Origin: Geoalkalibacter subterraneus
Lineage (GTDB): Bacteria; Desulfobacterota; Desulfuromonadia; Desulfuromonadales; Geoalkalibacteraceae
Length of the DNA: 64,000 bases
Reading direction: 5' to 3'
NCBI RefSeq assembly: GCF_000827125.1
Contig: NZ_CP010311.1
Location: 1,612,001 to 1,676,000, forward strand
The position numbers were made by a program, and so were the translations under genes. Under the pieces are notes generated by a model. It was not told the DNA's origin. It did not search any database and saw only the letters and a list, made by a program, of their open reading frames with translations. Positions 1 to 64,000 of the stretch are shown piece after piece; the stretch's first letter is position 1, and every line of letters begins with the position of its first letter.

Positions 1-149
1 AGATCAAGCAGGATGTGTCGAGTTTGAGTCAGGCGGCTCGAAGGCTTGAGATGCGGATCGAGAGTGATTCACCCCTGGAGGAGCGCTTTGAAGCAATTCA
101 GGGAATGATTGCGAATCCCCATTTGTCAAGCCTGACCCCTTGTGCGTAA
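1..149 (+). CDS. C-terminal end of a probable REP-type transposase (5' end outside window)
   Basis: An open frame enters from the left edge (codons in phase with position 3) and stops with TAA at 147-149, giving about 48 residues. The segment with DVSSLSQAARRLEMRI resembles the C-terminal DnaA-like/HTH tail found on many IS200-like REP-associated (Y1) transposases of Deltaproteobacteria, where a phrase like 'SSLS..xRRLE' is common. The catalytic domain, if present, lies outside the window, so intactness cannot be judged. The family assignment rests on this short tail only. Confidence 0.4.
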   Translation, partial: IKQDVSSLSQAARRLEMRIESDSPLEERFEAIQGMIANPHLSSLTPCA

Positions 150-181
150 CAGTAGGTCAACCGGATGGAAGAGAGGAGCCC

Positions 182-550
182 ATGCCGAAAAACACCACTG
201 ATGAACAACGCGAACGTCTCGTTGCTGATATGCGCAAGGAAGAAGCGCAGCGGCAAGCCAGTTATCGGGAGAAAGCACTGAAATTGTTTCCTCACGTCTG
301 CGGGCGTTGTGCTCGCGAATTCGAAGGGAAGAAACTGCGTGAGCTGACCGTACACCACAGAGACCACAATCACGACAACAACCCGCCCGACGGCAGCAAT
401 TGGGAACTTCTGTGCATTTATTGTCACGATCACGAACATACCCGGGGCATACAGGAGCAGCGGGACGCGGATAGTTCTCCGAACGAGACGGGGGGCGCCT
501 CGTTGGTACATTCACCCTTTGCGGCCCTTGCGGAGCGGTTCAAGAAGTAA
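182..550 (+). CDS. yajD: YajD-family HNH nuclease
   Basis: The protein has 122 residues starting at ATG 182; GAGGAG at about 172-178 serves as ribosome binding site, and the longer frame from 140 overlaps the upstream gene. The HNH core is visible: CGRC near residue 40, then HHRDHNHDN and NWELLCIYCHDHEH. This is the two-CxxC, HHxDH...N...CxxCH layout of small zinc-stabilised HNH proteins. The C-terminal HSPFAALAERFKK is typical of YajD. The fold implies metal-dependent DNA cleavage, but the cellular role of YajD is not established. It sits between two transposase remnants, so it may belong to accessory DNA. Confidence 0.8.
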   Translation: MPKNTTDEQRERLVADMRKEEAQRQASYREKALKLFPHVCGRCAREFEGKKLRELTVHHRDHNHDNNPPDGSNWELLCIYCHDHEHTRGIQEQRDADSSPNETGGASLVHSPFAALAERFKK

Positions 551-710
551 GTCGGCGGTGAGTCTGCTGTTTTATCTGGTCCGGATCGGTCCGGGGGCAG
601 ACCAACCCAGGTATTTGAAACTAGGCTCAAAGAACCGTTTTTGCACCTTTTTTCAGGCTTTAAGCGGCCCATTTTGGCTATGAAATGAAATGTTAAAGGG
701 GGGGGATGGA

Positions 711-842
711 ATGCCATGCAAGCGCATCTCGTACTTTTTGCCGGGGCGCGTCTGGCACATTATGCTATGTTATGCAGGTCCGACCCAGCTCATTGGCCCG
801 ACCTGGCTTATTATTGAACATCATTTGAAGGGTAGTGCCTGA
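711..842 (+). pseudogene. Possible N-terminal remnant of a REP-associated transposase
   Basis: The 43-codon frame from ATG 711 begins with KRISYFLPGRVWHIM. This resembles the start of IS200-like REP-associated transposases, where a basic stretch and 'PG.VWHI/YHV' precede the first catalytic histidine. After about 18 residues the resemblance ends and the frame runs into a stop overlapping the next start codon. The rest of the 551-841 gap shows no other recognisable feature. The similarity is short, so this is a tentative call. Confidence 0.25.
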
Positions 843-1447
843 TGTATCGTATTTTCCTCCTGCTGTTCTTGGTTCTGTTGTTACCCTTTTTTGTCGGCTG
901 TCAGCGCGACCTGGAGGCTCTTCCCGAAGACGCAGTCATCCTGGCTTTCGGTGATGATTATACTTACGGCACCGGCGCCGAAAAAGGAGAAGGGTACCCC
1001 GCGGTGCTCGAGCGATTGATAGACCGTAAGGTGGTCAACGCCGGGGTGCCCGGGGAGACCACCGCAGAAGGGCTGGAGCGGCTGCCCGGGGTTCTCGCCG
1101 AGGTGCGTCCCGACCTGGTGATCCTTTGCCATGGCGGCGCAGACATGAGGCAGGGACTCAAGGCGAAGAAGCTCGTCGCTAATCTCGAAGCGATGATTCG
1201 GCTCATCAAGGAAGCCGATGCCGAAGTTCTTCTGATCGCTGTTCCCCCGCCGGCCCATTTCCTCCAGCCGGCAACGTTCTATTCAGAGATTTCCCGCGAA
1301 ATGGACGTCCGCATTGAGATCAACTCACTGACCAATATCCTCTCTCGGGAGGAGTTGAGCACGGAAGAGACCTACCCCAACGCCGAAGGATACGCCAAGC
1401 TGGCCAAGGCGATTTCCAAGCGCCTCAAAATGACTCCGTTAAAATAA
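842..1447 (+). CDS. SGNH/GDSL-fold lipoprotein lacking catalytic residues
   Basis: A 201-residue protein with a hydrophobic signal sequence and lipobox ending in Cys20 (FFVGC), so it is predicted to be a lipoprotein. The body matches the TesA/arylesterase branch of SGNH hydrolases in length and block order: FGDDYTYG near residue 40, VNAGVPGETT, HGGAD, and YPNAEGYAKLA at the C-terminus. In active enzymes these blocks read GDSL/GDSLT, NAG..G, GGND and D..HPN. Here the nucleophile Ser is Asp, the oxyanion Asn is Ala, and the Asp/His pair is Glu/Tyr. The fold appears kept and the chemistry lost. It stands alone in its transcription unit, with no close downstream gene on the same strand. Confidence 0.75.
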   Translation: MYRIFLLLFLVLLLPFFVGCQRDLEALPEDAVILAFGDDYTYGTGAEKGEGYPAVLERLIDRKVVNAGVPGETTAEGLERLPGVLAEVRPDLVILCHGGADMRQGLKAKKLVANLEAMIRLIKEADAEVLLIAVPPPAHFLQPATFYSEISREMDVRIEINSLTNILSREELSTEETYPNAEGYAKLAKAISKRLKMTPLK

Positions 1448-1525
1448 CGGGTGTCAAATGGGATTACCCCGCACCTTGAGCAAGGAAAGCTTCAGGCTCT
1501 GAAACGGCTCTCTTGGAGCAGATAT

Positions 1526-1861
1526 TTACTTTCTCTTTGTTGAGCGCCGCGTGCGCCGGGGTTTTTCCTGAGCCGTCTCCATGACAGATGCAGTGTTTTT
1601 TTTGGGACGCGCCGGTTTGATGCGGATGCAGCGATCGACCAGGCGGGCACCGTCGAGCATGTTGAGGGCATCCCGGGCTTCGTCTGCAGTGCTCATGCAC
1701 ACAAAAGCGCAGCCCTTGAACTGCCCCGAGACACGATCATTGATCAGGTGAACCGAACGCACCGTCCCGCAGATCGCAAAAAGTTTCTGCAGGTCGTCTT
1801 CTGTGGCGTTGAATGAGATGTCGGACACGAAAAGATCTTTGTTTGTTGAAATATCCTTCAT
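1526..1861 (-). CDS. RRM-type RNA-binding protein
   Basis: A 111-residue protein with one RNA-recognition motif filling residues 9-85. The RNP2 strand is DLFVSDISF and the RNP1 strand is KGCAFVCM, with acidic and hydrophobic spacing as in bacterial Rbp proteins. The remaining C-terminus (about 25 residues) is basic and Lys/Arg/Thr rich, which would add non-specific RNA affinity. One aromatic position of RNP1 is replaced by Cys. Its ATG overlaps the stop of the 53-residue gene upstream (ATGA at 1858-1861), which implies translational coupling. Bacterial single-RRM proteins of this kind are often cold- or stress-linked, but no target can be read from the sequence. Confidence 0.85.
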   Translation of the reverse strand: MKDISTNKDLFVSDISFNATEDDLQKLFAICGTVRSVHLINDRVSGQFKGCAFVCMSTADEARDALNMLDGARLVDRCIRIKPARPKKNTASVMETAQEKPRRTRRSTKRK

Positions 1862-2019
1862 TCAGAGTCGCTTTCCTGCTCTCCATCCGTCTCGTCGTTT
1901 GCTGTGTCTTCAGCAGTTTCTGTGTCTGGACGCTTGCGTAGCCGCTTTTCCTCTTTTTTGGCCTTTTTCGCCAGTTCTTTTTTTCGTTTTTCAAAATTGT
2001 AATTGGGTTTTTTGGCCAT
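1858..2019 (-). CDS. Small charged protein (53 aa) coupled to the RRM protein
   Basis: Begins MAKKPNYNFEKRKKELAKKA. The first 32 residues are strongly basic and probably helical; residues 33-53 are acidic (Asp/Glu/Thr/Ser) and probably disordered. AAGGAGTGCTCC lies just upstream of the ATG at 2019, giving a good ribosome binding site, and the stop overlaps the RRM gene start by the ATGA pattern. The charge split suggests an RNA- or protein-binding adaptor, but this is inference. I do not recognise a named family. Confidence 0.7.
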   Translation of the reverse strand: MAKKPNYNFEKRKKELAKKAKKEEKRLRKRPDTETAEDTANDETDGEQESDSE

Positions 2020-2042
2020 GGAGCACTCCTTGAGAAAGAGGG

Positions 2043-2831
2043 TTACAGTGACAGTTCGGCGTGTCCCTGGTGGAGTTGTTCGCGCATGCGGGTGATCTCG
2101 GGGTTGTCCAGATATTCCTCGAAATTCATCACCCGGTCGATGATGCCGGACGGCGTGAGCTCGATGATCCGGTTGGCGACAGTATTGACGAATTGATGAT
2201 CGTGCGAGGAGAGCAGGACCACTTCTGGAAAGTCGATCAAGCCGTTGTTAAGGGCGGTGATCGATTCGAGGTCGAGGTGGTTGGTCGGTTCGTCAAGCAG
2301 CAGGATGTCCGGGTTGCCGAAAAGGGCCTGTGCGAGAAGCACCCGCACTTTATCGCCGGCTTCAAGCTCTTTCATTTTCTTGTGGCGAAGCTCTTCCGGG
2401 ATGCCGAGGCCATTCAACAGCACTGCTGCCTCGGTTTCAGCCTCGTAGCCGTTCATCTCGGCAAATTCGGCTTCCAGTTCGCCGGAGCGGATGCCGTCGT
2501 CTTCGTTGAAGTCAGCCTTGGCGTAGATCGCCTCGCGCTTGATCATGACCTCGTAAAGCCGCCTGTGCCCCATGATAACGGTGTTGAAAACGGTTTGCTC
2601 ATCAAAGGCGAACTGATCCTGGCGCAGCATGGCGATGCGCTCGCCCGAGGTGACGTTGATCTCGCCCTTGTCGGTTTCGTTTTCACCGGCCAGGATCTTG
2701 AGAAAGGTCGACTTGCCGGCACCATTGGCGCCGATTAGTCCATAACAGTTGCCGGGGGTGAACTTGATGTTAACGTCTTTAAAGATCACTCTCTTGCCAT
2801 AGGCGAGAGAGATGTTTGATGCACTGATCAT
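2043..2831 (-). CDS. Internally deleted ABC-F ATPase (single chimeric ABC domain)
   Basis: A 262-residue product, where YbiT-like ABC-F proteins are normally about 530 residues with two ABC domains. Residues 1 to about 180 follow the first ABC domain: Walker A GANGAGKST, the QDQFAFDE region, and signature-equivalent MKELEAGDKVRVLLAQALF. At the Walker B motif LLLDEPTNHLDLE the text switches to the end of the second domain: SITALNNGL, then SHDHQFVNTVANRIIE with the H-switch, and the usual C-terminal tail. The inter-domain linker and most of ABC2 are missing in frame. Start ATG 2831 is chosen because the family begins MISA.NISLAYGKR; a further upstream ATG would add unrelated residues. ABC-F factors act on ribosomes as paired-domain enzymes, so this form is unlikely to work in the usual way. 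Confidence 0.8.
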   Translation of the reverse strand: MISASNISLAYGKRVIFKDVNIKFTPGNCYGLIGANGAGKSTFLKILAGENETDKGEINVTSGERIAMLRQDQFAFDEQTVFNTVIMGHRRLYEVMIKREAIYAKADFNEDDGIRSGELEAEFAEMNGYEAETEAAVLLNGLGIPEELRHKKMKELEAGDKVRVLLAQALFGNPDILLLDEPTNHLDLESITALNNGLIDFPEVVLLSSHDHQFVNTVANRIIELTPSGIIDRVMNFEEYLDNPEITRMREQLHQGHAELSL

Positions 2832-2850
2832 TGCGTGGGAAAGTCCTTTT

Positions 2851-2892
2851 TCAGAAAAAATAAAAACCGCAGGGATCACCCCTGCGGTTCAT
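2851..2892 (-). promoter_or_regulatory. Terminator hairpin and possible leader peptide ahead of the ABC-F gene
   Basis: On the minus strand a perfect 10-bp stem (arms 2865-2874 and 2880-2889, 5-nt loop) is followed by a T-rich tract (complement of 2852-2864), the form of an intrinsic terminator. It ends only about 20 nt before the ABC-F ATG at 2831, leaving no room for a promoter. A 13-codon frame from ATG 2892 (MNRRGDPCGFYFF, stop at 2851-2853) runs through the hairpin, and AAGGA lies upstream. Upstream again, GGGG/CCCC/GGGG blocks at 2920-2940 could form alternative stems. This is the layout of an attenuator. The alternative is a plain terminator for an upstream leftward gene, but none is visible. 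Confidence 0.55.
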
Positions 2893-3282
2893 GGATTGAT
2901 GCTTCCTTATACCACTTTTCCCCTGATGGGGACAATCCCCTTATTTCATCATGTGGGAGATATCTGCGGGGGTGGACCTGTCCAGGTCTCCGAATCTGGT
3001 GCGATGTTGCACAGGCCGACCTGGCAAGTGCCCAACCAGGAAAGCAGACGATGGTCATTCTGGTTAACGTCGACATTGCTGGCCAACAGGGACAACGTGC
3101 CTGAATAGCCTGTGGCAGCAACTGAACCTGACAGGTTCTCTTGATGGGGTATTCTCTCGTTTTGAATCCAGCCAGAACTTCAATCTCGTTGATGTTGGTG
3201 CTGTCTTCTTTGCCGGGCCGTTAGGCCTGGCGGTGACCAAGGGGTATAATTTTGCCCGGATTTTTCAAGGCTAAGGCAGTGA
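2893..3282. other. Non-coding or degenerate stretch between ABC-F and toxin-antitoxin genes
   Basis: No intact gene is found. Rightward, pieces such as ADLASAQPGKQTMVILVNVD (about 3020-3080) and, in a different frame after a stop, LVDVGAVFFAGPLGLAVTKG followed by YNFARIFQG (about 3185-3272) have protein-like composition. They could be parts of one frameshifted gene. I cannot name a family for them. The part nearest 2893 probably belongs to the ABC-F leader. Confidence 0.35.
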
Positions 3283-3390
3283 TCTACTGGCGGCGATCCA
3301 GGCAAAATGGACCGCGAGGCGCTGCAATCCGCCCTTGGCCTTTCAGATCGCAAATCCTTCCGCGAGCGCTATCTGATTTTGAAGGTTTGA
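3283..3390 (+). pseudogene. C-terminal winged-helix fragment of a Fic or RecG-like (AlbA_2) protein
   Basis: The short frame ending at TGA 3388-3390 contains MDREALQSALGLSDRKSFRE and then RYLI. This matches the winged-helix tail at the end of many Fic proteins and AlbA_2/RecG-like ATP-binding proteins, where it normally continues about 25 residues beyond 'RYL.PAL'. Here it stops early and has no upstream body, so it is a remnant. The stop overlaps the -35 region of the toxin-antitoxin promoter. Confidence 0.5.
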
Positions 3391-3420
3391 CTGACGACTT
3401 TTTATGGACTATATTTAGTC
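3387..3420 (+). promoter_or_regulatory. Promoter with overlapping palindrome for the toxin-antitoxin operon
   Basis: TTGACT (3387-3392) and TATATT (3410-3415) are separated by 17 bp, a good sigma-70 pair. The -10 lies inside the perfect inverted repeat GACTATATTTAGTC (3407-3420). A strong Shine-Dalgarno, AGGGAGG (3424-3430), and ATG 3436 follow. The palindrome is well placed to be the operator through which the antitoxin or its complex represses its own operon. Confidence 0.7.
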
Positions 3421-3435
3421 TCTAGGGAGGTGTTC

Positions 3436-3711
3436 ATGAGACTCAGCAGCCAGATCAAGCCAATCAGCTATCTCAAAGCTCATGCCGCAGAGATTGTGCG
3501 CAATCTTGGAGAGCAGGGTGAGCCCCTGGTTATTACTCAGAATGGCGAAGCGAAGGCGGTCATCCAGAACATTAAAAGTTATGAGCAGATGCAGGAAACC
3601 ATGGCGTTGCTGAAAATGCTTGCTCTTGGTTCTCGTCAAATTGAAGAAGGGAAGGTCCAGCCTGCTGGCGTAATCGTCAGACGCTTGCGGGAGCGGCGGG
3701 AGCGCTTTTGA
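3436..3711 (+). CDS. Phd/YefM-family antitoxin
   Basis: A 91-residue protein beginning MRLSSQIKPISYLKAHAAEI, the usual Phd/YefM N-terminal DNA-binding fold. The 'PLVITQNGEAKAVI' strand-turn and the 'YEQMQETMALLKML' helix follow. The C-terminal part is the expected toxin-neutralising segment, ending in an arginine-rich run. ATG 3436 is preferred over GTG 3430 because AGGGAGG sits 5 nt before it. The stop codon overlaps the toxin start (TGATG), which couples the two. In this family the antitoxin both binds the toxin and represses the operon. Confidence 0.92.
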   Translation: MRLSSQIKPISYLKAHAAEIVRNLGEQGEPLVITQNGEAKAVIQNIKSYEQMQETMALLKMLALGSRQIEEGKVQPAGVIVRRLRERRERF

Positions 3712-4037
3712 TGCCGTTTCAGGTTTATTTAACGCAGGACGCTGCTCACGACCTCGAGGATATCTATGATTATATTTTTCACCTTGATGTCGAGGGAAAG
3801 GCGGATAATGTCCTTGATCGGATAGAAAAAACTTTTGAAAGTCTGACAGAAAATCCCTTGCGGGGAGCCTCTCCCAAAGAATTACTCGATATCGGGATTC
3901 AGGAATACCGGGAGGTTTTCTTTAAGCCGTATCGCATTGTTTACAGAATCATCGATGACTTTGTCTACGTTCTTCTGATTGTGGACGGGCGGCGTGACAT
4001 GCAGACGCTTCTGCAACGCAGGCTAATCAACGCTTGA
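3711..4037 (+). CDS. RelE/ParE-family toxin
   Basis: A 108-residue toxin with the ParE/RelE layout: FQVYLTQDAAHDLEDIYDYI at the N-terminus, the 'LTENPLRGASPKELLDIGIQEYREVFF' turn, and the PYRIVYRIIDDFVYVLLIVDGRRD strand pair. The terminal segment is a basic helix with LLQRRL. RelE members cleave mRNA on ribosomes while ParE members poison gyrase; the N-terminal helical pair and 'YREVFFKPYRI' phrase favour ParE, but the sequence does not settle it. The gene overlaps its antitoxin by 1 nt. The pair lies directly upstream of the Wadjet operon. Confidence 0.9.
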   Translation: MPFQVYLTQDAAHDLEDIYDYIFHLDVEGKADNVLDRIEKTFESLTENPLRGASPKELLDIGIQEYREVFFKPYRIVYRIIDDFVYVLLIVDGRRDMQTLLQRRLINA

Positions 4038-4132
4038 ATATTCAACGCCGGTCAAGCCAGCTCTTTTCAGCTGCGAATGATCGTACCTGAAGGGTGCTCA
4101 GCAAGAAACTTTTCGCAGCAAAGACTCACTTC

Positions 4133-5584
4133 ATGTCTCTCGATTACACCACTCTTGACCTTCTGCGCAAAAACCATCCCGCCTGGCGACTGCTGCGTTC
4201 AGATCATGCCCCTCTGGTGGCGAGCTTTCTGCACCGGGTTTTTATCGCGCCCAACGTGCGCACCATGGCGCAGGCCGATCTGGCCGAAGCGCTTGAGGAC
4301 GAGCTTTTCGCTCTGCGCGACCGGTATGGAGAAGAGGCGTTTCCGCGTTCGGCCGCCGCCTATCTCAACGACTGGGCAGATAACGAGAAGGGCTGGCTGC
4401 GTAAATTCTATCCTGCCGGCTCAGATGAACCTCATTTCGACCTGACTCCGGCGACGGAAAAAGCCATCGCCTGGCTGGAGAGCCTGACCGAGCGCGCTTT
4501 CGTGGGGACCGAGTCGCGGCTGCTGACCCTGTTTGAGCTGCTGCGGCAGATGAGTGAAGGCAGCCAGACCGATCCCGAAACGCGCATCGCGGAGTTGCAC
4601 AAGCGCCGGAACGAAATCGACGCCGAAATTGCCCGCATCCTCGATGGCGATATCCCGCTGTTGGATGCAACCGCCTTGAAGGATCGCTTTCAGCAGTTTC
4701 TGCAGCTCGCCCGCGAACTGCTCACCGACTTTCGAGAGGTGGAGCACAATTTCCGCACTCTCGATCGGCGGGTGCGCGAGCGCATCGCCCTGTGGGAGGG
4801 CGCCAAAGGTACGCTGCTCGAAGAGATCATGGGCGAGCGCGATGCCATCGCCGATTCCGACCAGGGCAAAAGCTTTCGTGCCTTCTGGGATTTTCTCATG
4901 TCCCAGCGTCGCCAGGAAGAGTTGAGTCATCTGCTCGAACAGGTTCTCGAACTTGAGCCCATTGCCGAGATGCACCCTGATGCGCGCCTGCGGCGGGTGC
5001 ATTACGACTGGCTGGAAGCCGGCGAACATACTCAGCGTACCGTTGCGCGCCTGTCACAGCAGCTGCGGCGTTTTCTCGACGACCAAGCCTGGCTGGAGAA
5101 TCGCCGCATCATGGATATCCTGCACGACATTGAGGGGCGCGCCTTGGCGGTGAGAGAGACTCCACCCCCTCGCGATTTCATGGAGCTGGCGGAGAGCGCT
5201 CCACGCGTTGATCTGCCTTTTGAACGCCCCCTTTACAGCCCGCCGGTCAAACCGGTGATTGCCGATGTGGAGCTGGAAAGCGGTGAAACGGACATTGATA
5301 CGGCGGCCCTTTATGCTCAGGTTGTGGTGGATCGCGCCGAGCTGCTGCGCAACCTGCGCCAGGCTCTGCAGGAGCGCTCCCAGGTTACTCTCGGCGAGGT
5401 CGTTGCCCGCCATCCCCTGCGCCATGGCCTGGCGGAGCTGCTGACCTATCTGCATCTGGCCGGCGACTGGCCCGAAGCTGTGGTTGACGAGGAGCAGCAG
5501 GATCTGATCGAATGGCGCACCGAAGAGGGAACGGTCCGTCGCGCCCGTCTGCCGCGCATAGTCTTTTTGAGGAAGAACGGATGA
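4133..5584 (+). CDS. jetA: Wadjet subunit JetA (DUF3375)
   Basis: A 483-residue protein of the DUF3375 family, which is the kleisin-like subunit of the JetABC SMC complex. The N-terminus reads MSLDYTTLDLLRKNHPAWRL, which is the family signature, and supports ATG 4133 over a GTG at 4094. Long helical and coiled-coil segments fill about residues 130-330, and the winged-helix C-terminal part ends LPRIVFLRKNG. In Wadjet the complex recognises small circular DNA by loop extrusion. It is the first gene of a tightly overlapping four-gene operon: its stop overlaps jetB's start as ATGA. Confidence 0.93.
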   Translation: MSLDYTTLDLLRKNHPAWRLLRSDHAPLVASFLHRVFIAPNVRTMAQADLAEALEDELFALRDRYGEEAFPRSAAAYLNDWADNEKGWLRKFYPAGSDEPHFDLTPATEKAIAWLESLTERAFVGTESRLLTLFELLRQMSEGSQTDPETRIAELHKRRNEIDAEIARILDGDIPLLDATALKDRFQQFLQLARELLTDFREVEHNFRTLDRRVRERIALWEGAKGTLLEEIMGERDAIADSDQGKSFRAFWDFLMSQRRQEELSHLLEQVLELEPIAEMHPDARLRRVHYDWLEAGEHTQRTVARLSQQLRRFLDDQAWLENRRIMDILHDIEGRALAVRETPPPRDFMELAESAPRVDLPFERPLYSPPVKPVIADVELESGETDIDTAALYAQVVVDRAELLRNLRQALQERSQVTLGEVVARHPLRHGLAELLTYLHLAGDWPEAVVDEEQQDLIEWRTEEGTVRRARLPRIVFLRKNG

Positions 5585-6249
5585 ACCAAACTCACCCCGA
5601 ACCGATCCCCGCAGGAGAAAACGACGGCGACCTCTCTCAAGTCGTTATCCCGCTGCTTAAGGGCGTCATTTACCAGGATGAAAATACGCCCCTGTGGAAT
5701 GGCCTCCTCAATCTGCAGGCTCGGGTGCGCGACTATGTCGCCGTCCTGGGGCTTGAACTCATGCTTGACGAGGCTGAAGGTTACGCCTTTCTGCGCTCGC
5801 GGCCCGATGATGACGAGGAGCAGGGGAGCAAGCTGCCGCGTCTTGTTGCGCGCCGCCGTCTTTCTTTTCCCGTCAGCCTGCTGCTGGCGCTGCTGCGCAA
5901 GAAGCTGGCGGAATCCGATGCCGGGGGCGGCGAAACCCGCCTGATTCTGTCCCGCGACGAAGTGGTCGACCTGATCCGGGTTTTTCTCCCTGCAGGCAGT
6001 AACGAAACCCGGCTGATCGATCAGGTGGACACCCATCTCAACAAGATCGCCGAACTCGGTTTTGTGCGCCGTCTGCGTGGGCAGGAGAAGATGTTCGAGG
6101 TGCGACGCATCATCAAGGCGTTTGTCGATGCCCAGTGGCTGGCCGAATTCGACCGGCGGCTGGCTGAATATCAACAGGAACTGACTGGGCAACTGGAACT
6201 GACCGGGCAACAGGAACGGGCTGGGGAGAACGAGGGTGACGATGAGTGA
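5581..6249 (+). CDS. jetB: Wadjet subunit JetB (DUF4194)
   Basis: A 222-residue DUF4194 protein, the KITE-like subunit that joins JetA to the JetC motor. Start ATG 5581 overlaps jetA's stop and is preceded by GAGGAAG. The middle carries the family's two winged-helix modules (GLLNLQARVRDYVAVLGLEL, FPVSLLLALLRKKLAE, FLPAGSNETRLIDQVDTHLN, KMFEVRRIIKAFVDAQWL). The last 30 residues hold a short imperfect repeat (ELTGQ twice) and are acidic, probably a flexible tail. It overlaps jetC by 8 nt. Confidence 0.93.
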   Translation: MNQTHPEPIPAGENDGDLSQVVIPLLKGVIYQDENTPLWNGLLNLQARVRDYVAVLGLELMLDEAEGYAFLRSRPDDDEEQGSKLPRLVARRRLSFPVSLLLALLRKKLAESDAGGGETRLILSRDEVVDLIRVFLPAGSNETRLIDQVDTHLNKIAELGFVRRLRGQEKMFEVRRIIKAFVDAQWLAEFDRRLAEYQQELTGQLELTGQQERAGENEGDDE

Positions 6250-9200
6250 AACCCTGGAGCTTGAATTCATTGGCGACGACAAACTGGCCGGATTCCGACT
6301 GCAGCGCCTGGAGGTCCTGAACTGGGGGACCTTCGACTCCAAGGTGTGGACGCTGAACCTCGATGGCAGGAATTCGCTGCTGACGGGCGATATCGGTTCG
6401 GGGAAATCGACCCTGGTGGATGCCGTCACCACTCTGCTGGTGCCGAGTCAGCGCATCTCCTACAACAAGGCCGCCGGGGCCGATGCCCGAGAGCGCTCCC
6501 TGCGCTCCTATGTGCTGGGCTACTACAAGTCGGAGCGTCAGGATACCCTCGGCAGCGTTAAGCCGGTGGCCCTGCGTAACCACAACAGTTTTTCGGTCAT
6601 TCTGGGCGTATTCCACAACGCCGGTTACAACAAAACGGTGACCCTGGCCCAGGTGTTCTGGATGAAGGATGTTCAGGGGCAGCCGGCCCGTTTTTATGTC
6701 GCCTGTGAGCGCGATCTTTCCATCTCTGCCGATTTTTCCCGCTTCGGGACCGATATCGCGCAGCTGCGCAAACGTCTGCGGGGCGACAAAGCGGAGTTGT
6801 TTGACAGCTTCCCCCCTTACGGAGCCTGGTTCCGGCGGCGTTTCGGCATCGACAACGAGCAGGCTCTTGATCTGTTCCTGCAGACCGTTTCCCTTAAATC
6901 GGTGGGCAATCTCACGGATTTCGTCCGCAATCATATGCTTGAGCCCTTCGATGTGGCGCCGCGCATCAGCGCGTTGATCGGCCATTTCGACGACCTCAAC
7001 CGGGCCCACGAAGCTGTTCTTAAAGCCAAGCGCCAGGTGGAGATGCTCGAGCCCCTGGTGGCGGACTGCGAACGGCACGGCGAGATGGTGCAGTCCCGGG
7101 ACAACCTGCGCGCCTGCCGGGAGGGGCTGCGCCCCTGGTTTGCCGGCCTCAAGATGGCACTGCTGGACAAACGCCTCGAATCCCTGGATGAAGAGCTTCA
7201 GCGTCACCAGACTCGCATTGCCCGTCTGGAAGTACAGCGTCACGAGCAGCAGGTGCGGGAACGTGAGTTGCGCCGTACCATTGCCGAGCAGGGTGGCGAT
7301 CGCATTGAGACCCTTGCCGAAGAAATCCGCCGCAAACAGGGTGAGTTGCAACGCTGTCGGCATAAAGCCGAACGCTATGCTGAATTGATGCAGGGACTGG
7401 AACTGGTCCCGGCCGACAACGAAGAGGATTTTCTGGTTCGTCGTCGCCAGTGTGCCGACCTGCGTGAGCAGACCCTGGAGAATGAAGCACGGATTCAGAA
7501 TGACCTCAATGAAGCTGGAGTCTCCTTCGCCCAGCTGCGCAGCGAGCACGAAAAGCTGCAGGAGGAGATCCGCGGTCTGAAGGCGCGCCGCAGCAACATT
7601 GACGAAAAGCAGGTCGCGGTGCGTCGCGCCCTGTGCCGGGCCCTTGATCTTGCCGAAGACGATATGCCTTTTGCCGGCGAGTTGCTGCAGGTCCGTGAAG
7701 ATGAGCGTGACTGGGAGGGAGCCGTCGAGCGCCTGCTGCGTAATTTTGGACTGTCTCTGCTGGTGCCCGACCAGCACTATGCGCGCGTGGCCGAATGGGT
7801 CGATGCGACCCACCTGCGTGGGCGGCTGGTTTACTTTCGGGTACGCGAAAGGGCGCCTGCGGAGCTGCCGTCCCTGCATCCCCATTCTCTCGCCCGCAAG
7901 ATTCTGGTCAAGCCTGATTCAGCCTTTTACGACTGGCTCGAGCGCGAGGTGGCCCATCGCTTCGATCTGGCCTGCTGCAACGACCAGGAGCAGTTCCGGC
8001 GCGAGACAAAAGCCATCACCCGCGCCGGCCAGATCAAGGCACCGGGGGAGCGCCACGAAAAAGACGACCGGCACCGGATCGACGACCGCAGCCGCTATGT
8101 GCTGGGCTGGAGCAACGCCGCCAAAATTGCCGCCCTGGAAGAAAAAGCCCGTCTTCTGGAAATGGAACTGACAGAAACGGGCGGACATATCTCCTCTCTG
8201 CAGAAGGAGCAGAATGTTCTCAAAGAACGCCTCGGGCTGTTATCCAAGCTCGATGAATATCCTGATTTTGGCGAGCTGGACTGGCGTCCTCTGGCGCTCG
8301 AGATCTCCCGCCTGGAAGATGAAAAAGCCGACCTTGAAGCTGCCTCTGACGTTCTGAAAACCCTCGCCGACCAGCTGCAGGAGGTGGAAAAGGCGCTGGC
8401 TGAAACGGATCAGCACCTCAAGGATCGCTACGACAAACGCTCCAGGACCGAACAAAAGCGCAGCGATGCCCAGGAACTGCGACGCCAGGCCGAAGCCGTG
8501 CATCAGGATGCGACTCCGGATCAGAATGCGCAGTTCGATCACCTTGCCGTATTGCGCGATGAGGCGCTGGGCGATCAGCAGCTCACGGTGGAATCCTGCG
8601 ACAACCGCGAGCGCGATATGCGCGATTGGCTGCAGGCGCGCATCGATGCCGAAGACAAGAAGCTGGGACGCCTGCGGGATAAAATCATCGACGCCATGCG
8701 CCAGTTTCAGACCGATTATCCCCTGGAAACCCAGGAGGTGGATGTGGCAGTGGAAGCCGCCGGCGACTATCGCGCCATGCTCGATCAGTTGCAGGCCGAT
8801 GATCTGCCCCGTTTCGAGGCGCGTTTCAAGGAGCTGCTCAACGAAAATACCATCCGCGAGGTGGCCAATTTTCAATCGCAGCTCTCCCGGGAGCGTGAAA
8901 CCATCAAGGAGCGCATCGCCCGTATCAACGAATCGCTGATTCAGATCGATTACAACCCCGGTCGCTATATCGTGCTGGAGACCCAGGCCGCTCCCGATGT
9001 GGATATCCGCGATTTTCAGGCCGAATTGCGCGCCTGTACGGAAGGGGCGCTGACCGGCTCCAACGACGCCCAGTATTCCGAGAACAAATTTCTGCAGGTG
9101 CGGCGCATCATCGAGCGCTTCCGCGGACGTGAGGGGCAGACCGAGCAGGATCGGCGCTGGACCGCCAAGGTCACCGACGTGCGCAACTGGTTCGTGTTTG

Positions 9201-9607
9201 CCGCCAGCGAGCGCTGGCGCGAAGACGACAACGAGTATGAACATTACGCCGATTCAGGGGGCAAGTCGGGCGGGCAGAAGGAAAAGCTCGCCTACACTGT
9301 GCTGGCGGCAAGCCTTGCTTACCAGTTCGGCCTCGAATGGGGTGCGGTGCGCTCGCGCTCTTTCCGCTTCGTGGTGATTGATGAGGCCTTCGGGCGCGGT
9401 TCCGATGAGTCGGCTCAGTACGGACTCAAACTTTTCGCTCAGCTCAACCTGCAGCTGCTCATCGTCACGCCGTTGCAGAAGATCCACATCATCGAGCCCT
9501 TCGTCGCCGGCGTCGGTTTTGTGCATAACGAAAACGGCCGCACCTCCGTGCTGCGCAATCTGAGTATCGAAGAATACCGGGCCGAGAAGCAGAGGCAGCA
9601 GGCATGA
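6242..9607 (+). CDS. jetC: Wadjet SMC-like ATPase JetC
   Basis: A 1121-residue SMC/MukB-like motor. Walker A GDIGSGKST is at residues 49-57; long coiled coils fill roughly 280-450 and 620-900, broken by a hinge-type region. The C-terminal head has the signature SGGQKEKLAY near residue 1008 and Walker B FVVIDEAFGRGSDES near 1043. All ATPase elements are intact. ATG 6242 (MSETLELEF) is chosen; an in-frame GTG 6 nt earlier is possible. In Wadjet, ATP-driven loop extrusion by JetABC measures DNA topology and hands small plasmids to JetD for cutting. Confidence 0.95.
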   Translation: MSETLELEFIGDDKLAGFRLQRLEVLNWGTFDSKVWTLNLDGRNSLLTGDIGSGKSTLVDAVTTLLVPSQRISYNKAAGADARERSLRSYVLGYYKSERQDTLGSVKPVALRNHNSFSVILGVFHNAGYNKTVTLAQVFWMKDVQGQPARFYVACERDLSISADFSRFGTDIAQLRKRLRGDKAELFDSFPPYGAWFRRRFGIDNEQALDLFLQTVSLKSVGNLTDFVRNHMLEPFDVAPRISALIGHFDDLNRAHEAVLKAKRQVEMLEPLVADCERHGEMVQSRDNLRACREGLRPWFAGLKMALLDKRLESLDEELQRHQTRIARLEVQRHEQQVRERELRRTIAEQGGDRIETLAEEIRRKQGELQRCRHKAERYAELMQGLELVPADNEEDFLVRRRQCADLREQTLENEARIQNDLNEAGVSFAQLRSEHEKLQEEIRGLKARRSNIDEKQVAVRRALCRALDLAEDDMPFAGELLQVREDERDWEGAVERLLRNFGLSLLVPDQHYARVAEWVDATHLRGRLVYFRVRERAPAELPSLHPHSLARKILVKPDSAFYDWLEREVAHRFDLACCNDQEQFRRETKAITRAGQIKAPGERHEKDDRHRIDDRSRYVLGWSNAAKIAALEEKARLLEMELTETGGHISSLQKEQNVLKERLGLLSKLDEYPDFGELDWRPLALEISRLEDEKADLEAASDVLKTLADQLQEVEKALAETDQHLKDRYDKRSRTEQKRSDAQELRRQAEAVHQDATPDQNAQFDHLAVLRDEALGDQQLTVESCDNRERDMRDWLQARIDAEDKKLGRLRDKIIDAMRQFQTDYPLETQEVDVAVEAAGDYRAMLDQLQADDLPRFEARFKELLNENTIREVANFQSQLSRERETIKERIARINESLIQIDYNPGRYIVLETQAAPDVDIRDFQAELRACTEGALTGSNDAQYSENKFLQVRRIIERFRGREGQTEQDRRWTAKVTDVRNWFVFAASERWREDDNEYEHYADSGGKSGGQKEKLAYTVLAASLAYQFGLEWGAVRSRSFRFVVIDEAFGRGSDESAQYGLKLFAQLNLQLLIVTPLQKIHIIEPFVAGVGFVHNENGRTSVLRNLSIEEYRAEKQRQQA

Positions 9608-10779
9608 GCTGGACGACCCCCGCCGATGTGCGTGCCCAGGTGAGAAGGCTCTGGGACCGCGGCCTGCTGCCGGCGCAGCTGGTGGGCGGAGAGGAGCTTT
9701 TCCCGCGGCGAATCACTCTCAAGGGGCCCGGGTCCAAAGAGCTGGCGGAACGTTTTGACGAAGTGCGCAACTGGATTGCGCGCCTTGACGGCGAGGCGAA
9801 GCATTATCGGCTGGTATGGCGTAACGTCAATCACCGCATTCTTGGTGCCAATGCCGTCCCGGCGGAAATCTGGGTAGATTCCCTGGACGACGCTCTGAGC
9901 CTGACTGGAAGACAGAAGGACGCGCAGCGTCTTGCGGCCATCGTGGAAGAAACCCGGAAATCTCTGCCGCAGCTGATCCCCTGGCTGATCAAGCGACCGC
10001 TGCGGGCGCTGGAACTGGCCGATGACTGGACCCGCCTGCTGGCGGTTGCCCATTGGCTGCGGGAGCATCCCCGCCCTGGGATTTATCTGCGCCAGATCGA
10101 TCTTGCGGGTGTCCACACCAAGCTGATCGAAAGACATCGCGGCGTTTTGTCCGAATTGCTCGATCTGGTTCTGCCCGCAGACGCCATTGATCCTTCTCAC
10201 AGCGGTGTCGCGGGGTTCTGTCGCCGCTACGGCTTTCGGGATAAACCTCTACGGGTGCGTTTTCGTGTGCTTGATTCCAGCCTCCGTCTCCTTCCGGGCC
10301 AGGAGGAGCAGGACATCACCCTGACACAGCGGTCATTCTCGTCTCTTGAGTTGCCGGTCTCGAAAGTTTTTATCACCGAAAACGAGATCAACTTCCTGGC
10401 TTTTACGGAGGTTCCCGAGGCGCTGGTGATTTTCGGCGCCGGATACGGTTTCGAAAACCTCGCCTCCGCCCCCTGGCTGAATGAGAAAGAGATCCACTAT
10501 TGGGGCGATATCGATACCCACGGCTTTGCTATTCTTAATCAGTTGCGCAGGTTTTTCCCCCACGCTCGATCCTTCCTCATGGACCGCCGGACCTTTCTGG
10601 GCCATCGACGGCTCTGGGGGCAGGAGATGAAGCCTGAAACGGCAAACCTCGATAAGTTAAACAAAGAAGAAGCCGCCCTCTACGATCAGTTGCGCGACAA
10701 TCATTGGGGAGAGCGGATTCGGCTGGAACAGGAGAGGGTCGGGTTCGATTATCTGTGTGGTGCCCTGGACTGTCTGTGA
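9604..10779 (+). CDS. jetD: Wadjet TOPRIM nuclease JetD (DUF3322/DUF2220)
   Basis: A 391-residue protein with an N-terminal DUF3322 arm (MSWTTPADVRAQVRRLWDRG) and a C-terminal DUF2220 TOPRIM domain. The TOPRIM acidic residues are visible in VFITENEINFLAF (about residue 254) and HYWGDIDTHGFAIL (about residue 298), with GAGYGFE between them. The catalytic centre therefore appears intact. JetD is the subunit that cleaves plasmid DNA. The start overlaps jetC's stop as ATGA. It closes the operon; directly downstream lie decayed genes. Confidence 0.94.
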   Translation: MSWTTPADVRAQVRRLWDRGLLPAQLVGGEELFPRRITLKGPGSKELAERFDEVRNWIARLDGEAKHYRLVWRNVNHRILGANAVPAEIWVDSLDDALSLTGRQKDAQRLAAIVEETRKSLPQLIPWLIKRPLRALELADDWTRLLAVAHWLREHPRPGIYLRQIDLAGVHTKLIERHRGVLSELLDLVLPADAIDPSHSGVAGFCRRYGFRDKPLRVRFRVLDSSLRLLPGQEEQDITLTQRSFSSLELPVSKVFITENEINFLAFTEVPEALVIFGAGYGFENLASAPWLNEKEIHYWGDIDTHGFAILNQLRRFFPHARSFLMDRRTFLGHRRLWGQEMKPETANLDKLNKEEAALYDQLRDNHWGERIRLEQERVGFDYLCGALDCL

Positions 10780-10894
10780 GCCCTGCTTCCCCTCGGTTTG
10801 GCATGATGATATTCTGAAAAAAGGGACATGCTTCTTTCCCTTTGCGAAAATCGGCCTGTCACCTTTCAGGATTAAACTCCTTCATTTTCCCCCG

Positions 10895-11690
10895 GGACTC
10901 AAAACGGTCGAAGATGCCCTGAAAATCCGCAACAGGGTGCTGCTCGCCTACGAAGAAGCTGAATGGGAAACCGATTATGAAGCGCGTCGTGCCAAGCTGA
11001 CCTTTGTGGTGGTGGGAGGTGGCCCCACGGGGGTTGAGCTGGCCGGGGCTCTCAAGGAAATTGCCGCCCATGCGATCCCGCGCGATTTCAGGTTTATCGA
11101 TACTACAACCGCCCGGGTGATTCTCATTGAGGCGGGAAGCCGGCTGCTCCCCGCAATGCCGGAAGAATCGTCACAGTCTGCCCGGAAGCAACTCGAGCGC
11201 ATGGGGGTTGAGGTGCGCCTGAACTGCCCCGTCACGGATTTCCGCGAGGGTGAAGTCGAGCTTGGAGAAGAGGTTTTGCCTGCTGCAAATATTATCTGGG
11301 CGGCCGGTGTGCGCGGGGCGCCCCTCGCACAGACGCTGGGAGTTCCTCTTGATAAGGCTGGGAGGGTCCCCGTCAACCCGGATTTGTCCCTCCCGGGGCA
11401 TCCGGAAGTCTTCGTCGCTGGGGACCTGGCGCATGCTGTTGATTCTTTGACTCAAAAAACTGTTCCAGGTGTCGCTCCGGCTGCGATCCAGATGGGGCAG
11501 CATGTGGCAAAAAACATCCGGTCGGAAATTGAAGCCGGCGAGGGGAAGTCCAAACGGGAACCTTTTCAGTATCGGGATAAGGGAACGATGGCAACGATTG
11601 GACGCTGTCGTGCCGTGGCCTCGGTTAAAGGGGCGAAGGCATACATCAGGTATGTCGAGGTCCTGAAAAAGCGCCGTAACGCCGTAGGAC
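10895..11690 (+). pseudogene. Truncated type II NADH dehydrogenase (ndh remnant)
   Basis: Recognisable NDH-2 sequence starts abruptly at PGLKTVEDALKIRNRVLLAY and includes the NADH-binding VVVGGGPTGVELAGAL, the ANIIWAAGVRGAPLA segment and the FAD-contacting VFVAGDLAHAVDS...PAAIQMGQHVAKNI. The first 110-130 residues, with the N-terminal FAD-binding GxGxxG, are missing. The C-terminal membrane-anchoring part is lost after GTMATIGRCRAVASVKG. The surrounding open frame (10757-11827) keeps going through unrelated sequence on both sides. It cannot encode a working flavoprotein. Confidence 0.75.
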
Positions 11691-11714
11691 GGACTTTTTG
11701 CGACGCCATCACTT

Positions 11715-11902
11715 TTGGTTCGATTGGTCGAGGATCAGACCTGGCGTATTCGTGCCCGTGCTACTCATGCCCTAACCGCCTTCGCTCCGCAGTCTTTACC
11801 CGCTTTGCGCGATCTGCTCAGACATGAAAACGAAAATGTCCGAGCATCGGCTGTACAGGCGTTGAGGGTGTTGGAGCAGGAAGAGGATCTCGTAGAAGCG
11901 CT
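11715..11902 (+). pseudogene. HEAT-repeat gene remnant
   Basis: About 60 codons encode two HEAT-like helical repeats: DQTWRIRARATHALTAFA with LPALRDLLRHENENVRASAV and ALRVLE. No start region or upstream repeats exist, and the frame runs into antisense sequence of the downstream trkA. It directly follows the ndh remnant, which suggests that rearrangement joined pieces of two genes. Confidence 0.5.
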
Positions 11903-12607
11903 TTACTCTTTTCCGCTGGATTGCTCCTGCGTGTCGTGATTGTGATTGCTTGCGGTCTGTGATGGCGAGAACTTCTCCTTTAGTTTGTCGAGCACTTCGC
12001 TGTGGCAGATCAGGACAAGTTCGTCTCCTTCCTGCAATTTAATGTCTTTCTCGGTCAGAAAAAAATCACCATCGCGGTAGAAGAAGATTGCCCGGGCCTG
12101 ATCGGGTAGTTCAAGGTCGTCGATGGTTTGATGGGTGTGTTCCTGATCGATCGTGAAGGTGTAAAAGCGTGCCTCCCCCTTCATGACCGTGGAGAGTTCC
12201 AGAATGTCTACTCCGGCTACCATGTCTGCCAGATAGCGACTGATGGTGCGAGAAGGGATGATGATGTCTTCGAGCCCCAATTCCAGGCAGATATTTTCGA
12301 ACTCCCATTCATGGATGTTGAGGACGACGCGTTTGAATCCAAGGGTCCTTCCCACCAGAGCGGCGATGATATTGTTCTGGTCGTTGTCCGTCAGGCAGAA
12401 AAGAATGTCTGTATGCTTTGGGTCGGCTTCGCGCAGAATCTGCGGATGACTGCCGTCGCCATGCAGGAAACTGCAATCGAGGTTTTCCGAGAGTTCTTCG
12501 ATCTTGTTCTTGTCGGAATCGATAATAATGATCTCGTTGCCGCGATCCATCAGCAGACGGGCAGTCGTTATGGTCAGCTCGCTGGCGCCCACAAACACAA
12601 TCCTCAT
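11903..12607 (-). CDS. trkA: TrkA-type potassium channel regulator (RCK domain)
   Basis: A 234-residue protein with one RCK_N Rossmann fold (residues 1-120) and one RCK_C domain (about 135-215), i.e. half of E. coli TrkA. Such single-RCK subunits assemble as rings under TrkH/KtrB channels and gate them through nucleotide binding. The usual GAGxVG glycine loop reads GASELT, so one conserved glycine is missing; the following acidic strand end (IIIIDSD) is kept. The C-terminal 20 residues are His/Asn/Gln/Ser rich. Its ATG overlaps the trkH stop (12604-12607), so the channel and regulator are co-translated. Confidence 0.88.
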   Translation of the reverse strand: MRIVFVGASELTITTARLLMDRGNEIIIIDSDKNKIEELSENLDCSFLHGDGSHPQILREADPKHTDILFCLTDNDQNNIIAALVGRTLGFKRVVLNIHEWEFENICLELGLEDIIIPSRTISRYLADMVAGVDILELSTVMKGEARFYTFTIDQEHTHQTIDDLELPDQARAIFFYRDGDFFLTEKDIKLQEGDELVLICHSEVLDKLKEKFSPSQTASNHNHDTQEQSSGKE

Positions 12608-14064
12608 GATTCCTCCACACGGTTGCCAAACCAGGTTCTTGGATAGAGTATGACCAGCCAGGCCAGGATTTCAAGCCGGCCCATCAGCATGTTTACACAC
12701 AACACGGCCTTAAGCACGACCGGCAGGTCCGGACCGACCACCCCGCAGGAGAGCCCTACGGTGCCGGTGGCTGAAACCACGTCGAAAAGCGCATCCAGTG
12801 GATCGTAGCCCAACATCAGGAAGGGGAGCCAGGAGAAGGCGATAACCGTAAAAAAAAGCAGGAACAAAAGGAGAGCCTGGCGGATCTGATCATCCGCAAG
12901 CCGGTGTCCTCCCAGGCGTTGATCAAGCACCGCGTGGGGGGGCAGGCAGGTTTTTACCAAGGTCAGCTGCACCAGCCGCAGCAGGATGATGAAGCGCAGT
13001 ATTTTGATCCCTCCAGCAGTGGACCCTATGCCGCCGCCGACAGCCATGGACAGGATCGTGATCAGTTTGGAAACAGGATCAAGCTCTCCAAGGTTGAAGG
13101 TGGCGAAGCCGGCTGTCGTCTGAGCTGAGAGGGCAAGCAGCGGTCCGTGGAACAGCGCCTGGTCCCAGGGTTGCTGCATGTAGAAATACAGACAGGCACT
13201 CAATGCCAGACTCACGAACAGAGAAAGCAGGAGCAGCCCACGCAACTGCAGATCCTGGAAGAAAGCCCTCCACCTCTCGCGTCTTCCGTACAAAGCCAGC
13301 GGCAGAGCGCAGGCGAGACAGGTCAGAATGGTCAACCAGGGGATTATGCCGCCGGAAAAATGGCCGAGGCTGGCGTCGTGAGGAGCGAACCCGCCCGTCG
13401 ACACAGCAGCCAGGGTGTAGACAACGGCGTTGAACAATCCGCTGCCGGCCAACAGCAGTGCAGTGATGCCGATGCTGGTCAGGATCACATAGATGATGAC
13501 CACCCGCCGCGCGTAAGCTTTGGTGCCTCCCACCAGATCATCGGTCACCTCTTCGGTGACGGCCAGGCTCTTGGCCGTAATTCCCGGGCGCATCAGCAGG
13601 GCCAGCGACAGGACGACCACTCCCAACCCGCCGTACCACTGCATCCAGGACCGCGCAAACAGAAAAACCGGTGATTTGTCTTCCACCGTTGTCAGGGTGC
13701 TGAGGCCGGTTGTGGTGGCGGCTGAAATCGCTTCGAACAAAGCGTCGTCAAAGCTTAATCCTGCGCCCATCATCGGATAGGTCATCAGCAGCGGAGTGAT
13801 TAGAAAAGTCAACGCGGCCAGAACCATCGCTTCATTGGGCTGGACTCTGCTGCCGGCGCGGATCCGCGCCAGCAGCATCCCAATAACGGCCATCGCAGCG
13901 GCAACGACCGCGTAGCGCAAAGCCAGGCCGAACTCAGCGTAGCCGAGGGCAACGGCAAGCGGCACCAGTGTCAGAACAGCAACAACAAGACTGAGCTGGC
14001 CGAAATACTTGCCGATCACCCGCAGGCGAACAGCGTAACTGATCTCGATCGATTGTCTCCCCAT
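12604..14064 (-). CDS. trkH: TrkH-family potassium channel/transporter
   Basis: A 486-residue membrane protein with the four pore-loop repeats of the SKT family. Selectivity-filter segments are visible as TTTGLSTL, VSTGGFAP, TTAGFATF and GTVGLSCG, each with a conserved Gly. About 10-12 membrane spans are apparent. ATG 14064 (MGRQSIEISY) is preferred to a GTG 12 nt upstream because AGGTGGG then lies at correct spacing. It forms an operon with trkA. It imports K+ with the RCK ring as gate. Confidence 0.92.
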   Translation of the reverse strand: MGRQSIEISYAVRLRVIGKYFGQLSLVVAVLTLVPLAVALGYAEFGLALRYAVVAAAMAVIGMLLARIRAGSRVQPNEAMVLAALTFLITPLLMTYPMMGAGLSFDDALFEAISAATTTGLSTLTTVEDKSPVFLFARSWMQWYGGLGVVVLSLALLMRPGITAKSLAVTEEVTDDLVGGTKAYARRVVIIYVILTSIGITALLLAGSGLFNAVVYTLAAVSTGGFAPHDASLGHFSGGIIPWLTILTCLACALPLALYGRRERWRAFFQDLQLRGLLLLSLFVSLALSACLYFYMQQPWDQALFHGPLLALSAQTTAGFATFNLGELDPVSKLITILSMAVGGGIGSTAGGIKILRFIILLRLVQLTLVKTCLPPHAVLDQRLGGHRLADDQIRQALLLFLLFFTVIAFSWLPFLMLGYDPLDALFDVVSATGTVGLSCGVVGPDLPVVLKAVLCVNMLMGRLEILAWLVILYPRTWFGNRVEES

Positions 14065-14404
14065 CAGATTTCCCACCTGGGTTGCTTTCTCTATGTCTGA
14101 GAAAACTAAAACTTTGAAATCAGAACAAATTTGGCAAATTGTAACCGGAAACTCTGGTACGCACTCAGTTTACCAAGCAATGTTCTTTCCACAAAGTATG
14201 TCACGTTGTGTATGTTAAACTTTTCCGACGAAGGCCAAAGAAATAGATGGTTGTCTGGCGATACCGGGAAGGATTTTTGTCGAAAGGATCAGTATGGCGG
14301 AGCCTGAAAGCGAACTTCAGGAGGCTGAAAGATTATGTTCGGAGGTGTCAATATCCTGCGCGAGGGATTGGCGGCAAAAAGATCCAAATAATCAAGGAGA
14401 AAAT
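14065..14404. other. Intergenic region upstream of trkH and of a small membrane peptide gene
   Basis: This 340-bp stretch separates divergent trkH and the 31-codon gene at 14405. The left half is AT-rich, as expected of promoters for trkH. The right half (about 14250-14400) has open frames of unlike composition, none recognisable. No riboswitch, tRNA or repeat could be identified. Confidence 0.4.
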
Positions 14405-14500
14405 ATGTCTAAGAAGATGGTGTTTATTTTGCTGATTCTCGCTGTTGTCATTGGAGGCTTTATCGCCTATACCCAGCTCATGATGCTGCGGGGCGGCTGA
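14405..14500 (+). CDS. Single-span membrane peptide (31 aa)
   Basis: ATG 14405 follows a strong site (AAGGAGAAAAT). The product starts MSKKMV, then has one hydrophobic span of about 19 residues with a GG pair, and ends QLMMLRGG. It is convergent with the Feo-associated gene, with only 9 nt between stops. Small membrane peptides often tune transporters, and both trkH and feoB are neighbours, but which if either it serves is unknown. No family recognised. Confidence 0.5.
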   Translation: MSKKMVFILLILAVVIGGFIAYTQLMMLRGG

Positions 14501-14509
14501 TCCAGAGGT

Positions 14510-14698
14510 TCAATGCTTGCAGCAGCCACACCCTTCGCATCCCGAATGGGCCGGTCCTGTTTTTTTGCTCTGGCTGGTCGGATCGCTGGAACAGCCGCAA
14601 TCCCCGCCGGCCCGGGTTGCCCCGAACCGGCGGTAGAGATAGAAAACGGCTCCTGCGATGATCGCGACGGTGATGGATATATCCCAAAAGCTTGACAT
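14510..14698 (-). CDS. FeoB-associated Cys-rich membrane protein
   Basis: A 62-residue protein with an N-terminal membrane span (ISITVAIIAGAVFYLYRRF) and a cysteine-rich tail: GDCGCSS, then SGCEGCGCCKH. This fits the FeoB-associated Cys-rich family, which occurs after feoB in anaerobes and may bind Fe(II) or an Fe-S cluster. It lies 15 nt downstream of feoB on the same strand and is surely co-transcribed. Confidence 0.88.
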   Translation of the reverse strand: MSSFWDISITVAIIAGAVFYLYRRFGATRAGGDCGCSSDPTSQSKKTGPAHSGCEGCGCCKH

Positions 14699-14713
14699 GG
14701 TTTGCTCCTTTGG

Positions 14714-16876
14714 TCAGCTCAGCAGGCTGCCGACCTGGAAAATCAGCACGGCGAAGATAAAGCCCAGGGCCGTGTTGAAGGTCATTGCGAAGAGGGCCCA
14801 GCGCCAGGATGACTCTTTAGCCATGGTGACCACGGTCACGAAGCAGGGCGCGTAGAGCAGCACGAAGACGATCAGGGCCAATGCCGTGTACTTGTTCCAC
14901 GTAGGATCGGCCGCCAGACGGGAGGAAAGGGAGGTGGATTCCTCCGGATCCAGTTCGCCCAGCGAATAGGCGGTGCCGAAGGTGGAGACGATGACCTCTT
15001 TGGCGGCAAAACCGCCGACCAGGGCGATGTTGGTGCGCCAGTCGAAACCGGCCCACTGGCTGACGGGCTCGAAGAAGGTTCCGATGCGTCCTGCCACGGA
15101 GTGACGGATCGCCGCCTGCCCCTCGGCATTGTTGATCTCGGCCAGTCTGGTTTCACGTTGTTCTTCGCTGAGTGTGGCCGCCGCGACGCTCTGCCGCTGA
15201 GCTTCAAACTGTAGGACCTCCTCAGCCGGCGGCCCGGGAAAGGTCATCGCGGCCCACAGGATGATGGAAACAGCCAGGATGACGGTGCCCGCTTTTTTAA
15301 CGTACTGCCAGGCGCGCTCCCAGGCGTGGATCACGACTCCGCGCAGGGTCGGCATGCGGTAGGGGGGCAGTTCCATGACAAAAGGAGTCGGCTCCCCTTT
15401 GATGATCGTCGAACGCACCAGCTTTGAAACCAGCAGGGCCATGATCCAGGCGAAAAGAGTGATGGAAAACATCACCTGGGCCTTGTGCTCGGAGAAGAAG
15501 GCTGCAACCAGCAGCAGAAAGACCGGCAGCTTCGCTCCGCAAGGCATAAAGGGCGCGGTCAGCAGGGTGGCAAGTTTCTCCTTGGGGCTGCGCAGGGTCC
15601 GTGTGGCCATGACGCCCGGCACCGCACAACCGCCTGCGATGCCGCCGGAGATGATAAAAGGCATGGCGGAGCAGCCGTGCAGGCCGAAGACCCGCAGGAC
15701 CCGGTCGAGCATGTAGGCAACGCGGGCCATGTAGCCGGAATCCTCAAGAAACGAGATCATCACGAACATAATGGCGATCAGCGGAACGAATCCCATCACA
15801 CCGCCCACCCCTTCGATGATGCCTGAAACGACAAGCGACTGAACGAGCCCTTCCGGAATAAGGACCGTGCCCATTTCTGCCATCCATCCGAACAGGCCTT
15901 CCAGCCATCCCATGGGGATTTCCCCTACGGTAAATGTGATGAAGAACATCGCATAGAGAATGCCGACCATGATGAGAGGGCCGAGGACGCGGTTGGTCAG
16001 GATCATATCCAGCTTCGCGCTGATGTCGATGCGTTCTTCCTGAGTTTTTTCGCGCGTAATGATCTCTTGTTTAAGAATCGAATTGATAAAGCCGTACCGG
16101 TAGTCGGCGATAATGGCCTCGGGAACGGTATTCAGGGTCTTGAGACAATGTTCGCGGGTCTCAGCGACGATTTTTTCAAGCTCATCATGCAACTCTCCAA
16201 GCAGGCGCCCCGCTCCCAGGACATCCTCATCCGCCTCCATGTACTTCAGGGCTACCCAGCGCGCCGGGTAACGGTTGGTCATGAAGCAACCGGCCTCGAT
16301 TTTCTCACTCATGGTTTTGAGCGCCGGATCGATGTCAGGACCGTAGGAGATATACAGCGGTTCCCATTTCCCGGCGCGCTCACGACCATGCGCCAGTGCT
16401 TTTTCAGTCAACTCCTGCTTGCCCAGTCCGGTGCGGGCCGCGGTCGCCACAACCGGGCAGCCAAGCAGCTTGCTCAAACGGGCTGTGTCGATACGCAAAC
16501 CCTGCTTGTTCGCATCATCGATCATGTTGAGCGCCAGGACCACCGGCACCCCAAGTTCAAACAACTGAACGGCCAGGTAGAGATGGCGCTCGAGCTTTGT
16601 GGCATCGACAATGTCGACGACCACCTGGGGCCGCTCATCGACCAGGACCTTGCGCGCCACCAGCTCCTCTTCAGAGTAGGCCGACAGGGAATAGCATCCG
16701 GGCAGATCAATGATGTTGACTTTCAGGTCGTTGAAATTGAACTGCCCTTCTTTGCGCTCAACGGTAATGCCGGGATAGTTCCCGACGCGTTGACGCGCCC
16801 CCGTCAAAGCATTGAACAGAGTTGTTTTTCCCGAGTTGGGGTTGCCGGCAAAAGCGATTGTCGCGGCATAGCTCAT
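14714..16876 (-). CDS. feoB: Ferrous iron transporter FeoB
   Basis: A 720-residue protein of normal length. The N-terminal GTPase domain shows G1 GNPNSGKTTLFN, G3 DLPGCYS and G4 NMID; a GDI-like helical domain follows, then the membrane part with two Gate motifs, including GCSAMPFIISGGIAGGCAVPG and MPCGAKLPVFLLL. It moves Fe(II) across the inner membrane. Start ATG 16876 overlaps the feoA stop. Expected to be repressed by Fur through the boxes upstream of feoA. Confidence 0.96.
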   Translation of the reverse strand: MSYAATIAFAGNPNSGKTTLFNALTGARQRVGNYPGITVERKEGQFNFNDLKVNIIDLPGCYSLSAYSEEELVARKVLVDERPQVVVDIVDATKLERHLYLAVQLFELGVPVVLALNMIDDANKQGLRIDTARLSKLLGCPVVATAARTGLGKQELTEKALAHGRERAGKWEPLYISYGPDIDPALKTMSEKIEAGCFMTNRYPARWVALKYMEADEDVLGAGRLLGELHDELEKIVAETREHCLKTLNTVPEAIIADYRYGFINSILKQEIITREKTQEERIDISAKLDMILTNRVLGPLIMVGILYAMFFITFTVGEIPMGWLEGLFGWMAEMGTVLIPEGLVQSLVVSGIIEGVGGVMGFVPLIAIMFVMISFLEDSGYMARVAYMLDRVLRVFGLHGCSAMPFIISGGIAGGCAVPGVMATRTLRSPKEKLATLLTAPFMPCGAKLPVFLLLVAAFFSEHKAQVMFSITLFAWIMALLVSKLVRSTIIKGEPTPFVMELPPYRMPTLRGVVIHAWERAWQYVKKAGTVILAVSIILWAAMTFPGPPAEEVLQFEAQRQSVAAATLSEEQRETRLAEINNAEGQAAIRHSVAGRIGTFFEPVSQWAGFDWRTNIALVGGFAAKEVIVSTFGTAYSLGELDPEESTSLSSRLAADPTWNKYTALALIVFVLLYAPCFVTVVTMAKESSWRWALFAMTFNTALGFIFAVLIFQVGSLLS

Positions 16877-17115
16877 GATGCATTCTCCATTTTCTCGATC
16901 ATAATAACGTCGGCTTCGTTGTTGCGCAGAGTCAGGATGAAATCGCGCAGCTTCAAAGCAACGGGGTCTTTCAGCGGCGCCCGTCCGACCACTTGTACAA
17001 TGGTGCCGGGTGTCAGTCCCATATCCCGCAGTCGGCGGCTGATCTCTCCACCGGCCGCAATCGAAGTGATCTTTGCTTTTTCATTGATGTTCAGCCGTCT
17101 CAACGACTCAGGCAT
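16873..17115 (-). CDS. feoA: Ferrous iron transport protein FeoA
   Basis: An 80-residue SH3-like cytoplasmic protein. The family core is present: GGEISRRLRDMGLTPGTIVQV, then APLKDPVALKLRDFILTLRN. FeoA binds FeoB and supports transport. AAAGGAGACCTATC precedes the ATG. It is the first gene of feoA-feoB-Cys-rich protein, with an ATGA overlap to feoB. Confidence 0.95.
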   Translation of the reverse strand: MPESLRRLNINEKAKITSIAAGGEISRRLRDMGLTPGTIVQVVGRAPLKDPVALKLRDFILTLRNNEADVIMIEKMENAS

Positions 17116-17154
17116 GATAGGTCTCCTTTTTATAGTAAATACGATGCTTGAATC

Positions 17155-17219
17155 TGAAAACGATTTTCATTTTACAGAGATTGTTTTGTGAGTCAAGAAA
17201 GAAATGAAAGTCGTTTTCA
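17155..17219 (-). promoter_or_regulatory. feo promoter flanked by two Fur-like boxes
   Basis: Read leftward, TTGACT (17191-17196) and TAAAAT (17169-17174) are 16 bp apart, a sigma-70 pattern. Two near-identical palindromes flank it: TGAAAACGATTTTCA at 17155-17169, which touches the -10, and TGAAAGTCGTTTTCA at 17205-17219, just upstream of the -35. Their centres are 50 bp apart. The shape matches Fur boxes of Geobacter type (TGAAAATGATTTTCA), which fits the feo genes downstream. Confidence 0.75.
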
Positions 17220-17263
17220 GAAATGTTTTTTGGATTTAATGCAGACGTTCTTGACAGACGTTC

Positions 17264-17292
17264 TTGACATACGCAGAACTTACGCATAAGTT
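17264..17292 (+). promoter_or_regulatory. lexA promoter with palindromic operator
   Basis: TTGACA (17264-17269) and TAAGTT (17287-17292) are 17 bp apart. The perfect inverted repeat AACTTACGCATAAGTT (17277-17292) covers the -10. A second TTGACA lies 13 bp upstream (17251-17256) because a 13-bp unit, GACGTTCTTGACA, is tandemly duplicated. The palindrome differs from the E. coli CTGT-N8-ACAG box, as expected since LexA sites diverge by lineage. It is the best candidate for the autoregulatory LexA site controlling the whole cassette. Confidence 0.6.
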
Positions 17293-17315
17293 GAAACAAG
17301 CATGAGGAGGTGCCT

Positions 17316-17921
17316 ATGAGTCCATTGACGCCCAAGCAGAAAGCCGTGTTCGACTTCATCGTTTCATTTACCGAACGGGAAGGGTATGCACCGTCCCAGC
17401 AGGAGATCGCCCACGCCTTTGGATTTTCTTCCCTCGGCACGGTGCAGAACTACCTGGTGCGCCTGGAGCGCGAAGGGGTGTTGCGCAAGGACTGGAATGC
17501 CCGTCGCGGCCTGCAGGTGCGTCCTTCGGTGGCAAAGAACAGCCTGGAACTGCCCCTGGCGGGAACCGTGGCCGCAGGCCGGCCCATCGAAGCGATCAGC
17601 ACGCCGGACACCATCGAAGTTCCGGCTTCCATGGTCGGATCGGGAGAGAACTTCGTGCTGCGGGTCAAGGGCGACTCCATGGTCGGCGACGGGATTCTGG
17701 ATGGCGATTTCGTGGTGGTGCGCAAGCAGCCCCAGGCCCAATCCGGGCAGACCGTGGTGGCCCTGATTCGCGGCGAGGCCACCGTCAAGCGGCTGGTGCG
17801 CAAGGGCGAACGGATTGAGCTGCACCCCGCCAACCCCGCCATGGAACCGCTGGTGATCGAAGGTGAAGAGGATTTTCGCATCGAGGGGGTGGTGGTCGGT
17901 CTCATCCGCCACTGCCCGTGA
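17316..17921 (+). CDS. lexA: LexA repressor
   Basis: A 201-residue repressor. The N-terminal winged helix has PSQQEIAHAFGFSSLGTVQN; the self-cleavage Ala-Gly lies in LAGTVAAGRP; the catalytic serine is in KGDSMVGDGI and the lysine in GEATVKRLVR. It is therefore cleavable under RecA*. AGGAGGTGCCT precedes ATG 17316. It heads a cassette with imuB-like and dnaE2-like genes only 6 and -4 nt apart, so it represses its own mutagenic polymerase operon. Confidence 0.95.
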   Translation: MSPLTPKQKAVFDFIVSFTEREGYAPSQQEIAHAFGFSSLGTVQNYLVRLEREGVLRKDWNARRGLQVRPSVAKNSLELPLAGTVAAGRPIEAISTPDTIEVPASMVGSGENFVLRVKGDSMVGDGILDGDFVVVRKQPQAQSGQTVVALIRGEATVKRLVRKGERIELHPANPAMEPLVIEGEEDFRIEGVVVGLIRHCP

Positions 17922-17927
17922 TTGTCC

Positions 17928-19094
17928 ATGGCGCGTGATATCGTTCATCTGGCTGTGCCGGCCTTTGCCGTTTCCCTGGCGAGGGTGGTCGATGCGTCTC
18001 TGCGTGAACGACCGGTTGCTGTTTCTTCGGGCCCTTCGTCGCGCGCTCTGCTGCAGTGCGTTTCGAGCGAGGCGCAGGCCGAAGGGGTGTATGAAGGGAT
18101 GTCTGCCCACCGCGCTCGTCTTCTATGTCCGGCGCTTCATGTTCTGCCGCCCGACCCCCACCTGCTGGCCCGCGGCAATCAAGCCCTGCAGCGGCTGGGC
18201 GGCGACTATACGCCGGTGGTGGAACCCGGCGACGGAGGGCGGTTGTTTCTCGATCTGACCGGCTGCAGCCGTCTTCTTGGGCCGGGGCGCGACGTGGCCG
18301 CGCGCCTGGAGAAAGACCTGCGGCAGCGGCTGCGCTTGAGCGGCAATGTCGGTGTGGCCGGCAACAAGCTGGTGGCGCGCATCGCCGCCGGCTGCCTGGA
18401 GCGCCCCGGCGTGTGCGACGTGCTGCGCGGCGCCGAGCAGAGCTTTATCGGCCCGCTGCCGACGACGGTTCTGCCGGGGGTTGGTCCGACCCGTCAGACC
18501 GGGCTGCTGCAGGATCTCAATATCCGCTTCGTACAGGAGCTGGCCGCCCTGTCCGTGGCGCAGATGCGGCTTGTGGTCGGGGCCTTTGCGCCGCTTCTGC
18601 ATCAGCGCGCCCGCGGCATCGACCCCAGCGCGGTGCGTCCGCCGCAGAAATCTCCGCAAGTAGCGGAGGAAACCTTGCTGGCGCGCCAGGATAACGACGA
18701 TCTGGTACTGCTTGCCGCGCTGTGCCAGCTGGTGGAAGCCTGCGGCCGTCGTCTGCGTCGCCTGCGCCGCATGACGGCGGAGATTGTTCTTTGCCTGACC
18801 TACGCCGACGGCGTCAGCCATCAGCGCCGGACGGCATTGGATATTCCCTGTAATCATGATCCTGAACTCTACACGGCGGCCGAGGATCTTTTGAAACGGG
18901 TTTGCGAGAGACGGGTGCGTATCAAGGGGATGCGCCTGGAGTGCCGGCAGCTGTGTCCCGTCATTTCGCAGGTCGACCTGTTCACCCGCAGCGGGCCTTC
19001 GCCGCGCCAGGCCGCTCTGCAGCAGGCCCTTGACCAAGTGCGCGACAAATACGGTATGGCGGCCGTGCGTCGCGGCCGCACCCTGCCTTTATGA
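17928..19094 (+). CDS. imuB: ImuB-like inactive Y-family polymerase
   Basis: A 388-residue protein of Y-family fold. In active DinB enzymes the first motif is DMDAFFASVE; here the same place reads HLAVPAFAVSLARV, losing the metal-binding Asp. The second motif (SIDEAFLDLT) reads DGGRLFLDLT, losing the Asp-Glu pair. Downstream, the helix-hairpin-helix (VLPGVGPTRQTGL) and little-finger regions are kept. This is the ImuB pattern: a catalytically dead scaffold that links the clamp to DnaE2. The ATG at 17928 lies 6 nt after the lexA stop; no imuA lies between. Confidence 0.82.
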   Translation: MARDIVHLAVPAFAVSLARVVDASLRERPVAVSSGPSSRALLQCVSSEAQAEGVYEGMSAHRARLLCPALHVLPPDPHLLARGNQALQRLGGDYTPVVEPGDGGRLFLDLTGCSRLLGPGRDVAARLEKDLRQRLRLSGNVGVAGNKLVARIAAGCLERPGVCDVLRGAEQSFIGPLPTTVLPGVGPTRQTGLLQDLNIRFVQELAALSVAQMRLVVGAFAPLLHQRARGIDPSAVRPPQKSPQVAEETLLARQDNDDLVLLAALCQLVEACGRRLRRLRRMTAEIVLCLTYADGVSHQRRTALDIPCNHDPELYTAAEDLLKRVCERRVRIKGMRLECRQLCPVISQVDLFTRSGPSPRQAALQQALDQVRDKYGMAAVRRGRTLPL

Positions 19095-22000
19095 ACTACG
19101 CCGCCCTGCACGTCCATTCAGCCAGCTCCCCCCAGTGGGGTGTGCGCTCTCTGCCTGACATCTGCGCTGCGGCTCGCTCCCTGGGGATCAGGTCGTTGGC
19201 GCTGACGGATCGCAACGGCCTTTACGGCGTACCAAATTTTATTGAAGCCGCCCGATCCTGCGGACTCGAACCGATCATCGGCGCCGAGGTGTACACCGCC
19301 GGCCATCGGGCAGTACTGCTGGCCGAAGATGAGACCGGATATGCCCACCTGTGCCGCCTGCTTTCGGATCTGCACTGCCGGGATGATTTCGACCTGGCCC
19401 ACAGCTTGAGCCATGCACGGCGCGGCCTGACGGTGATCAGCGATGATGCTCAGGTGTTGCGTTTGCTGTGCCGTCAAAACCGCGCCGGGCTCTACGTGGA
19501 ACTGTCTCCGGGCCATCAGATGCACCGCGCCCTGGCCCTTGCGCGGGAGCTGAGGCTGCCGCCGGTCGCCACCACGCGCGCGCTGCTGCTCGACGACGAA
19601 GACTACGAAACTCACCGCGTCCTGCGGGCCATAGCTCTTAACACCCGGCTTTCGCGCCTGACGCCTGCAGATGTAGCGGGGGAGGGCGACCGCCTGATGT
19701 CGGCTGCACAGCTGGCGCAGTTTTTCCCCCACTGCCCGCAGGCGCTGGACAACACACTGGAGATTGCCGCCCGCTGCCGCACCGACTGGGATTTCAGCAC
19801 CACCATATTCCCCGCGTTCAACGGTCTGAGCGATGATGAGGCGTTTGCCGTTCTTGAAGCCCGGGCCCGGGCGGGAGCCCGCCGGCGCTACGGCGACATC
19901 GACGCACGCGTCGAGGAACGGCTGCGCAGGGAGCTGGACCTGATCTTCGCCAAGGGCTTTGCCCATTACTTCCTGGTGGTGGAGGAGCTGGCCCGCCAGT
20001 CGCCCCGCACCTGCGGGCGCGGCAGCGCAGCGGCGTCGCTGGTGGCCTACACCCTGGGCATCACCCATGTCGATCCCCTGGCGTACAATCTGTTCTTTGA
20101 GCGCTTTCTCAACGAAGGGCGTCTCGACCCGCCGGATATCGACATCGACTTCCCCTGGGATGAGCGTGACGCCATCCTTGATTTCGCCTTCCGGCGCTAC
20201 GGCGCGCGGCGCGCGGCGATGGTGGCCAACCAGATCAGCTTCAAGGGGCGCTCGTCATTGCGGGAGGTGGCCAAGGTCTTCGGTTTTGAGGAGGCGGAGA
20301 TCAAGTCCGTGACCTCGCGGCTGTCCGGCTACTGCAGAGCCGGGGACGTTGCTGCGGCCATCTCGGGTGATCCGTTGTTTCAGGACCGTTCTTTGAGTGA
20401 AGACTGGCAGCAGGTGCTGCGCATTGCCAGCCGCCTTGAGGGGCAGCTGCGCTATCTCGGCCTGCACTGCGGCGGGCTGGTGGTGGTTCCCGATGAGATC
20501 CGCCGCTACGTCCCGGTCGAAGTCTCTGCCCGCGGTCTGCCGCTGATCCAGTGGGAGAAAGACCAGGCCGAGGCCGCCGGGCTGGTCAAGATCGATATCC
20601 TCGGCAACCGCTCCCTGGCGGTGATACGCGATGCCCTGCAGGCCATCAAGGAGCAGACCGGCCGCGAAATCGACTACGCCAGCTGGCAGCCGCTGGAGGA
20701 TGCGTGCACCCGCAGGCTGCTCTGCCGGGGGGAGACCATGGGCTGCTTCTACATCGAATCGCCCGCCACCCGGCAGCTGCTCAAGCGCATGTTCGAGCAG
20801 GGTCCGGCCGAGGACGGCGCTTTTCTCTTCGAGCACCTGGTCATGGCGTCTTCCATCATCCGACCGGCTGCCAATAACTTTATCCGTGAATTTATCGCGT
20901 GCATGCGCGGCAAGTCCTGGCGTTTTCTGCACCCGCTGCTTGACACCGTGTTGGAGGAAACCTACGGCATCGCCATCTACCAGGAGCAGATTACCCAGAT
21001 CGCCATGGCGCTGGCCGGTTTCACGGCGTTTGAGGGTGATCAGCTGCGTAAAATCATCAGCAAGAAGCACAAGGCGCAGACGCTGAAGGATTACCGGGAA
21101 AAATTCTTTGCCGGCGGCCGTAAAAAAGAGATCGACGACAAAACCCTGCAGGCGGTGTGGGAACAGATTCTCTCCTTCGGCGGGTACTCCTTCTGCAAGC
21201 CGCACTCGGCCTCCTACGCCCTGGTCAGCTGCAAATCGGCCTATCTCAAAACCCATTACCCGGCGCAGTTCATGGCAGCGGTCATCTCCAACCGGGGCGG
21301 TTTCTATTCTCCGCTGGCCTATCTCTCCGAAGCGCGCCGCATGGGGCTGACCATTCTGCCGCCCGACATCAATCAGAGTAAGGACCACTACCTTGGGTGG
21401 GACAGGGCACTGCGCATCGGTTTCATGCAGATTCAGGGGCTTTCGCACAAGGCGCTCAAGGCGGTGCTGGTTGAACGTGAAAAAGGTGGGAATTTCCGTG
21501 ATTTTCAGGATTTTCTGCAGCGTGTGCGTCTCGATTGCGTCGATGTTCAGCGGCTGATCAAGGCCGGTTGCTTCGACGGGCTGGAGGGGCGGTCACGTCG
21601 CCCGGTTCTGCTGTGGCAGTGCCTTGCCGATTCGCGGCAGAATGCCGTCGGGCAGACGGGGCTGCTGTTTGATGCCCCTGCACTCGATCTGCCCAGACCA
21701 CCCGCCTATGACGACAGAAAGGTTCTTGCCCAGGAAGTCGAAACCCTGGGGATGCTGGTGTCCTGCCATCCGCTGCGCCTCTACCGCCGTCAGATCGAAC
21801 GCCTCAAGCCGGTGCCCGCCCGCTCCCTGGAGAAATGGGCCGGGCGCTACATCACCATGATCGGCTGGTGGGTGACCGGCAAGAGGGTGCGGGACAAAAA
21901 CGGCCGCCCCATGGAGTTTGTCTCCTTCGAAGACACCACCGCCATCTTCGACGCGACATTTTTTCCTGCCGCCTACGGGCGCTTCTGCCGCAAGCTCTCG

Positions 22001-22096
22001 CGCCTGCGGCCCTACGTGCTCAAGGGGAGGGTGGAAGAGGAGTTCGGCGTGGCGACCCTGAGGGTGGAATGGGTCGACTTTCTGGAGGATGAGTGA
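19091..22096 (+). CDS. dnaE2: Error-prone DNA polymerase III alpha subunit, DnaE2 type
   Basis: A 1001-residue C-family polymerase, shorter than replicative DnaE (about 1160). The N-terminal PHP domain opens with ALHVHSASSPQWG; the palm has the catalytic PPDIDIDFPWDERD; fingers and helix-hairpin-helix regions follow; and an OB fold (TMIGWWVTGKRVRDKNGRP) is at the C-terminus. Length and partner genes mark it as DnaE2, the translesion polymerase of SOS mutagenesis. The start overlaps imuB as ATGA. The start of the PHP domain keeps the HxH pair. Confidence 0.9.
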   Translation: MNYAALHVHSASSPQWGVRSLPDICAAARSLGIRSLALTDRNGLYGVPNFIEAARSCGLEPIIGAEVYTAGHRAVLLAEDETGYAHLCRLLSDLHCRDDFDLAHSLSHARRGLTVISDDAQVLRLLCRQNRAGLYVELSPGHQMHRALALARELRLPPVATTRALLLDDEDYETHRVLRAIALNTRLSRLTPADVAGEGDRLMSAAQLAQFFPHCPQALDNTLEIAARCRTDWDFSTTIFPAFNGLSDDEAFAVLEARARAGARRRYGDIDARVEERLRRELDLIFAKGFAHYFLVVEELARQSPRTCGRGSAAASLVAYTLGITHVDPLAYNLFFERFLNEGRLDPPDIDIDFPWDERDAILDFAFRRYGARRAAMVANQISFKGRSSLREVAKVFGFEEAEIKSVTSRLSGYCRAGDVAAAISGDPLFQDRSLSEDWQQVLRIASRLEGQLRYLGLHCGGLVVVPDEIRRYVPVEVSARGLPLIQWEKDQAEAAGLVKIDILGNRSLAVIRDALQAIKEQTGREIDYASWQPLEDACTRRLLCRGETMGCFYIESPATRQLLKRMFEQGPAEDGAFLFEHLVMASSIIRPAANNFIREFIACMRGKSWRFLHPLLDTVLEETYGIAIYQEQITQIAMALAGFTAFEGDQLRKIISKKHKAQTLKDYREKFFAGGRKKEIDDKTLQAVWEQILSFGGYSFCKPHSASYALVSCKSAYLKTHYPAQFMAAVISNRGGFYSPLAYLSEARRMGLTILPPDINQSKDHYLGWDRALRIGFMQIQGLSHKALKAVLVEREKGGNFRDFQDFLQRVRLDCVDVQRLIKAGCFDGLEGRSRRPVLLWQCLADSRQNAVGQTGLLFDAPALDLPRPPAYDDRKVLAQEVETLGMLVSCHPLRLYRRQIERLKPVPARSLEKWAGRYITMIGWWVTGKRVRDKNGRPMEFVSFEDTTAIFDATFFPAAYGRFCRKLSRLRPYVLKGRVEEEFGVATLRVEWVDFLEDE

Positions 22097-22250
22097 GGAA
22101 GACCCCATAGGAGCTCCTTCAAAGGCGATGAATCTGGCGCTTGCTTTCCGTCGCGACCTGCCGAATAATGAGTCAGATTTTTGTAAAGCGCAATTGCGCA
22201 ACCTCTGTACAATTCTTTGTATGGGGCCGGATTACGACCGATCGAGGATC

Positions 22251-22571
22251 ATGAACAAACAGAACCTTTTTCACAATATTCCGGGTTCTCTACCTGCAGA
22301 ACTGTTGCAGACCCTGGCCGGCAACGCGCAGGTGCGTATCGAGCGCATTGTCTCCCGTGGCCACAGTTCGCCGGAAGATTTCTGGTACGACCAGGAGCAG
22401 CATGAGTTCGTGCTGCTGGTGCAGGGGGAAGCTGAGCTGGAGTTTCAGAATCCGGCCGAACGCCTTCGCCTGCTCGCCGGCGACTGGCTGGTGATTCCTG
22501 CCCGCCGCAGGCATCGTGTGGTGCGAACCGATATGCATCAGGATACGGTCTGGCTGGCGGTATTTTACTAA
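22251..22571 (+). CDS. Small single-domain cupin
   Basis: A 106-residue cupin starting MNKQNLFHNIPGSLPAELL after GAGGATC. Motif 1 appears as EFVLLVQGEAELEF and motif 2 as LAGDWLVIPARRRHRVVRT. The EFVLLVQG and RRRHRV segments keep some metal-ligand positions, including the final His. Proteins of this size often act as sugar-phosphate or small-molecule binding barrels; the substrate is not predictable. It stands alone, 154 nt after dnaE2. Confidence 0.8.
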   Translation: MNKQNLFHNIPGSLPAELLQTLAGNAQVRIERIVSRGHSSPEDFWYDQEQHEFVLLVQGEAELEFQNPAERLRLLAGDWLVIPARRRHRVVRTDMHQDTVWLAVFY

Positions 22572-22770
22572 ACCCGGATTATTCATGAAGCTTTGTCGCG
22601 GGAAAAAGGTTCATTGGTGAAATAATCGCGACGACCAGGCAGTCGGCCGAGGCTATGGTCGAAAATTGCGTCAGTGAACTGGTGCCTGCCCGGAACGATA
22701 CCGTGCCATCAGTGGGCTGATGGCCGATATCCTCTCCCATCTTTCTCCGCGCTGATCCCTTCCGGATCTC

Positions 22771-25566
22771 TCACCCCGTATTGCGCAGCCCGGCGGCAAT
22801 GCCGTTGATCGTCGCCGCCAGCACATAGTTGAGTTCATCGTTTTGTTCGTCACGGCGCTTGCGTCGCAGCAGTTCCACCTGGATCAGGCTCAAGGGATCC
22901 ACATAGGGGTTGCGCAGGCGCAGGCTCTGAGCCATGTCCGGAGTGCGTTCAAGAACCGCCTGCTGACCGGTTACCGACAGCACCATGGAGCGGGTGCGCC
23001 GGAATTCTTCGACAAACAGGGTAAAAACCCGCTCGCGCAAAGCGTCATCTTCGACCAGTCCCGCATAAAGGCGGGCCAGGGGCAGATCGACCTTGGCCAG
23101 GGCCACTTCGACGTTGCGGATCATGTCGCGGAACAGGGGAAATTTCTGCATCATCTCACGCAAAAGCGACAGGCCATGATCATGTTTTTCGGCAAAGCTT
23201 TGCAGTGCTTGTCCGACGGAGAACCAGCCGGGAATCATGTGGCGGCTCTGGATCCAGCCGAACCCCCAGGGAATGGCGCGCAGATCGTCGAGGCTGCTAT
23301 TGTCCTTGCGGCGGGCCGGGCGCGATCCGATTTTGGCCAGATCGAACTCCAGTACCGGCGTGGCCTGCTCGAAATAGGGCAGGATGTCGGGATTGTCGGC
23401 AATCTGAGCGCGGTAAAATGAGAATGCCGTGGCCGACATCTCATCCATAGCCTCTATCCATTCGGAGCGTGGTTCAGGATCTACCAGGCCGGGGCGCGCG
23501 AGGGCTTCAAGGGAGGCTGCCGTCATCAGCTCGAGATTGCGCAGCGCCAGGGCCGCATCGGCGTACTTGAAATTGATGACCTCGCCCTGTTCGGTGATTT
23601 TGAGGCTGCCGGTAAAGGCTCCGGCAGGCTGGGCGACAATAGCGCGGTGGGTCGGGGTGCCGCCGCGCCCCACCGTGCCGCCGCGTCCGTGAAACAGGGT
23701 CAGCTTGACGTTGCACTCGGCCGCAACCCGATGCAGGTCGCGATGGGCTTTGAAGATCTCCCAGGTGCTGGTGAGCATCCCGCCGTCCTTGTTGGAGTCG
23801 GAGTAGCCCAGCATGATTTCCTGGTGGCGATCCCAGGAGTCGAGCAGCGGGGTGTAATCAGGGGTCGTCCACAGGTCACGACAAATCTGCGGAGCGTTGC
23901 GCAGATCCTCGATGGATTCAAACAGGGGCACCGGCATCAGTCCCGGGTCTTTGGACTCTGGATCGCCTTTGACTCTGATGCCGCTGATGTTGCACAGCCA
24001 CAGCAGATTGAACACGTCCTCGATACAGGTCGCACCGCTGATAATGTAACTGCGGATTGAGGCCGGAGGATAGTCGCGTTTCAGGATCGCGATCGTTTTC
24101 AGCGTATCCAGCAGCTCCAGGGTTTTCTCCGACGGTGCCCCGGCCAGGACGTTTTCTGTTTGCTCAAGCATGCGTGCACCGGACCCCAGCTCTTCCACTG
24201 CAGCGCGATGGACTTTGGCATGCTGCCGTATATCGAGGGTGTGCAGATGAAACCCGAAGGTCTGCAGGCGACGCAGGATCGGGTCAACGTAGCTGCGCGC
24301 CAGACGTTCGCCGTCATGGGCGCTGAGGCTGCGGCGCACCAGCTGCAGTTCTTCGGTCAATTCCTCGGGGCTTTTGTAGGCCTCGGGATGGCGTGGGTCT
24401 TCGAGGGTTTTCTGCAGGCGATGCAATGCGATGCGCAGAAACTTGCGGTAGTGCTCGCAGTCGGGATAAGAACCGGTCATTGTTGCCGCTTCCGGATATT
24501 TGTGCAGCGCCTGCTCAATGGCTTCCAGCAGCTCCTGCGCAACGCCGACGCGGCAGGCTGAAGCGGTCAGCAGTTCACGCAGCTCCTCCATATTGTCCAC
24601 ATAAATGCGCAGAATGGTTTCGCGGGCCCGCTCCAGCGCGTCGCGGGTAGCGCTCGGGGTGACGAAGGGGTTGCCGTCGCGGTCTCCACCGATCCATGAG
24701 CCGAATCGGATCAAGGAGGGCAGGTCCGCCGGGAGGACCTCCTCACCGTAAACCTCGCTGAATGCTTCGGCCAGATCGCGGTAGAAATCGGGCAGCGGCT
24801 CCACCAGCGATTCCCGGTAATGATCGATTCCCATGCGGATTTCGTCGCCTACGGAAGGCTGACGGCGGCGCACCTCATCGGTCTGCCACAGCGCCGTGAT
24901 CTCACTGAGAATTTCATCCTGGCGACGGGCCGCCTCGGTGACGGACAACGGCAGGCGGTCAAGCTGTTCCAGAATGCGGTCGATGCGGCGGCGTTTATAA
25001 CGCACTACACGCCGCGCCACCTCGGTGGGGTGGGCGGTAAAAACCGGTACCACCTGGATGCATGACAGGAAATCGCGGGCAGCCGAGGTGTCGATACCGG
25101 CATCCTTCATGCGCTGCAGGGTGCCGCGCAGCGATCCCGGCTTGTCGCCGCCGTGCTCCAGGCGGGTCGCGCGACGGCGGCGTTTTCGGTGGTTGGTTTC
25201 GGCAAGGTTTGTAAGTTCGAAAAAAACGCCGAAAGCCTTGATGACCTGATGGGCGTCATGCAGGGACAATTGCGCCACCAACTGTTTGGATTCTTCTTCC
25301 AGCTGCAATTCCTCAGGGCATCCTAAGGCCTCGCCCTGGTCGTTGTTGCACAGCTCGCGATGGCGAATCGATTTTTTGCGCAGCAACTCTTCGGTATTGA
25401 AAATATGCTCGCCGGCCTGCTCGCGCAGTACGACCCCGAGCAGCATCCCCAGGGAGCGTACATCGCGCCGCAGGGGGCGTTCCTTGATATCTTCTTCGTG
25501 AGTGATCAGTTCGTTCAGTCTTTCCGACTGGCTATCGGCTTTCCAGAAAGTGACAGGTTTTTCCAT
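22771..25566 (-). CDS. ppc: Phosphoenolpyruvate carboxylase
   Basis: A 931-residue enzyme that carboxylates PEP to oxaloacetate, replenishing the TCA cycle. The family's motifs are intact: VFTAHPTEVARR with catalytic His179, GGDRDGNPFVT, the flexible loop GYSDSNKDGG, and the PEP-binding FHGRGGTVGRGG. The C-terminus ends AAGLRNTG, the conserved tail. It has no same-strand neighbour close enough for an operon. A hairpin (GGAGGGA...TCCCTCC at about 25630-25650) lies in its leader, without a T tract. Confidence 0.97.
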   Translation of the reverse strand: MEKPVTFWKADSQSERLNELITHEEDIKERPLRRDVRSLGMLLGVVLREQAGEHIFNTEELLRKKSIRHRELCNNDQGEALGCPEELQLEEESKQLVAQLSLHDAHQVIKAFGVFFELTNLAETNHRKRRRRATRLEHGGDKPGSLRGTLQRMKDAGIDTSAARDFLSCIQVVPVFTAHPTEVARRVVRYKRRRIDRILEQLDRLPLSVTEAARRQDEILSEITALWQTDEVRRRQPSVGDEIRMGIDHYRESLVEPLPDFYRDLAEAFSEVYGEEVLPADLPSLIRFGSWIGGDRDGNPFVTPSATRDALERARETILRIYVDNMEELRELLTASACRVGVAQELLEAIEQALHKYPEAATMTGSYPDCEHYRKFLRIALHRLQKTLEDPRHPEAYKSPEELTEELQLVRRSLSAHDGERLARSYVDPILRRLQTFGFHLHTLDIRQHAKVHRAAVEELGSGARMLEQTENVLAGAPSEKTLELLDTLKTIAILKRDYPPASIRSYIISGATCIEDVFNLLWLCNISGIRVKGDPESKDPGLMPVPLFESIEDLRNAPQICRDLWTTPDYTPLLDSWDRHQEIMLGYSDSNKDGGMLTSTWEIFKAHRDLHRVAAECNVKLTLFHGRGGTVGRGGTPTHRAIVAQPAGAFTGSLKITEQGEVINFKYADAALALRNLELMTAASLEALARPGLVDPEPRSEWIEAMDEMSATAFSFYRAQIADNPDILPYFEQATPVLEFDLAKIGSRPARRKDNSSLDDLRAIPWGFGWIQSRHMIPGWFSVGQALQSFAEKHDHGLSLLREMMQKFPLFRDMIRNVEVALAKVDLPLARLYAGLVEDDALRERVFTLFVEEFRRTRSMVLSVTGQQAVLERTPDMAQSLRLRNPYVDPLSLIQVELLRRKRRDEQNDELNYVLAATINGIAAGLRNTG

Positions 25567-25800
25567 GATTGTCCCTCTATAGAGTTCAGGTTATCTTAAT
25601 AGCTTACGATTCGTGATGTGATATGCAAGGGAGGGAATCTTATCCCTCCGTAAATAGTGTTCACGTGTATCGGGTAAGCCTATTTCTGTCATTGGAGTCT
25701 GTGCGTGATTCGGTTGACCGGCTGATGAATGGCGTGACAAGATAGGGGCCCGGTCTTCAAGATATTTCAATACGCCCATTTCAGATCCAGGAGAGTTCCT

Positions 25801-26841
25801 TTGAATATTGAAACGCTTATCGAAAAATCCCGTGCCCAGGAGCCGTTCAGCCGAGAAGAGATTGTCGCCATGCTCTCTTTTCCCAGCGTATCTGAGCAGA
25901 CCATGAGGCTGATGGCTGAGGGATCGCGTATTTCCCGCGAACTGACAGACAATCAGGCCGAAGTCCAGGGACAGTTTGCTCTCAATCTTGCGCCCTGTCC
26001 TATCAACTGCCAGTTCTGCTCCTTTTCGTCCGAGTATGAGATTTTCAGGGAACAGACCCAGATCAGTGCCGAGCAGGCTGTGGAATCTGCCAAGCTGTTT
26101 GACTCCAACCGTGAAAATGCCGCGGTGTTGATGATGGCGACCGCCGATTACGGTTTTGAGCGATTGCTCGAAACCGCCCAGGAAGTTCGCAGGGCTCTTG
26201 ACCCTTCAACTCTTCTGATCGCCAATGTTGGTGATATGAGTCTGGAGAACGCGAAACGAATGAAGGAGAGCGGGTTCCATGGCGTGTACCACGCGGTGCG
26301 AATTGGCGAGGGATCTGCGACCCGCGCCCCCAAAAAACAGAGATTGCGCAGCATCCGCAATTTTCAGGAAGCAGGCCTGATTGTGGGTACCTGTGTCGAG
26401 CCCATCGGGCCTGAGCATTCCAACGAGGAGATCGCTGAGCATATCATGCTGGCCGGCTCCTTCGACCCCGCATTCAGCGGTGCTGCACGCCGCATCACGA
26501 TTCCGGGATCGAAGCTGGAGAAGCACGGCATGATCTCCGAGCTGCGCATGAGCCAGATTGTCGCTGTAACCCGCATCGCCACCCCGCGCAGTGTCACCGG
26601 AAACTGCTCCCATGAACCCTGCAGCCTTGCCGCAGCGGCAGGTGCCAGCCTTTTCTGGGCGGAGACCGGGGCCAACCCCCGCGACATCAAGGAAAAAACT
26701 GAAGAGGGGCGCGGATTGTCCGTCCAAGGGTGTGCCGATCTGTTCCGCGAGGCCGACTGGCAGGTCAGAACGCAGCCGTCTCTTTATTTCAGCAAAACAC
26801 ACAAATGTCTGGCTGATCCGGACATGTCGCTTCAAGTATGA
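25801..26841 (+). CDS. BioB-like radical SAM enzyme of unknown substrate
   Basis: A 346-residue radical-SAM protein starting at TTG 25801 with GGAGAG upstream. The cluster motif is CPINCQFCSFSSEYE (C-x3-C-x2-C). The order of strands and a BATS-like C-terminal part with NCSHEPCSLAAAAGASLFWAE resemble biotin synthase and its relatives. No other biotin genes are near, and the sequence around the cluster differs from true BioB (usually CPEDC.YC). It may act on a different small substrate. Left ungiven a symbol. Confidence 0.8.
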   Translation: MNIETLIEKSRAQEPFSREEIVAMLSFPSVSEQTMRLMAEGSRISRELTDNQAEVQGQFALNLAPCPINCQFCSFSSEYEIFREQTQISAEQAVESAKLFDSNRENAAVLMMATADYGFERLLETAQEVRRALDPSTLLIANVGDMSLENAKRMKESGFHGVYHAVRIGEGSATRAPKKQRLRSIRNFQEAGLIVGTCVEPIGPEHSNEEIAEHIMLAGSFDPAFSGAARRITIPGSKLEKHGMISELRMSQIVAVTRIATPRSVTGNCSHEPCSLAAAAGASLFWAETGANPRDIKEKTEEGRGLSVQGCADLFREADWQVRTQPSLYFSKTHKCLADPDMSLQV

Positions 26842-26968
26842 TGGTGGTTAGTTGGAAAAAGGAAAAAGCGAAGAGGAGAGGATGCAAATTCGAATAATCG
26901 CGGTAAGATTGTGACCGACGGTTCGGAATCTGCTTATTCCGGCTGATATTATTCGAGGAGGATTTTAT

Positions 26969-27373
26969 ATGAAAGACCGATATCTGGTAAAAGTCACGGC
27001 CGTTGCTGCTGCTTTTGGTTTTATGATGCTGTCGGGCTGCAGCGAACGTCAGGAGGTCGCTGATGCCCCAAAAGCTCAGGAAGTAGAACGACGGGCCGAG
27101 AACGCTGCAGCCTCAAGCGATTATGACTCCACGGTTGCTCAGCAGACCTATGAAAAGCATTGTGCCTCCTGTCACCCCAACGGCGGCAATATCATCAATT
27201 CCGAAAAAAATCTCAAAAAAGCCTCTCTTGAAGCCAAGGGAATTGCGACGGCTGAGGATATCGTGAAGATCATGCGTGATCCAGGCCCAGGCATGCCGGC
27301 ATTCAATGAACAAACTATTCCCGAAGATCTGGCACTGGATGTCGGGCGCTACATCCTGGACACATTCAAATAA
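26969..27373 (+). CDS. Mono-haem c-type cytochrome lipoprotein
   Basis: A 134-residue exported protein. A signal sequence ends at LSGC with Cys24, a lipobox, so it is predicted to be membrane-anchored in the periplasm. An Ala/Glu-rich linker precedes one haem site, CASCH, and GPGMPAFNEQTIP supplies a likely Met axial ligand; the closing DVGRYILDTFK helix is typical of class I cytochromes. It would carry one electron in respiration. GAGGAGG precedes the ATG and an intrinsic terminator follows. Confidence 0.92.
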   Translation: MKDRYLVKVTAVAAAFGFMMLSGCSERQEVADAPKAQEVERRAENAAASSDYDSTVAQQTYEKHCASCHPNGGNIINSEKNLKKASLEAKGIATAEDIVKIMRDPGPGMPAFNEQTIPEDLALDVGRYILDTFK

Positions 27374-27380
27374 AATCTAA

Positions 27381-27418
27381 AAATCCCCGGATAAGTTGTT
27401 TTTATCCGGGGATTTTTC
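27381..27418 (+). terminator. Bidirectional intrinsic terminator
   Basis: AAATCCCCGGATAA (27381-27394) pairs perfectly with TTATCCGGGGATTT (27402-27415), with T-rich sequence on the right and A-rich on the left. It separates the convergent cytochrome and tatD genes and can end transcription from both sides. Confidence 0.92.
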
Positions 27419-28806
27419 TATCCTACCTCGTTATATTCCCGGGCGCGGAACATTGCGCCGAGATCTTCCGCCACCCGCCTGCAGGCCTCCACGTCGAGCC
27501 CCGGCACGGTGACTACGCTGGCGGTCACCGATGGGATGTAGCGCAGTGCCTCCCGGATGAAATCCTTGACCCCCTCGTACGCTTTTTCGCCGAAAGTTGA
27601 ATGGCATATCTTCAGGTAGGTTTCGGCATCGGCGGCATTGAGTGAAACCGACACCGCATCGACCAGCCCTTCAAGCTCGGGTAGAGTGTTGCGTTCATGT
27701 ACCAGGTTGGCCTGGCCGTCGGTGTTGATGCGAACCTTTTTCCCCTTCTTTTTCAGCCACGCGGCAACTTCCTTGACCAACTCAAGCCTCAGCAGGGGCT
27801 CTCCATATCCGCAGAAAACCACCTCATCATAGGTGGAAGGATCGCCAATGGCGGCGATGACTTCCTCGAAATCCGGCTCATGCTGAAGCTGAAGAGGGTG
27901 CCCCTTGACGGTGAAATCGCGAAACTTCGCGCAGAAACTGCAGGCGTTGGTGCAGCGGTTGGTGATATTGAGATAGAGCGAGTTGCGGATGGCGTAGGCA
28001 ATTGCGCCCGATTGGTCTACCTGTCCCAGTCCGAAGAGCTTGATGGCGTTGCGGGTGGTGATGCGGGCCACATCTTCAAGGGAAAGGCCCTTGACCTCTG
28101 CCAGCGTTTCCGCTGTGCAGCGCACATAGGCCGGCTCGTTGCGCTTGCCTCGATAGGGCTGAGGCGCCAGGTAGGGGCAGTCCGTTTCCACCAGCAGGCG
28201 CTCGACGGGGATGGCTCGTGCCACTTCCCGCAGCGCCTCGTTTTTCGGGTAGGTCAGAGTGCCGGGGAAGGAGATGTAGAAGCCCATCTCAAGACAGGTG
28301 CGGGCCATATCCGTATCGCCGGAGAAGCAGTGAATCACACCGCCGATTTCCGCCGCGTTTTCTTGGCTGAGGATCTGCATAATCTCCTCGTGAGCATCCC
28401 GGTCATGGATGATCAGCGGTTTGCCCAGTCGTTTGGCCAGGCGAATTTGTTGCCTGAAAGCCTGACGCTGGATATCGCGGGGTGCGCGGTCGCGGTAGAA
28501 ATCCAGCCCGGTTTCACCGATGGCAACGACCTTCGGATCCGAGAGCGCCAGCTCTTCCAGCGCGGAAAGGCCTTCGTCATCGGCCTGAAGGGCGTCGTGG
28601 GGATGAATTCCGACTGCGACAAAGATATTGGCATAGCGCCGGGCCAGGTCGAGGCAGCGGCGGGAACTTTCAATATCACAGCCGACGGTGATCATTCTGG
28701 AGATGCCGTTCTGTGCGGCTCTTTCCAGGACTTCATCGAGATCGGCTGCGAACTTGCCGCCGTCGAGATGAGCGTGAGTGTCGACCAGGGTGGATTTCAG
28801 GGTCAT
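27418..28806 (-). CDS. TatD metallonuclease fused to TatD-associated radical SAM domain
   Basis: A 462-residue two-domain protein. Residues 1-257 are TatD: VDTHAHLD, the GIHPHD loop, IGETGLDFYRD, IHDRDA, HCFSGD and the metal-binding ETDCPYLAP. Residues 270-462 are a radical-SAM domain with CTNACSFCAKF (C-x3-C-x2-C) and GYGEPLLRLE. In many bacteria the second is a separate gene next to tatD. TatD is a 3'-5' exonuclease linked to DNA repair and turnover; the radical-SAM partner's substrate is unknown. ATG 28806 is preceded by GGAGAAAG. Confidence 0.92.
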   Translation of the reverse strand: MTLKSTLVDTHAHLDGGKFAADLDEVLERAAQNGISRMITVGCDIESSRRCLDLARRYANIFVAVGIHPHDALQADDEGLSALEELALSDPKVVAIGETGLDFYRDRAPRDIQRQAFRQQIRLAKRLGKPLIIHDRDAHEEIMQILSQENAAEIGGVIHCFSGDTDMARTCLEMGFYISFPGTLTYPKNEALREVARAIPVERLLVETDCPYLAPQPYRGKRNEPAYVRCTAETLAEVKGLSLEDVARITTRNAIKLFGLGQVDQSGAIAYAIRNSLYLNITNRCTNACSFCAKFRDFTVKGHPLQLQHEPDFEEVIAAIGDPSTYDEVVFCGYGEPLLRLELVKEVAAWLKKKGKKVRINTDGQANLVHERNTLPELEGLVDAVSVSLNAADAETYLKICHSTFGEKAYEGVKDFIREALRYIPSVTASVVTVPGLDVEACRRVAEDLGAMFRAREYNEVG

Positions 28807-28893
28807 GCGGCTTTCTCCAAAAACAAGGGGCGCAGAAGGCGCCCCCGTGATTCGTTCGATTTTCAGGACGGGCACCATTTGGGTGCGCGGTTT

Positions 28894-30426
28894 CTACTCC
28901 CGCTCTATACGCGGAAACAGGGGCGCTGCTTTTTCGATTTTCGTTCCGGCGTTCAAACCGCCCCAGATATCGCGTCCGCGCAGCTTCGGATCGTTCGGGT
29001 CGCAGCCGAGGATGTCGAGAATCTTCTCGGAAGTGTCCGGCATGAAAGGGGAAATCATCAGCCCAATGATGCGGCTGGCCTCCGCCAGGTTGTACATGAC
29101 CGTTGCGAGGCGTTCGCGGTCGGCCGGATCTTTGGCTAGAACCCAGGGTGCCGTCTGATCGATGTAGCGGTTGGCGGCGCTGATCAGCTCCCAGATGGTC
29201 TGCAGAGCCTTGTGAAAGGCCAGATCGTCCATGTGGCGATCAAGCGTTAGCAGGCTGTTGGGGAAGCGCGCGACGAATTCGCTGTCCATATCGTCTGCCG
29301 CGGCCGGCGGCGGCAGTTCCCCGTTGAAATATTTGTTGATCATGGCGGTGGTCCGGCTCACCAGGTTGCCCAGGTCGTTGGCCAGATCCGAATTGATGCG
29401 GTTGGTCAACGCCTGGTGGGAGAAATCACCGTCAAGGCCGAACGGCACTTCGCGCATGAGAAAGTAGCGGATGGCGTCCACGCCGTATTTGTCCACCAGC
29501 ATGTTCGGTTCCACAACATTCATCAGGCTTTTACTCATTTTCTGCCCTTCGACTGTCCACCAGCCGTGAGCAAAAACTCTTTTCGGCAGGGGGATGCCTG
29601 CGGCCAGTAGGAAGGTGGGCCAGTAAACGGTGTGAAAACGCAGGATGTCCTTGCCGATCATATGAACATCGACCGGCCAGAACTTGCTGAAGTTTCCGTC
29701 GGGATCATCAGGGTAGCCCAGCGCGGTGATGTAATTGGAAAGGGCGTCGAACCACACGTAAATCACATGTTTGTCGTTGCCGGGAACCGGAAGTCCCCAG
29801 GAAAATGTGGTGCGAGAGATGGACAGATCGCGCAGTCCCTCGCGGACAAAGCTCAGGATCTCGTTGCGGCGTGACTTGGGCTGGATGAAGTCGGGGTTTT
29901 CCTCGATATGCTTGAGCAGAGCATCCTGGTACTTGCTCATGCGGAAGAAATAGGATTCTTCCTTGAGCTTTTCCGTCGGACGGCCGCAATCGGGGCAGCT
30001 GCCGTCCATCAACTGGGTTTCGGTCCAGAATGTTTCACAGGGAGTGCAGTACCAATCTACATACTCGCCGAGATAGATGTCCCCCTTGGATTCGATGATT
30101 TCAAAGAGCTTGTGAACCCCCTTTTTGTGGCGCTCCTGGGTGGTTCGGATGAAATCGGTGTGCGAGATGTTGAGCCGCTCCCACAGGGCCTGAAAGCGTT
30201 TCACGACCCGGTCGGCAAGCTCGTTGGGTGTTTCTCCCTTGGCTTGAGCCGCCTTTTCGACCTTCTGGCCGTGTTCGTCGGTTCCGGTGAGGAAGAATAC
30301 CTCGTGTCCGCGGGCCCTCTTATAGCGGGCCATCACGTCGCAGGCCAGGGTGGTGTAGGCGTGACCGATGTGAGGAACGTCGTTGACGTAATAAATGGGA
30401 GTTGTGATGTAAAATGGCTGCGGCAT
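28894..30426 (-). CDS. metG: Methionyl-tRNA synthetase
   Basis: A 510-residue class I synthetase that charges tRNA-Met. The HIGH motif reads PHIGHAYTT, four Cys of the zinc knuckle appear in CTPCETFW and CPDCG, and KMSKS is exact in GQKMSKSLMN. The anticodon-binding helical domain ends the protein; the C-terminal tRNA-binding OB module found in longer MetRS is missing. Two ATGs six bases apart are possible; ATG 30426 is better spaced from AGGAG. It lies in the tmk-holB-ricT-metG-tatD run. Confidence 0.96.
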   Translation of the reverse strand: MPQPFYITTPIYYVNDVPHIGHAYTTLACDVMARYKRARGHEVFFLTGTDEHGQKVEKAAQAKGETPNELADRVVKRFQALWERLNISHTDFIRTTQERHKKGVHKLFEIIESKGDIYLGEYVDWYCTPCETFWTETQLMDGSCPDCGRPTEKLKEESYFFRMSKYQDALLKHIEENPDFIQPKSRRNEILSFVREGLRDLSISRTTFSWGLPVPGNDKHVIYVWFDALSNYITALGYPDDPDGNFSKFWPVDVHMIGKDILRFHTVYWPTFLLAAGIPLPKRVFAHGWWTVEGQKMSKSLMNVVEPNMLVDKYGVDAIRYFLMREVPFGLDGDFSHQALTNRINSDLANDLGNLVSRTTAMINKYFNGELPPPAAADDMDSEFVARFPNSLLTLDRHMDDLAFHKALQTIWELISAANRYIDQTAPWVLAKDPADRERLATVMYNLAEASRIIGLMISPFMPDTSEKILDILGCDPNDPKLRGRDIWGGLNAGTKIEKAAPLFPRIERE

Positions 30427-30441
30427 GCTCATAATCTCCTG

Positions 30442-31740
30442 TTACTGGTCTTTTTTCCGGGGGCGGCGACGCGGTCGGCGTTTTTTTTCGCCGCTGCGCG
30501 GTTTGGCGGGCTGTCCCTGCTGGCCGGGTTGGCCGCCTTTCTGCTGTTCATCCCGGTTGGGTGTGGAATCGGCTTTGACGGATTTTTCAGGACGGCGCTT
30601 TTCCGGTTTGTCTGCAGACTCCTGTCTGGGTTTGGCCGGTGCGGATGGATTTTCCGCGGAGCGTGAAGTGTCCTCTTTTTTTCTGCTACGTCCGCGGGAC
30701 GACCGTCCACGGCGCTTGCGCTTGCTCTTTTGTTCAGAGCCGGCATCGGCGGGCCCTTTCTGCTCCGGCTTTCCGCCTTTTTCCTGATCTATCTTTTTCT
30801 CCTGATCAGGTTTTGGTCTGCGTTGTTCCTTTTCCTGCTTGCCGTCCGGGCTCTTGAGCGCCGGATGCAGTGGAATTTCCTCAGCAGCCGGGGGGGAGGC
30901 GTCGGGGATTTCCCCCAGTTCGATATCGCGAGCGGTAAGAACAGCATCCTTCCCATCGTCGAGGCGCACTTTAACTTTACCGGCAAAAATATCGACGCTC
31001 AACACCATCGCCTCGCGCTTGCCGAGTTTGATGATGCGGCCGATTTTAGGCATTCTGCGCTTGAGATGGCAATAAGTTTCGTATTCATAGCCGAGACAGC
31101 ACAGCAAACGACCGCATTGCCCGGAGATTTTTCCGGGATTCAGGGCCAGCCCCTGCTCTTTGGCCATTTTGACGGAAACCGGATTGAATTCACGCAGGAA
31201 AGTGCAGCAGCACAGCTCCCGTCCGCAGACTCCGACTCCGCCGAGCAGTTTGGCTTCGTCGCGCACGCCGATCTGGCGCATCTCAATGCGGGTGTGAAGA
31301 TTGTGGGCCAGATCCTTGACCAGTTCGCGGAAGTCGACGCGGCCGTCGGCGGTGAAATAAAAAATGACCTTCGATCCTTCAAAAAGGTACTCGGCCCGAA
31401 CCAGCTTCATGTCCATGCCGCGTTCTTCGATGCGCTTTTTGCAGTACTCAAAGGCCTGCTGCTCCTGATCCTTGTAGCGGGCGTCGATGGCCAGGTCTTC
31501 GTCTGTGGCTTTGCGCAGAACCTTTTTGAGCGAATCGTTGAGGTTTTCCGGGGCAACCTCGTGTGGAGGTGTGACAACCAGGCCCAGGGCGCGGCCACGT
31601 TCGGTTTCGACCACAACCTGATCGCCTTTGCTGAGTTCAAGATCGCCGGCGTCGAAATCGTAAAGACGGCCGGCATCGCGGAATTTAATTGATAAGACAC
31701 GAATCATGGTGGTGGATGTATTTCCTGTCACAGAAGTCAT
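30442..31740 (-). CDS. ricT: PSP1-domain protein (RicT/YaaT-like) with long basic tail
   Basis: A 432-residue protein. Residues about 12-265 form the PSP1/RicT core, including the Cys-rich segment CGRELCCCTF...GQCGRLLCCLGYE that in B. subtilis RicT binds an Fe-S cluster with RicA/RicF. Residues 290-432 are a low-complexity tail dominated by Lys, Arg, Glu, Pro and Gly, ending KKRRPRRRPRKK; this is likely disordered and RNA-binding. RicT guides RNA processing by RNase Y in Firmicutes; the role in this lineage is not shown. ATG 31740 has AAAGGAT upstream; a second ATG at 31707 fits the PSP1 start. Confidence 0.82.
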   Translation of the reverse strand: MTSVTGNTSTTMIRVLSIKFRDAGRLYDFDAGDLELSKGDQVVVETERGRALGLVVTPPHEVAPENLNDSLKKVLRKATDEDLAIDARYKDQEQQAFEYCKKRIEERGMDMKLVRAEYLFEGSKVIFYFTADGRVDFRELVKDLAHNLHTRIEMRQIGVRDEAKLLGGVGVCGRELCCCTFLREFNPVSVKMAKEQGLALNPGKISGQCGRLLCCLGYEYETYCHLKRRMPKIGRIIKLGKREAMVLSVDIFAGKVKVRLDDGKDAVLTARDIELGEIPDASPPAAEEIPLHPALKSPDGKQEKEQRRPKPDQEKKIDQEKGGKPEQKGPADAGSEQKSKRKRRGRSSRGRSRKKEDTSRSAENPSAPAKPRQESADKPEKRRPEKSVKADSTPNRDEQQKGGQPGQQGQPAKPRSGEKKRRPRRRPRKKDQ

Positions 31741-31774
31741 AATGGGACGGATCCTTTGCCTGAAAGGCGGGGGT

Positions 31775-32740
31775 TCAGACGCACAGCCGCAGCAGAAGAT
31801 TGTCCATGACGAGTTGTCGATTGACGTTGCGCTCCAGAAGGTGCAATGCCTCCTGAATTGCTTCGATTTTGTTCAGAGTTGAACTAACTGTTTCCTTCCC
31901 GGCAATACGACGGATTTTTTCCATGAGATCGATATTGACCAGGTCTTCGACCGGGCGACCATGGAGTGTCAGAAGCACATCCCGGTAAAAAGCCCGCAAG
32001 ATTTCGAGATATTCCGGCAGGCTCTCCTTGTCGTCGGAACGTGCCCGCGACAATTCGAACAACGGCAGCACACTGCCGGGCGATAAGGCGGTCACGGTCT
32101 TGAGAAAGTCGCGGCGCAAGTCGAGGAACAGTTCGCGATCACGCCCCAGGGCTTTTTTAAAGCTGCCCTCCGACAGTGCCGCCAGTAAATGCCCCTGCTG
32201 CTCGTCAAGATCAAGGCGATGCATGAGATCATTCTTGAGCAGGTCGACGGGAATCCGCGAAAACGGCAGAGGCTGGCAGCGGGAGCGGATGGTTGAAAGT
32301 ATCTGCTCGGGGTGTGCGCTCAGCAGTATAAAAAGAGCCTCCCCAGTGGGCTCTTCCAGTGTCTTGAGCAGTGCATTGGCCGCAGCCGTCTGCATCTTTT
32401 CGGGTTTTTCGATCAGGCAGACCTTGCGCGGGCTTTCCAGGGGGCGATAGGAAAACTCCCGCTGGATGGATCGTACCTGTCCGATTTTGATGTAATTGCC
32501 GTCCGGCTCAAGCAGATGCAGGTCCGGATGGTTGAAATGATCGACCTTGCGGCAGGCGACGCAATCTCCGCATCCGCCCCTCTCGCAAAAGACGGCCCGC
32601 ACCAGCGCAAGTGCCATCAGTCTCTTGCCAACCCCATCAGGCCCGCTGAAAAGATAAGCATGAGCCAGCCGACCGGATGCGAGCACCCGGCGCAGAATGT
32701 CTTTCTGCCGGTCGTGGCCGAGGATGCGGGAGAAGGTCAT
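31775..32740 (-). CDS. holB: DNA polymerase III delta' subunit
   Basis: A 321-residue clamp-loader subunit. AAA+ elements are visible: HAYLFSGPDGVGKR, the zinc module CERGGCGDCVACRK, the sensor-type ANALLKTLEEPT and RCQPLPF. Walker A has Arg where Thr/Ser normally follows Lys, in line with delta' being a weak or non-hydrolysing subunit. It acts at the replication fork with HolA, encoded at 52252. It overlaps tmk by 4 nt. Confidence 0.93.
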   Translation of the reverse strand: MTFSRILGHDRQKDILRRVLASGRLAHAYLFSGPDGVGKRLMALALVRAVFCERGGCGDCVACRKVDHFNHPDLHLLEPDGNYIKIGQVRSIQREFSYRPLESPRKVCLIEKPEKMQTAAANALLKTLEEPTGEALFILLSAHPEQILSTIRSRCQPLPFSRIPVDLLKNDLMHRLDLDEQQGHLLAALSEGSFKKALGRDRELFLDLRRDFLKTVTALSPGSVLPLFELSRARSDDKESLPEYLEILRAFYRDVLLTLHGRPVEDLVNIDLMEKIRRIAGKETVSSTLNKIEAIQEALHLLERNVNRQLVMDNLLLRLCV

Positions 32741-33393
32741 CCTTCATCCCCTTGATTATGCGACAGTGCATCGTTGACTGCGCTCAAGACCTGCCGGGTC
32801 ACGTCCTGCGGCGGTGCATCGGCACGAATCAGCCGAAAGCGCTCCGGGGATTGCCGCGCCAGCTCCAGGTATCCTTCGCGAATGCGTTGGTGGAACGCCA
32901 GGGACTCCTGTTCAAAGCGGTCTTCAGCAGGGCCGTCGCTTCGGGCGATGCGCTCCATGGCCCGGGACAGGCCGGTTTCTACCGGCAGATCGAACAACAG
33001 GGTCAGGTGCGGGTGAATATCATCAATGGCCAGCGCATTGAGTTGCCTGACCATGTCCAGGGGGAGGCGGCGGCCATGCCCCTGGTACGCCAGGGTGGCA
33101 TCGCTGAAGCGATCGCACAGAACGATGCGGTTCTGGTTCAGGGCGGGCCGGATTACTTCTTCGACGTGCTGTGCACGGGCCGCAGCGTAAAGAAGCAGTT
33201 CCGCACGGGGAACCAGGGCGTTGTTGCGCGCATCAAGCAGTATGGCGCGGATCGCGTCGGCTATGGCACAGCCACCGGGTTCGCGTGTGGTGACCACGGA
33301 TCGGCCCTGTAGGCGAAGTGTCTCCGTCAGCCGTTTGATCTGAGTTGTTTTGCCGCTGCCTTCGATGCCTTCGAAGGTAATGAAAAATGACAT
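32737..33393 (-). CDS. tmk: Thymidylate kinase
   Basis: A 218-residue kinase forming dTDP from dTMP. P-loop FEGIEGSGKTTQ is near the start, followed by the dTMP-binding REPGG, the DRFSDATLAYQGHGR motif and the LID-region arginines near RIARSDGPAEDRFE. It is the first gene of the leftward operon with holB, ricT, metG and tatD. Transcription probably starts in the 286-nt gap before rnc. Confidence 0.96.
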   Translation of the reverse strand: MSFFITFEGIEGSGKTTQIKRLTETLRLQGRSVVTTREPGGCAIADAIRAILLDARNNALVPRAELLLYAAARAQHVEEVIRPALNQNRIVLCDRFSDATLAYQGHGRRLPLDMVRQLNALAIDDIHPHLTLLFDLPVETGLSRAMERIARSDGPAEDRFEQESLAFHQRIREGYLELARQSPERFRLIRADAPPQDVTRQVLSAVNDALSHNQGDEG

Positions 33394-33679
33394 GGCATTT
33401 GTGTCTTTCAGAAAATCGCAAAGCTCCGATGCTTTTAACGGTCAAACTTGCCGGAGCATGGTCGTATATATGTACGACACCATAAAACTTGAATACTAAT
33501 GGATAGACCGAAAGGGAATCAAGGAAAAAGCCTGGAAATTCGCCGACAATATAGGACCGTCGCTTCGGCATGTACCTATTTTTCACGGCAATTTCAGGCT
33601 ATACGCAGTTGTTCGATTCTGTTAAAGTTACAGATTCGGTTTTTATCATCCACGGAAGATCAGAGGCGCAAGTCATTCC

Positions 33680-34378
33680 ATGACCCCGGAATTTAACCCC
33701 GCAGAAATTGAAAAACGTATTGGCTATTGCTTTGCGTGCAAGGATCTGCTCCGAACCGCTTTGACCCATCGCTCCTATGTCAACGAGGCCATGGAAGGAC
33801 GCGGAGACTACAATGAACGTCTCGAATTTCTCGGTGATGCTGTTTTGCAGCTGGCGGTCAGCCGTTTTATTTTTGATCGGTATCCCGACCTGCCTGAAGG
33901 AGATCTGACCCGCATCCGGGCCGAGGTGGTCAGTGAAAAGGGGTTGGCTGTCGTGGCGCAACAGCTGGAACTCGGTGAAGCGCTTCTTTTTGGACGCGGC
34001 GAAGATCGCAGCGGCGGACGCCGCAAGGCCAGCCTGCTCTCCAATGCGTTTGAAGCGCTGCTCGGTGCTGTTTTTCGCGATGGAGGATTCGATGCGGCAA
34101 CCGATGTTGCCGAGAGACTTCTGCGTGAACGGATCGAAGCGGCACAGGGCCTTTCGGCGTGGACTGACTACAAAACCCGGCTGCAGGAACACTTTCAGGG
34201 ACGCTATGGACGTCCCCCCGCATATCGGATGGTCTCGGTAACGGGACCTGAGCATGACCGGATCTATCGGGCCGAGGTGGTCTTCGATGGCGAGGTTGTA
34301 GGTCAGGGGCAGGGGCGCACCAAGAAAGCTGCGCAGCAGGCGGCGGCATGTCAGGCACTTGAAGCGCTGGAAGTCTGA
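33680..34378 (+). CDS. rnc: Ribonuclease III
   Basis: A 232-residue double-strand RNA endonuclease. The catalytic segment is NERLEFLGDAVLQLAVS, and the second acidic site lies in LLSNAFEALLGAVFRDGG. A double-stranded RNA-binding domain fills residues 158-230 (DYKTRLQEHFQGR, GQGRTKKAAQQAAA). It matures rRNA and mRNA. Only 2 nt separate it from the next gene, which is before era, a common rnc-era arrangement with an insertion. Confidence 0.96.
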   Translation: MTPEFNPAEIEKRIGYCFACKDLLRTALTHRSYVNEAMEGRGDYNERLEFLGDAVLQLAVSRFIFDRYPDLPEGDLTRIRAEVVSEKGLAVVAQQLELGEALLFGRGEDRSGGRRKASLLSNAFEALLGAVFRDGGFDAATDVAERLLRERIEAAQGLSAWTDYKTRLQEHFQGRYGRPPAYRMVSVTGPEHDRIYRAEVVFDGEVVGQGQGRTKKAAQQAAACQALEALEV

Positions 34379-34380
34379 CA

Positions 34381-35442
34381 ATGCAGGTTTTCCCCATTTT
34401 TCTGCCTCATCATGGTTGTCCGCACCGTTGCTGCTTCTGCGACCAGAGGCGGACGACGCAGCAGTTTTGTGCCTTTGAGCATGACCGGATCGAGAGCGAT
34501 CTCGCAGACATGATTCCGGAGGAGGGACCGGGGGAGGGTGAGATCGCCTTCTATGGAGGCACCTTTACCCTGCTGCCGCCTGGCGAACAGAAGGCATTGC
34601 TCGAGCTTGCCCTGGGTTACGTGAACCGCGGACTTGTTCGCGGGGTCCGGGTTTCCACCCGCCCCGATGCTCTTGAAGATTGCCAGGTGGAATTTCTGGT
34701 AAGACACGGAGTGACGACCGTTGAGATCGGGGCGCAGTCGTTCGATGATCGCGTGCTGAATGCTGCCGGACGGGGTCATGACGCCGCTTCTACTCTGGAT
34801 GCGATAGAGCGGCTGCGGAAAAACGGGATGAAAATCGGTTTGCAGCTCATGCCGGGGCTGCCCGGAAGTTCTTTTGATGAAGCGCTTTTTTCTCTCCGCA
34901 CGGCATTTGAAGCCCGCCCCGACTTTTTACGCATCTACCCGACGGTGGTTTTTCCCGGCACCGAATTGGAGTCTTTGTGGCGTCGCGGTCTGTATCGGCC
35001 CTGGTCGCTGAATGAGGCGGTTGATATCTGCGCCGATATGCTCAAAGAGTGTCGCCGGCAATCAATGCCGGTCATCCGGCTGGGGTTGCAGCAGGTTGAT
35101 GCGCTGGAGCGCGGGGGAGTCGCCGCCGGCCCCCATCATCCCGCGTTTGGACAACTGGTTCGATCGCGGCTGTGGTACGGTGCCCTGATGAGCCTTCTGT
35201 CCCCCTTGCAGAATGGAACGAAGCCTTTTCGCGTCCGGGTTTCGAGAGCGGATCTGGGGGATATCCTGGGGCACCGCCGGACAAATATCGAGAAATTGCG
35301 CAGCTTGGTACCCGGCCTGGTTTTTGAGATTTCCGATGACCTGCGCCGCGAGCATCTGGCCGTGGAAAATCGGTTATTTCATCTTGATTCCCTTTTACAG
35401 CAGACCCCGAGAGAGGAAAGACATGAATCAATCTTTGGGTGA
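34381..35442 (+). CDS. Elp3-like radical SAM protein
   Basis: A 353-residue radical-SAM protein, with the cluster site HHGCPHRCCFCDQRR (C-x3-C-x2-C). The glycine-rich AFYGGTFTLL, TRPDALED, GAQSFDD and LQLMPGLPGSS strands follow the Elp3/HemN-type barrel. The acetyltransferase domain of true Elp3 is missing. Bacterial relatives act in tRNA modification, but the reaction is not known from this sequence. It sits between rnc and era and overlaps the era start by 20 nt. Confidence 0.82.
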   Translation: MQVFPIFLPHHGCPHRCCFCDQRRTTQQFCAFEHDRIESDLADMIPEEGPGEGEIAFYGGTFTLLPPGEQKALLELALGYVNRGLVRGVRVSTRPDALEDCQVEFLVRHGVTTVEIGAQSFDDRVLNAAGRGHDAASTLDAIERLRKNGMKIGLQLMPGLPGSSFDEALFSLRTAFEARPDFLRIYPTVVFPGTELESLWRRGLYRPWSLNEAVDICADMLKECRRQSMPVIRLGLQQVDALERGGVAAGPHHPAFGQLVRSRLWYGALMSLLSPLQNGTKPFRVRVSRADLGDILGHRRTNIEKLRSLVPGLVFEISDDLRREHLAVENRLFHLDSLLQQTPREERHESIFG

Positions 35443-36325
35443 ACAGGACCTTCGTTCCGGTTTTGTCGGAATCATCGGTCGTCCCAATGTCGGCAAATCG
35501 ACGCTGCTCAACCGCATACTCGGTCAAAAGATCAGCATCACCTCCAATAAGCCGCAAACGACGCGAAACCGGATTCTTGGAATCTACAACCGGCCGCAGG
35601 CTCAGATTCTGTTTCTGGATACCCCGGGTGTTCACCAGGCGCGCGGCCCCCTGCACCGCTACATGGTCGAGCAGGCCCTCGCGACACGCGGCGCTTCGGA
35701 CCTGATTTTCTACCTGGTGGACGCCACTGCCGGAGCCGTGTGCGACGAGGATCTTGTGGCCAGGGTTCTGCAGGGGGGGCGCCCCGCGTTTCTCGTGATC
35801 AATAAGATCGACCTGGTTCCCAAACCGGTTCTGCTCGAGATCATGGCGGCGCACCGCGAACACACTTTCGCTGAAATCATACCGGTCAGTGCGGAAACCG
35901 GCGAAAATCTCGAGCGGTTACTTGAGGTGACCATCGGCTATCTGCCCAAGGGCCCCAGATATTACCCGGAGGACCAGGTGACCGATCTGCCGGAGCGCTT
36001 TATCTGCGCGGAGTTTATCCGGGAGAAGATCATGCGCCTGACGCGGGACGAGATCCCTTACGGATGTGCTGTTGTGGTTGAATCATTTACCGAGAAGCCG
36101 GAAAAGAATCTGATCCACATCGAGGCGACCATCCAGGTCGAACGCGAAGCTCACAAGCGCATTCTGATCGGCACCCGCGGCAGCATGATCCGCCGCATCG
36201 GCGAAGATGCCCGCGGCGCCATCGAGGCAATGCTCGGGACACGTGTCTATCTTGAGCTGTTCGTGCGGGTGAGGCGCAACTGGACCCGCGATGAATATCA
36301 GGTCAGAGATCTGGGGTACGAATAA
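35423..36325 (+). CDS. era: GTPase Era
   Basis: A 300-residue GTPase that assists 30S assembly and 16S rRNA 3'-end maturation. The G domain has [19 protein letters not shown] and NKIDLV; the C-terminal KH domain carries the GTRGSMIRRIGEDAR loop. Start ATG 35423 follows GAGAGGAAAG; longer frames reach into the upstream gene and are not used. Era sits after rnc as in many bacteria. Confidence 0.96.
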   Translation: MNQSLGEQDLRSGFVGIIGRPNVGKSTLLNRILGQKISITSNKPQTTRNRILGIYNRPQAQILFLDTPGVHQARGPLHRYMVEQALATRGASDLIFYLVDATAGAVCDEDLVARVLQGGRPAFLVINKIDLVPKPVLLEIMAAHREHTFAEIIPVSAETGENLERLLEVTIGYLPKGPRYYPEDQVTDLPERFICAEFIREKIMRLTRDEIPYGCAVVVESFTEKPEKNLIHIEATIQVEREAHKRILIGTRGSMIRRIGEDARGAIEAMLGTRVYLELFVRVRRNWTRDEYQVRDLGYE

Positions 36326-36385
36326 TCACCTTACAGGCCTCTGTCGAATGTCGAATAAATCAATAAGAGAAATGCAGGATCACTC

Positions 36386-37705
36386 ATGATGCCCCTTGTC
36401 GCCATCGTCGGCCGTCCAAACGTCGGCAAATCAACCCTGTTCAATCGAATCTTCGGCCATCGCCGCGCCATCGTCGAAGATGTGCCCGGCGTCACCCGCG
36501 ACCGCAACTATGCCGAAGTGACCCGCTATGAAAAACCGTTCACGCTGGTCGACACCGGTGGTTTTGAGCCCGATTCAAAGGAGAGTCTGCTGCAGCAGAT
36601 GCGCCAGCAGTCGCAGCTGGCCATCGAGGAAGCCGATCTCATTATTTTCCTTATGGACGGTCGCGAGGGCCTGACCCCCTCGGATATGGAAGTCGCCGAG
36701 CTGCTGCGGCGCCAGCCCAAACCGGTTCTTTACGTGGTGAACAAGGTCGACGGCGAAAAGCAGGAGGAAGCGTCTCTTGAATTCTACTCCCTGGGAGTGG
36801 AAGAACTTCTGACTGTCTCCGCTGAACACGGCCGTGGCATCAGCACATTGATGGAAGCGGTGCTTGAGCTGCTTCCATCCGGATCCGGCAGGGCCGAAGT
36901 TGATGAAGTGACGCGTATTGCCGTCATCGGGCGCCCCAATGTGGGCAAGTCGAGCCTGGTGAACCGGCTGCTGGGCTTTGAGCGCGTCGTTGCCAACCCA
37001 CAGTCAGGGACAACGCGCGACAGTATCGACACGCTTTTTGTTTACAACCGCAAGCCCTACCTGCTGATTGATACCGCTGGTATCCGCCGCAAGGGCCGGG
37101 TCAGTCAGAAACTTGAAAAATTCAGCGTTGTGCACGCGCTTAAAGCCATTGATCGTGCAGATGTTGTGCTGATGGTGATCGATGCCGTGGAGGGCGTGAC
37201 CGAGCAGGATCTCAACGTCGCCGGGTATGCCCATGAAAAAGGGCGCGCCGTGATCCTGGTGGTGAACAAATGGGACGCCATTGAAAAAGACAATCAGACC
37301 CTTGGCCGTTATGTGGAAGAGGTGCGCATGGGGTTCAAGTTCATGTCCTATGCGCCGATCCAGTTCGTGTCGGCACTTACCGGGCAGCGCGTTGCACGTA
37401 TCATGGATGAGGTCTGCAAGGTGAGCGAACAGTTCAGCCGCCGGGTTTCGACCTCCGAATTGAACAAGGTGCTTGAAGCTGCGGTTGCAGCACATCAGCC
37501 TCCCATATTCCGCGGTAAAAGACTCAAGATCTTTTACATGACCCAGGTTTCAACCAAACCACCCTCATTTATTGTCTTTGTTTCCAAATCGCAGGGAATT
37601 CATTTTTCATACGAACGATATCTTCTGAACAAGATCAGGGAGCATTTCGGTTTTGAGGGAACTCCTATCCGCCTTTTTTTCCGTGACAATAAAAGTTCCG
37701 ATTGA
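36386..37705 (+). CDS. der: GTPase Der (EngA)
   Basis: A 439-residue protein with two tandem G domains: [12 protein letters not shown] with DTGGFE and NKVD, then [12 protein letters not shown] with DTAGIRR and NKWDA. A KH-like domain closes it. Der is needed for 50S subunit assembly. ATG 36386 is followed at once by a second ATG, either of which could be used. It lies 60 nt after era. Confidence 0.97.
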
Positions 37706-37824
37706 ACACGCAAATTGAAAAGCGAAAAGCAAAAAACCTTTACAGCCCACATTTTCTTCTATATATTAAACATTGTTCATCACTGTAAGGTAAATCGCGT
37801 GTTGACCCGCGAACGGCGCCGATT

Positions 37825-39435
37825 ATGAGTCTAGTTGGAAATCTGGAAGATCTCGGTCTTGGGGACATCCTCCAGATCGTCAGCCTGAGCCGCAAATCCG
37901 GTGTTCTGTCGCTTCAGCACAAGCAGGATGAAGGCAAAATCTATTTTTCCAACGGTCAGGTGATCAAAGCCTGGAGCAACAACGACTATGACAATGTCGG
38001 AGATCTTCTGATTCGAAAAGGCCTGGTGACTGACAGGTTGCTCGAGAGGGCACTTGCGGTTCAGCGCAAAAGCGGTATCAAAAAGCGCATCGGAGCCATT
38101 CTTTGCGAGCATTTCAAGATTCCGCGGGATCAGATCGAAGAAACGGTTCGCGAGCAGACAGAACGGATCGTCTACGATTTTTTCACATGGGACCGTGGGA
38201 CGTTTGAGTTTGAGCTGGGTGAGCCGGAAGAAATTGCGGCCACCAATTTCAATCCATTGCAGTTCATGCTTGAGCAGGGGCTGAACCCTCAATGGCTTGC
38301 CCTTGAAGGTGCCCGGCTGAAGGATGAAGGCGATGAAGTCTATTTTTCGCGCAAGAGTGCGCAGCCGGTTTCGCCTTGCGGCCGAATTGATGCCCAGACC
38401 TGCTTGGTTCTGGTTGACGACGATTGCACCACTCGTGATCTTCTCTCTTCTCTGCTGCGCCAAAAAGGTGTGAGCGTTGCTGCTTTCGGCGACAGCCGCA
38501 GTTTCCTCGACGCGTTGGCGGACTGGAGCCCTTCGCAGCAGTCACCACCTTTTGTCATCGATCTGATTATGGCGACCCTTGATGGAGAGGGGATCTTCGG
38601 GGGTCTCGAGCTGGCAAAGATCATCAAAAAAGAGTGGCCGCGCCAGCGGATTGTTCTGATGTCCGATCGTGTCGACGCATCGGTAAAGAATCGGGTCGCC
38701 GGGCTCGATATCGGGCACCTTATATCCAAGCCTTCGCGGAATTCGTTTGCCGAAGGCTCCGAGTCGCTGGCAGTCCGCGAATTTGTTGATAAACTGGTTG
38801 GGATTGTTGAAACTTCGGCCGAAGAGGAAAACGCGATGTTTTTCGATATCGGCCGTGACCTCAGTCATGAAGAAGGGGTCGATCTTCTCTCGCAGAGTGA
38901 GACCGGATCGGCAACTGACCTCAGCGTCAAAATACGGACGTTGGTCGAAGAAATCAGTTCTCCTCTGACGCCGGGGAGCATTGTGCTGCCTGCCCTGCAG
39001 TTGGCCGGGGAAACTTTCAGCCGTGCCGTAATTCTGCGCTGCAGGCCCGGCGAACTTGTGGGCATCGGGCAGTTCGGGCTGGAGCCGTTTTGCGGCGATG
39101 CCGATGCAATGATACGGGAGACGGTCATCTCCCTTGCCGGCGACTCGGTTTTCTCCCGGATCCTTGCGCAGCCCGCCCCCTGTATCATTGCGCCAGGGGA
39201 CTCGGCCGAGGAGATAGACTTTTTTGCCCGATTGGGGGGGCGACTCCCTGAAGAGATATTCCTCGGGCAGGTCAAGTGCTTTGACCAGGTGGCATATCTG
39301 CTTTACGGTGACAACTGCCCCGATAACAGCCCCATCGTGGGTGTCGAACCGTTGGAGATTTTTCTGCTGCTGGCTGGTCTGGCCCTGGAAAAGGAATTGT
39401 TGCAAAAAGAGTTGCACAGGTGTCAAGCCGTTTGA
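37825..39435 (+). CDS. DUF4388 (PATAN) - receiver-like signalling protein
   Basis: A 536-residue protein. Residues 1-110 are DUF4388 (MSLVGNLEDLGLGDILQIVS, then FSNGQVIKAW), a domain common in gliding and chemosensory proteins. A second half-domain follows to about 180. Residues 195-320 resemble a receiver (LVLVDDDCTT; an acidic VIDLI position) but the region around the phosphoacceptor is stretched and poorly conserved. The remaining 200 residues match nothing I can name. It is the first gene of a 10-gene che operon, 18 nt before cheY. Confidence 0.78.
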   Translation: MSLVGNLEDLGLGDILQIVSLSRKSGVLSLQHKQDEGKIYFSNGQVIKAWSNNDYDNVGDLLIRKGLVTDRLLERALAVQRKSGIKKRIGAILCEHFKIPRDQIEETVREQTERIVYDFFTWDRGTFEFELGEPEEIAATNFNPLQFMLEQGLNPQWLALEGARLKDEGDEVYFSRKSAQPVSPCGRIDAQTCLVLVDDDCTTRDLLSSLLRQKGVSVAAFGDSRSFLDALADWSPSQQSPPFVIDLIMATLDGEGIFGGLELAKIIKKEWPRQRIVLMSDRVDASVKNRVAGLDIGHLISKPSRNSFAEGSESLAVREFVDKLVGIVETSAEEENAMFFDIGRDLSHEEGVDLLSQSETGSATDLSVKIRTLVEEISSPLTPGSIVLPALQLAGETFSRAVILRCRPGELVGIGQFGLEPFCGDADAMIRETVISLAGDSVFSRILAQPAPCIIAPGDSAEEIDFFARLGGRLPEEIFLGQVKCFDQVAYLLYGDNCPDNSPIVGVEPLEIFLLLAGLALEKELLQKELHRCQAV

Positions 39436-39452
39436 CAAGGAGCATAGCGAGG

Positions 39453-39821
39453 GTGTCGAAAAAAATTCTTGTAACTGAAGACTCTTCTACGATGCGTGCC
39501 ATGATCTGCGCGACCATTGAAGCCCTGGGTGATTTCGATATTTTTGAAGCGCCCAACGGTTTCGAAGCGCTGCGGCTTCTGCCCCGTGAGAAGTTCGATC
39601 TGGTCATCACCGATATCAACATGCCTGACATCAACGGGCTTGAACTGGTCAGTTTTGTGAAAAACAACGATCAGTACCGCGCCATCCCACTGATTATCGT
39701 CAGTACCGAAGGGAGCGAACGCGACCGCAAGAAAGGGATGGGGCTCGGCGCCGATGCCTATCTGGTCAAGCCTTTCGATCCCGCCGAATTACAGGAACTG
39801 ATTGAGAAGTTTCTTTCCTAG
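39453..39821 (+). CDS. cheY: CheY-like response regulator
   Basis: A 122-residue single-domain receiver. The acidic pair is TEDSS, the phosphoacceptor Asp is in DLVITDINMPDING, the Thr/Ser is in IIVSTEG and the Lys in YLVKPFDP. GTG 39453 is chosen with AAGGAG 11 nt ahead. CheA, encoded 11 nt downstream, is the probable phosphodonor, and the output could be a motor or another effector. Confidence 0.92.
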   Translation: MSKKILVTEDSSTMRAMICATIEALGDFDIFEAPNGFEALRLLPREKFDLVITDINMPDINGLELVSFVKNNDQYRAIPLIIVSTEGSERDRKKGMGLGADAYLVKPFDPAELQELIEKFLS

Positions 39822-39832
39822 GAGGCGTTGTC

Positions 39833-41905
39833 TTGGCGGATAAATCATCCCAGGCCATCAAGGAGTTTCTCGGCGAAGCCGAGGAGATACTCGAGAACCT
39901 CAATGCGGATTTGATGGAACTGAGCCAATCCGCCGACAGCGGTGATGCCAACCCTGATCTGCTGAACAGCATTTTCCGTGGCGCGCACTCACTTAAAGGG
40001 CTCTCCGGCATGTTCGGTTTTTCAGATATCGCCGAGCTCTCCCACCAGATGGAAAACGCCCTGGACCACCTTCGCCTGGGTAAAATCCCTTTCGATGAAC
40101 TGCTGATCGAAACTCTTTTCGATGCGTTCGAAACCCTGGGTAAGCTGGTTTACGGCAAGGGGGAGGATGAGCAGTTCACTCTCGACGTCTCTGGCCTGGT
40201 CAACCGTCTCGATGCTCTTGTCAAGGGGGAAGGGGGAGCTTCTGAGAAAGATCCCTTTGCCGGACTTGAAATCGATCGCTCCATTCTCGACGTTCTGACC
40301 GAGTACGAAGAACATCGCCTGCTTGAAAACATCAAGAAGGGGCGCAACCTTTTCAGGGTGCACGCAAGCTTTGCCCTGACCAGTTTCGACACCGACCTGG
40401 CCGCTATCACCGATGCATTGAAGGAAGACGGTGAAATTGTCAGCACCCTGCCCAGTCCGGATTGTGAAATCGAGGACGGCATTGCATTTCAGATTCTGGT
40501 GGGCACCCCTCTTGCTGAAAAGGATGTGAAAACGCTCCTTGATGGTAAAAATGCTGCCGTTGAAGCGGTGGGGCGAAAATCATCGGCAACCCAGGATAAG
40601 GTGCCTGAGGCAACCCCGAAAAAAGAACAATCGGAGGCTGAGGCCCAACAGGAGACCGTTGCCAGAGGGGAAAGGAGCGAAGATGCCGGTGGTGCAGGCA
40701 TGCGCTCCATCAGCCGCATGGTGCGCGTTGATATCGACAAACTTGACGTGCTGATGAACATCGTCGGTGAACTGGTCATTGCCAAGGGGACCATCACCGA
40801 GATTGCCGAAACTCTGCGTATCGAAGGTCACGGTCTCGGAAGTGATCTGAACAAGGCGACGCGTGTTCTGGAGCGGCGTCTTTCCGAACTTCAGAAGGGC
40901 GTTATGGAAGTCCGGATGGTGCCCGTGCGCCAGTTGTTCGACAAAACCGCACGCGTGGTCCGCAAAGCGGCTCATGACATGTCCAAAAAGATCGATCTCC
41001 AGATTCGCGGTGCAGACACCGAACTCGACAAGTTGATTATCGAAGATCTTTCCGATCCCCTGGTTCACATTATCCGCAATTCCGTCGATCATGGTATTGA
41101 AACACCCGAGGAACGGGTTGCCGCCGGAAAGCCTGAGACCGGTACGCTGCGCCTGTCCGCCGCCCAGAAAGGCAATCATGTCGTGATTGAAATCCGGGAC
41201 GACGGCCGCGGCATCGATCCGGAAAAAATTCGCCGCAAGGCTCTTGAACGTGGATTGATCGACGAAAGAACCGAGTTGAGTCGCGAAGAGGTCTACGATC
41301 TGCTTTTCATACCCGGTTTCTCCACCGCCGACAAGGTCAGCGAAATTTCCGGGCGTGGAGTCGGCATGGACGTGGTCAAGAGCAATATCTCTGCACTCTC
41401 CGGCATGATCGACATCGACAGCCGGGTTGGCGAGGGAACCACGCTCACCATCACCCTGCCTATTACTCTTGCCATTATCAAGGCTCTGATCATCCGGGTA
41501 CTTGACAACGAATTTGCTATTCCCATCACCTCCGTCATGGAAACACTGATGGTTGAGCCGGCCAGCCTGCGGACCATCGAGGGCCGGGAAGTGATGGAAC
41601 TGAGGCAGAGCACGCTGCCGCTTGTACGGTTGAGCCGTCTGTTTAACTTCTCCTCTTCCAGGGAAGCGAACCCTGACAATTTCTTTGTCGTTGTCGTGGG
41701 GATGGCCGAAAAACGGTTGGGACTGGTTGTCGATGAGCTTCTTGGGCAGCAGGATGTCGTTATCAAGCCTCTCGGCAATATTCTCTCATTCGTCAAGGGG
41801 TTTGCCGGCGCAGCTGAGATGGGGAACCGCAAAACCATTCTGGTGCTTGATGTCGGCGGCCTGATGAGTGAATCGTTGCGGGGAGATTTGACATCTCATG
41901 TATGA
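39833..41905 (+). CDS. cheA: Chemotaxis histidine kinase CheA
   Basis: A 690-residue kinase starting at TTG 39833 after AGGAGG. The Hpt domain has the phospho-His at His52 (GAHSLKGLSGM); a middle domain covers 150-245; the dimerisation helices start at VDIDKLDVLMNIVGELVI; the ATPase has HIIRNSVDHGIE (N box), DDGRGID (G1) and GRGVGMDVVKSN; a CheW-like domain ends it. All main catalytic boxes are intact. It autophosphorylates and passes phosphate to CheY and CheB of this operon. Confidence 0.95.
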   Translation: MADKSSQAIKEFLGEAEEILENLNADLMELSQSADSGDANPDLLNSIFRGAHSLKGLSGMFGFSDIAELSHQMENALDHLRLGKIPFDELLIETLFDAFETLGKLVYGKGEDEQFTLDVSGLVNRLDALVKGEGGASEKDPFAGLEIDRSILDVLTEYEEHRLLENIKKGRNLFRVHASFALTSFDTDLAAITDALKEDGEIVSTLPSPDCEIEDGIAFQILVGTPLAEKDVKTLLDGKNAAVEAVGRKSSATQDKVPEATPKKEQSEAEAQQETVARGERSEDAGGAGMRSISRMVRVDIDKLDVLMNIVGELVIAKGTITEIAETLRIEGHGLGSDLNKATRVLERRLSELQKGVMEVRMVPVRQLFDKTARVVRKAAHDMSKKIDLQIRGADTELDKLIIEDLSDPLVHIIRNSVDHGIETPEERVAAGKPETGTLRLSAAQKGNHVVIEIRDDGRGIDPEKIRRKALERGLIDERTELSREEVYDLLFIPGFSTADKVSEISGRGVGMDVVKSNISALSGMIDIDSRVGEGTTLTITLPITLAIIKALIIRVLDNEFAIPITSVMETLMVEPASLRTIEGREVMELRQSTLPLVRLSRLFNFSSSREANPDNFFVVVVGMAEKRLGLVVDELLGQQDVVIKPLGNILSFVKGFAGAAEMGNRKTILVLDVGGLMSESLRGDLTSHV

Positions 41906-42704
41906 GCGGTTTTACGGGCTTCGTGAAAAACCGTTCAGCAAAACCCCTGATCCGCGCTTCCTGTACCTGGGGCGCGCTCACCGGGAGGCGCTGGCCCGAC
42001 TTCTTTTCGCGGTGGAAGAGCGAGACCCCGCACTGCTGACAGGAGGGATCGGGTGCGGCAAGACCACCCTGTCGCGAGCCTTGATGGATCAGCTGGACAG
42101 CTCTTTTAAAATAATTCTGCTGATCAATCCCCGTCTGAGCCCCCTGGAATTTTTACGGGCGCTGGCGCGGCACCTCGGCATTGATGCGCCTTCAGATTAC
42201 AAGACCGATCTTCTGGAGCAGATCGGCGAAAAGCTCTATCGGCTTTATCAGCAGCAGATCTGCCCGGTCCTGATTATCGATGAAGCGCAACTCATCCCCT
42301 ACCGGGAGACATTTGACGAGATCCGGTTGTTGACCAATTTCCAGCTCGATGATCGAAATCTCTTGAGTGTGATTCTCATGGGGCAGCCCGAACTTCGACG
42401 GCGCCTGGCACACCCGGTCTATGAACCGCTGAGGCAGCGAATCGGCATGCAGTATGATCTCAAAGGTCTTGAGCGCGAAGATGTCGACGCCTATCTTGAT
42501 TTCCGCCTCGAAACAGCCGGTGGGTCGAGAGGGCTTTTCCAGCCTGAGGCGGTCGATCGCATTTTCGCGTATTCGCAGGGCATTCCGCGCAAGATCAATC
42601 ATGCCGCATCTCTGTGTCTGATTGAGGGCTTTGGTCGCGAAAGCAGAACTATCGATGCGGATATCGCAGAGGCTGTCATGGAAGAGCTTGCTCTTTTTGA
42701 ATAA
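41898..42704 (+). CDS. ExeA/GspA-like AAA ATPase
   Basis: A 268-residue AAA_22 ATPase starting MYERFYGLREKPFSKTPDPR, the hallmark of the ExeA/GspA family. Walker A is GGIGCGKTTLS, Walker B PVLIIDEAQLI, and arginine-finger type segments QPELRRRL and YEPLRQRIG follow. The membrane span and peptidoglycan-binding part of full ExeA are absent. ExeA proteins help assemble large cell-envelope machines. It is embedded in the che operon, overlapping cheA by 8 nt. Confidence 0.85.
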   Translation: MYERFYGLREKPFSKTPDPRFLYLGRAHREALARLLFAVEERDPALLTGGIGCGKTTLSRALMDQLDSSFKIILLINPRLSPLEFLRALARHLGIDAPSDYKTDLLEQIGEKLYRLYQQQICPVLIIDEAQLIPYRETFDEIRLLTNFQLDDRNLLSVILMGQPELRRRLAHPVYEPLRQRIGMQYDLKGLEREDVDAYLDFRLETAGGSRGLFQPEAVDRIFAYSQGIPRKINHAASLCLIEGFGRESRTIDADIAEAVMEELALFE

Positions 42705-42765
42705 CTCCGCAATATGTTGATCGGTGGATGGATTTGAATCTGAAAAGACATAAGGCGATGGCTTC

Positions 42766-43548
42766 ATGATCGATCTTGCAGACATTCGAAAAAAAGCGCA
42801 GAAGGATAAAGGCGAACAGCCTTCCGCCGTAAAGGACGATGCCCCTGCTGAACGCATCTCTCCTGTGTCAGGGGAGGCGGATCTTCAGGAAAAGGATTCC
42901 GGCAACGCCGTGCAGGGCGTCCCAGCGGTTCGGTCTGAATCCCGCGGTTCCCATTTTCAGACGGTTGAGTCCGCCACCCGGGAGTCAGCAGCTGAGGTGA
43001 CAACTGAGACAGACCCTCTGGAACGACTGTTTGCTCAAATTAACGATCCGCGCCTCGCCACGGAGGAAGTCTACTTCAAGGGTCTCGGCGCCGGAGTTGA
43101 CCAGAGCAGTGAGACGCGTCGCGAATGGCTGACCTTTTCACTTGGAAAAGAAGAATATGCGCTGGACATTGAGGGCGTGGTGGAGATCATCAAGCCGCGC
43201 TCCATTTCACCGATCCCGCGGGTGCCCGGATTCATTCTCGGCATTATGAGCCTGCGCGGTGTGATCCTGCCGGTTTTTGATCTCAAACAACGCCTCAATC
43301 TTGGACAGGTCGAGGAAGATCCGTCCAACCGGGTTGTCGTCTGCCAGGTGGGAGACCGGATTGCCGGCCTGCTGGTTGACAATATTTCACAGGTTGTGCG
43401 TCTGACCGAGCGCAACATCGAACCACCGCCGTCTTTGATGCCTGATCTCGATGTGGAGTTGGTTGCAGGAGTAGGGCGATATCAGGGTCATTTTCTTATT
43501 TTGTTGAATTTGGGAGGCATTCTTGCCGCTGAATATTTCGGCGGGTAA
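42766..43548 (+). CDS. cheW: CheW adaptor with long N-terminal extension
   Basis: A 260-residue protein. The CheW domain fills residues about 120-260 (WLTFSLGKEEYALDIEGVVE, IPRVPGFILGIMSLRGVILP). The first 115 residues are polar, Glu/Ala/Ser-rich and probably disordered, which is unusual since CheW is normally about 150-170 residues. The extension may add a localisation or linker function. It lies in an operon between the ATPase and a second cheY. Confidence 0.9.
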   Translation: MIDLADIRKKAQKDKGEQPSAVKDDAPAERISPVSGEADLQEKDSGNAVQGVPAVRSESRGSHFQTVESATRESAAEVTTETDPLERLFAQINDPRLATEEVYFKGLGAGVDQSSETRREWLTFSLGKEEYALDIEGVVEIIKPRSISPIPRVPGFILGIMSLRGVILPVFDLKQRLNLGQVEEDPSNRVVVCQVGDRIAGLLVDNISQVVRLTERNIEPPPSLMPDLDVELVAGVGRYQGHFLILLNLGGILAAEYFGG

Positions 43549-43563
43549 GGAAAGGAGCATCTT

Positions 43564-43935
43564 GTGGCCAAGAAGAAGATACTGATCGTCGAGGATGAGG
43601 AAAGCCTTCTCAAGCTCGAAAGCATATTGTTGACCAGCAAGGGGTTCGAAGTGCGCGGCGTGACCAATGGGCGAAAAGCCCTCGAAGCCATTGAAGAGGA
43701 TCGCCCCGACCTGGTCCTGCTTGACATCATGCTGCCCGAGATTGACGGCTTCGAGGTCTGTCGGCATATCAAGCAGAATGCCGCAACCCGTCATATCCCA
43801 GTGGTCATGCTCACTGCCAAGAAAACACGCGAGGACATGGACAAGGGCCGTGAGGTCGGTTGTGACTGCTACATCACCAAACCCTTCAAGTCCGCCATGG
43901 TGATCGAGACCATTCAGAGGTACCTGGCCAAATGA
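43564..43935 (+). CDS. CheY-like response regulator (second copy)
   Basis: A 123-residue single receiver, starting at GTG 43564 after AAGGAG. It has the acidic pair VEDEES, phosphoacceptor in DLVLLDIMLPEIDG, Thr in VVMLTAKK and Lys in YITKPFKS. The sequence 'LDIMLPEIDGFEVCRHIKQN' is closer to stand-alone regulators of the PilG/DivK kind than to motor CheY. Its stop overlaps the second cheW start by the ATGA pattern. Confidence 0.9.
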   Translation: MAKKKILIVEDEESLLKLESILLTSKGFEVRGVTNGRKALEAIEEDRPDLVLLDIMLPEIDGFEVCRHIKQNAATRHIPVVMLTAKKTREDMDKGREVGCDCYITKPFKSAMVIETIQRYLAK

Positions 43936-44456
43936 ACTTTTCCGCCATGCAGAGCGATTCCAAGGCCGTCGCGAAAGAAGCGGGGCGTAACGAAATCCAG
44001 TTGGCATGCTTCCGTGTCGGGGAGGAACTCTACGGCCTCGACATTATGAAAATCCGCGAAATCATCAAGCCGCAAAAGCTCACTCCCGTGCCCAAAGCCC
44101 CCCCCTTTATCGAGGGGGTGATCAATCTTCGCGGCGCTGTGATTCCCATTGTTGATCTACGGCGCCGTTTCGGACAGAAGATCGATGAAGGCAACCGCCG
44201 TGCACGGGTGATTATCTGCTCCCTCAGCGGCAAGATCATCGGTCTGGTGGTGGATGAAGTGATCGAGGTTCGCAATTTCACCCGCCGCGAAATTCAGCCG
44301 GCGCCGCAATTTCTCAAAGGTCGCGAAGCCGCCTTTTTTATCGGGGTGTGCCGTGTACGCGGTGAGTTGACGATGATTCTTGATCTCGAACGTATATTGA
44401 GTTCGGATGAAAAAATCGACATTGAACGTATCCGGCAGACCGGCTCTTCTTCCTGA
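43932..44456 (+). CDS. cheW: CheW adaptor (second copy)
   Basis: A 174-residue CheW of usual size: QLACFRVGEELYGLDIMKIR, the VPKAPPFIEGVINLRGAVIP block and SLSGKIIGLVVDEVIEV. It links receptors to CheA. The second cheW in the same operon suggests two receptor classes or array layers. It overlaps the preceding cheY by 4 nt. Confidence 0.94.
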   Translation: MNFSAMQSDSKAVAKEAGRNEIQLACFRVGEELYGLDIMKIREIIKPQKLTPVPKAPPFIEGVINLRGAVIPIVDLRRRFGQKIDEGNRRARVIICSLSGKIIGLVVDEVIEVRNFTRREIQPAPQFLKGREAAFFIGVCRVRGELTMILDLERILSSDEKIDIERIRQTGSSS

Positions 44457-44489
44457 ATTCTGGACCTGTTGTGAAATAATCCGCAATGG

Positions 44490-46505
44490 ATGACTGTCAT
44501 GATTGAAAATGTGGAACCGATGCTGCGTTCTTCACGCGAAGAGGAACGCATTGAAGCCTTGCGGCAGATCGTTGAACATAATCTCGATATTGATCCCGGG
44601 TTGATGGCCCCATTGCTTGGCGACAGCGGCTGGCGCGTGCGCAAGGAGGCGGTCGAGTGTTATCTCACCGTCTTTGCGCCTAACAGAGATCCCCGGGAAA
44701 TCGTTTCGCTGCTGCACTCCGACGACAACGCCGGGCTGCGCAATGCGGCCATGGAAATTCTTGTGCGCCTCGGATCCAGCGCCGTTCCTGCGTTGAAAGA
44801 GGAAATGGCCAGCGATGATCAGGATGTGCGCAAGTTCGTGGTCGATATCATGGGTGAGATCGGCGATGAAACCTGTATTGGGTCACTGATTCATGCCCTT
44901 CAGGATGCCGATGCCAACGTGCGCACCGCAGCGGTTGAAAATCTTGGTAAGATCAAGGCGCGGGACGCCGTTCCGGCGCTGCTTGACGCCATGAGTGAGG
45001 ATGATTTCGGGTGGCGTTTTACCATCCTCGAAGCGCTGTGTTCCATTGGCGAGCGTATCCCGGTGGGTCCTCTCGTGCCTTTCAGGAATGATCCCCTGCT
45101 CCGCAAGGCTCTGTTTGACTGCCTGGGAAGAGTCGGGGACCTCGACGCCATAGATCTGCTGATTGAAGGTCTCAATGATGCCCCCCGCAAGACCCGTGAG
45201 GCTGCGGTTGTCGGTCTGGCTAATCTCAGAGAAAATTATCCTGATGAGGTCGCTGCAGCCCTGAATGCTCTGGGCGACCGTGGTGTTGCACGCCCGCTGG
45301 TCGATTTGCTGGAAAATCGCGACCAGGGGGTGCGGATGGCGGCTATTGAGGTGCTGGGTCTGATCGGGGATGGCTCGGTTGCTGAGCGTTTACTGCCTCT
45401 TGTCGCGGACGAGGCTTGCGCTCAGACAGCTCTTCAGGCGTTGGACAATTTCGGTGAAGATGTGCTGTGCGACATGGTCTCACGCAACCTGGGACGCGAC
45501 CCTGACCAGGATATCTATCTCGTCTATCTTGCCGGCACCGGCCAGTGTGCTGCGGTCGCGGATCGCATCATCGGCGGCCTGACTCACGACGAAGAGCAGA
45601 TGCGCATGGTGACCGCCCGTTCGCTGGCCGCTATTGGCGGACCGGAGTGTATCAGCTCCCTTATTGACGCGCTGCGGGTTTCTTCTCCCGACCTTATGGA
45701 GGTGATTGTCGACGCGCTGGGCAAAATTGGCGAGCGCTTTCCCGAACAGGTTTTTCAAGCCGTTGCAGCCTTGACCGACGACAGTCGTGATGCCATTCGA
45801 GCCGGCGCAGTCCAGATTCTTGGACGACTTGGCGGCCCTGATTGTCATGCGCGCATTTCTCTTGCCTTTAAAGACGAATCCGCCCGGGTACGCCAGGCTG
45901 CACTTGGCACCCTTGATTCATTGCCTGGAGAAGAACGCGATACCCTTATGAAACTGGCGCTGACGGATGAGGATGCTGAGGTCCGTACTTTGGCGGCCAG
46001 AAACCTCGGGGAGTGGGGTTCAGAATCCATGGTTGAGACACTGGCCCCGGCTTTAGCTGACGAGGATCTCTGGGTGCGGGCCAATGCGGTGCGTTCCCTT
46101 GGGAAGATAAACAGTGAGAGAGCTTTGACGCTGATTTGCCAGGCGCTGGAAGACTCTGTCGGCCTGGTCGCGATCGCTGCCCTGGAAACCCTGGGCGCAA
46201 TCGGTGGCCCGGAGGTCGATGAAGCTTTGGAAAAAGCCCTCTCCCATCCTGACGAAGAAGTGGTCAAGGCAGCCCTTCAGGCGCTAGCCGGAAGGCAGGA
46301 CGGCCCCTGGGTTGAGAAAATTCTTTCCGACATGATCGACCATAAGCGCTGGGATGTTCGCCTGGCAGCCTTGGGATTGCTCGACAACCGCGGCGTCTCT
46401 CCGTTTAGAGCTATTCTCGAGCGGCGCTTGCAGGTAGAGGGCGATGACCTGGTTCAACGTAGGATTTCAGAACTTCTGACACGGCCTGCGGCCGCGGAGA
46501 ATTGA
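44490..46505 (+). CDS. Large HEAT-repeat scaffold protein in the che operon
   Basis: A 671-residue protein made almost wholly of about twenty HEAT/PBS-lyase-type repeats of about 31 residues (for example DQDVRKFVVDIMGEIGDE, ANVRTAAVENLGKIKARDAV, EDLWVRANAVRSLGKI). No catalytic motif is seen. Such solenoids bind other proteins; here the location between cheW and cheR suggests a chemosensory scaffold or adaptor. No strong Shine-Dalgarno is found for ATG 44490, and ATG 44499 is also possible. Confidence 0.88.
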   Translation: MTVMIENVEPMLRSSREEERIEALRQIVEHNLDIDPGLMAPLLGDSGWRVRKEAVECYLTVFAPNRDPREIVSLLHSDDNAGLRNAAMEILVRLGSSAVPALKEEMASDDQDVRKFVVDIMGEIGDETCIGSLIHALQDADANVRTAAVENLGKIKARDAVPALLDAMSEDDFGWRFTILEALCSIGERIPVGPLVPFRNDPLLRKALFDCLGRVGDLDAIDLLIEGLNDAPRKTREAAVVGLANLRENYPDEVAAALNALGDRGVARPLVDLLENRDQGVRMAAIEVLGLIGDGSVAERLLPLVADEACAQTALQALDNFGEDVLCDMVSRNLGRDPDQDIYLVYLAGTGQCAAVADRIIGGLTHDEEQMRMVTARSLAAIGGPECISSLIDALRVSSPDLMEVIVDALGKIGERFPEQVFQAVAALTDDSRDAIRAGAVQILGRLGGPDCHARISLAFKDESARVRQAALGTLDSLPGEERDTLMKLALTDEDAEVRTLAARNLGEWGSESMVETLAPALADEDLWVRANAVRSLGKINSERALTLICQALEDSVGLVAIAALETLGAIGGPEVDEALEKALSHPDEEVVKAALQALAGRQDGPWVEKILSDMIDHKRWDVRLAALGLLDNRGVSPFRAILERRLQVEGDDLVQRRISELLTRPAAAEN

Positions 46506-46512
46506 TTCGTCA

Positions 46513-47397
46513 ATGTTCAATTTTACGCCTGACATCCCTATGACCAATGAGGAATTTCGTCTTTTGCGAGACCTCATTTATCAACACTGCGGCCTGCATT
46601 TCTCTGAAGACAACAAGTATCTTCTCGAGAAACGGCTGAGCAAGCAGGTCAGACACCACAAGTTCAAGAACTTCAAGGACTATTATTATCTACTGCGTTA
46701 CGGCAAAACCCGCGACACCGAACTGGCCCAGGCGATTGACCTGCTGACCACCAACGAAACCTACTTTTTCCGCGAAGAAAGTCAGCTTAGAACCTTCTCT
46801 CAGGAGATCATCCCCGAACTGATCGCCCGGCGTGAAAAAGAGGGCTCCCGCAAGCTGCGGCTGTGGAGCGCAGGGTGCTCGACGGGAGAAGAACCCTATA
46901 CCCTGGCCATAATGCTGCTGGAAAAACCTGAACTGCGGGGATGGGATATCGACATCATCGGCACCGACATCAGCCACAGGGTACTGCAGGTCGCCCGGAA
47001 GGGGATTTACGGAGCCTCATCGTTCCGAGCAACGGATGCGAAGTATATCCAGCGTTATTTCGAGGAAAACGAGGGCAAATACCGTATTCGCGACGAAGTA
47101 CGCAAGCTGGTCGGAATCAGCCATCTCAACCTGTTCGATCAGAGTCGTATTTCTCTTTTGGGACAGATGGATGCCGTGTTCTGTCGTAATGTCATTATCT
47201 ATTTCGACCTGGATGCCAAGAAGAAAGTGATCGACAGCTTTTACAACCGGCTGCGCCCAGAAGGTTTTCTGCTGCTGGGGCACAGCGAATCCCTGATGAA
47301 TATCACCAGCCGCTTCTCCCTGCGTCCCTTCACCCACGACATGGTTTACCAGCGGCCGGCGGCGGTCGCCGGGACCGGGACGGGGGGCGAGTTATGA
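46513..47397 (+). CDS. cheR: Chemotaxis methyltransferase CheR
   Basis: A 294-residue enzyme that methylates receptor glutamates with SAM. It has the N-terminal helical CheR_N domain and the SAM site RLWSAGCSTGEEPYTLAIML, followed by IDIIGTDIS, and the CRNVIIYFD motif. No beta-subdomain change is seen. The stop overlaps cheB's start (ATGA), the usual pairing. Confidence 0.95.
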   Translation: MFNFTPDIPMTNEEFRLLRDLIYQHCGLHFSEDNKYLLEKRLSKQVRHHKFKNFKDYYYLLRYGKTRDTELAQAIDLLTTNETYFFREESQLRTFSQEIIPELIARREKEGSRKLRLWSAGCSTGEEPYTLAIMLLEKPELRGWDIDIIGTDISHRVLQVARKGIYGASSFRATDAKYIQRYFEENEGKYRIRDEVRKLVGISHLNLFDQSRISLLGQMDAVFCRNVIIYFDLDAKKKVIDSFYNRLRPEGFLLLGHSESLMNITSRFSLRPFTHDMVYQRPAAVAGTGTGGEL

Positions 47398-48461
47398 CCG
47401 TAAAGCCCATTCGTGTTCTGGTGATCGATGATTCGGCCTACAATCGTCGCACGATCAGCAAAATCCTCGACGACATTCCCGGCGTGTCCGTTGTCGGTTA
47501 CGCCATAAACGGTGAGGACGGGCTGCGTAAACTGGCCGACCTGCACCCGGATCTGATTACTCTCGATCTGGAGATGCCGCGCATGGACGGCTTTACGTTC
47601 CTGCGCATTCTCATGCACCAGCGCCCGACGCCGGTTATTGTCATCTCTTCCCGTACTGAGGATGAAAATGTCTTCAAGGCGCTGGAACTCGGCGCCCTGG
47701 ATTTTATCGGCAAGCCCAGTTCACGAAGTGACAACCAGCTTCTCCGGATACGTGACGACCTGATTCGCAAGGTGCTGCAGTGTGGTCGTGCCGATATGCG
47801 CAAAGTCATGCGTCGCGTCGTCACCCCGAATGCGGATTGTGTTCCTGTCAGAAAAGAAACGGCAAAAAAGACGGTCGAGGCTTCCCATCTTGTTCTGATC
47901 GGGGCTTCTACCGGCGGCCCGCCGGCGGTTCAGTCGATTCTGATGGCCATGAAGCGCGACTATCCCCTGATGTTCGCTGTTTCGCAGCACATGCCTTCTG
48001 GTTTCACACGTGCGTTTGCCGAACGATTGAATAAATTCTGTGATCTGGAGGTTATCGAAGCTCAAACGGGTGATCGCTTTGTCCCCGGACGGGCACTGAT
48101 TGCCCCGGGGGGCAAAAATCTGCAGTTCCGCAAAAGAGGGGCGGAATTGATCGCTCACATAACCGATCCCGAAGAGAATCAGCGCTTTGTGCCTTCCATC
48201 GATATCATGTTCGAATCAGCCGCGCGTATTTCTTCCGTGAAAAATCTGGCTGTCGTTTTGACCGGAATGGGGAACGATGGCGCAAGAGGCACGACCCTCA
48301 TCAAGGAACGGGGGGGGCATGCCATCGCTGAACACGAGTCCTCCTGCGTGGTCTTTGGGATGCCCAAGGAAGCTATTGCCACAGGAAGCATCGACACGGT
48401 CTGCCCCTTGCCCGATATTGCTTATTCCATCCTCTACCATTGCGGTATTCAGGTCGTATGA
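47394..48461 (+). CDS. cheB: Chemotaxis methylesterase/response regulator CheB
   Basis: A 355-residue two-domain enzyme. The receiver has IDDSAYNRR and phosphoacceptor Asp58 in LITLDLEMPRMDG. The methylesterase has its catalytic triad visible in LIGASTGGPPAV (Ser), SQHMPSGFT (His) and LTGMGNDGARG (Asp). It removes receptor methyl groups after phosphorylation by CheA. It is the last che gene here; there are no receptor or flagellar genes in view. Confidence 0.95.
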   Translation: MTVKPIRVLVIDDSAYNRRTISKILDDIPGVSVVGYAINGEDGLRKLADLHPDLITLDLEMPRMDGFTFLRILMHQRPTPVIVISSRTEDENVFKALELGALDFIGKPSSRSDNQLLRIRDDLIRKVLQCGRADMRKVMRRVVTPNADCVPVRKETAKKTVEASHLVLIGASTGGPPAVQSILMAMKRDYPLMFAVSQHMPSGFTRAFAERLNKFCDLEVIEAQTGDRFVPGRALIAPGGKNLQFRKRGAELIAHITDPEENQRFVPSIDIMFESAARISSVKNLAVVLTGMGNDGARGTTLIKERGGHAIAEHESSCVVFGMPKEAIATGSIDTVCPLPDIAYSILYHCGIQVV

Positions 48462-48505
48462 ATTTCCATCCCCGCTGGTTTTATCCCGTTTGAATCATTG
48501 CAAAC

Positions 48506-48535
48506 TTGACAATCGGTCCCCCACTTATGTTTAAT
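48506..48535 (+). promoter_or_regulatory. Probable infA promoter
   Basis: TTGACA (48506-48511) and TTTAAT (48530-48535) are 18 bp apart. The transcript would have a leader of almost 190 nt before infA at 48732, including the large palindrome at 48585-48714. It lies 45 nt after cheB. Confidence 0.55.
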
Positions 48536-48584
48536 AGTGCGGATTTCGCATCACCAGCGCTTTTGCGCTTCATCAAAGCATCAA

Positions 48585-48714
48585 TATGAATGGCTAAGCA
48601 AAAATCGACAAATGCAATGCGCGCGATTGTCAGGCAGTGAGGCGTACTGATGTACGTCAAAGCAGCGAGAGCAATTGCGGCAACGCAGTCGTTGGTGTGT
48701 TTTTGCGACGCCAT
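48585..48714. repeat. Imperfect palindromic element of about 130 bp
   Basis: The block is symmetric about position 48649. The core is CGTACTGATGTACG; outward the arms pair GCGCGATTGTCAGGCAG with the complement of CAGCGAGAGCAATTGCGGC, and the ends AATGGCTAAGCAAAAA with TTTTTGCGACGCCATT, with mismatches. It would fold as a long hairpin in RNA or cruciform in DNA. Similar GTAC-centred palindromes occur in intergenic regions of related bacteria as I recall them, so it may be a dispersed repeat, but a genome-wide count was not possible. Confidence 0.6.
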
Positions 48715-48731
48715 TAATCAGGGAGGTTCTT

Positions 48732-48950
48732 TTGGCGAAAGAAGAAGCCATCGAAGTTGAAGGAAAAGTGATTGAACCCTTGCCTAATGCCATGTTCAAG
48801 GTCGAATTGGATAACGGACACGTTGTGCTGGCACACATCTCAGGCAAGATGAGAAAATACTACATCCGTATTCTGCCTGGCGATCGGGTGACGGTGGAAC
48901 TCTCCCCGTACGATCTGACGCGCGGGCGCATCACTTATCGCGAGAAATAG
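48732..48950 (+). CDS. infA: Translation initiation factor IF-1
   Basis: A 72-residue OB-fold protein, exact family length. TTG 48732 is the start ([20 protein letters not shown]) with GGGAGG 8 nt upstream. Conserved [20 protein letters not shown] and [18 protein letters not shown] are intact. It binds the ribosomal A site during initiation. The unusual TTG start and long structured leader suggest translational tuning. Confidence 0.96.
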
Positions 48951-49166
48951 AGTCGCGACAGTTCCATCAGAATACGCCTTTTGCGGTATTTTCTATGGGG
49001 GATCGCTCTCTGTCTGCATGCAGCGGACAGTGAAGGGCGGCATAAGCCGAATGTGCTCTTGCCGGACAGATCTCTTTTTCTCATGACAACCAATTTCAAG
49101 AGTACCGGCCCCGGCCGGTATTGCTGTTTCTGGCTCCTGCCCATTGCACGGCGGAAGTGAGGTCTC

Positions 49167-51722
49167 ATGCAAGAACGTTACACCCCTGAAACAATCGAAA
49201 AAAAGTGGCAGCAGAACTGGTGCGACAACGATACCTTTGCCGTACAAGTCGACCGGGACAAGCCCAAATATTACGTGCTTGAAATGTTTCCCTATCCGTC
49301 GGGACGGATTCACATGGGCCACGTGCGCAATTATTCCATCGGGGATGTTGTGGCCCGCTTCAAACGGATGCAGGGGTTCAATGTTCTGCACCCCATGGGG
49401 TGGGACGCCTTCGGCATGCCGGCGGAGAACGCCGCTATCCAGCACGGCACGCACCCGGCCGAATGGACGTATAAGAATATCGACAACATGCGCTCCCAGC
49501 TCAAGAAAATGGGGCTGGCCTATGACTGGAACCGGGAGTTCGCGACCTGTGATGTCGATTATTACAAGTGGGAACAGCTGATTTTCCTTGAAATGCTGGA
49601 GCGGGGGCTGGTTTACAAAAAGACTTCCTCCGTCAACTGGTGTCCGGATTGCCAGACCGTGCTGGCCAATGAACAGGTCGACGACGGCTGCTGCTGGCGC
49701 TGCAACAACGAGGTTGTTCAGAAGGATCTGGAGCAGTGGTTCTTCAAGATTACCGAATACGCCCAAGAACTTCTTGAATGCACCGAAGAGATGCCGGGAT
49801 GGCCGGAGCGCGTTCTGACCATGCAGCGCAACTGGATCGGCCGCAGTACCGGTTGCGCCATTGAATTCCCCATCGAAAACGGGCAGCGCACCATCGAGGT
49901 GTTCACGACCCGTCCCGATACCCTCTACGGGGCTACCTTCATGAGCCTTGCGCCTGAGAATCCCCTGGCTCTCGAGTTGGCAACCGGGGACCGGCGTGCA
50001 GAAGTCGAGGCTTTTATCCAGAAGGTGCGGCGGCAGGACAAGAATCAGCGCACCGCCGACGATTACGAGAAAGAAGGCGTTTTCACTGGAGGGTATTGCA
50101 TCAATCCGCTGACCGGGCGACGCATGCCTGTATTCGTTGCCAATTTTGTTCTGATGGATTACGGCACCGGCGCGGTTATGGCGGTCCCGACCCATGATCA
50201 GCGTGATTTCGAGTTCGCCCGCAAATACGATCTTCCCATGGTGGTCGTGATTCAGCCCGAGGGGCAGGAGTTGTCCCCTGAAAAGATGACTGAGGCCTGG
50301 ACCGGCGAAGGAAAGCTTGTCAACTCAGATCAATTCAACGGAGTCGACAACGAAAGCGCCAAGGAAAAGATCGCTGATTTTCTTGAGCAGCAGAATATCG
50401 GACGCAAGACGGTCAACTACCGCCTTCGTGACTGGGGCGTTTCCCGCCAGCGTTACTGGGGAACCCCGATTCCGGTCATCTACTGCGAAAAATGCGGCAC
50501 CGTGCCCGTTCCCCGCGAACAGCTGCCGGTGGTTCTGCCGACCGATGTCGAACTCAGCGGGGAGGGGGGAAGCCCTCTGGCCCGCCATGAGAACTTTTAC
50601 CGTACAGAATGCCCCAACTGCGGCGCCGAAGCGCGGCGCGAAACGGATACCTTCGATACCTTCGTTGAAAGTTCCTGGTATTTTCTGCGTTACGCCTGTG
50701 CGGGATATGCCGAGGGTCCTGTCGAACGAGATTCCGTCGATTACTGGCTGCCTGTGGATCAGTATATCGGTGGCATCGAGCATGCGGTTATGCACCTGCT
50801 CTATGCGCGCTTTTTCACCAAAGTGCTGCGCGACCTCGGATTTGTCGGTCTCGATGAGCCCTTCGAAAACCTGTTGACCCAGGGCATGGTCTGTATGGAG
50901 ACGCTCTCCTGCCCCGAGCACGGTTGGCTTTATCCCGAAGAAGTGCAGGACGGCAAATGCTGCAAGTGCGGCTCTGCAGCAAAGACCGGCCGCAATGAGA
51001 AAATGAGCAAATCGAAGAAAAACGTCATCGATCCAGACACCCTCATTTCGACCTACGGGGCCGATACCGCGCGTTTGTTCATTCTTTTTGCCGCGCCGCC
51101 GGAGAAAGACCTGGAATGGAGCGATCAGGCCGTCGAAGGATGTTTCCGTTTTCTCAATCGCGTCTGGCGAGCTGTTTACGACAACCTTGACCTGGTGCGC
51201 CAGGCCGTGGCGACCGAACCGGTTGAAGGGGCGGCTCGCGATCTGCGCCGCGTGACTCATCGCACCATCAAGAAGGTCACCGAGGACATCGACGGGCGTT
51301 TCCATTTCAACACCGCTATCGCTGCGGTGATGGAGCTGGTCAACGCGGTCTATGGTTTCGATGAGAAACAGAAGTATCCCTGGGTATTGCGCGAAGCACT
51401 GGAAACCATCGTGCGACTTTTGGCGCCGTTTGTCCCGCATGTCAGCGAGGAACTCTGGGCCTGCCTCGGGAACGAGACGACCGTTGAGCAGCAGGGGTGG
51501 CCGGCATGGGACCCCGAGGCGTTGGTCCAGGATGAAGTCACCATCGTTGTTCAGGTCAACGGCAAGGTCAGAGGCAAGGTCAATGTCGCGGCGGATGCAG
51601 ACGAGGCGCAGGTGCGGGAAACAGCCCTCTCAAGCCCCAATGTGAGCCGCTTTCTTGAAGGAGTGACCGTGCGAAAAGTGATTGTGATTCCCGGACGGCT
51701 TGTCAACGTAGTGGCCAATTGA
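49167..51722 (+). CDS. leuS: Leucyl-tRNA synthetase
   Basis: An 851-residue class I synthetase. HIGH-type motif [16 protein letters not shown] is near residue 40, the editing domain is inserted between 220 and 410 ([13 protein letters not shown]), and KMSKS is exact near residue 613 ([14 protein letters not shown]). It starts a run with lptE and holA that is conserved in related bacteria. The 216-nt gap from infA shows no clear T-box or terminator, only a GC-rich hairpin at about 49105. Confidence 0.97.
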
Positions 51723-51723
51723 G

Positions 51724-52230
51724 ATGAAACGCCTGATTCTTTTGGTTCACCTGATCCTGCTGCTGGCAGGCTGTGGCTATCACACTGTGGGGCAAGGTAG
51801 TTTCCCTGATGGGGTGCGCGCCATCCAGGTGTCGCTTTTCGAAAATCGCACCTATGAGCCGTTGCTCGAAGATATTGTTACGAATCAGGTCATCGAGGAG
51901 TTTTCACGGCGTCGCCCTTTAAATGTCGTCTCCCTGGAAAGCGACGCCGATGCCCGACTTGAAGGTGCGGTAACGAGATTTCAGGTCAGCGCCATTTCCT
52001 ATGATCAGGATGATCGCATCGGGCAGTTTCGCGCAACCGTAGCGATTGAAGCGACCCTCAGGTCCTTTGACGATGGGCGCGTGCTGTGGAAGGGGGGGCT
52101 TTCCTGGTCTCAGCACTATCCCATTGACGCTGACAAGAGTGTGCAGGAGGAGAATGAGGCTGCGGCGATCAGGATGATCGCTGAACGTCTGGCCCAGAAC
52201 CTCTATTACCGAATGCAGCAGAATTTCTAA
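51724..52230 (+). CDS. lptE: LPS-assembly lipoprotein LptE
   Basis: A 168-residue lipoprotein with lipobox LLAGCGYH (Cys17). CGYH is the usual LptE mature start, followed by IQVSLFENRTYEP and the family's strand repeats. LptE plugs the LptD barrel that inserts lipopolysaccharide in the outer membrane, so this supports a Gram-negative cell. The start lies 1 nt after leuS. Confidence 0.9.
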   Translation: MKRLILLVHLILLLAGCGYHTVGQGSFPDGVRAIQVSLFENRTYEPLLEDIVTNQVIEEFSRRRPLNVVSLESDADARLEGAVTRFQVSAISYDQDDRIGQFRATVAIEATLRSFDDGRVLWKGGLSWSQHYPIDADKSVQEENEAAAIRMIAERLAQNLYYRMQQNF

Positions 52231-52251
52231 ACGGCAGCAGAGGGGAGGCGC

Positions 52252-53262
52252 ATGACCCCTGCGGAATTGAACAAGGCGGTGGAGTCCGGTCGGATTCCAC
52301 CGCTCATTTATCTCTACGGTGACGAACCTTTTCTGGTCGACCAGGCCTGGCAGCGCATTGTTGCCCAGGCTGTTCCGCCTGAAGGGCGCGACTTCAATCT
52401 GCAGGTCTTCAACGGCCGCGATTTAAAGCCCGAAGAGGTTCTTGACAGCTGTCGGACTTTTCCCGTTTTTGCACCGCGGCGAGTTGTGTCGGTTAAAGAC
52501 GCCGGGCAACTCGATGCAGACTCTCTCTCCCGTTTCATCCCCTATCTGCGAGACCCCCTGCCGGAAACCATTCTTCTCTTCCATGGCGAAAAAATCGACG
52601 GGCGCCTGGCTTTCTTTAAAGAATTCAAGAAACGGGGATCCCTTGTAGAATTTAAAAAACTGCGTGGCGAGCAGGTCGCCAGTTTCGTTAAAAGCCACGC
52701 AAGATCAGTCGATAAGAATTTCACCGAGGAGGCTCTGGCTCTTTTCTGCCGCAGGGTGGATGGCTCACTGGGGGAGATTCAGGCTGAACTCAACAAATTA
52801 TGTACCTATGCCGGGGACAAACCCCTGATTGACGTTGACGACGTCCAACAGGTTGTGACCGACACGCGCAATGAGAATATTTTCGCCCTGGTGAACGCCA
52901 TCGGCAGACGACGTCCACCTGAAGCTCTCAGGATTCTCGATCGAATGATCCAGGATGGAGAGCCTCCACTGAGAATTCTTGCGATGATCGTCCGGCATTT
53001 TCGCATGATCTGGCAGGCGGCTGAAATGGAGCGCCTCGGCGTTTCGCGTCGGGAAATGGCTTCCAGGCTGAAGATCAATCCATATTTTGTGGAAGGATTG
53101 ATCGGCCAGGGCAAACAGTTCAGCCGTTCGGAATATCGTCAGGCGTTTGTTCACTTCCAGGAAACAGATCTGGCCTTGAAGTCCAGTGGAGCGCATCCCT
53201 TTGCAATTATGGAACAGCTGCTGATGAGTCTTGCGGTCAGGTCTGGAGGGAATGGAGAATAA
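52252..53262 (+). CDS. holA: DNA polymerase III delta subunit
   Basis: A 336-residue clamp-loader protein. The N-terminus has the typical IPPLIYLYGDEPFLVDQAWQ; the middle has FPVFAPRRVVSVKDAG and the delta-family helical tail ALRILDRMIQDGEPPLRIL and QAFVHFQETDLALKSSG. Delta opens the sliding clamp. GGGGAGG precedes the ATG. It converges on rpsT with a terminator between them. Confidence 0.94.
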   Translation: MTPAELNKAVESGRIPPLIYLYGDEPFLVDQAWQRIVAQAVPPEGRDFNLQVFNGRDLKPEEVLDSCRTFPVFAPRRVVSVKDAGQLDADSLSRFIPYLRDPLPETILLFHGEKIDGRLAFFKEFKKRGSLVEFKKLRGEQVASFVKSHARSVDKNFTEEALALFCRRVDGSLGEIQAELNKLCTYAGDKPLIDVDDVQQVVTDTRNENIFALVNAIGRRRPPEALRILDRMIQDGEPPLRILAMIVRHFRMIWQAAEMERLGVSRREMASRLKINPYFVEGLIGQGKQFSRSEYRQAFVHFQETDLALKSSGAHPFAIMEQLLMSLAVRSGGNGE

Positions 53263-53287
53263 AAAAAGCCCTCCCGCAGGGGAGGGC
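53261..53287 (-). terminator. Intrinsic terminator after rpsT
   Basis: Leftward, stem GCCCTCCC/GGGAGGGC (53268-53287, loop CTGC) is followed by seven T residues (complement of 53261-53267). It ends rpsT transcription and overlaps the end of holA. Confidence 0.9.
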
Positions 53288-53314
53288 ATGGAATTAAGCA
53301 AGAGCGAACTAGAT

Positions 53315-53578
53315 TCAGGCGAGTTCGTTCACCAGTTTGGTCAGACGGGAAATTTTGCGGCTGGCCGTCGCTTTGTGAATAACCCCCTTGCTGGCGGCCT
53401 TATTGATAAAAGGCACGGCCCGGTCAAGAGCATTTTTTGCAGTTTCGCCGTCCTTTTTGCCGGCAGCTTCGCGCACCTGCTTGACCAGGTTACGCATGGT
53501 CGAGCGGATGTGGCGGTTGCGGGCAGTGCGTTTTTCCGATTGACGGATTCTCTTCAGGGCAGATTTGTGATTGGCCAA
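53315..53578 (-). CDS. rpsT: 30S ribosomal protein S20
   Basis: An 87-residue basic helical protein. The start is TTG at 53578 ([20 protein letters not shown]) with GGAGG 9 nt upstream; an ATG further out would add 21 unrelated residues. TTG starts on rpsT are known in other bacteria and limit expression. A promoter and a terminator frame it as a monocistronic unit. Confidence 0.96.
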
Positions 53579-53632
53579 AGTTTTTATCCTCCATGTTGCA
53601 GTAAAAGTTGTTTTTGAGTTGATGAAGCAATC

Positions 53633-53661
53633 TTTTAACATTAAACATTCCGACTCGTCAA
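53633..53661 (-). promoter_or_regulatory. rpsT promoter
   Basis: Leftward, TTGACG (complement of 53656-53661) and TTAAAA (complement of 53633-53638) are 17 bp apart, about 55 nt upstream of the rpsT start. The upstream DNA (53662-53700) is very AT-rich, as an UP element would be. Confidence 0.6.
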
Positions 53662-53759
53662 GTTAGAAAAAATTTAATCTAAATTGTAACTAACTGAAAA
53701 TGCGTGACGATTTCCCCTGTTTGAAGGGGATTAAAAATAAATAATCCCGGATTTTGCTC

Positions 53760-55337
53760 ATGTCGGAGAAAAAAACCATCAGCCGCGCCACCGGAGTCCT
53801 GGGTGGAGCCACCCTGCTCAGCCGCATTACCGGTCTGGTGCGCGATATGGTTGTCGGCCGAATTTTCGGGGCAGGTTTCGCCACGGACGCCTTTTTTATG
53901 GCGTTTACTCTGCCCAATCTTCTGCGTCGCTTTTTCGCCGAAGGTTCGATGACGGCTGCCTTTGTCCCCACTTTTTCAGCCGTTCTGCACAACCAGGGGG
54001 TGGATGAAGCCCGGCGCGTCGCACGCATCTGCTTTACCGCCCTGGGGACGGTGCTGCTGCTGGTGACCCTGCTTGGGATTCTCGCTTCCCCCTGGGTTGT
54101 TGGCCTGATCGGTCATGGTTTCGGTGATACTGCAGGCAAGCTTCTTCTGACCGATTTGCTGAACCGGATTATGTTCCCGTATATCCTGTTCGCCGGTTTA
54201 CTGGCCCTTGCCTCGGGGATTCTCAATGTCAACGATCATTATTTCACTCCGGCTGTTTCCCCTGTCCTTTTAAATCTTGCGATGATTGCCGGTGCGGCCT
54301 GGCTGTCTCCATTGTTCGACCCTCCCATTGTCGGGGTGGCCCTCGGCGTTCTATTGGGAGGTTTTCTGCAGGTGTTGATGCAGTGGCCGGTTCTGGCGCG
54401 AAGAGGGTATGGGCTCGGGCTTGATTTCAGCTTTCGCGACCCGACCCTGCGTCGTATTGCCGCTTTGATGGTTCCGGGGATCGCCGGGGTCGCTATCTAT
54501 CAGATCAATGTTGTGATCACCCGGCTGCTCGCATCCTTTCTTCCTCAGGGCAGCGTTTCCTACCTGTATTACGGTCAGCGGCTGTTCGAGTTTCCCCAGG
54601 GGGTCTTCGTCGTTTCACTGGCTCAGGCCGTTCTGCCCGCCATGAGTCGCCAGGCCGCCGCCGAGGATCTTGAGGGTCTCAAGCAGTCACTCGACTTTGC
54701 TCTGAAGCTCATTACGGTGGTGACCCTCCCTGCGGCTCTCGGGCTTATGCTGTGCGCAACTCCGATCTACAGCGTTTTTTTCATGGGAGGCGCTTTTGAT
54801 TATGCCGCTGTCGAGCAGACCTCTCTGGCACTGATCGCCTATGCGCCGGGGCTGTTTTTCCTGGGGCTGGCGCGCGTTGTCGCGCCGACCTTCTATGCTT
54901 TGCAGGATACCCGGACACCGGTGGTGATTTCATTCTGGACACTTGTGATCAATGCTCTGCTGGGGGTTGCGCTGATGCAGTTTTACGGTCACGCCGGTCT
55001 GGCATTGGCGTTGACTCTGGCGACCTGCTGTAATGCCTTTTTCCTGGTGTTGGCCCTTCGTCGCAAGATCGGTCCGATTGGCATAAAATCCCTTTTTTCC
55101 TGCTATGTTCGCGTACTTGTTCCTTTAGCGGTCATGGCTGTTGTGGTGTTTTATATGCTGAGGCTGGGGCAGTGGGGTGCGGCTGATGAGCGGCTCCGGA
55201 ACGGGTTGGTGCTGGGACTGACTGTTTTCAGCGGCGCCCTGGTATACGCGGTATCCGGCCTGGTCTGCAAGGTGTCAGAAATAAACGAAGGATGGGCGTT
55301 ACTTCGCTCCCGCCTGAGGAGAAAAAAAAGGAGATGA
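53760..55337 (+). CDS. murJ: Lipid II flippase MurJ
   Basis: A 525-residue membrane protein with about 14 spans. The MOP/MviN family start is clear: RATGVLGGATLLSRITGLVRDMV and then IFGAGFATDAFFMAFTLPNLLRRFFAEGSM. The central cavity arginines and the YLYYGQRLFEFPQGVF segment are intact. It flips lipid II for peptidoglycan synthesis. ATG 53760 is chosen because the conserved part follows shortly after it. Confidence 0.94.
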   Translation: MSEKKTISRATGVLGGATLLSRITGLVRDMVVGRIFGAGFATDAFFMAFTLPNLLRRFFAEGSMTAAFVPTFSAVLHNQGVDEARRVARICFTALGTVLLLVTLLGILASPWVVGLIGHGFGDTAGKLLLTDLLNRIMFPYILFAGLLALASGILNVNDHYFTPAVSPVLLNLAMIAGAAWLSPLFDPPIVGVALGVLLGGFLQVLMQWPVLARRGYGLGLDFSFRDPTLRRIAALMVPGIAGVAIYQINVVITRLLASFLPQGSVSYLYYGQRLFEFPQGVFVVSLAQAVLPAMSRQAAAEDLEGLKQSLDFALKLITVVTLPAALGLMLCATPIYSVFFMGGAFDYAAVEQTSLALIAYAPGLFFLGLARVVAPTFYALQDTRTPVVISFWTLVINALLGVALMQFYGHAGLALALTLATCCNAFFLVLALRRKIGPIGIKSLFSCYVRVLVPLAVMAVVVFYMLRLGQWGAADERLRNGLVLGLTVFSGALVYAVSGLVCKVSEINEGWALLRSRLRRKKRR

Positions 55338-55338
55338 T

Positions 55339-55905
55339 ATGCCTTCCCGGGACAGCAGCGCCTATCGCCTGATGGAGACGCCGGTTCTTTTTCTGGCTGT
55401 TGCGGTCGGCCCCAGTGGGATAAAAGGGGTCACCATGGCGCCCGACCCGGAGAAGCTTGTGCGGCAGTTTGATCCCCGATGGATCAGGGCCGAAGCGGGG
55501 GAGAATCCTGTTCTGGATCTGGCGGTCTCACAGCTCGGAGAATACTTCAGTGGAAAGCGGCGCATATTTGATCTGCCCCTTGATCTTGGCGCAGTTACTC
55601 CTTTTCGACAGCGTGTTCTGACGCTCTTGCCCGAAACCGTGCCTTATGGGGGCACCTGCACTTATGCCGAACTGGCCCGGCGGTGCGGCAGTCCCGGTGC
55701 CGCACGGGGGGTCGGAGGGGCAATGGCTGCCAATCCTCTTCCCGTTATCATCCCCTGTCACCGGGTTGTTGGTGCGCACAACAGGCTTGTCGGTTATTCC
55801 GGCGGCCAGGGAATTGCGACCAAGCAATGGCTTCTTGACTTCGAGGAATACATCCTCGTCAGTAGCGGCGGATGTGGATGCGCCCCTCGTCGATCTGACG
55901 TTTGA
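55339..55905 (+). CDS. ogt: Methylated-DNA--protein-cysteine methyltransferase (Ogt)
   Basis: A 188-residue repair protein. The active-site PCHRVVGAHNRLVGYSGG with acceptor Cys is intact, as are TPFRQRVLTLL and GGTCTYAELARRCG. It removes O6-alkyl groups from guanine in one suicidal step. The N-terminal 80 residues are the usual Ogt/Ada-C extra domain. It lies 1 nt after murJ, and its end overlaps fxsA on the other strand by 47 nt. Confidence 0.93.
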   Translation: MPSRDSSAYRLMETPVLFLAVAVGPSGIKGVTMAPDPEKLVRQFDPRWIRAEAGENPVLDLAVSQLGEYFSGKRRIFDLPLDLGAVTPFRQRVLTLLPETVPYGGTCTYAELARRCGSPGAARGVGGAMAANPLPVIIPCHRVVGAHNRLVGYSGGQGIATKQWLLDFEEYILVSSGGCGCAPRRSDV

Positions 55906-56251
55906 GATAGTCACTGACGGTTTTTTTGAGCAGGTCGCGTGTTGCGGGAACCAGCAGTGAAAAGCCCAGGATGTCGGTGCAGAAGCCGGGCGTGAGCAGC
56001 AGCAGACCTCCAGCCAGAACCATGGCGGCGTCAATGAGTGGGGCTGCCGGTAATTGCCCCTGATTAAGCTCCCCCTGCATGCGGCGCACGACTTCAAACC
56101 CCTGGGTGCGGGCAAGGTATGCCCCCGCCACGCCGGTCAGAATAATCAGGCCGATTGTCGGCAGCGCTCCCAGCAGTTCGCCGACCTGGAGAATGACATA
56201 AATTTCCAAAACGGGGATCAAGGTAAAGAGCAACAGCAGCTTTATAAACAT
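55859..56251 (-). CDS. fxsA: FxsA-family membrane protein
   Basis: A 130-residue protein with three to four spans. The family start LFTLIPVLEIYVILQVGELLG and the middle GGLLLLTPGFCTDILGFSLLVP are clear. FxsA affects phage exclusion in E. coli when overproduced; its normal role is unknown. It overlaps ogt tail to tail. Confidence 0.9.
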   Translation of the reverse strand: MFIKLLLLFTLIPVLEIYVILQVGELLGALPTIGLIILTGVAGAYLARTQGFEVVRRMQGELNQGQLPAAPLIDAAMVLAGGLLLLTPGFCTDILGFSLLVPATRDLLKKTVSDYLKRQIDEGRIHIRRY

Positions 56252-56471
56252 GGGATGTTATTTTCCTCGGTGCAGGCGCCGGATTCTGTGTGCTTCTGAG
56301 AGTGGTGTCTTCCATAATCCGGTCGGCGTTTTTAACTACTTGAAATAAAAAGAAAAGAAGAGTCTGTATATTTTTTGATCAGTATGCCGCCACGTCCGCT
56401 CGACTCGCCTTTCGCAGGATGTTTCCACACAGCTTTCAACAGCCTTTCCACAGTCGGTGTGGAAAGTGCGG

Positions 56472-57161
56472 CTAACCGCCTTTCCCCTCAGGGGTTTTGA
56501 CGTATTGCTGTGATTGGTTCAGATATTGTCGCAAGACCTGCTCGCTGTCAATGCCCTCCTGGTGGGCCAGATCAACCAGGCTGCAAAGCGCTGCTGCAAT
56601 CCGCTGCGATCGCGGCTGCTGTGAAGCGGGCTCCTGCAGAATAAGTTTTCTAAGCGATTGGGCCAGCTCTGAATCGGCTTCCACGCGCTTCTTTGAGATC
56701 AGCTTCTGGGCCCGCATCAAGCCGGGCAGGCTGGGGGGGACCTCTGCAGGGCCGCGACGAATCGATTTGGTTCCAGTACTTTTTTCCTCCCTCTTGATGG
56801 CCTCCCACTGGGCTTTGAGATCGTCTGCCGATTCATAGGAGATCCCTTCGAAGACATGAGGATGGCGGCGAATCATTTTCGAAGTAATGGCGTGTGTCAC
56901 GTCGTCAATGGAGAACTCACCCTGTTCGCTGAAGATCTCCGTGATAAAGACGACCTGCAGCAGAAGGTCTCCGAGCTCCTCGCAGATCTCGTCCGGATGT
57001 CCCCGGTCGATGGCCTCGAGAACCTCATGTGTTTCTTCGAGAAGGTAGGGTTGCAGCGACTGCGGCGTCTGTTCCCTGTCCCACGGGCATCCATCAGGTG
57101 CCCGCAGGCGTTTCATAACCCCAACAAGGTCGCGAAGCCGGTAAGGCGATGCGTTTTTCAT
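56472..57161 (-). CDS. mazG: Nucleoside triphosphate pyrophosphohydrolase MazG
   Basis: A 229-residue protein hydrolysing NTPs to NMP and PPi. It contains the family's CPWDREQTPQSLQPYLLEET start and metal ligands in EETHEVLEAI and EELGDLLLQVVF. Only the first half-repeat shows these ligands; the C-terminal half is less conserved. ATG 57161 is taken because AAGGAG lies before it; the upstream extension has no family match. Confidence 0.93.
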   Translation of the reverse strand: MKNASPYRLRDLVGVMKRLRAPDGCPWDREQTPQSLQPYLLEETHEVLEAIDRGHPDEICEELGDLLLQVVFITEIFSEQGEFSIDDVTHAITSKMIRRHPHVFEGISYESADDLKAQWEAIKREEKSTGTKSIRRGPAEVPPSLPGLMRAQKLISKKRVEADSELAQSLRKLILQEPASQQPRSQRIAAALCSLVDLAHQEGIDSEQVLRQYLNQSQQYVKTPEGKGG

Positions 57162-57340
57162 GATGATAGGCTCCTTCACGCAGGTTTTGATGTCTGGTTC
57201 TAAAACAGGGGCGAACGCAATGCAAGTTAATCCCTCCAGTGTTTTCTCTGCATTTCCCCCAATTATCCCTTGCAAAACGACTTCATAATGGGCTAATACA
57301 AGACGTCCCCGTTGCCCTGCGGATCCTGAGGCATTTATCC

Positions 57341-57368
57341 TTGACAAAAGGAGGGGTGTCTTTATACT
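57341..57368 (+). promoter_or_regulatory. Promoter of the yceD-rpmF-plsX-fab operon
   Basis: TTGACA (57341-57346) and TATACT (57363-57368) are 16 bp apart, close to consensus. Transcription would start near 57375, only about 10 nt before the first ATG of yceD. It drives the ribosomal/lipid operon. Confidence 0.75.
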
Positions 57369-57384
57369 AACCGTTTTCGAGTTT

Positions 57385-57945
57385 ATGGATGGGGGAGTAT
57401 TGCGTCTTCAGGCAGAGAAGTTAAAAGACGAGGAGCTCGCCCTCGACGTCGCGGAGAAGGCTGAAGAATTTCCTGCCCTGCACGAGCTTCAGGAACAGGG
57501 ACAGTGCCGCTTCACCCGGGATATATCGGGTCGCCTGCGGGCCTTCAGGGCAGGTGACTATGTTGAGGTTCAGGGGACTGTCGCCACCAGCGTCATTTTT
57601 GCCTGCAGCCGGTGTCTGGAGGATGTGGAAATCCTTCTCGAGGTTGAGGTTGACCTGACCTTCGTTCCTCACAGCGAAGATGAGGACCGGGAAGAGGAGG
57701 AAGAGGTCGAGCTTGAGGCCGAAGACCTCGGCTTGATCTCCTACCATGATGACGAAATAGACCTGCACCATGCGTTGCAGGAGCAGGTGGTCATGGCGTT
57801 GCCCCTGCGGCCTCTGTGCAAAGAAGAATGCAAGGGGCTGTGCCCACGCTGCGGCGCCAATCGTAATGTCGAGGACTGTGATTGTGCCGCCCCGATCATG
57901 AATAGCAAGTTTGCGGCATTGAAAGATTTTAAAGTCGACCGTTAA
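57385..57945 (+). CDS. yceD: YceD/DUF177 large-subunit rRNA accumulation protein
   Basis: A 186-residue DUF177 protein with the metal-binding-like CSRCLEDVEI and CKEECKGLCPRCG...CDC cysteines. It has a Glu-rich middle (EDREEEEEVELEAED). In plants and bacteria DUF177 promotes 23S rRNA accumulation, and it is nearly always before rpmF. ATG 57385 would be almost leaderless; TTG 57400 (beginning RLQAEKL) matches family starts better but has a poor ribosome site. Either is possible. Confidence 0.88.
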   Translation: MDGGVLRLQAEKLKDEELALDVAEKAEEFPALHELQEQGQCRFTRDISGRLRAFRAGDYVEVQGTVATSVIFACSRCLEDVEILLEVEVDLTFVPHSEDEDREEEEEVELEAEDLGLISYHDDEIDLHHALQEQVVMALPLRPLCKEECKGLCPRCGANRNVEDCDCAAPIMNSKFAALKDFKVDR

Positions 57946-58018
57946 GTGAAGCTCTCTCTCGCGCCGCTTTTTCACCACGAGCCACACCTAAGTAAAAAAT
58001 ATCAGGAGATGATTAACC

Positions 58019-58201
58019 ATGGCTGTACCCAAGAAAAAAACCTCTAAGTCCAAAAGAGATATGCGCCGTTCCCATGATGCTCTGAGTGCCCCTGGGGTCA
58101 GTGTCTGCCCCCAGTGCAAGGAGCCCAAGCAGCCCCATCGGGTGTGCGGCACCTGCGGCACCTACAAGGGGCGGGAGATCGTTCCCACGGAAGAAATTTA
58201 A
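58019..58201 (+). CDS. rpmF: 50S ribosomal protein L32
   Basis: A 60-residue protein starting [20 protein letters not shown], with zinc cysteines CPQC and CGTCG. It is the normal neighbour of yceD and plsX. AGGAG lies before the ATG. Confidence 0.97.
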
Positions 58202-58213
58202 GGGGGCGGGTGG

Positions 58214-59284
58214 TTGAAAAATCACAGTATCGTCGCCGTTGATGCCATGGGGGGAGATTCCGCCCCCGCAGTCGAGGTCGAGGGAGCGGTTGCTGCTGCC
58301 CGGCAGTGGGGGATCGGCGTGATTCTGGTGGGTGATTCGGAGAGAATCGCCGCCGAGTTGAAAAAGCACGATACCTCAGGGCTTGATCTGAACGTCGTGC
58401 ACGCCAGTCAGGTTGTCGGCATGCACGACAGCGCCTCCGACGCGGTTCGCAAGAAAAAGGATTCCTCCATTCGGGTCGCTTTCCGCCTCGTCAAGGAGGG
58501 GGAAGCACAGGCTGTGGTCAGTGCCGGCAATTCCGGTGCGACGATGGCTGCCGGCATGTTCGTTCTCAAGCGGGTCAAGGGAATCGACCGACCTGCCATC
58601 GCCACCATCATGCCGAACCTCAAAGGACAGACCCTGATCCTCGATGTCGGTGGCAATGTAGATTGCAAGCCCGCGCATCTTGCACAGTTTGCTGCGATGG
58701 GTGAGGTTTATGCCCGCCATGTCATGGGGAAGGTCGATCCACGGGTGGGGTTGCTTTCCAACGGCGAAGAAGAGAAGAAGGGCACCGAGCTGACACGCAG
58801 AACACACTTGTTGCTCAAGAACTCAGGCTTCAATTACGGCGGCTACGTTGAGGGGCGCGATATCTTCAACGGTTCGGTCGATGTGGTTGTGTGTGATGGG
58901 TTTGTCGGAAACGTGGTCTTGAAGGTTTCCGAAGGGATCGCGGATGCCATGACTAAAATGCTGCGGGCCGAATTCGGCGAGCGTCTGCTGGCTCGCATCG
59001 GCTATCTTCTGGCGCGTCCGGCTTTCAAGGCGTTCAAGAAAAAGGTCGATTATGCCGAAGTCGGCGGCGCTCCTCTGCTGGGAATCGAAGGCGTCGGAAT
59101 GATCTGCCACGGTGGGTCAACTTCTATCGCCATCAAGAACGCCATTCGCATGGCTCATGACTTCGCCGCTCAGGATCTGAATCGAAAACTGACCCAGCAT
59201 CTTGAAAAAATAGGTGATGTGCCGGAGGAACAACAGGCCCTGGATGCCTATGGAGAGCCAACCTCCCGTACTGTCGAAGCCTGA
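58214..59284 (+). CDS. plsX: Phosphate acyltransferase PlsX
   Basis: A 356-residue enzyme that makes acyl-phosphate from acyl-ACP for phospholipid synthesis. Start TTG 58214 ([20 protein letters not shown]) follows GGGGGCGGG. Family marks include [28 protein letters not shown] and [18 protein letters not shown]. Together with fabHDG it links lipid supply to phospholipid start. Confidence 0.95.
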
Positions 59285-59303
59285 GAGTGAAATCTCTTAA
59301 CAG

Positions 59304-59352
59304 CCCTTTTCATGTTTTAATGCGGTGTTAACCCCATTCAGATTGAAAAGGG
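59304..59352. repeat. Inverted repeat between plsX and fabH
   Basis: CCCTTTTCA (59304-59312) and TGAAAAGGG (59344-59352) are perfect inverted arms around a 31-nt loop. No T tract follows, so it is not a usual terminator. It could be a weak RNA hairpin or an operator in the 102-nt gap. Confidence 0.35.
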
Positions 59353-59386
59353 TTCTGTTCAATCAGCCATCACACGGGAGTTCCAG

Positions 59387-60367
59387 GTGAAAAAAGCGCG
59401 AATAATCGGAACGGGATCTTACGCCCCTGACTCGATCCTGACCAATCAGGATCTGGAAAAGAGGATTGACACCACCAACGAATGGATTATCAGCCGCACC
59501 GGAATTAAACAGCGTCGTATTGCTGCCCCTGAACAATGCACTTCGGATCTGGCCTCCGAGGCAGCTCGCAGAGCTCTTGATATGGCCGGAGTCAAAGCCG
59601 AAGAGCTTGATTTTATCGTCATGGGGACCATCACAGGTGACTATCCCTGGCCGGCAACTGCCTGCCTGGTGCAGAAGAAAATCGGAGCGACCAATGCCTT
59701 CGCCTATGACCTTTCTGCGGCTTGCAGCGGATTTGTCTTCGCCTTGGATGCCGCTGCTAAGCAGATCGCGACCGGATCCGCCCAAAAAGTACTGGTGATC
59801 GGGGCTGAAATTCTCAGCCGCATCATTGATTGGGAAGATCGCAATACCTGTGTATTGTTTGGTGACGGTGCCGGTGCGGTCGTTCTTGAGGCGACCGAGG
59901 GCGATCACGGGGTTCTTTCGACTCATCTGCATTCCGATGGCAATTATTGGGAATTGCTCTACCAGGCCGGGTTCGGTTCCAAGCACAGCGCTTCCGCGGC
60001 CGGAATCGACGAACGACTGCCCTTTTTGAAAATGCAGGGCAACGATGTGTTTAAGGTTGCGGTACGCATGCTGACAGAGGTCGCTCATGAAGCCCTTGAC
60101 CACAATGGCATGACTTCTTCCGATGTTAATCTCTTTATCCCCCACCAGGCCAACCGGCGAATTCTTGAAGCCGTTGCCAAGCGCCTTAAATTCAGTGACG
60201 ACCAGGTCTATATCAACGTCGATTTCTTCGGCAATACTTCAGGCGCCTCCATTCCTCTCGCACTGGACGAGGCCAATCGCGCTGGACGCATTCAGAGTGG
60301 AGACATTCTGCTGTTCGATGCTTTCGGCGGCGGATTTACCTGGGGCTCGGCCCTGGTTCGCTGGTAG
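59387..60367 (+). CDS. fabH: Beta-ketoacyl-ACP synthase III
   Basis: A 326-residue condensing enzyme that starts fatty-acid synthesis from acetyl-CoA and malonyl-ACP. The triad is visible: Cys113 in AACSGF, His in PHQANRRI, and Asn in FGNTSGAS. GTG 59387 is the start, after a CAGGTG site. It opens the fab run. Confidence 0.95.
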   Translation: MKKARIIGTGSYAPDSILTNQDLEKRIDTTNEWIISRTGIKQRRIAAPEQCTSDLASEAARRALDMAGVKAEELDFIVMGTITGDYPWPATACLVQKKIGATNAFAYDLSAACSGFVFALDAAAKQIATGSAQKVLVIGAEILSRIIDWEDRNTCVLFGDGAGAVVLEATEGDHGVLSTHLHSDGNYWELLYQAGFGSKHSASAAGIDERLPFLKMQGNDVFKVAVRMLTEVAHEALDHNGMTSSDVNLFIPHQANRRILEAVAKRLKFSDDQVYINVDFFGNTSGASIPLALDEANRAGRIQSGDILLFDAFGGGFTWGSALVRW

Positions 60368-60402
60368 TTTTTTCCTACAGGATTTGACCGGAGATTTGTT
60401 CA

Positions 60403-61320
60403 ATGCTCGCTTTTGTTTTTCCCGGACAGGGTTCGCAGTTTGCCGGTATGGGAAATGACCTTGCTCGTAATTTTCCCGTGGCGCGACAGGTTTTTGAGGA
60501 AGCTGATGAAGCTTTGGGGTTCTCTCTTTCACGTCTCTGTTTTGAAGGGCCCGAAGATGATTTGAAGTTGACTCAAAACACGCAACCCGCCATTCTTACT
60601 GTCAGCATTGCCGCGCTGCGGGTTTTGCAGCAGGAAAGTGACTTTGTTCCGGATTTCGTTGCGGGCCATTCCCTTGGTGAGTATTCTGCCCTGGTTTGCG
60701 CCGGTAGCCTGCAGTTTGCCGATGCCGTTCGCACGGTGCGCAGTCGGGGCGAGTTCATGCAGCAGGCTGTTCCTGTCGGCGCCGGCGGCATGGCAGCGAT
60801 TATTGGCCTTGACTCAGTTGAGGTCGAAAAGGTATGCGTTGAAGCAGCTCAGGGTGAGGTTGTCTCTCCTGCTAATTTCAACGGCCCGGGGCAGGTTGTC
60901 ATCGCAGGTCATGTCTCCGCAGTCGAAAGAGCATGTACGCTTGCTAAAGAAAAGGGAGCAAAAAGGGCTCTACCGCTTCCCGTCAGTGCACCCTTTCATT
61001 GTCCTCTCATGGTGCCTGCGGGCGAAAAACTTGCGGAGGTCCTTGAATCAATCAGCATTTCCGCACCTCAGGTTCCCGTCGTGACCAACGTTGAGGCGCA
61101 GCCCAACAATGATGCTGTGCGGGTTGGAGATCTTCTTGTACAGCAGGTCAGCGAGCCCGTTCGTTGGCAGGAGTCGGTGCAGTATATGGCAGATCAGGCC
61201 GTTGATCGATTCATCGAAATCGGTCCAGGCAAGGTTCTTTCCGGTCTGATCAAGCGCATCGCCAAGAAAAGTGAAATCGGCAATGTTGAAGATTGTGCCA
61301 GCCTGCAGAAACTGATCTGA
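60403..61320 (+). CDS. fabD: Malonyl-CoA:ACP transacylase
   Basis: A 305-residue enzyme loading malonyl onto ACP. FPGQGSQFAGMG opens it; the nucleophile lies in AGHSLGEYSAL, and PVSAPFHCPLM carries the catalytic His. It ends in the family-type KVLSGLIKRI. Confidence 0.96.
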   Translation: MLAFVFPGQGSQFAGMGNDLARNFPVARQVFEEADEALGFSLSRLCFEGPEDDLKLTQNTQPAILTVSIAALRVLQQESDFVPDFVAGHSLGEYSALVCAGSLQFADAVRTVRSRGEFMQQAVPVGAGGMAAIIGLDSVEVEKVCVEAAQGEVVSPANFNGPGQVVIAGHVSAVERACTLAKEKGAKRALPLPVSAPFHCPLMVPAGEKLAEVLESISISAPQVPVVTNVEAQPNNDAVRVGDLLVQQVSEPVRWQESVQYMADQAVDRFIEIGPGKVLSGLIKRIAKKSEIGNVEDCASLQKLI

Positions 61321-61342
61321 CCATTACCGTAGGGAGAATCGC

Positions 61343-62080
61343 GTGTTTAAGGATAAGGTGGTTGTCGTCACAGGGGCTTCTCGCGGGATCGGTCGCGAAA
61401 TCGCACTTAAATTTGCTGATCAGGGAGCCTGCGTGGTTCTTTCAGCGCGTGGTGAGCAATCCGTTGCCGAGTTGGCCGAAGATATCAACCGTCGTGGCGG
61501 TCACGCGTTGCCCGTTAAGGGCGATGTTGCCAATGGCGCCGACGTCGATCATCTTTTTGCACAGGCAATCGAAACCTATGGACGGGTCGATGTTCTCGTC
61601 AATAATGCCGGCATTACCCGAGACGGGCTCCTGGTCCGCATGAAGGACGAGGATTGGGATGCGGTTCTCGATACCAACCTTAAGGGTGCTTTTCTCTGCA
61701 CCCGGGCGGCCGCGAAGTTGATGAGCAAGCAGAAGTACGGCCGCATCGTTAACATCTCCTCCGTGGTGGGGGAAATGGGCAATGCCGGCCAGGCCAACTA
61801 CTGCGCCAGCAAAGCCGGCCTGATTGGGCTGACCAAATCTGTCGCCCGCGAGTTGGCCCGCCGCAACGTGACGGTTAATGCCATTACGCCCGGTTTTATT
61901 GAAACGGAAATGACTGAGGTGCTGCCGCAAAAAACCCGTGAAAGTCTGCAGGCGCAGATTCCTATGGGGACTTTTGGCAAACCTTCCGATATTGCACAAG
62001 CCGTACTTTTTCTCAGTTCCGATGCTGCAGCATACATTACCGGGCAGGTGCTCGGCGTCAATGGCGGCATGTACATGTAA
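61343..62080 (+). CDS. fabG: 3-oxoacyl-ACP reductase
   Basis: A 245-residue short-chain reductase using NADPH. The dinucleotide loop is VTGASRGIGREIA; NNAGITRDGL, Ser in NISSVVGEMGN, and Tyr-Lys in NYCASKAG complete the active site. GTG 61343 follows AGGGAG. It sits between fabD and acpP as in E. coli. Confidence 0.96.
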   Translation: MFKDKVVVVTGASRGIGREIALKFADQGACVVLSARGEQSVAELAEDINRRGGHALPVKGDVANGADVDHLFAQAIETYGRVDVLVNNAGITRDGLLVRMKDEDWDAVLDTNLKGAFLCTRAAAKLMSKQKYGRIVNISSVVGEMGNAGQANYCASKAGLIGLTKSVARELARRNVTVNAITPGFIETEMTEVLPQKTRESLQAQIPMGTFGKPSDIAQAVLFLSSDAAAYITGQVLGVNGGMYM

Positions 62081-62147
62081 CAGCAACCCGAAAAGCGGTC
62101 ATAATGATCGCCTGATACTTACTTAAAAGACCAAGGAGGTGAAGCAG

Positions 62148-62381
62148 ATGGCTTCTATCGACGAACGAGTTAAGCAGATTGTGGCGGAACAGTTGGGTGT
62201 TGAGGAGGATCAGGTCACCACGGAAGCTTCTTTCATGGAAGATCTTGGCGCCGATTCCCTTGATACGGTTGAACTGGTTATGGCGTTGGAGGAAGAATTC
62301 GATATCGAAATTTCCGATGAGGACGCCGAAAAAATCCAGACTGTTCAGGACGCCGTCGATTATATCAACGAGCATTCCTGA
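62148..62381 (+). CDS. acpP: Acyl carrier protein
   Basis: A 77-residue acidic ACP. The phosphopantetheine serine is Ser37 in [20 protein letters not shown] is 9 nt before ATG 62148, which is preferred to GTG 62139. Confidence 0.97.
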
Positions 62382-62505
62382 GAGTTCAGGTAAGGGGAGG
62401 GGGGGGCAGAACTGCTCCCTCTTCCGCCTTCTGACCGCATTTGCAAGTATCTCTCTTGTTGCGCAATAAGCAATAAAGTCTTTCATCCGGAGGACTCCCA
62501 CAACC

Positions 62506-63738
62506 ATGCGTAGAGTCGTTGTAACCGGGATCGGTACAGTTTCACCCCTGGGCACGGGTACGGAAAAGAATTTTGAAGCACTGTCCGAAGGACGTTCTGG
62601 CATCGATACGATCACACGTTTCGATGCCTCTGATCTACCTTCGCAGATTGCTGGTGAAGTCCGTGATTTCAATGCAGAGGATTACATTGAAAAAAAAGAG
62701 ATCAAGAAAATGGATCTCTTTATCCAGTATGCATTGGGTGCGGCGGACATGGCCCTGAATGATTCGGGGTTTGAGATCAACGAACAGAATGCCGAGAAGG
62801 TCGGTGTTCTCGTGGGGGCCGGCCTGGGCGGTCTGCCGGCCATCGAGAAATACCACGAAGCCATGCTCAATGGCGGCTATCGGAAGATTTCACCGTTTTT
62901 CATCCCCATGCTGATCATCAATCTCGCTCCGGGCCACATTTCCATCCGTTACGGTGCCAAGGGGCCTAATGTCTCTTCTGTCTCAGCCTGCGCGACCGGT
63001 ACTCATTCCATCGGCGATGCCTATCACATGATCGCCCGTGGCGATGCCGATGCCATGTTCGCCGGCGGAACCGAGTCTACCATCACGCCCCTGGGAATCG
63101 CCGGCTTCAGTGTCATGAAGGCCCTTTCAACCCGTAATGATGATCCGACAGCTGCGAGCCGTCCTTTCGATAAGGGCCGCGACGGTTTCGTCATGGCTGA
63201 AGGGGCAGGTATCCTTTTTCTTGAAGAGTACGAAAGTGCCCGCCGTCGCGGTGCGAAAATCTATGGCGAAGTTGCCGGCTATGGCCTTACGGGCGATGCT
63301 CACCATCTGACCGCCCCCGCACCGGGTGGCGAAGGCGCTGCGCGCTGCATGAAGATGGCGCTGAATAATGCCGGCGTATCCACGGAGCAGGTCGATTATA
63401 TCAATGCTCACGGCACTTCAACTCCCTTTAATGATTTGTACGAGACGATGGCGATCAAGTCGGTATTTGGGGACCATGCCCGTAAGGTTATGATCAGTTC
63501 CACCAAGAGCATGACCGGTCATACGCTGGGAGCTGCTGGAGGCCTTGAAGCGGCTTATTGTCTTCTCGCCATGGAAAGAGGCCTTGTTCCGCCGACCATC
63601 AATTACCAGGAGCCTGACCCTGAGTGCGATCTTGACTATGTTCCCAATGAAGCGCGGCAGGCGAAGGTCGATTTCGCCTTGAGCAATTCTTTTGGTTTCG
63701 GCGGGACCAATGCCAGCCTGCTGTTTCGCAAAGTCTGA
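62506..63738 (+). CDS. fabF: Beta-ketoacyl-ACP synthase II
   Basis: A 410-residue elongating condensing enzyme. The Cys lies in [10 protein letters not shown], one His in [12 protein letters not shown], and Lys/His in [14 protein letters not shown]. Gly-rich [11 protein letters not shown] closes it. The 124-nt gap from acpP has a G-run but no clear terminator. Confidence 0.96.
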
Positions 63739-63758
63739 GGACACGGGGAGAAGAATCA

Positions 63759-64000
63759 ATGATTGCAATCGGAAGTGACCACGGTGGTCTTGCTCTCAAA
63801 GAGGCCGTCATTGATCTGCTGCGCCGCCGCGGTCTTGAAGTGACCGATATTGGTACCAACAACCTTGATTCGGTTGACTATCCTGATTTCGGCGAAAAGG
63901 TGGCGCGCATGGTTTCCAGCGGCGAGGCCGAAAACGGAATTCTTATCTGCGGCACCGGGATTGGCATGTCCATCGTCGCCAATAAGTTTCCCCGGGTTCG
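63759..64000 (+). CDS. rpiB: Ribose-5-phosphate isomerase B (3' end outside window)
   Basis: The first 80 codons of RpiB: MIAIGSDHGGLALKEAVI, then DYPDFGEKVARM and GILICGTGIGMSIVANKFP. It interconverts ribose 5-phosphate and ribulose 5-phosphate. GGGGAG precedes the ATG. It follows fabF by 20 nt and is probably co-transcribed. Confidence 0.95.
   Translation, partial: MIAIGSDHGGLALKEAVIDLLRRRGLEVTDIGTNNLDSVDYPDFGEKVARMVSSGEAENGILICGTGIGMSIVANKFPRV

Follow-up and report, generated by a model that had tools for sequence, protein, structure and literature searches.

A hybrid YbiT-type ABC-F gene in Geoalkalibacter subterraneus, probably produced by an in-frame deletion between its two Walker B coding repeats

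Locus and leader of the shortened ybiT gene

The window, by which we mean the whole 64,000-nucleotide stretch of Geoalkalibacter subterraneus DNA that was analysed, carries a minus-strand gene for a protein of 262 residues (Table 1). The best NCBIfam model for this protein is PRK15064 (NF011646), which describes the YbiT-type ABC-F family, and, by sequence, the solved structure nearest to it is that of E. coli YbiT, a protein of 530 residues. The 262-residue protein scores 309.7 bits on PRK15064, well short of the family cut-off of 762, and in place of two tandem ABC domains it has one, 282 residues being gone. Pfam gives a single ABC_tran domain, with a weaker AAA-domain match overlapping the same region. 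The reading frame, the ribosome-binding-like site and the leader of the gene are all intact. That the locus is the native one is supported by the downstream small ORF and the RRM gene, one or the other of which recurs in several relatives, and by the shared leader; an RRM-like ORF, recognised by eye, also lies 3' of ybiT in L012, L013 and L015. On the other side of ybiT are a toxin-antitoxin pair and a Wadjet operon.

Table 1. Positions in the window of the hybrid ybiT gene, its parts, its leader and the adjoining genes
Feature	Position	Strand	Remarks
Downstream gene, RRM RNA-binding protein	1526..1861	-	
Hybrid YbiT-type ORF, 262 aa	2043..2831	-	ATG at 2831, stop at 2043
NBD2-derived tail	2043..2267	-	ESITALNNGL... 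SSHDHQF H-switch
Crossover interval	2268..2299	-	32-bp stretch common to both copies, coding (L)LDEPTNHLDL
NBD1-derived part	2300..2831	-	Walker A GANGAGKS, degenerate signature ELEAGDK
AAGGA, ribosome-binding-site-like	2844..2848	-	12 nt 5' of ATG; read off the sequence
Whole conserved leader	2855..2913	-	-10-like TATAAG, hairpin, U tract; model R1, 64.3 bits, this leader being one of the 23 sequences in the model
Intrinsic-terminator-like hairpin in ybiT leader	2864..2890	-	12-bp stem and T run
Phd/YefM-type antitoxin and ParE-type toxin pair	3430-4037	+	between ybiT and Wadjet
Type I Wadjet operon jetA, jetB, jetC, jetD	4094-10779	+	adjoins ybiT; PADLOC models

The terminator-like hairpin and its T run stand about 30 bases before the ybiT ATG. 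A hairpin is present in the 160 bases before ybiT at 27 of 30 loci, that of the hybrid included, and 25 of these lie within 10-60 bases of the ATG, a placement seen in 1 of 600 base-shuffled leaders. Leaders from 23 of the 27 hairpin loci were aligned, all but L023, L033, L035 and L039. Over these 23 sequences pairing in the stem amounts to 96.9%, and five of its ten pairs are changed on both sides. Four of 500 shuffles reach this level of changes on both sides, and none of 500 attains either the covariation score or the share of paired bases. The variety of pair types does not exceed that of shuffles (204 of 500); since the leader sequences are related, these fractions are not probabilities. 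A promoter-like pair, often TTGCCG-18-TATAAx, is found 2-20 bases before the stem, as read from the best-scoring hexamers with no shuffled control, and a stricter promoter scan of the window lists none at the leader. Rfam has no family at gathering score in positions 1-12000 of the window, and when six loci were searched less strictly there were two matches at chance level, one of which (E 0.73) is over the L019 leader on the other strand.

The leader model was also run over 136 genomes of the order. At E 0.001 there were 77 matches, and 72 of them precede ybiT by 17-186 bases on its own strand; among the other five, that in G415 precedes a ybiT start cut off by a contig end, and that in G403 probably does likewise. 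The matches cover 71 of the 90 ybiT genomes of the order (48 of 67 among those outside the model), leaving 19 without a leader-model match, and six genomes that lack ybiT give nothing better than E 0.06. Outside the order, ten of 26 ybiT genomes match at E 0.01, nine of them with the match 15-233 bases before ybiT by coordinates read by eye. Matches are also found before dbpA (L189, G102), rsgA (L190, G191), a spermidine-synthase-like gene (L191, G016), CxxC protein genes (L186, G322; L188, G102) and a 369-aa ORF (L187, G322), and there is a weak one (E 0.07) before ylqF (L171, G024). A further match, with E 2e-4, lies at L195 (G127), where the gene that follows is presumably, judging by eye, a pyrroline-5-carboxylate reductase. 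The other weak matches resemble ordinary terminators. Given that three of the matched genes (dbpA, rsgA and ylqF) are ribosome-assembly genes, the distribution suggests that the leader may be a shared attenuator, possibly an undescribed one. The abstract openings returned by a literature search on leaders name no ybiT leader terminator. Attenuation has reportedly been shown for the resistance ABC-F genes VmlR and MsrD, and our guess would be that read-through at ybiT occurs under cold or translation stress.

Junction, retained motifs and predicted fold

The initial annotation had read the N-terminal part of the protein as the first ABC domain (NBD1) and the remainder as the end of the second (NBD2), and this is how the protein aligns: over residues 1-191 it matches the corresponding residues of YbiT from G001, a protein of 544 residues, at 88%, and its last 86 residues match residues 459-544 of the same protein at 78%. 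The middle is missing. Compared with the 544-residue form, 282 codons (846 bp) are gone, so that the earlier estimate of about 276 residues was somewhat low, and its description of the loss as in frame was right. The alignment confirms that a single in-frame domain collapse is real.

The junction was located with diagnostic bases, defined as positions where the base of the hybrid is shared with 80% or more of the sequences of one copy and with no more than 10% of those of the other. These were mapped with 28 of the 29 relatives; L029, in which one of the two motifs is altered, was left out. From 2339 to 2300 there are eight NBD1-type sites, and from 2267 to 2209 fifteen of NBD2 type, which makes a single clean switch with zero exceptions in the stretch examined. 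The crossover is thereby bounded to 32 bp, at 2268-2299, which code for DEPTNHLDL and lie inside the duplicated Walker B motif, as had been proposed. In the 28 relatives, the two copies of this stretch are identical at 25-32 of the 32 positions, with exact runs of 8-32 bp. The diagnostic sites, and the long form of the relatives that have the gene, support the further proposal that recombination took place between the two internal copies of the Walker B coding region.

The hybrid keeps a Walker A (GANGAGKS), a Walker B (LLLDEP) and an H-switch (SSHDHQF), and has lost the linker, the NBD2 Walker A and the NBD2 LSGGE. Nothing is left of the tRNA-contacting PtIM linker, alignment columns 180-462 being missing. 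The initial picture of one hybrid ABC domain with Walker A, Walker B and H-switch intact is therefore accurate as far as these motifs go. It needs qualifying for the signature: there is no canonical signature of the LSGGQ/E type, the LSGGE that is present in NBD2 of all 29 relatives having been lost, and the hybrid retains only the degenerate ELEAGDK of NBD1. The hybrid and its closest relatives have LE[AP]GDK as the NBD1 signature; in the others it is for the most part LEGG[DE]K. The LEGG[DE]K of several relatives is close to canonical, so LEAGDK may not be crippling. In the clade as a whole, 28 of the 29 relatives have an NBD2 Walker A that is missing the final glycine, as in GGDSLSKT, the exception being L011.

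Reasoning from ABC architecture, the full-length parent would have one canonical composite ATP site, formed by the NBD1 Walker A and the NBD2 signature. A homodimer of the hybrid would be unable to form this site, because it would pair the NBD1 Walker A with the degenerate NBD1 signature.

AlphaFold2 was used to predict a structure for the hybrid. With an alignment of 58 diverse rows it gave a confident single NBD (mean pLDDT 89.9, pTM 0.82), the best PDB match of which is E. coli YbiT (TMq 0.89); with a shallow alignment of 15 close sequences the pLDDT was 40.8. Of the 58 rows, 53 come from 80 distant loci, and they are mostly NBD1 homologues, which is why the model speaks only for fold compatibility. 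On this prediction the hybrid sequence is compatible with an NBD fold, and the model is silent on activity.

Occurrence among relatives and rate of change

The two-domain form is found at the loci of all 29 relatives (L011-L039), with lengths of 535-558 residues, mostly 544, and the undeleted ancestral form is thus present at the same locus. The alternative that the relatives might carry the 262-residue form is excluded by this, and the short form cannot be the family norm, since the examined relatives are all long. Matches at E 1e-40 or better occur in 33 of 40 genomes, own genome included, a set that includes weaker matches to other ABC-F paralogues. Across the order, 90 of 136 genomes (again counting its own) match at E 1e-60, and the 92 match rows include no comparable short form apart from frames cut by contig ends. 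Those that might be mistaken for further short forms are in G389 (314 aa) and G370 (499 aa), whose frames run off contig ends, and in G367 (505 aa, matched from residue 34), whose frame starts at one. The phylum sample has matches at E 1e-60 in 29 of 297 genomes, and its one candidate, G111 (298 aa), stops 54 bases short of a contig end and has an unrelated tail. At 80 more distant loci, from named genomes, the frame from the start of the match always exceeds 450 codons; 77 of these reach a stop, with frames of 525-666 codons. A protein search of a plasmid collection gave 263 records, all below 60% identity. No other genome searched has the hybrid form, the genus being represented by its own genome only.

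A full-length copy elsewhere in the genome had been raised as a possibility. The genome contains no full-length second copy and no fragment of the missing middle; its other ABC-F genes, with frames of 675, 683 and 639 aa, are paralogues about 30-35% identical. A literature search on single-domain ABC-F proteins gave nothing relevant, its matches concerning fungal and plant ABC proteins.

There is no match at E 1e-60 in 46 of the 136 genomes of the order (20 of 84 among the good ones), and G004, of the same family, is among the genomes that have none. Judged by sequence searches, ybiT is dispensable in the order. Excerpts of a study of B. subtilis state that single ABCF disruptions leave growth on LB at 37 C unaffected, and that loss of YkpA/YbiT leads to mild stalling on charged stretches (PMC11381351). 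YbiT is described in another paper as broadly distributed and as a potential translation factor (PMC6723617), a text from which the terms 'single ABC', 'one ABC' and 'homodimer' are absent.

To judge how fast the retained sequence changes, it was set against two controls encoded in the window, Der (36386-37705) and FabF (62506-63738), using a fixed tree with at most 13 genomes; the Der set has 12 rows against 13, G002 having no Der match. At the amino-acid level, the terminal branch of the hybrid takes 7.9% of the tree for NBD1 and 10.2% for the tail, against 6.7% for Der and 7.8% for FabF. At codon positions 1+2 the corresponding shares are 7.0%, 9.2%, 7.4% and 7.3%. About 37 replacements are seen on the hybrid branch, where 27-31 would be expected at the rates of Der or FabF. 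Third positions have about 1.0 changes per site on this branch in NBD1 and 0.5 in the tail. For the tail, positions 1+2 and third positions have 0.145 and 0.525 on the hybrid branch and 1.59 and 8.51 over the whole tree.

Conserved columns were taken as those that are the same in at least 90% of relatives, with L039 left out. The hybrid departs from these at 1 of 129 columns in NBD1 and 2 of 32 in the tail, and intact relatives depart at 0-7 and 0-4 columns, respectively. Tajima-type counts, with gapped codon columns dropped, are roughly balanced for NBD1. In the tail, changes unique to the hybrid exceed those unique to G001 with all eight outgroups, the counts ranging from 7 against 4 to 11 against 1 and 12 against 2. 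The excess is smaller with G003 and G005 as partner, and with G002 it is even or reversed for four of the eight outgroups. The control Der leans to the hybrid lineage too (for example 47 against 30 and 47 against 27 in comparisons with G001), and FabF does not. In these comparisons the retained sequence has no clear decay and the tail may be at most weakly faster, which may reflect relaxed constraint, a faster lineage or chance. Either the deletion would be recent, or its product would have been kept from decay.

Origin and likely fate of the hybrid

The reading that we favour, with a probability of about 0.68, is that an ordinary chromosomal ybiT underwent an 846-bp in-frame deletion, and that the hybrid product represents a loss of function. 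One deletion between the two direct repeats that code for Walker B would have been enough. Deletion through a short direct repeat explains the switch of diagnostic sites, the shared stretch and the in-frame loss. Slippage or annealing at short homology is a pathway for deletion between repeats, and it may have been the one followed here. The product would be one hybrid NBD, made of NBD1 as far as Walker B and then of the NBD2 tail. It would be unable to do the work of YbiT on the ribosome, because this needs two domains, and the inter-domain linker, the second ATP site and the canonical signature have been lost. Loss of function in a dispensable gene is the most likely outcome, and the event is probably recent, unless the gene has been spared decay for some reason.

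The hybrid could instead be a working mini-ABC-F, whose NBD would homodimerise through its complete set of Walker A, Walker B and H-switch and keep some ATP-dependent function, whether on the ribosome or on a different target. The intact frame, ribosome-binding-like site and leader, the nearly unbroken conserved columns and the confident single-NBD model with E. coli YbiT as its nearest PDB entry would suit this reading; so would the normal NBD1 branch length and the lack of clear relaxation, which fit a maintained protein and also a recent loss, and a tail that is possibly faster, which might come from adapting to a new context. We nevertheless consider it unlikely. The form occurs in no other genome searched, so there is no sign of selection through divergence, and the linker and canonical signature are gone. 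The confident fold was guided mostly by NBD1 homologues and contrasts with the poor 15-row model, and the tail excess depends on the partner (G002) and is matched by a similar leaning in Der. A functional homodimeric mini-YbiT of a particular kind, lacking a linker, working with a pair of identical ATP sites whose signature is degenerate, and expressed from the promoter-proximal terminator leader of ybiT, is more doubtful again.

Two further explanations are very unlikely. An artefact of assembly or library, in which the strain has the full gene and its middle was lost between the repeats in assembly, would account for a form that is known from one assembly and is unique among the 136 genomes of the order. 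However, assemblers usually collapse repeats only at overlaps far above 32 bp, and a shared stretch of at most this length is a poor candidate for assembly collapse; moreover, the genome is in 2 contigs, is 99.99% complete and 0.29% contaminated, and has no stray middle fragment. The least probable of all is an old pseudogene in slow decay, its frame kept by chance. The gene is a single copy from a dispensable family, and positions 1+2 of the tail take a larger share of change on the hybrid branch than over the whole tree, as such a pseudogene might. Against this, there is no stop and no frameshift, the NBD1 branch length is normal and the conserved columns are kept, and neutral drift should give far more replacements than the small excess that is seen over expectation.

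As a gene-loss event the case is otherwise ordinary. Its wider interest is that tandem ABC genes carry their most conserved motif twice, and that the direct repeat which they therefore contain allows one in-frame event to reduce the pair of domains to a single one. The hybrid is a clean natural example of this, with a crossover that is closely bounded, and it is a ready-made construct with which to ask if one cassette keeps any ABC-F function.

Three known systems can be set beside it. In deletions between short direct repeats that are in frame, near-identical stretches flank an interval, one repeat is lost together with the interval, and the frame is kept exactly, all as in the hybrid, where the repeats are two Walker B motifs that derive from the gene's own domain duplication. 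The housekeeping ABC-F factor YbiT/YkpA (PDB 9njf) shares the locus and the leader of the hybrid, whose NBD1 residues 1-188 and NBD2 tail match YbiT-type proteins of the same order. It has two NBDs and a linker in about 544 residues, whereas the hybrid has one NBD and no linker in 262, with the NBD1 signature only. Finally, the homodimeric single-NBD ABC subunits LptB, ArtP and MJ0796 are of a type found among the structural matches of the hybrid model, and like the hybrid they consist of a single cassette, roughly 230-260 residues long, that has a Walker A, a Walker B and an H-switch. In single-NBD subunits such as these the signature is canonical and there is a partner in the membrane; the hybrid differs from them in its ABC-F descent and its degenerate signature.
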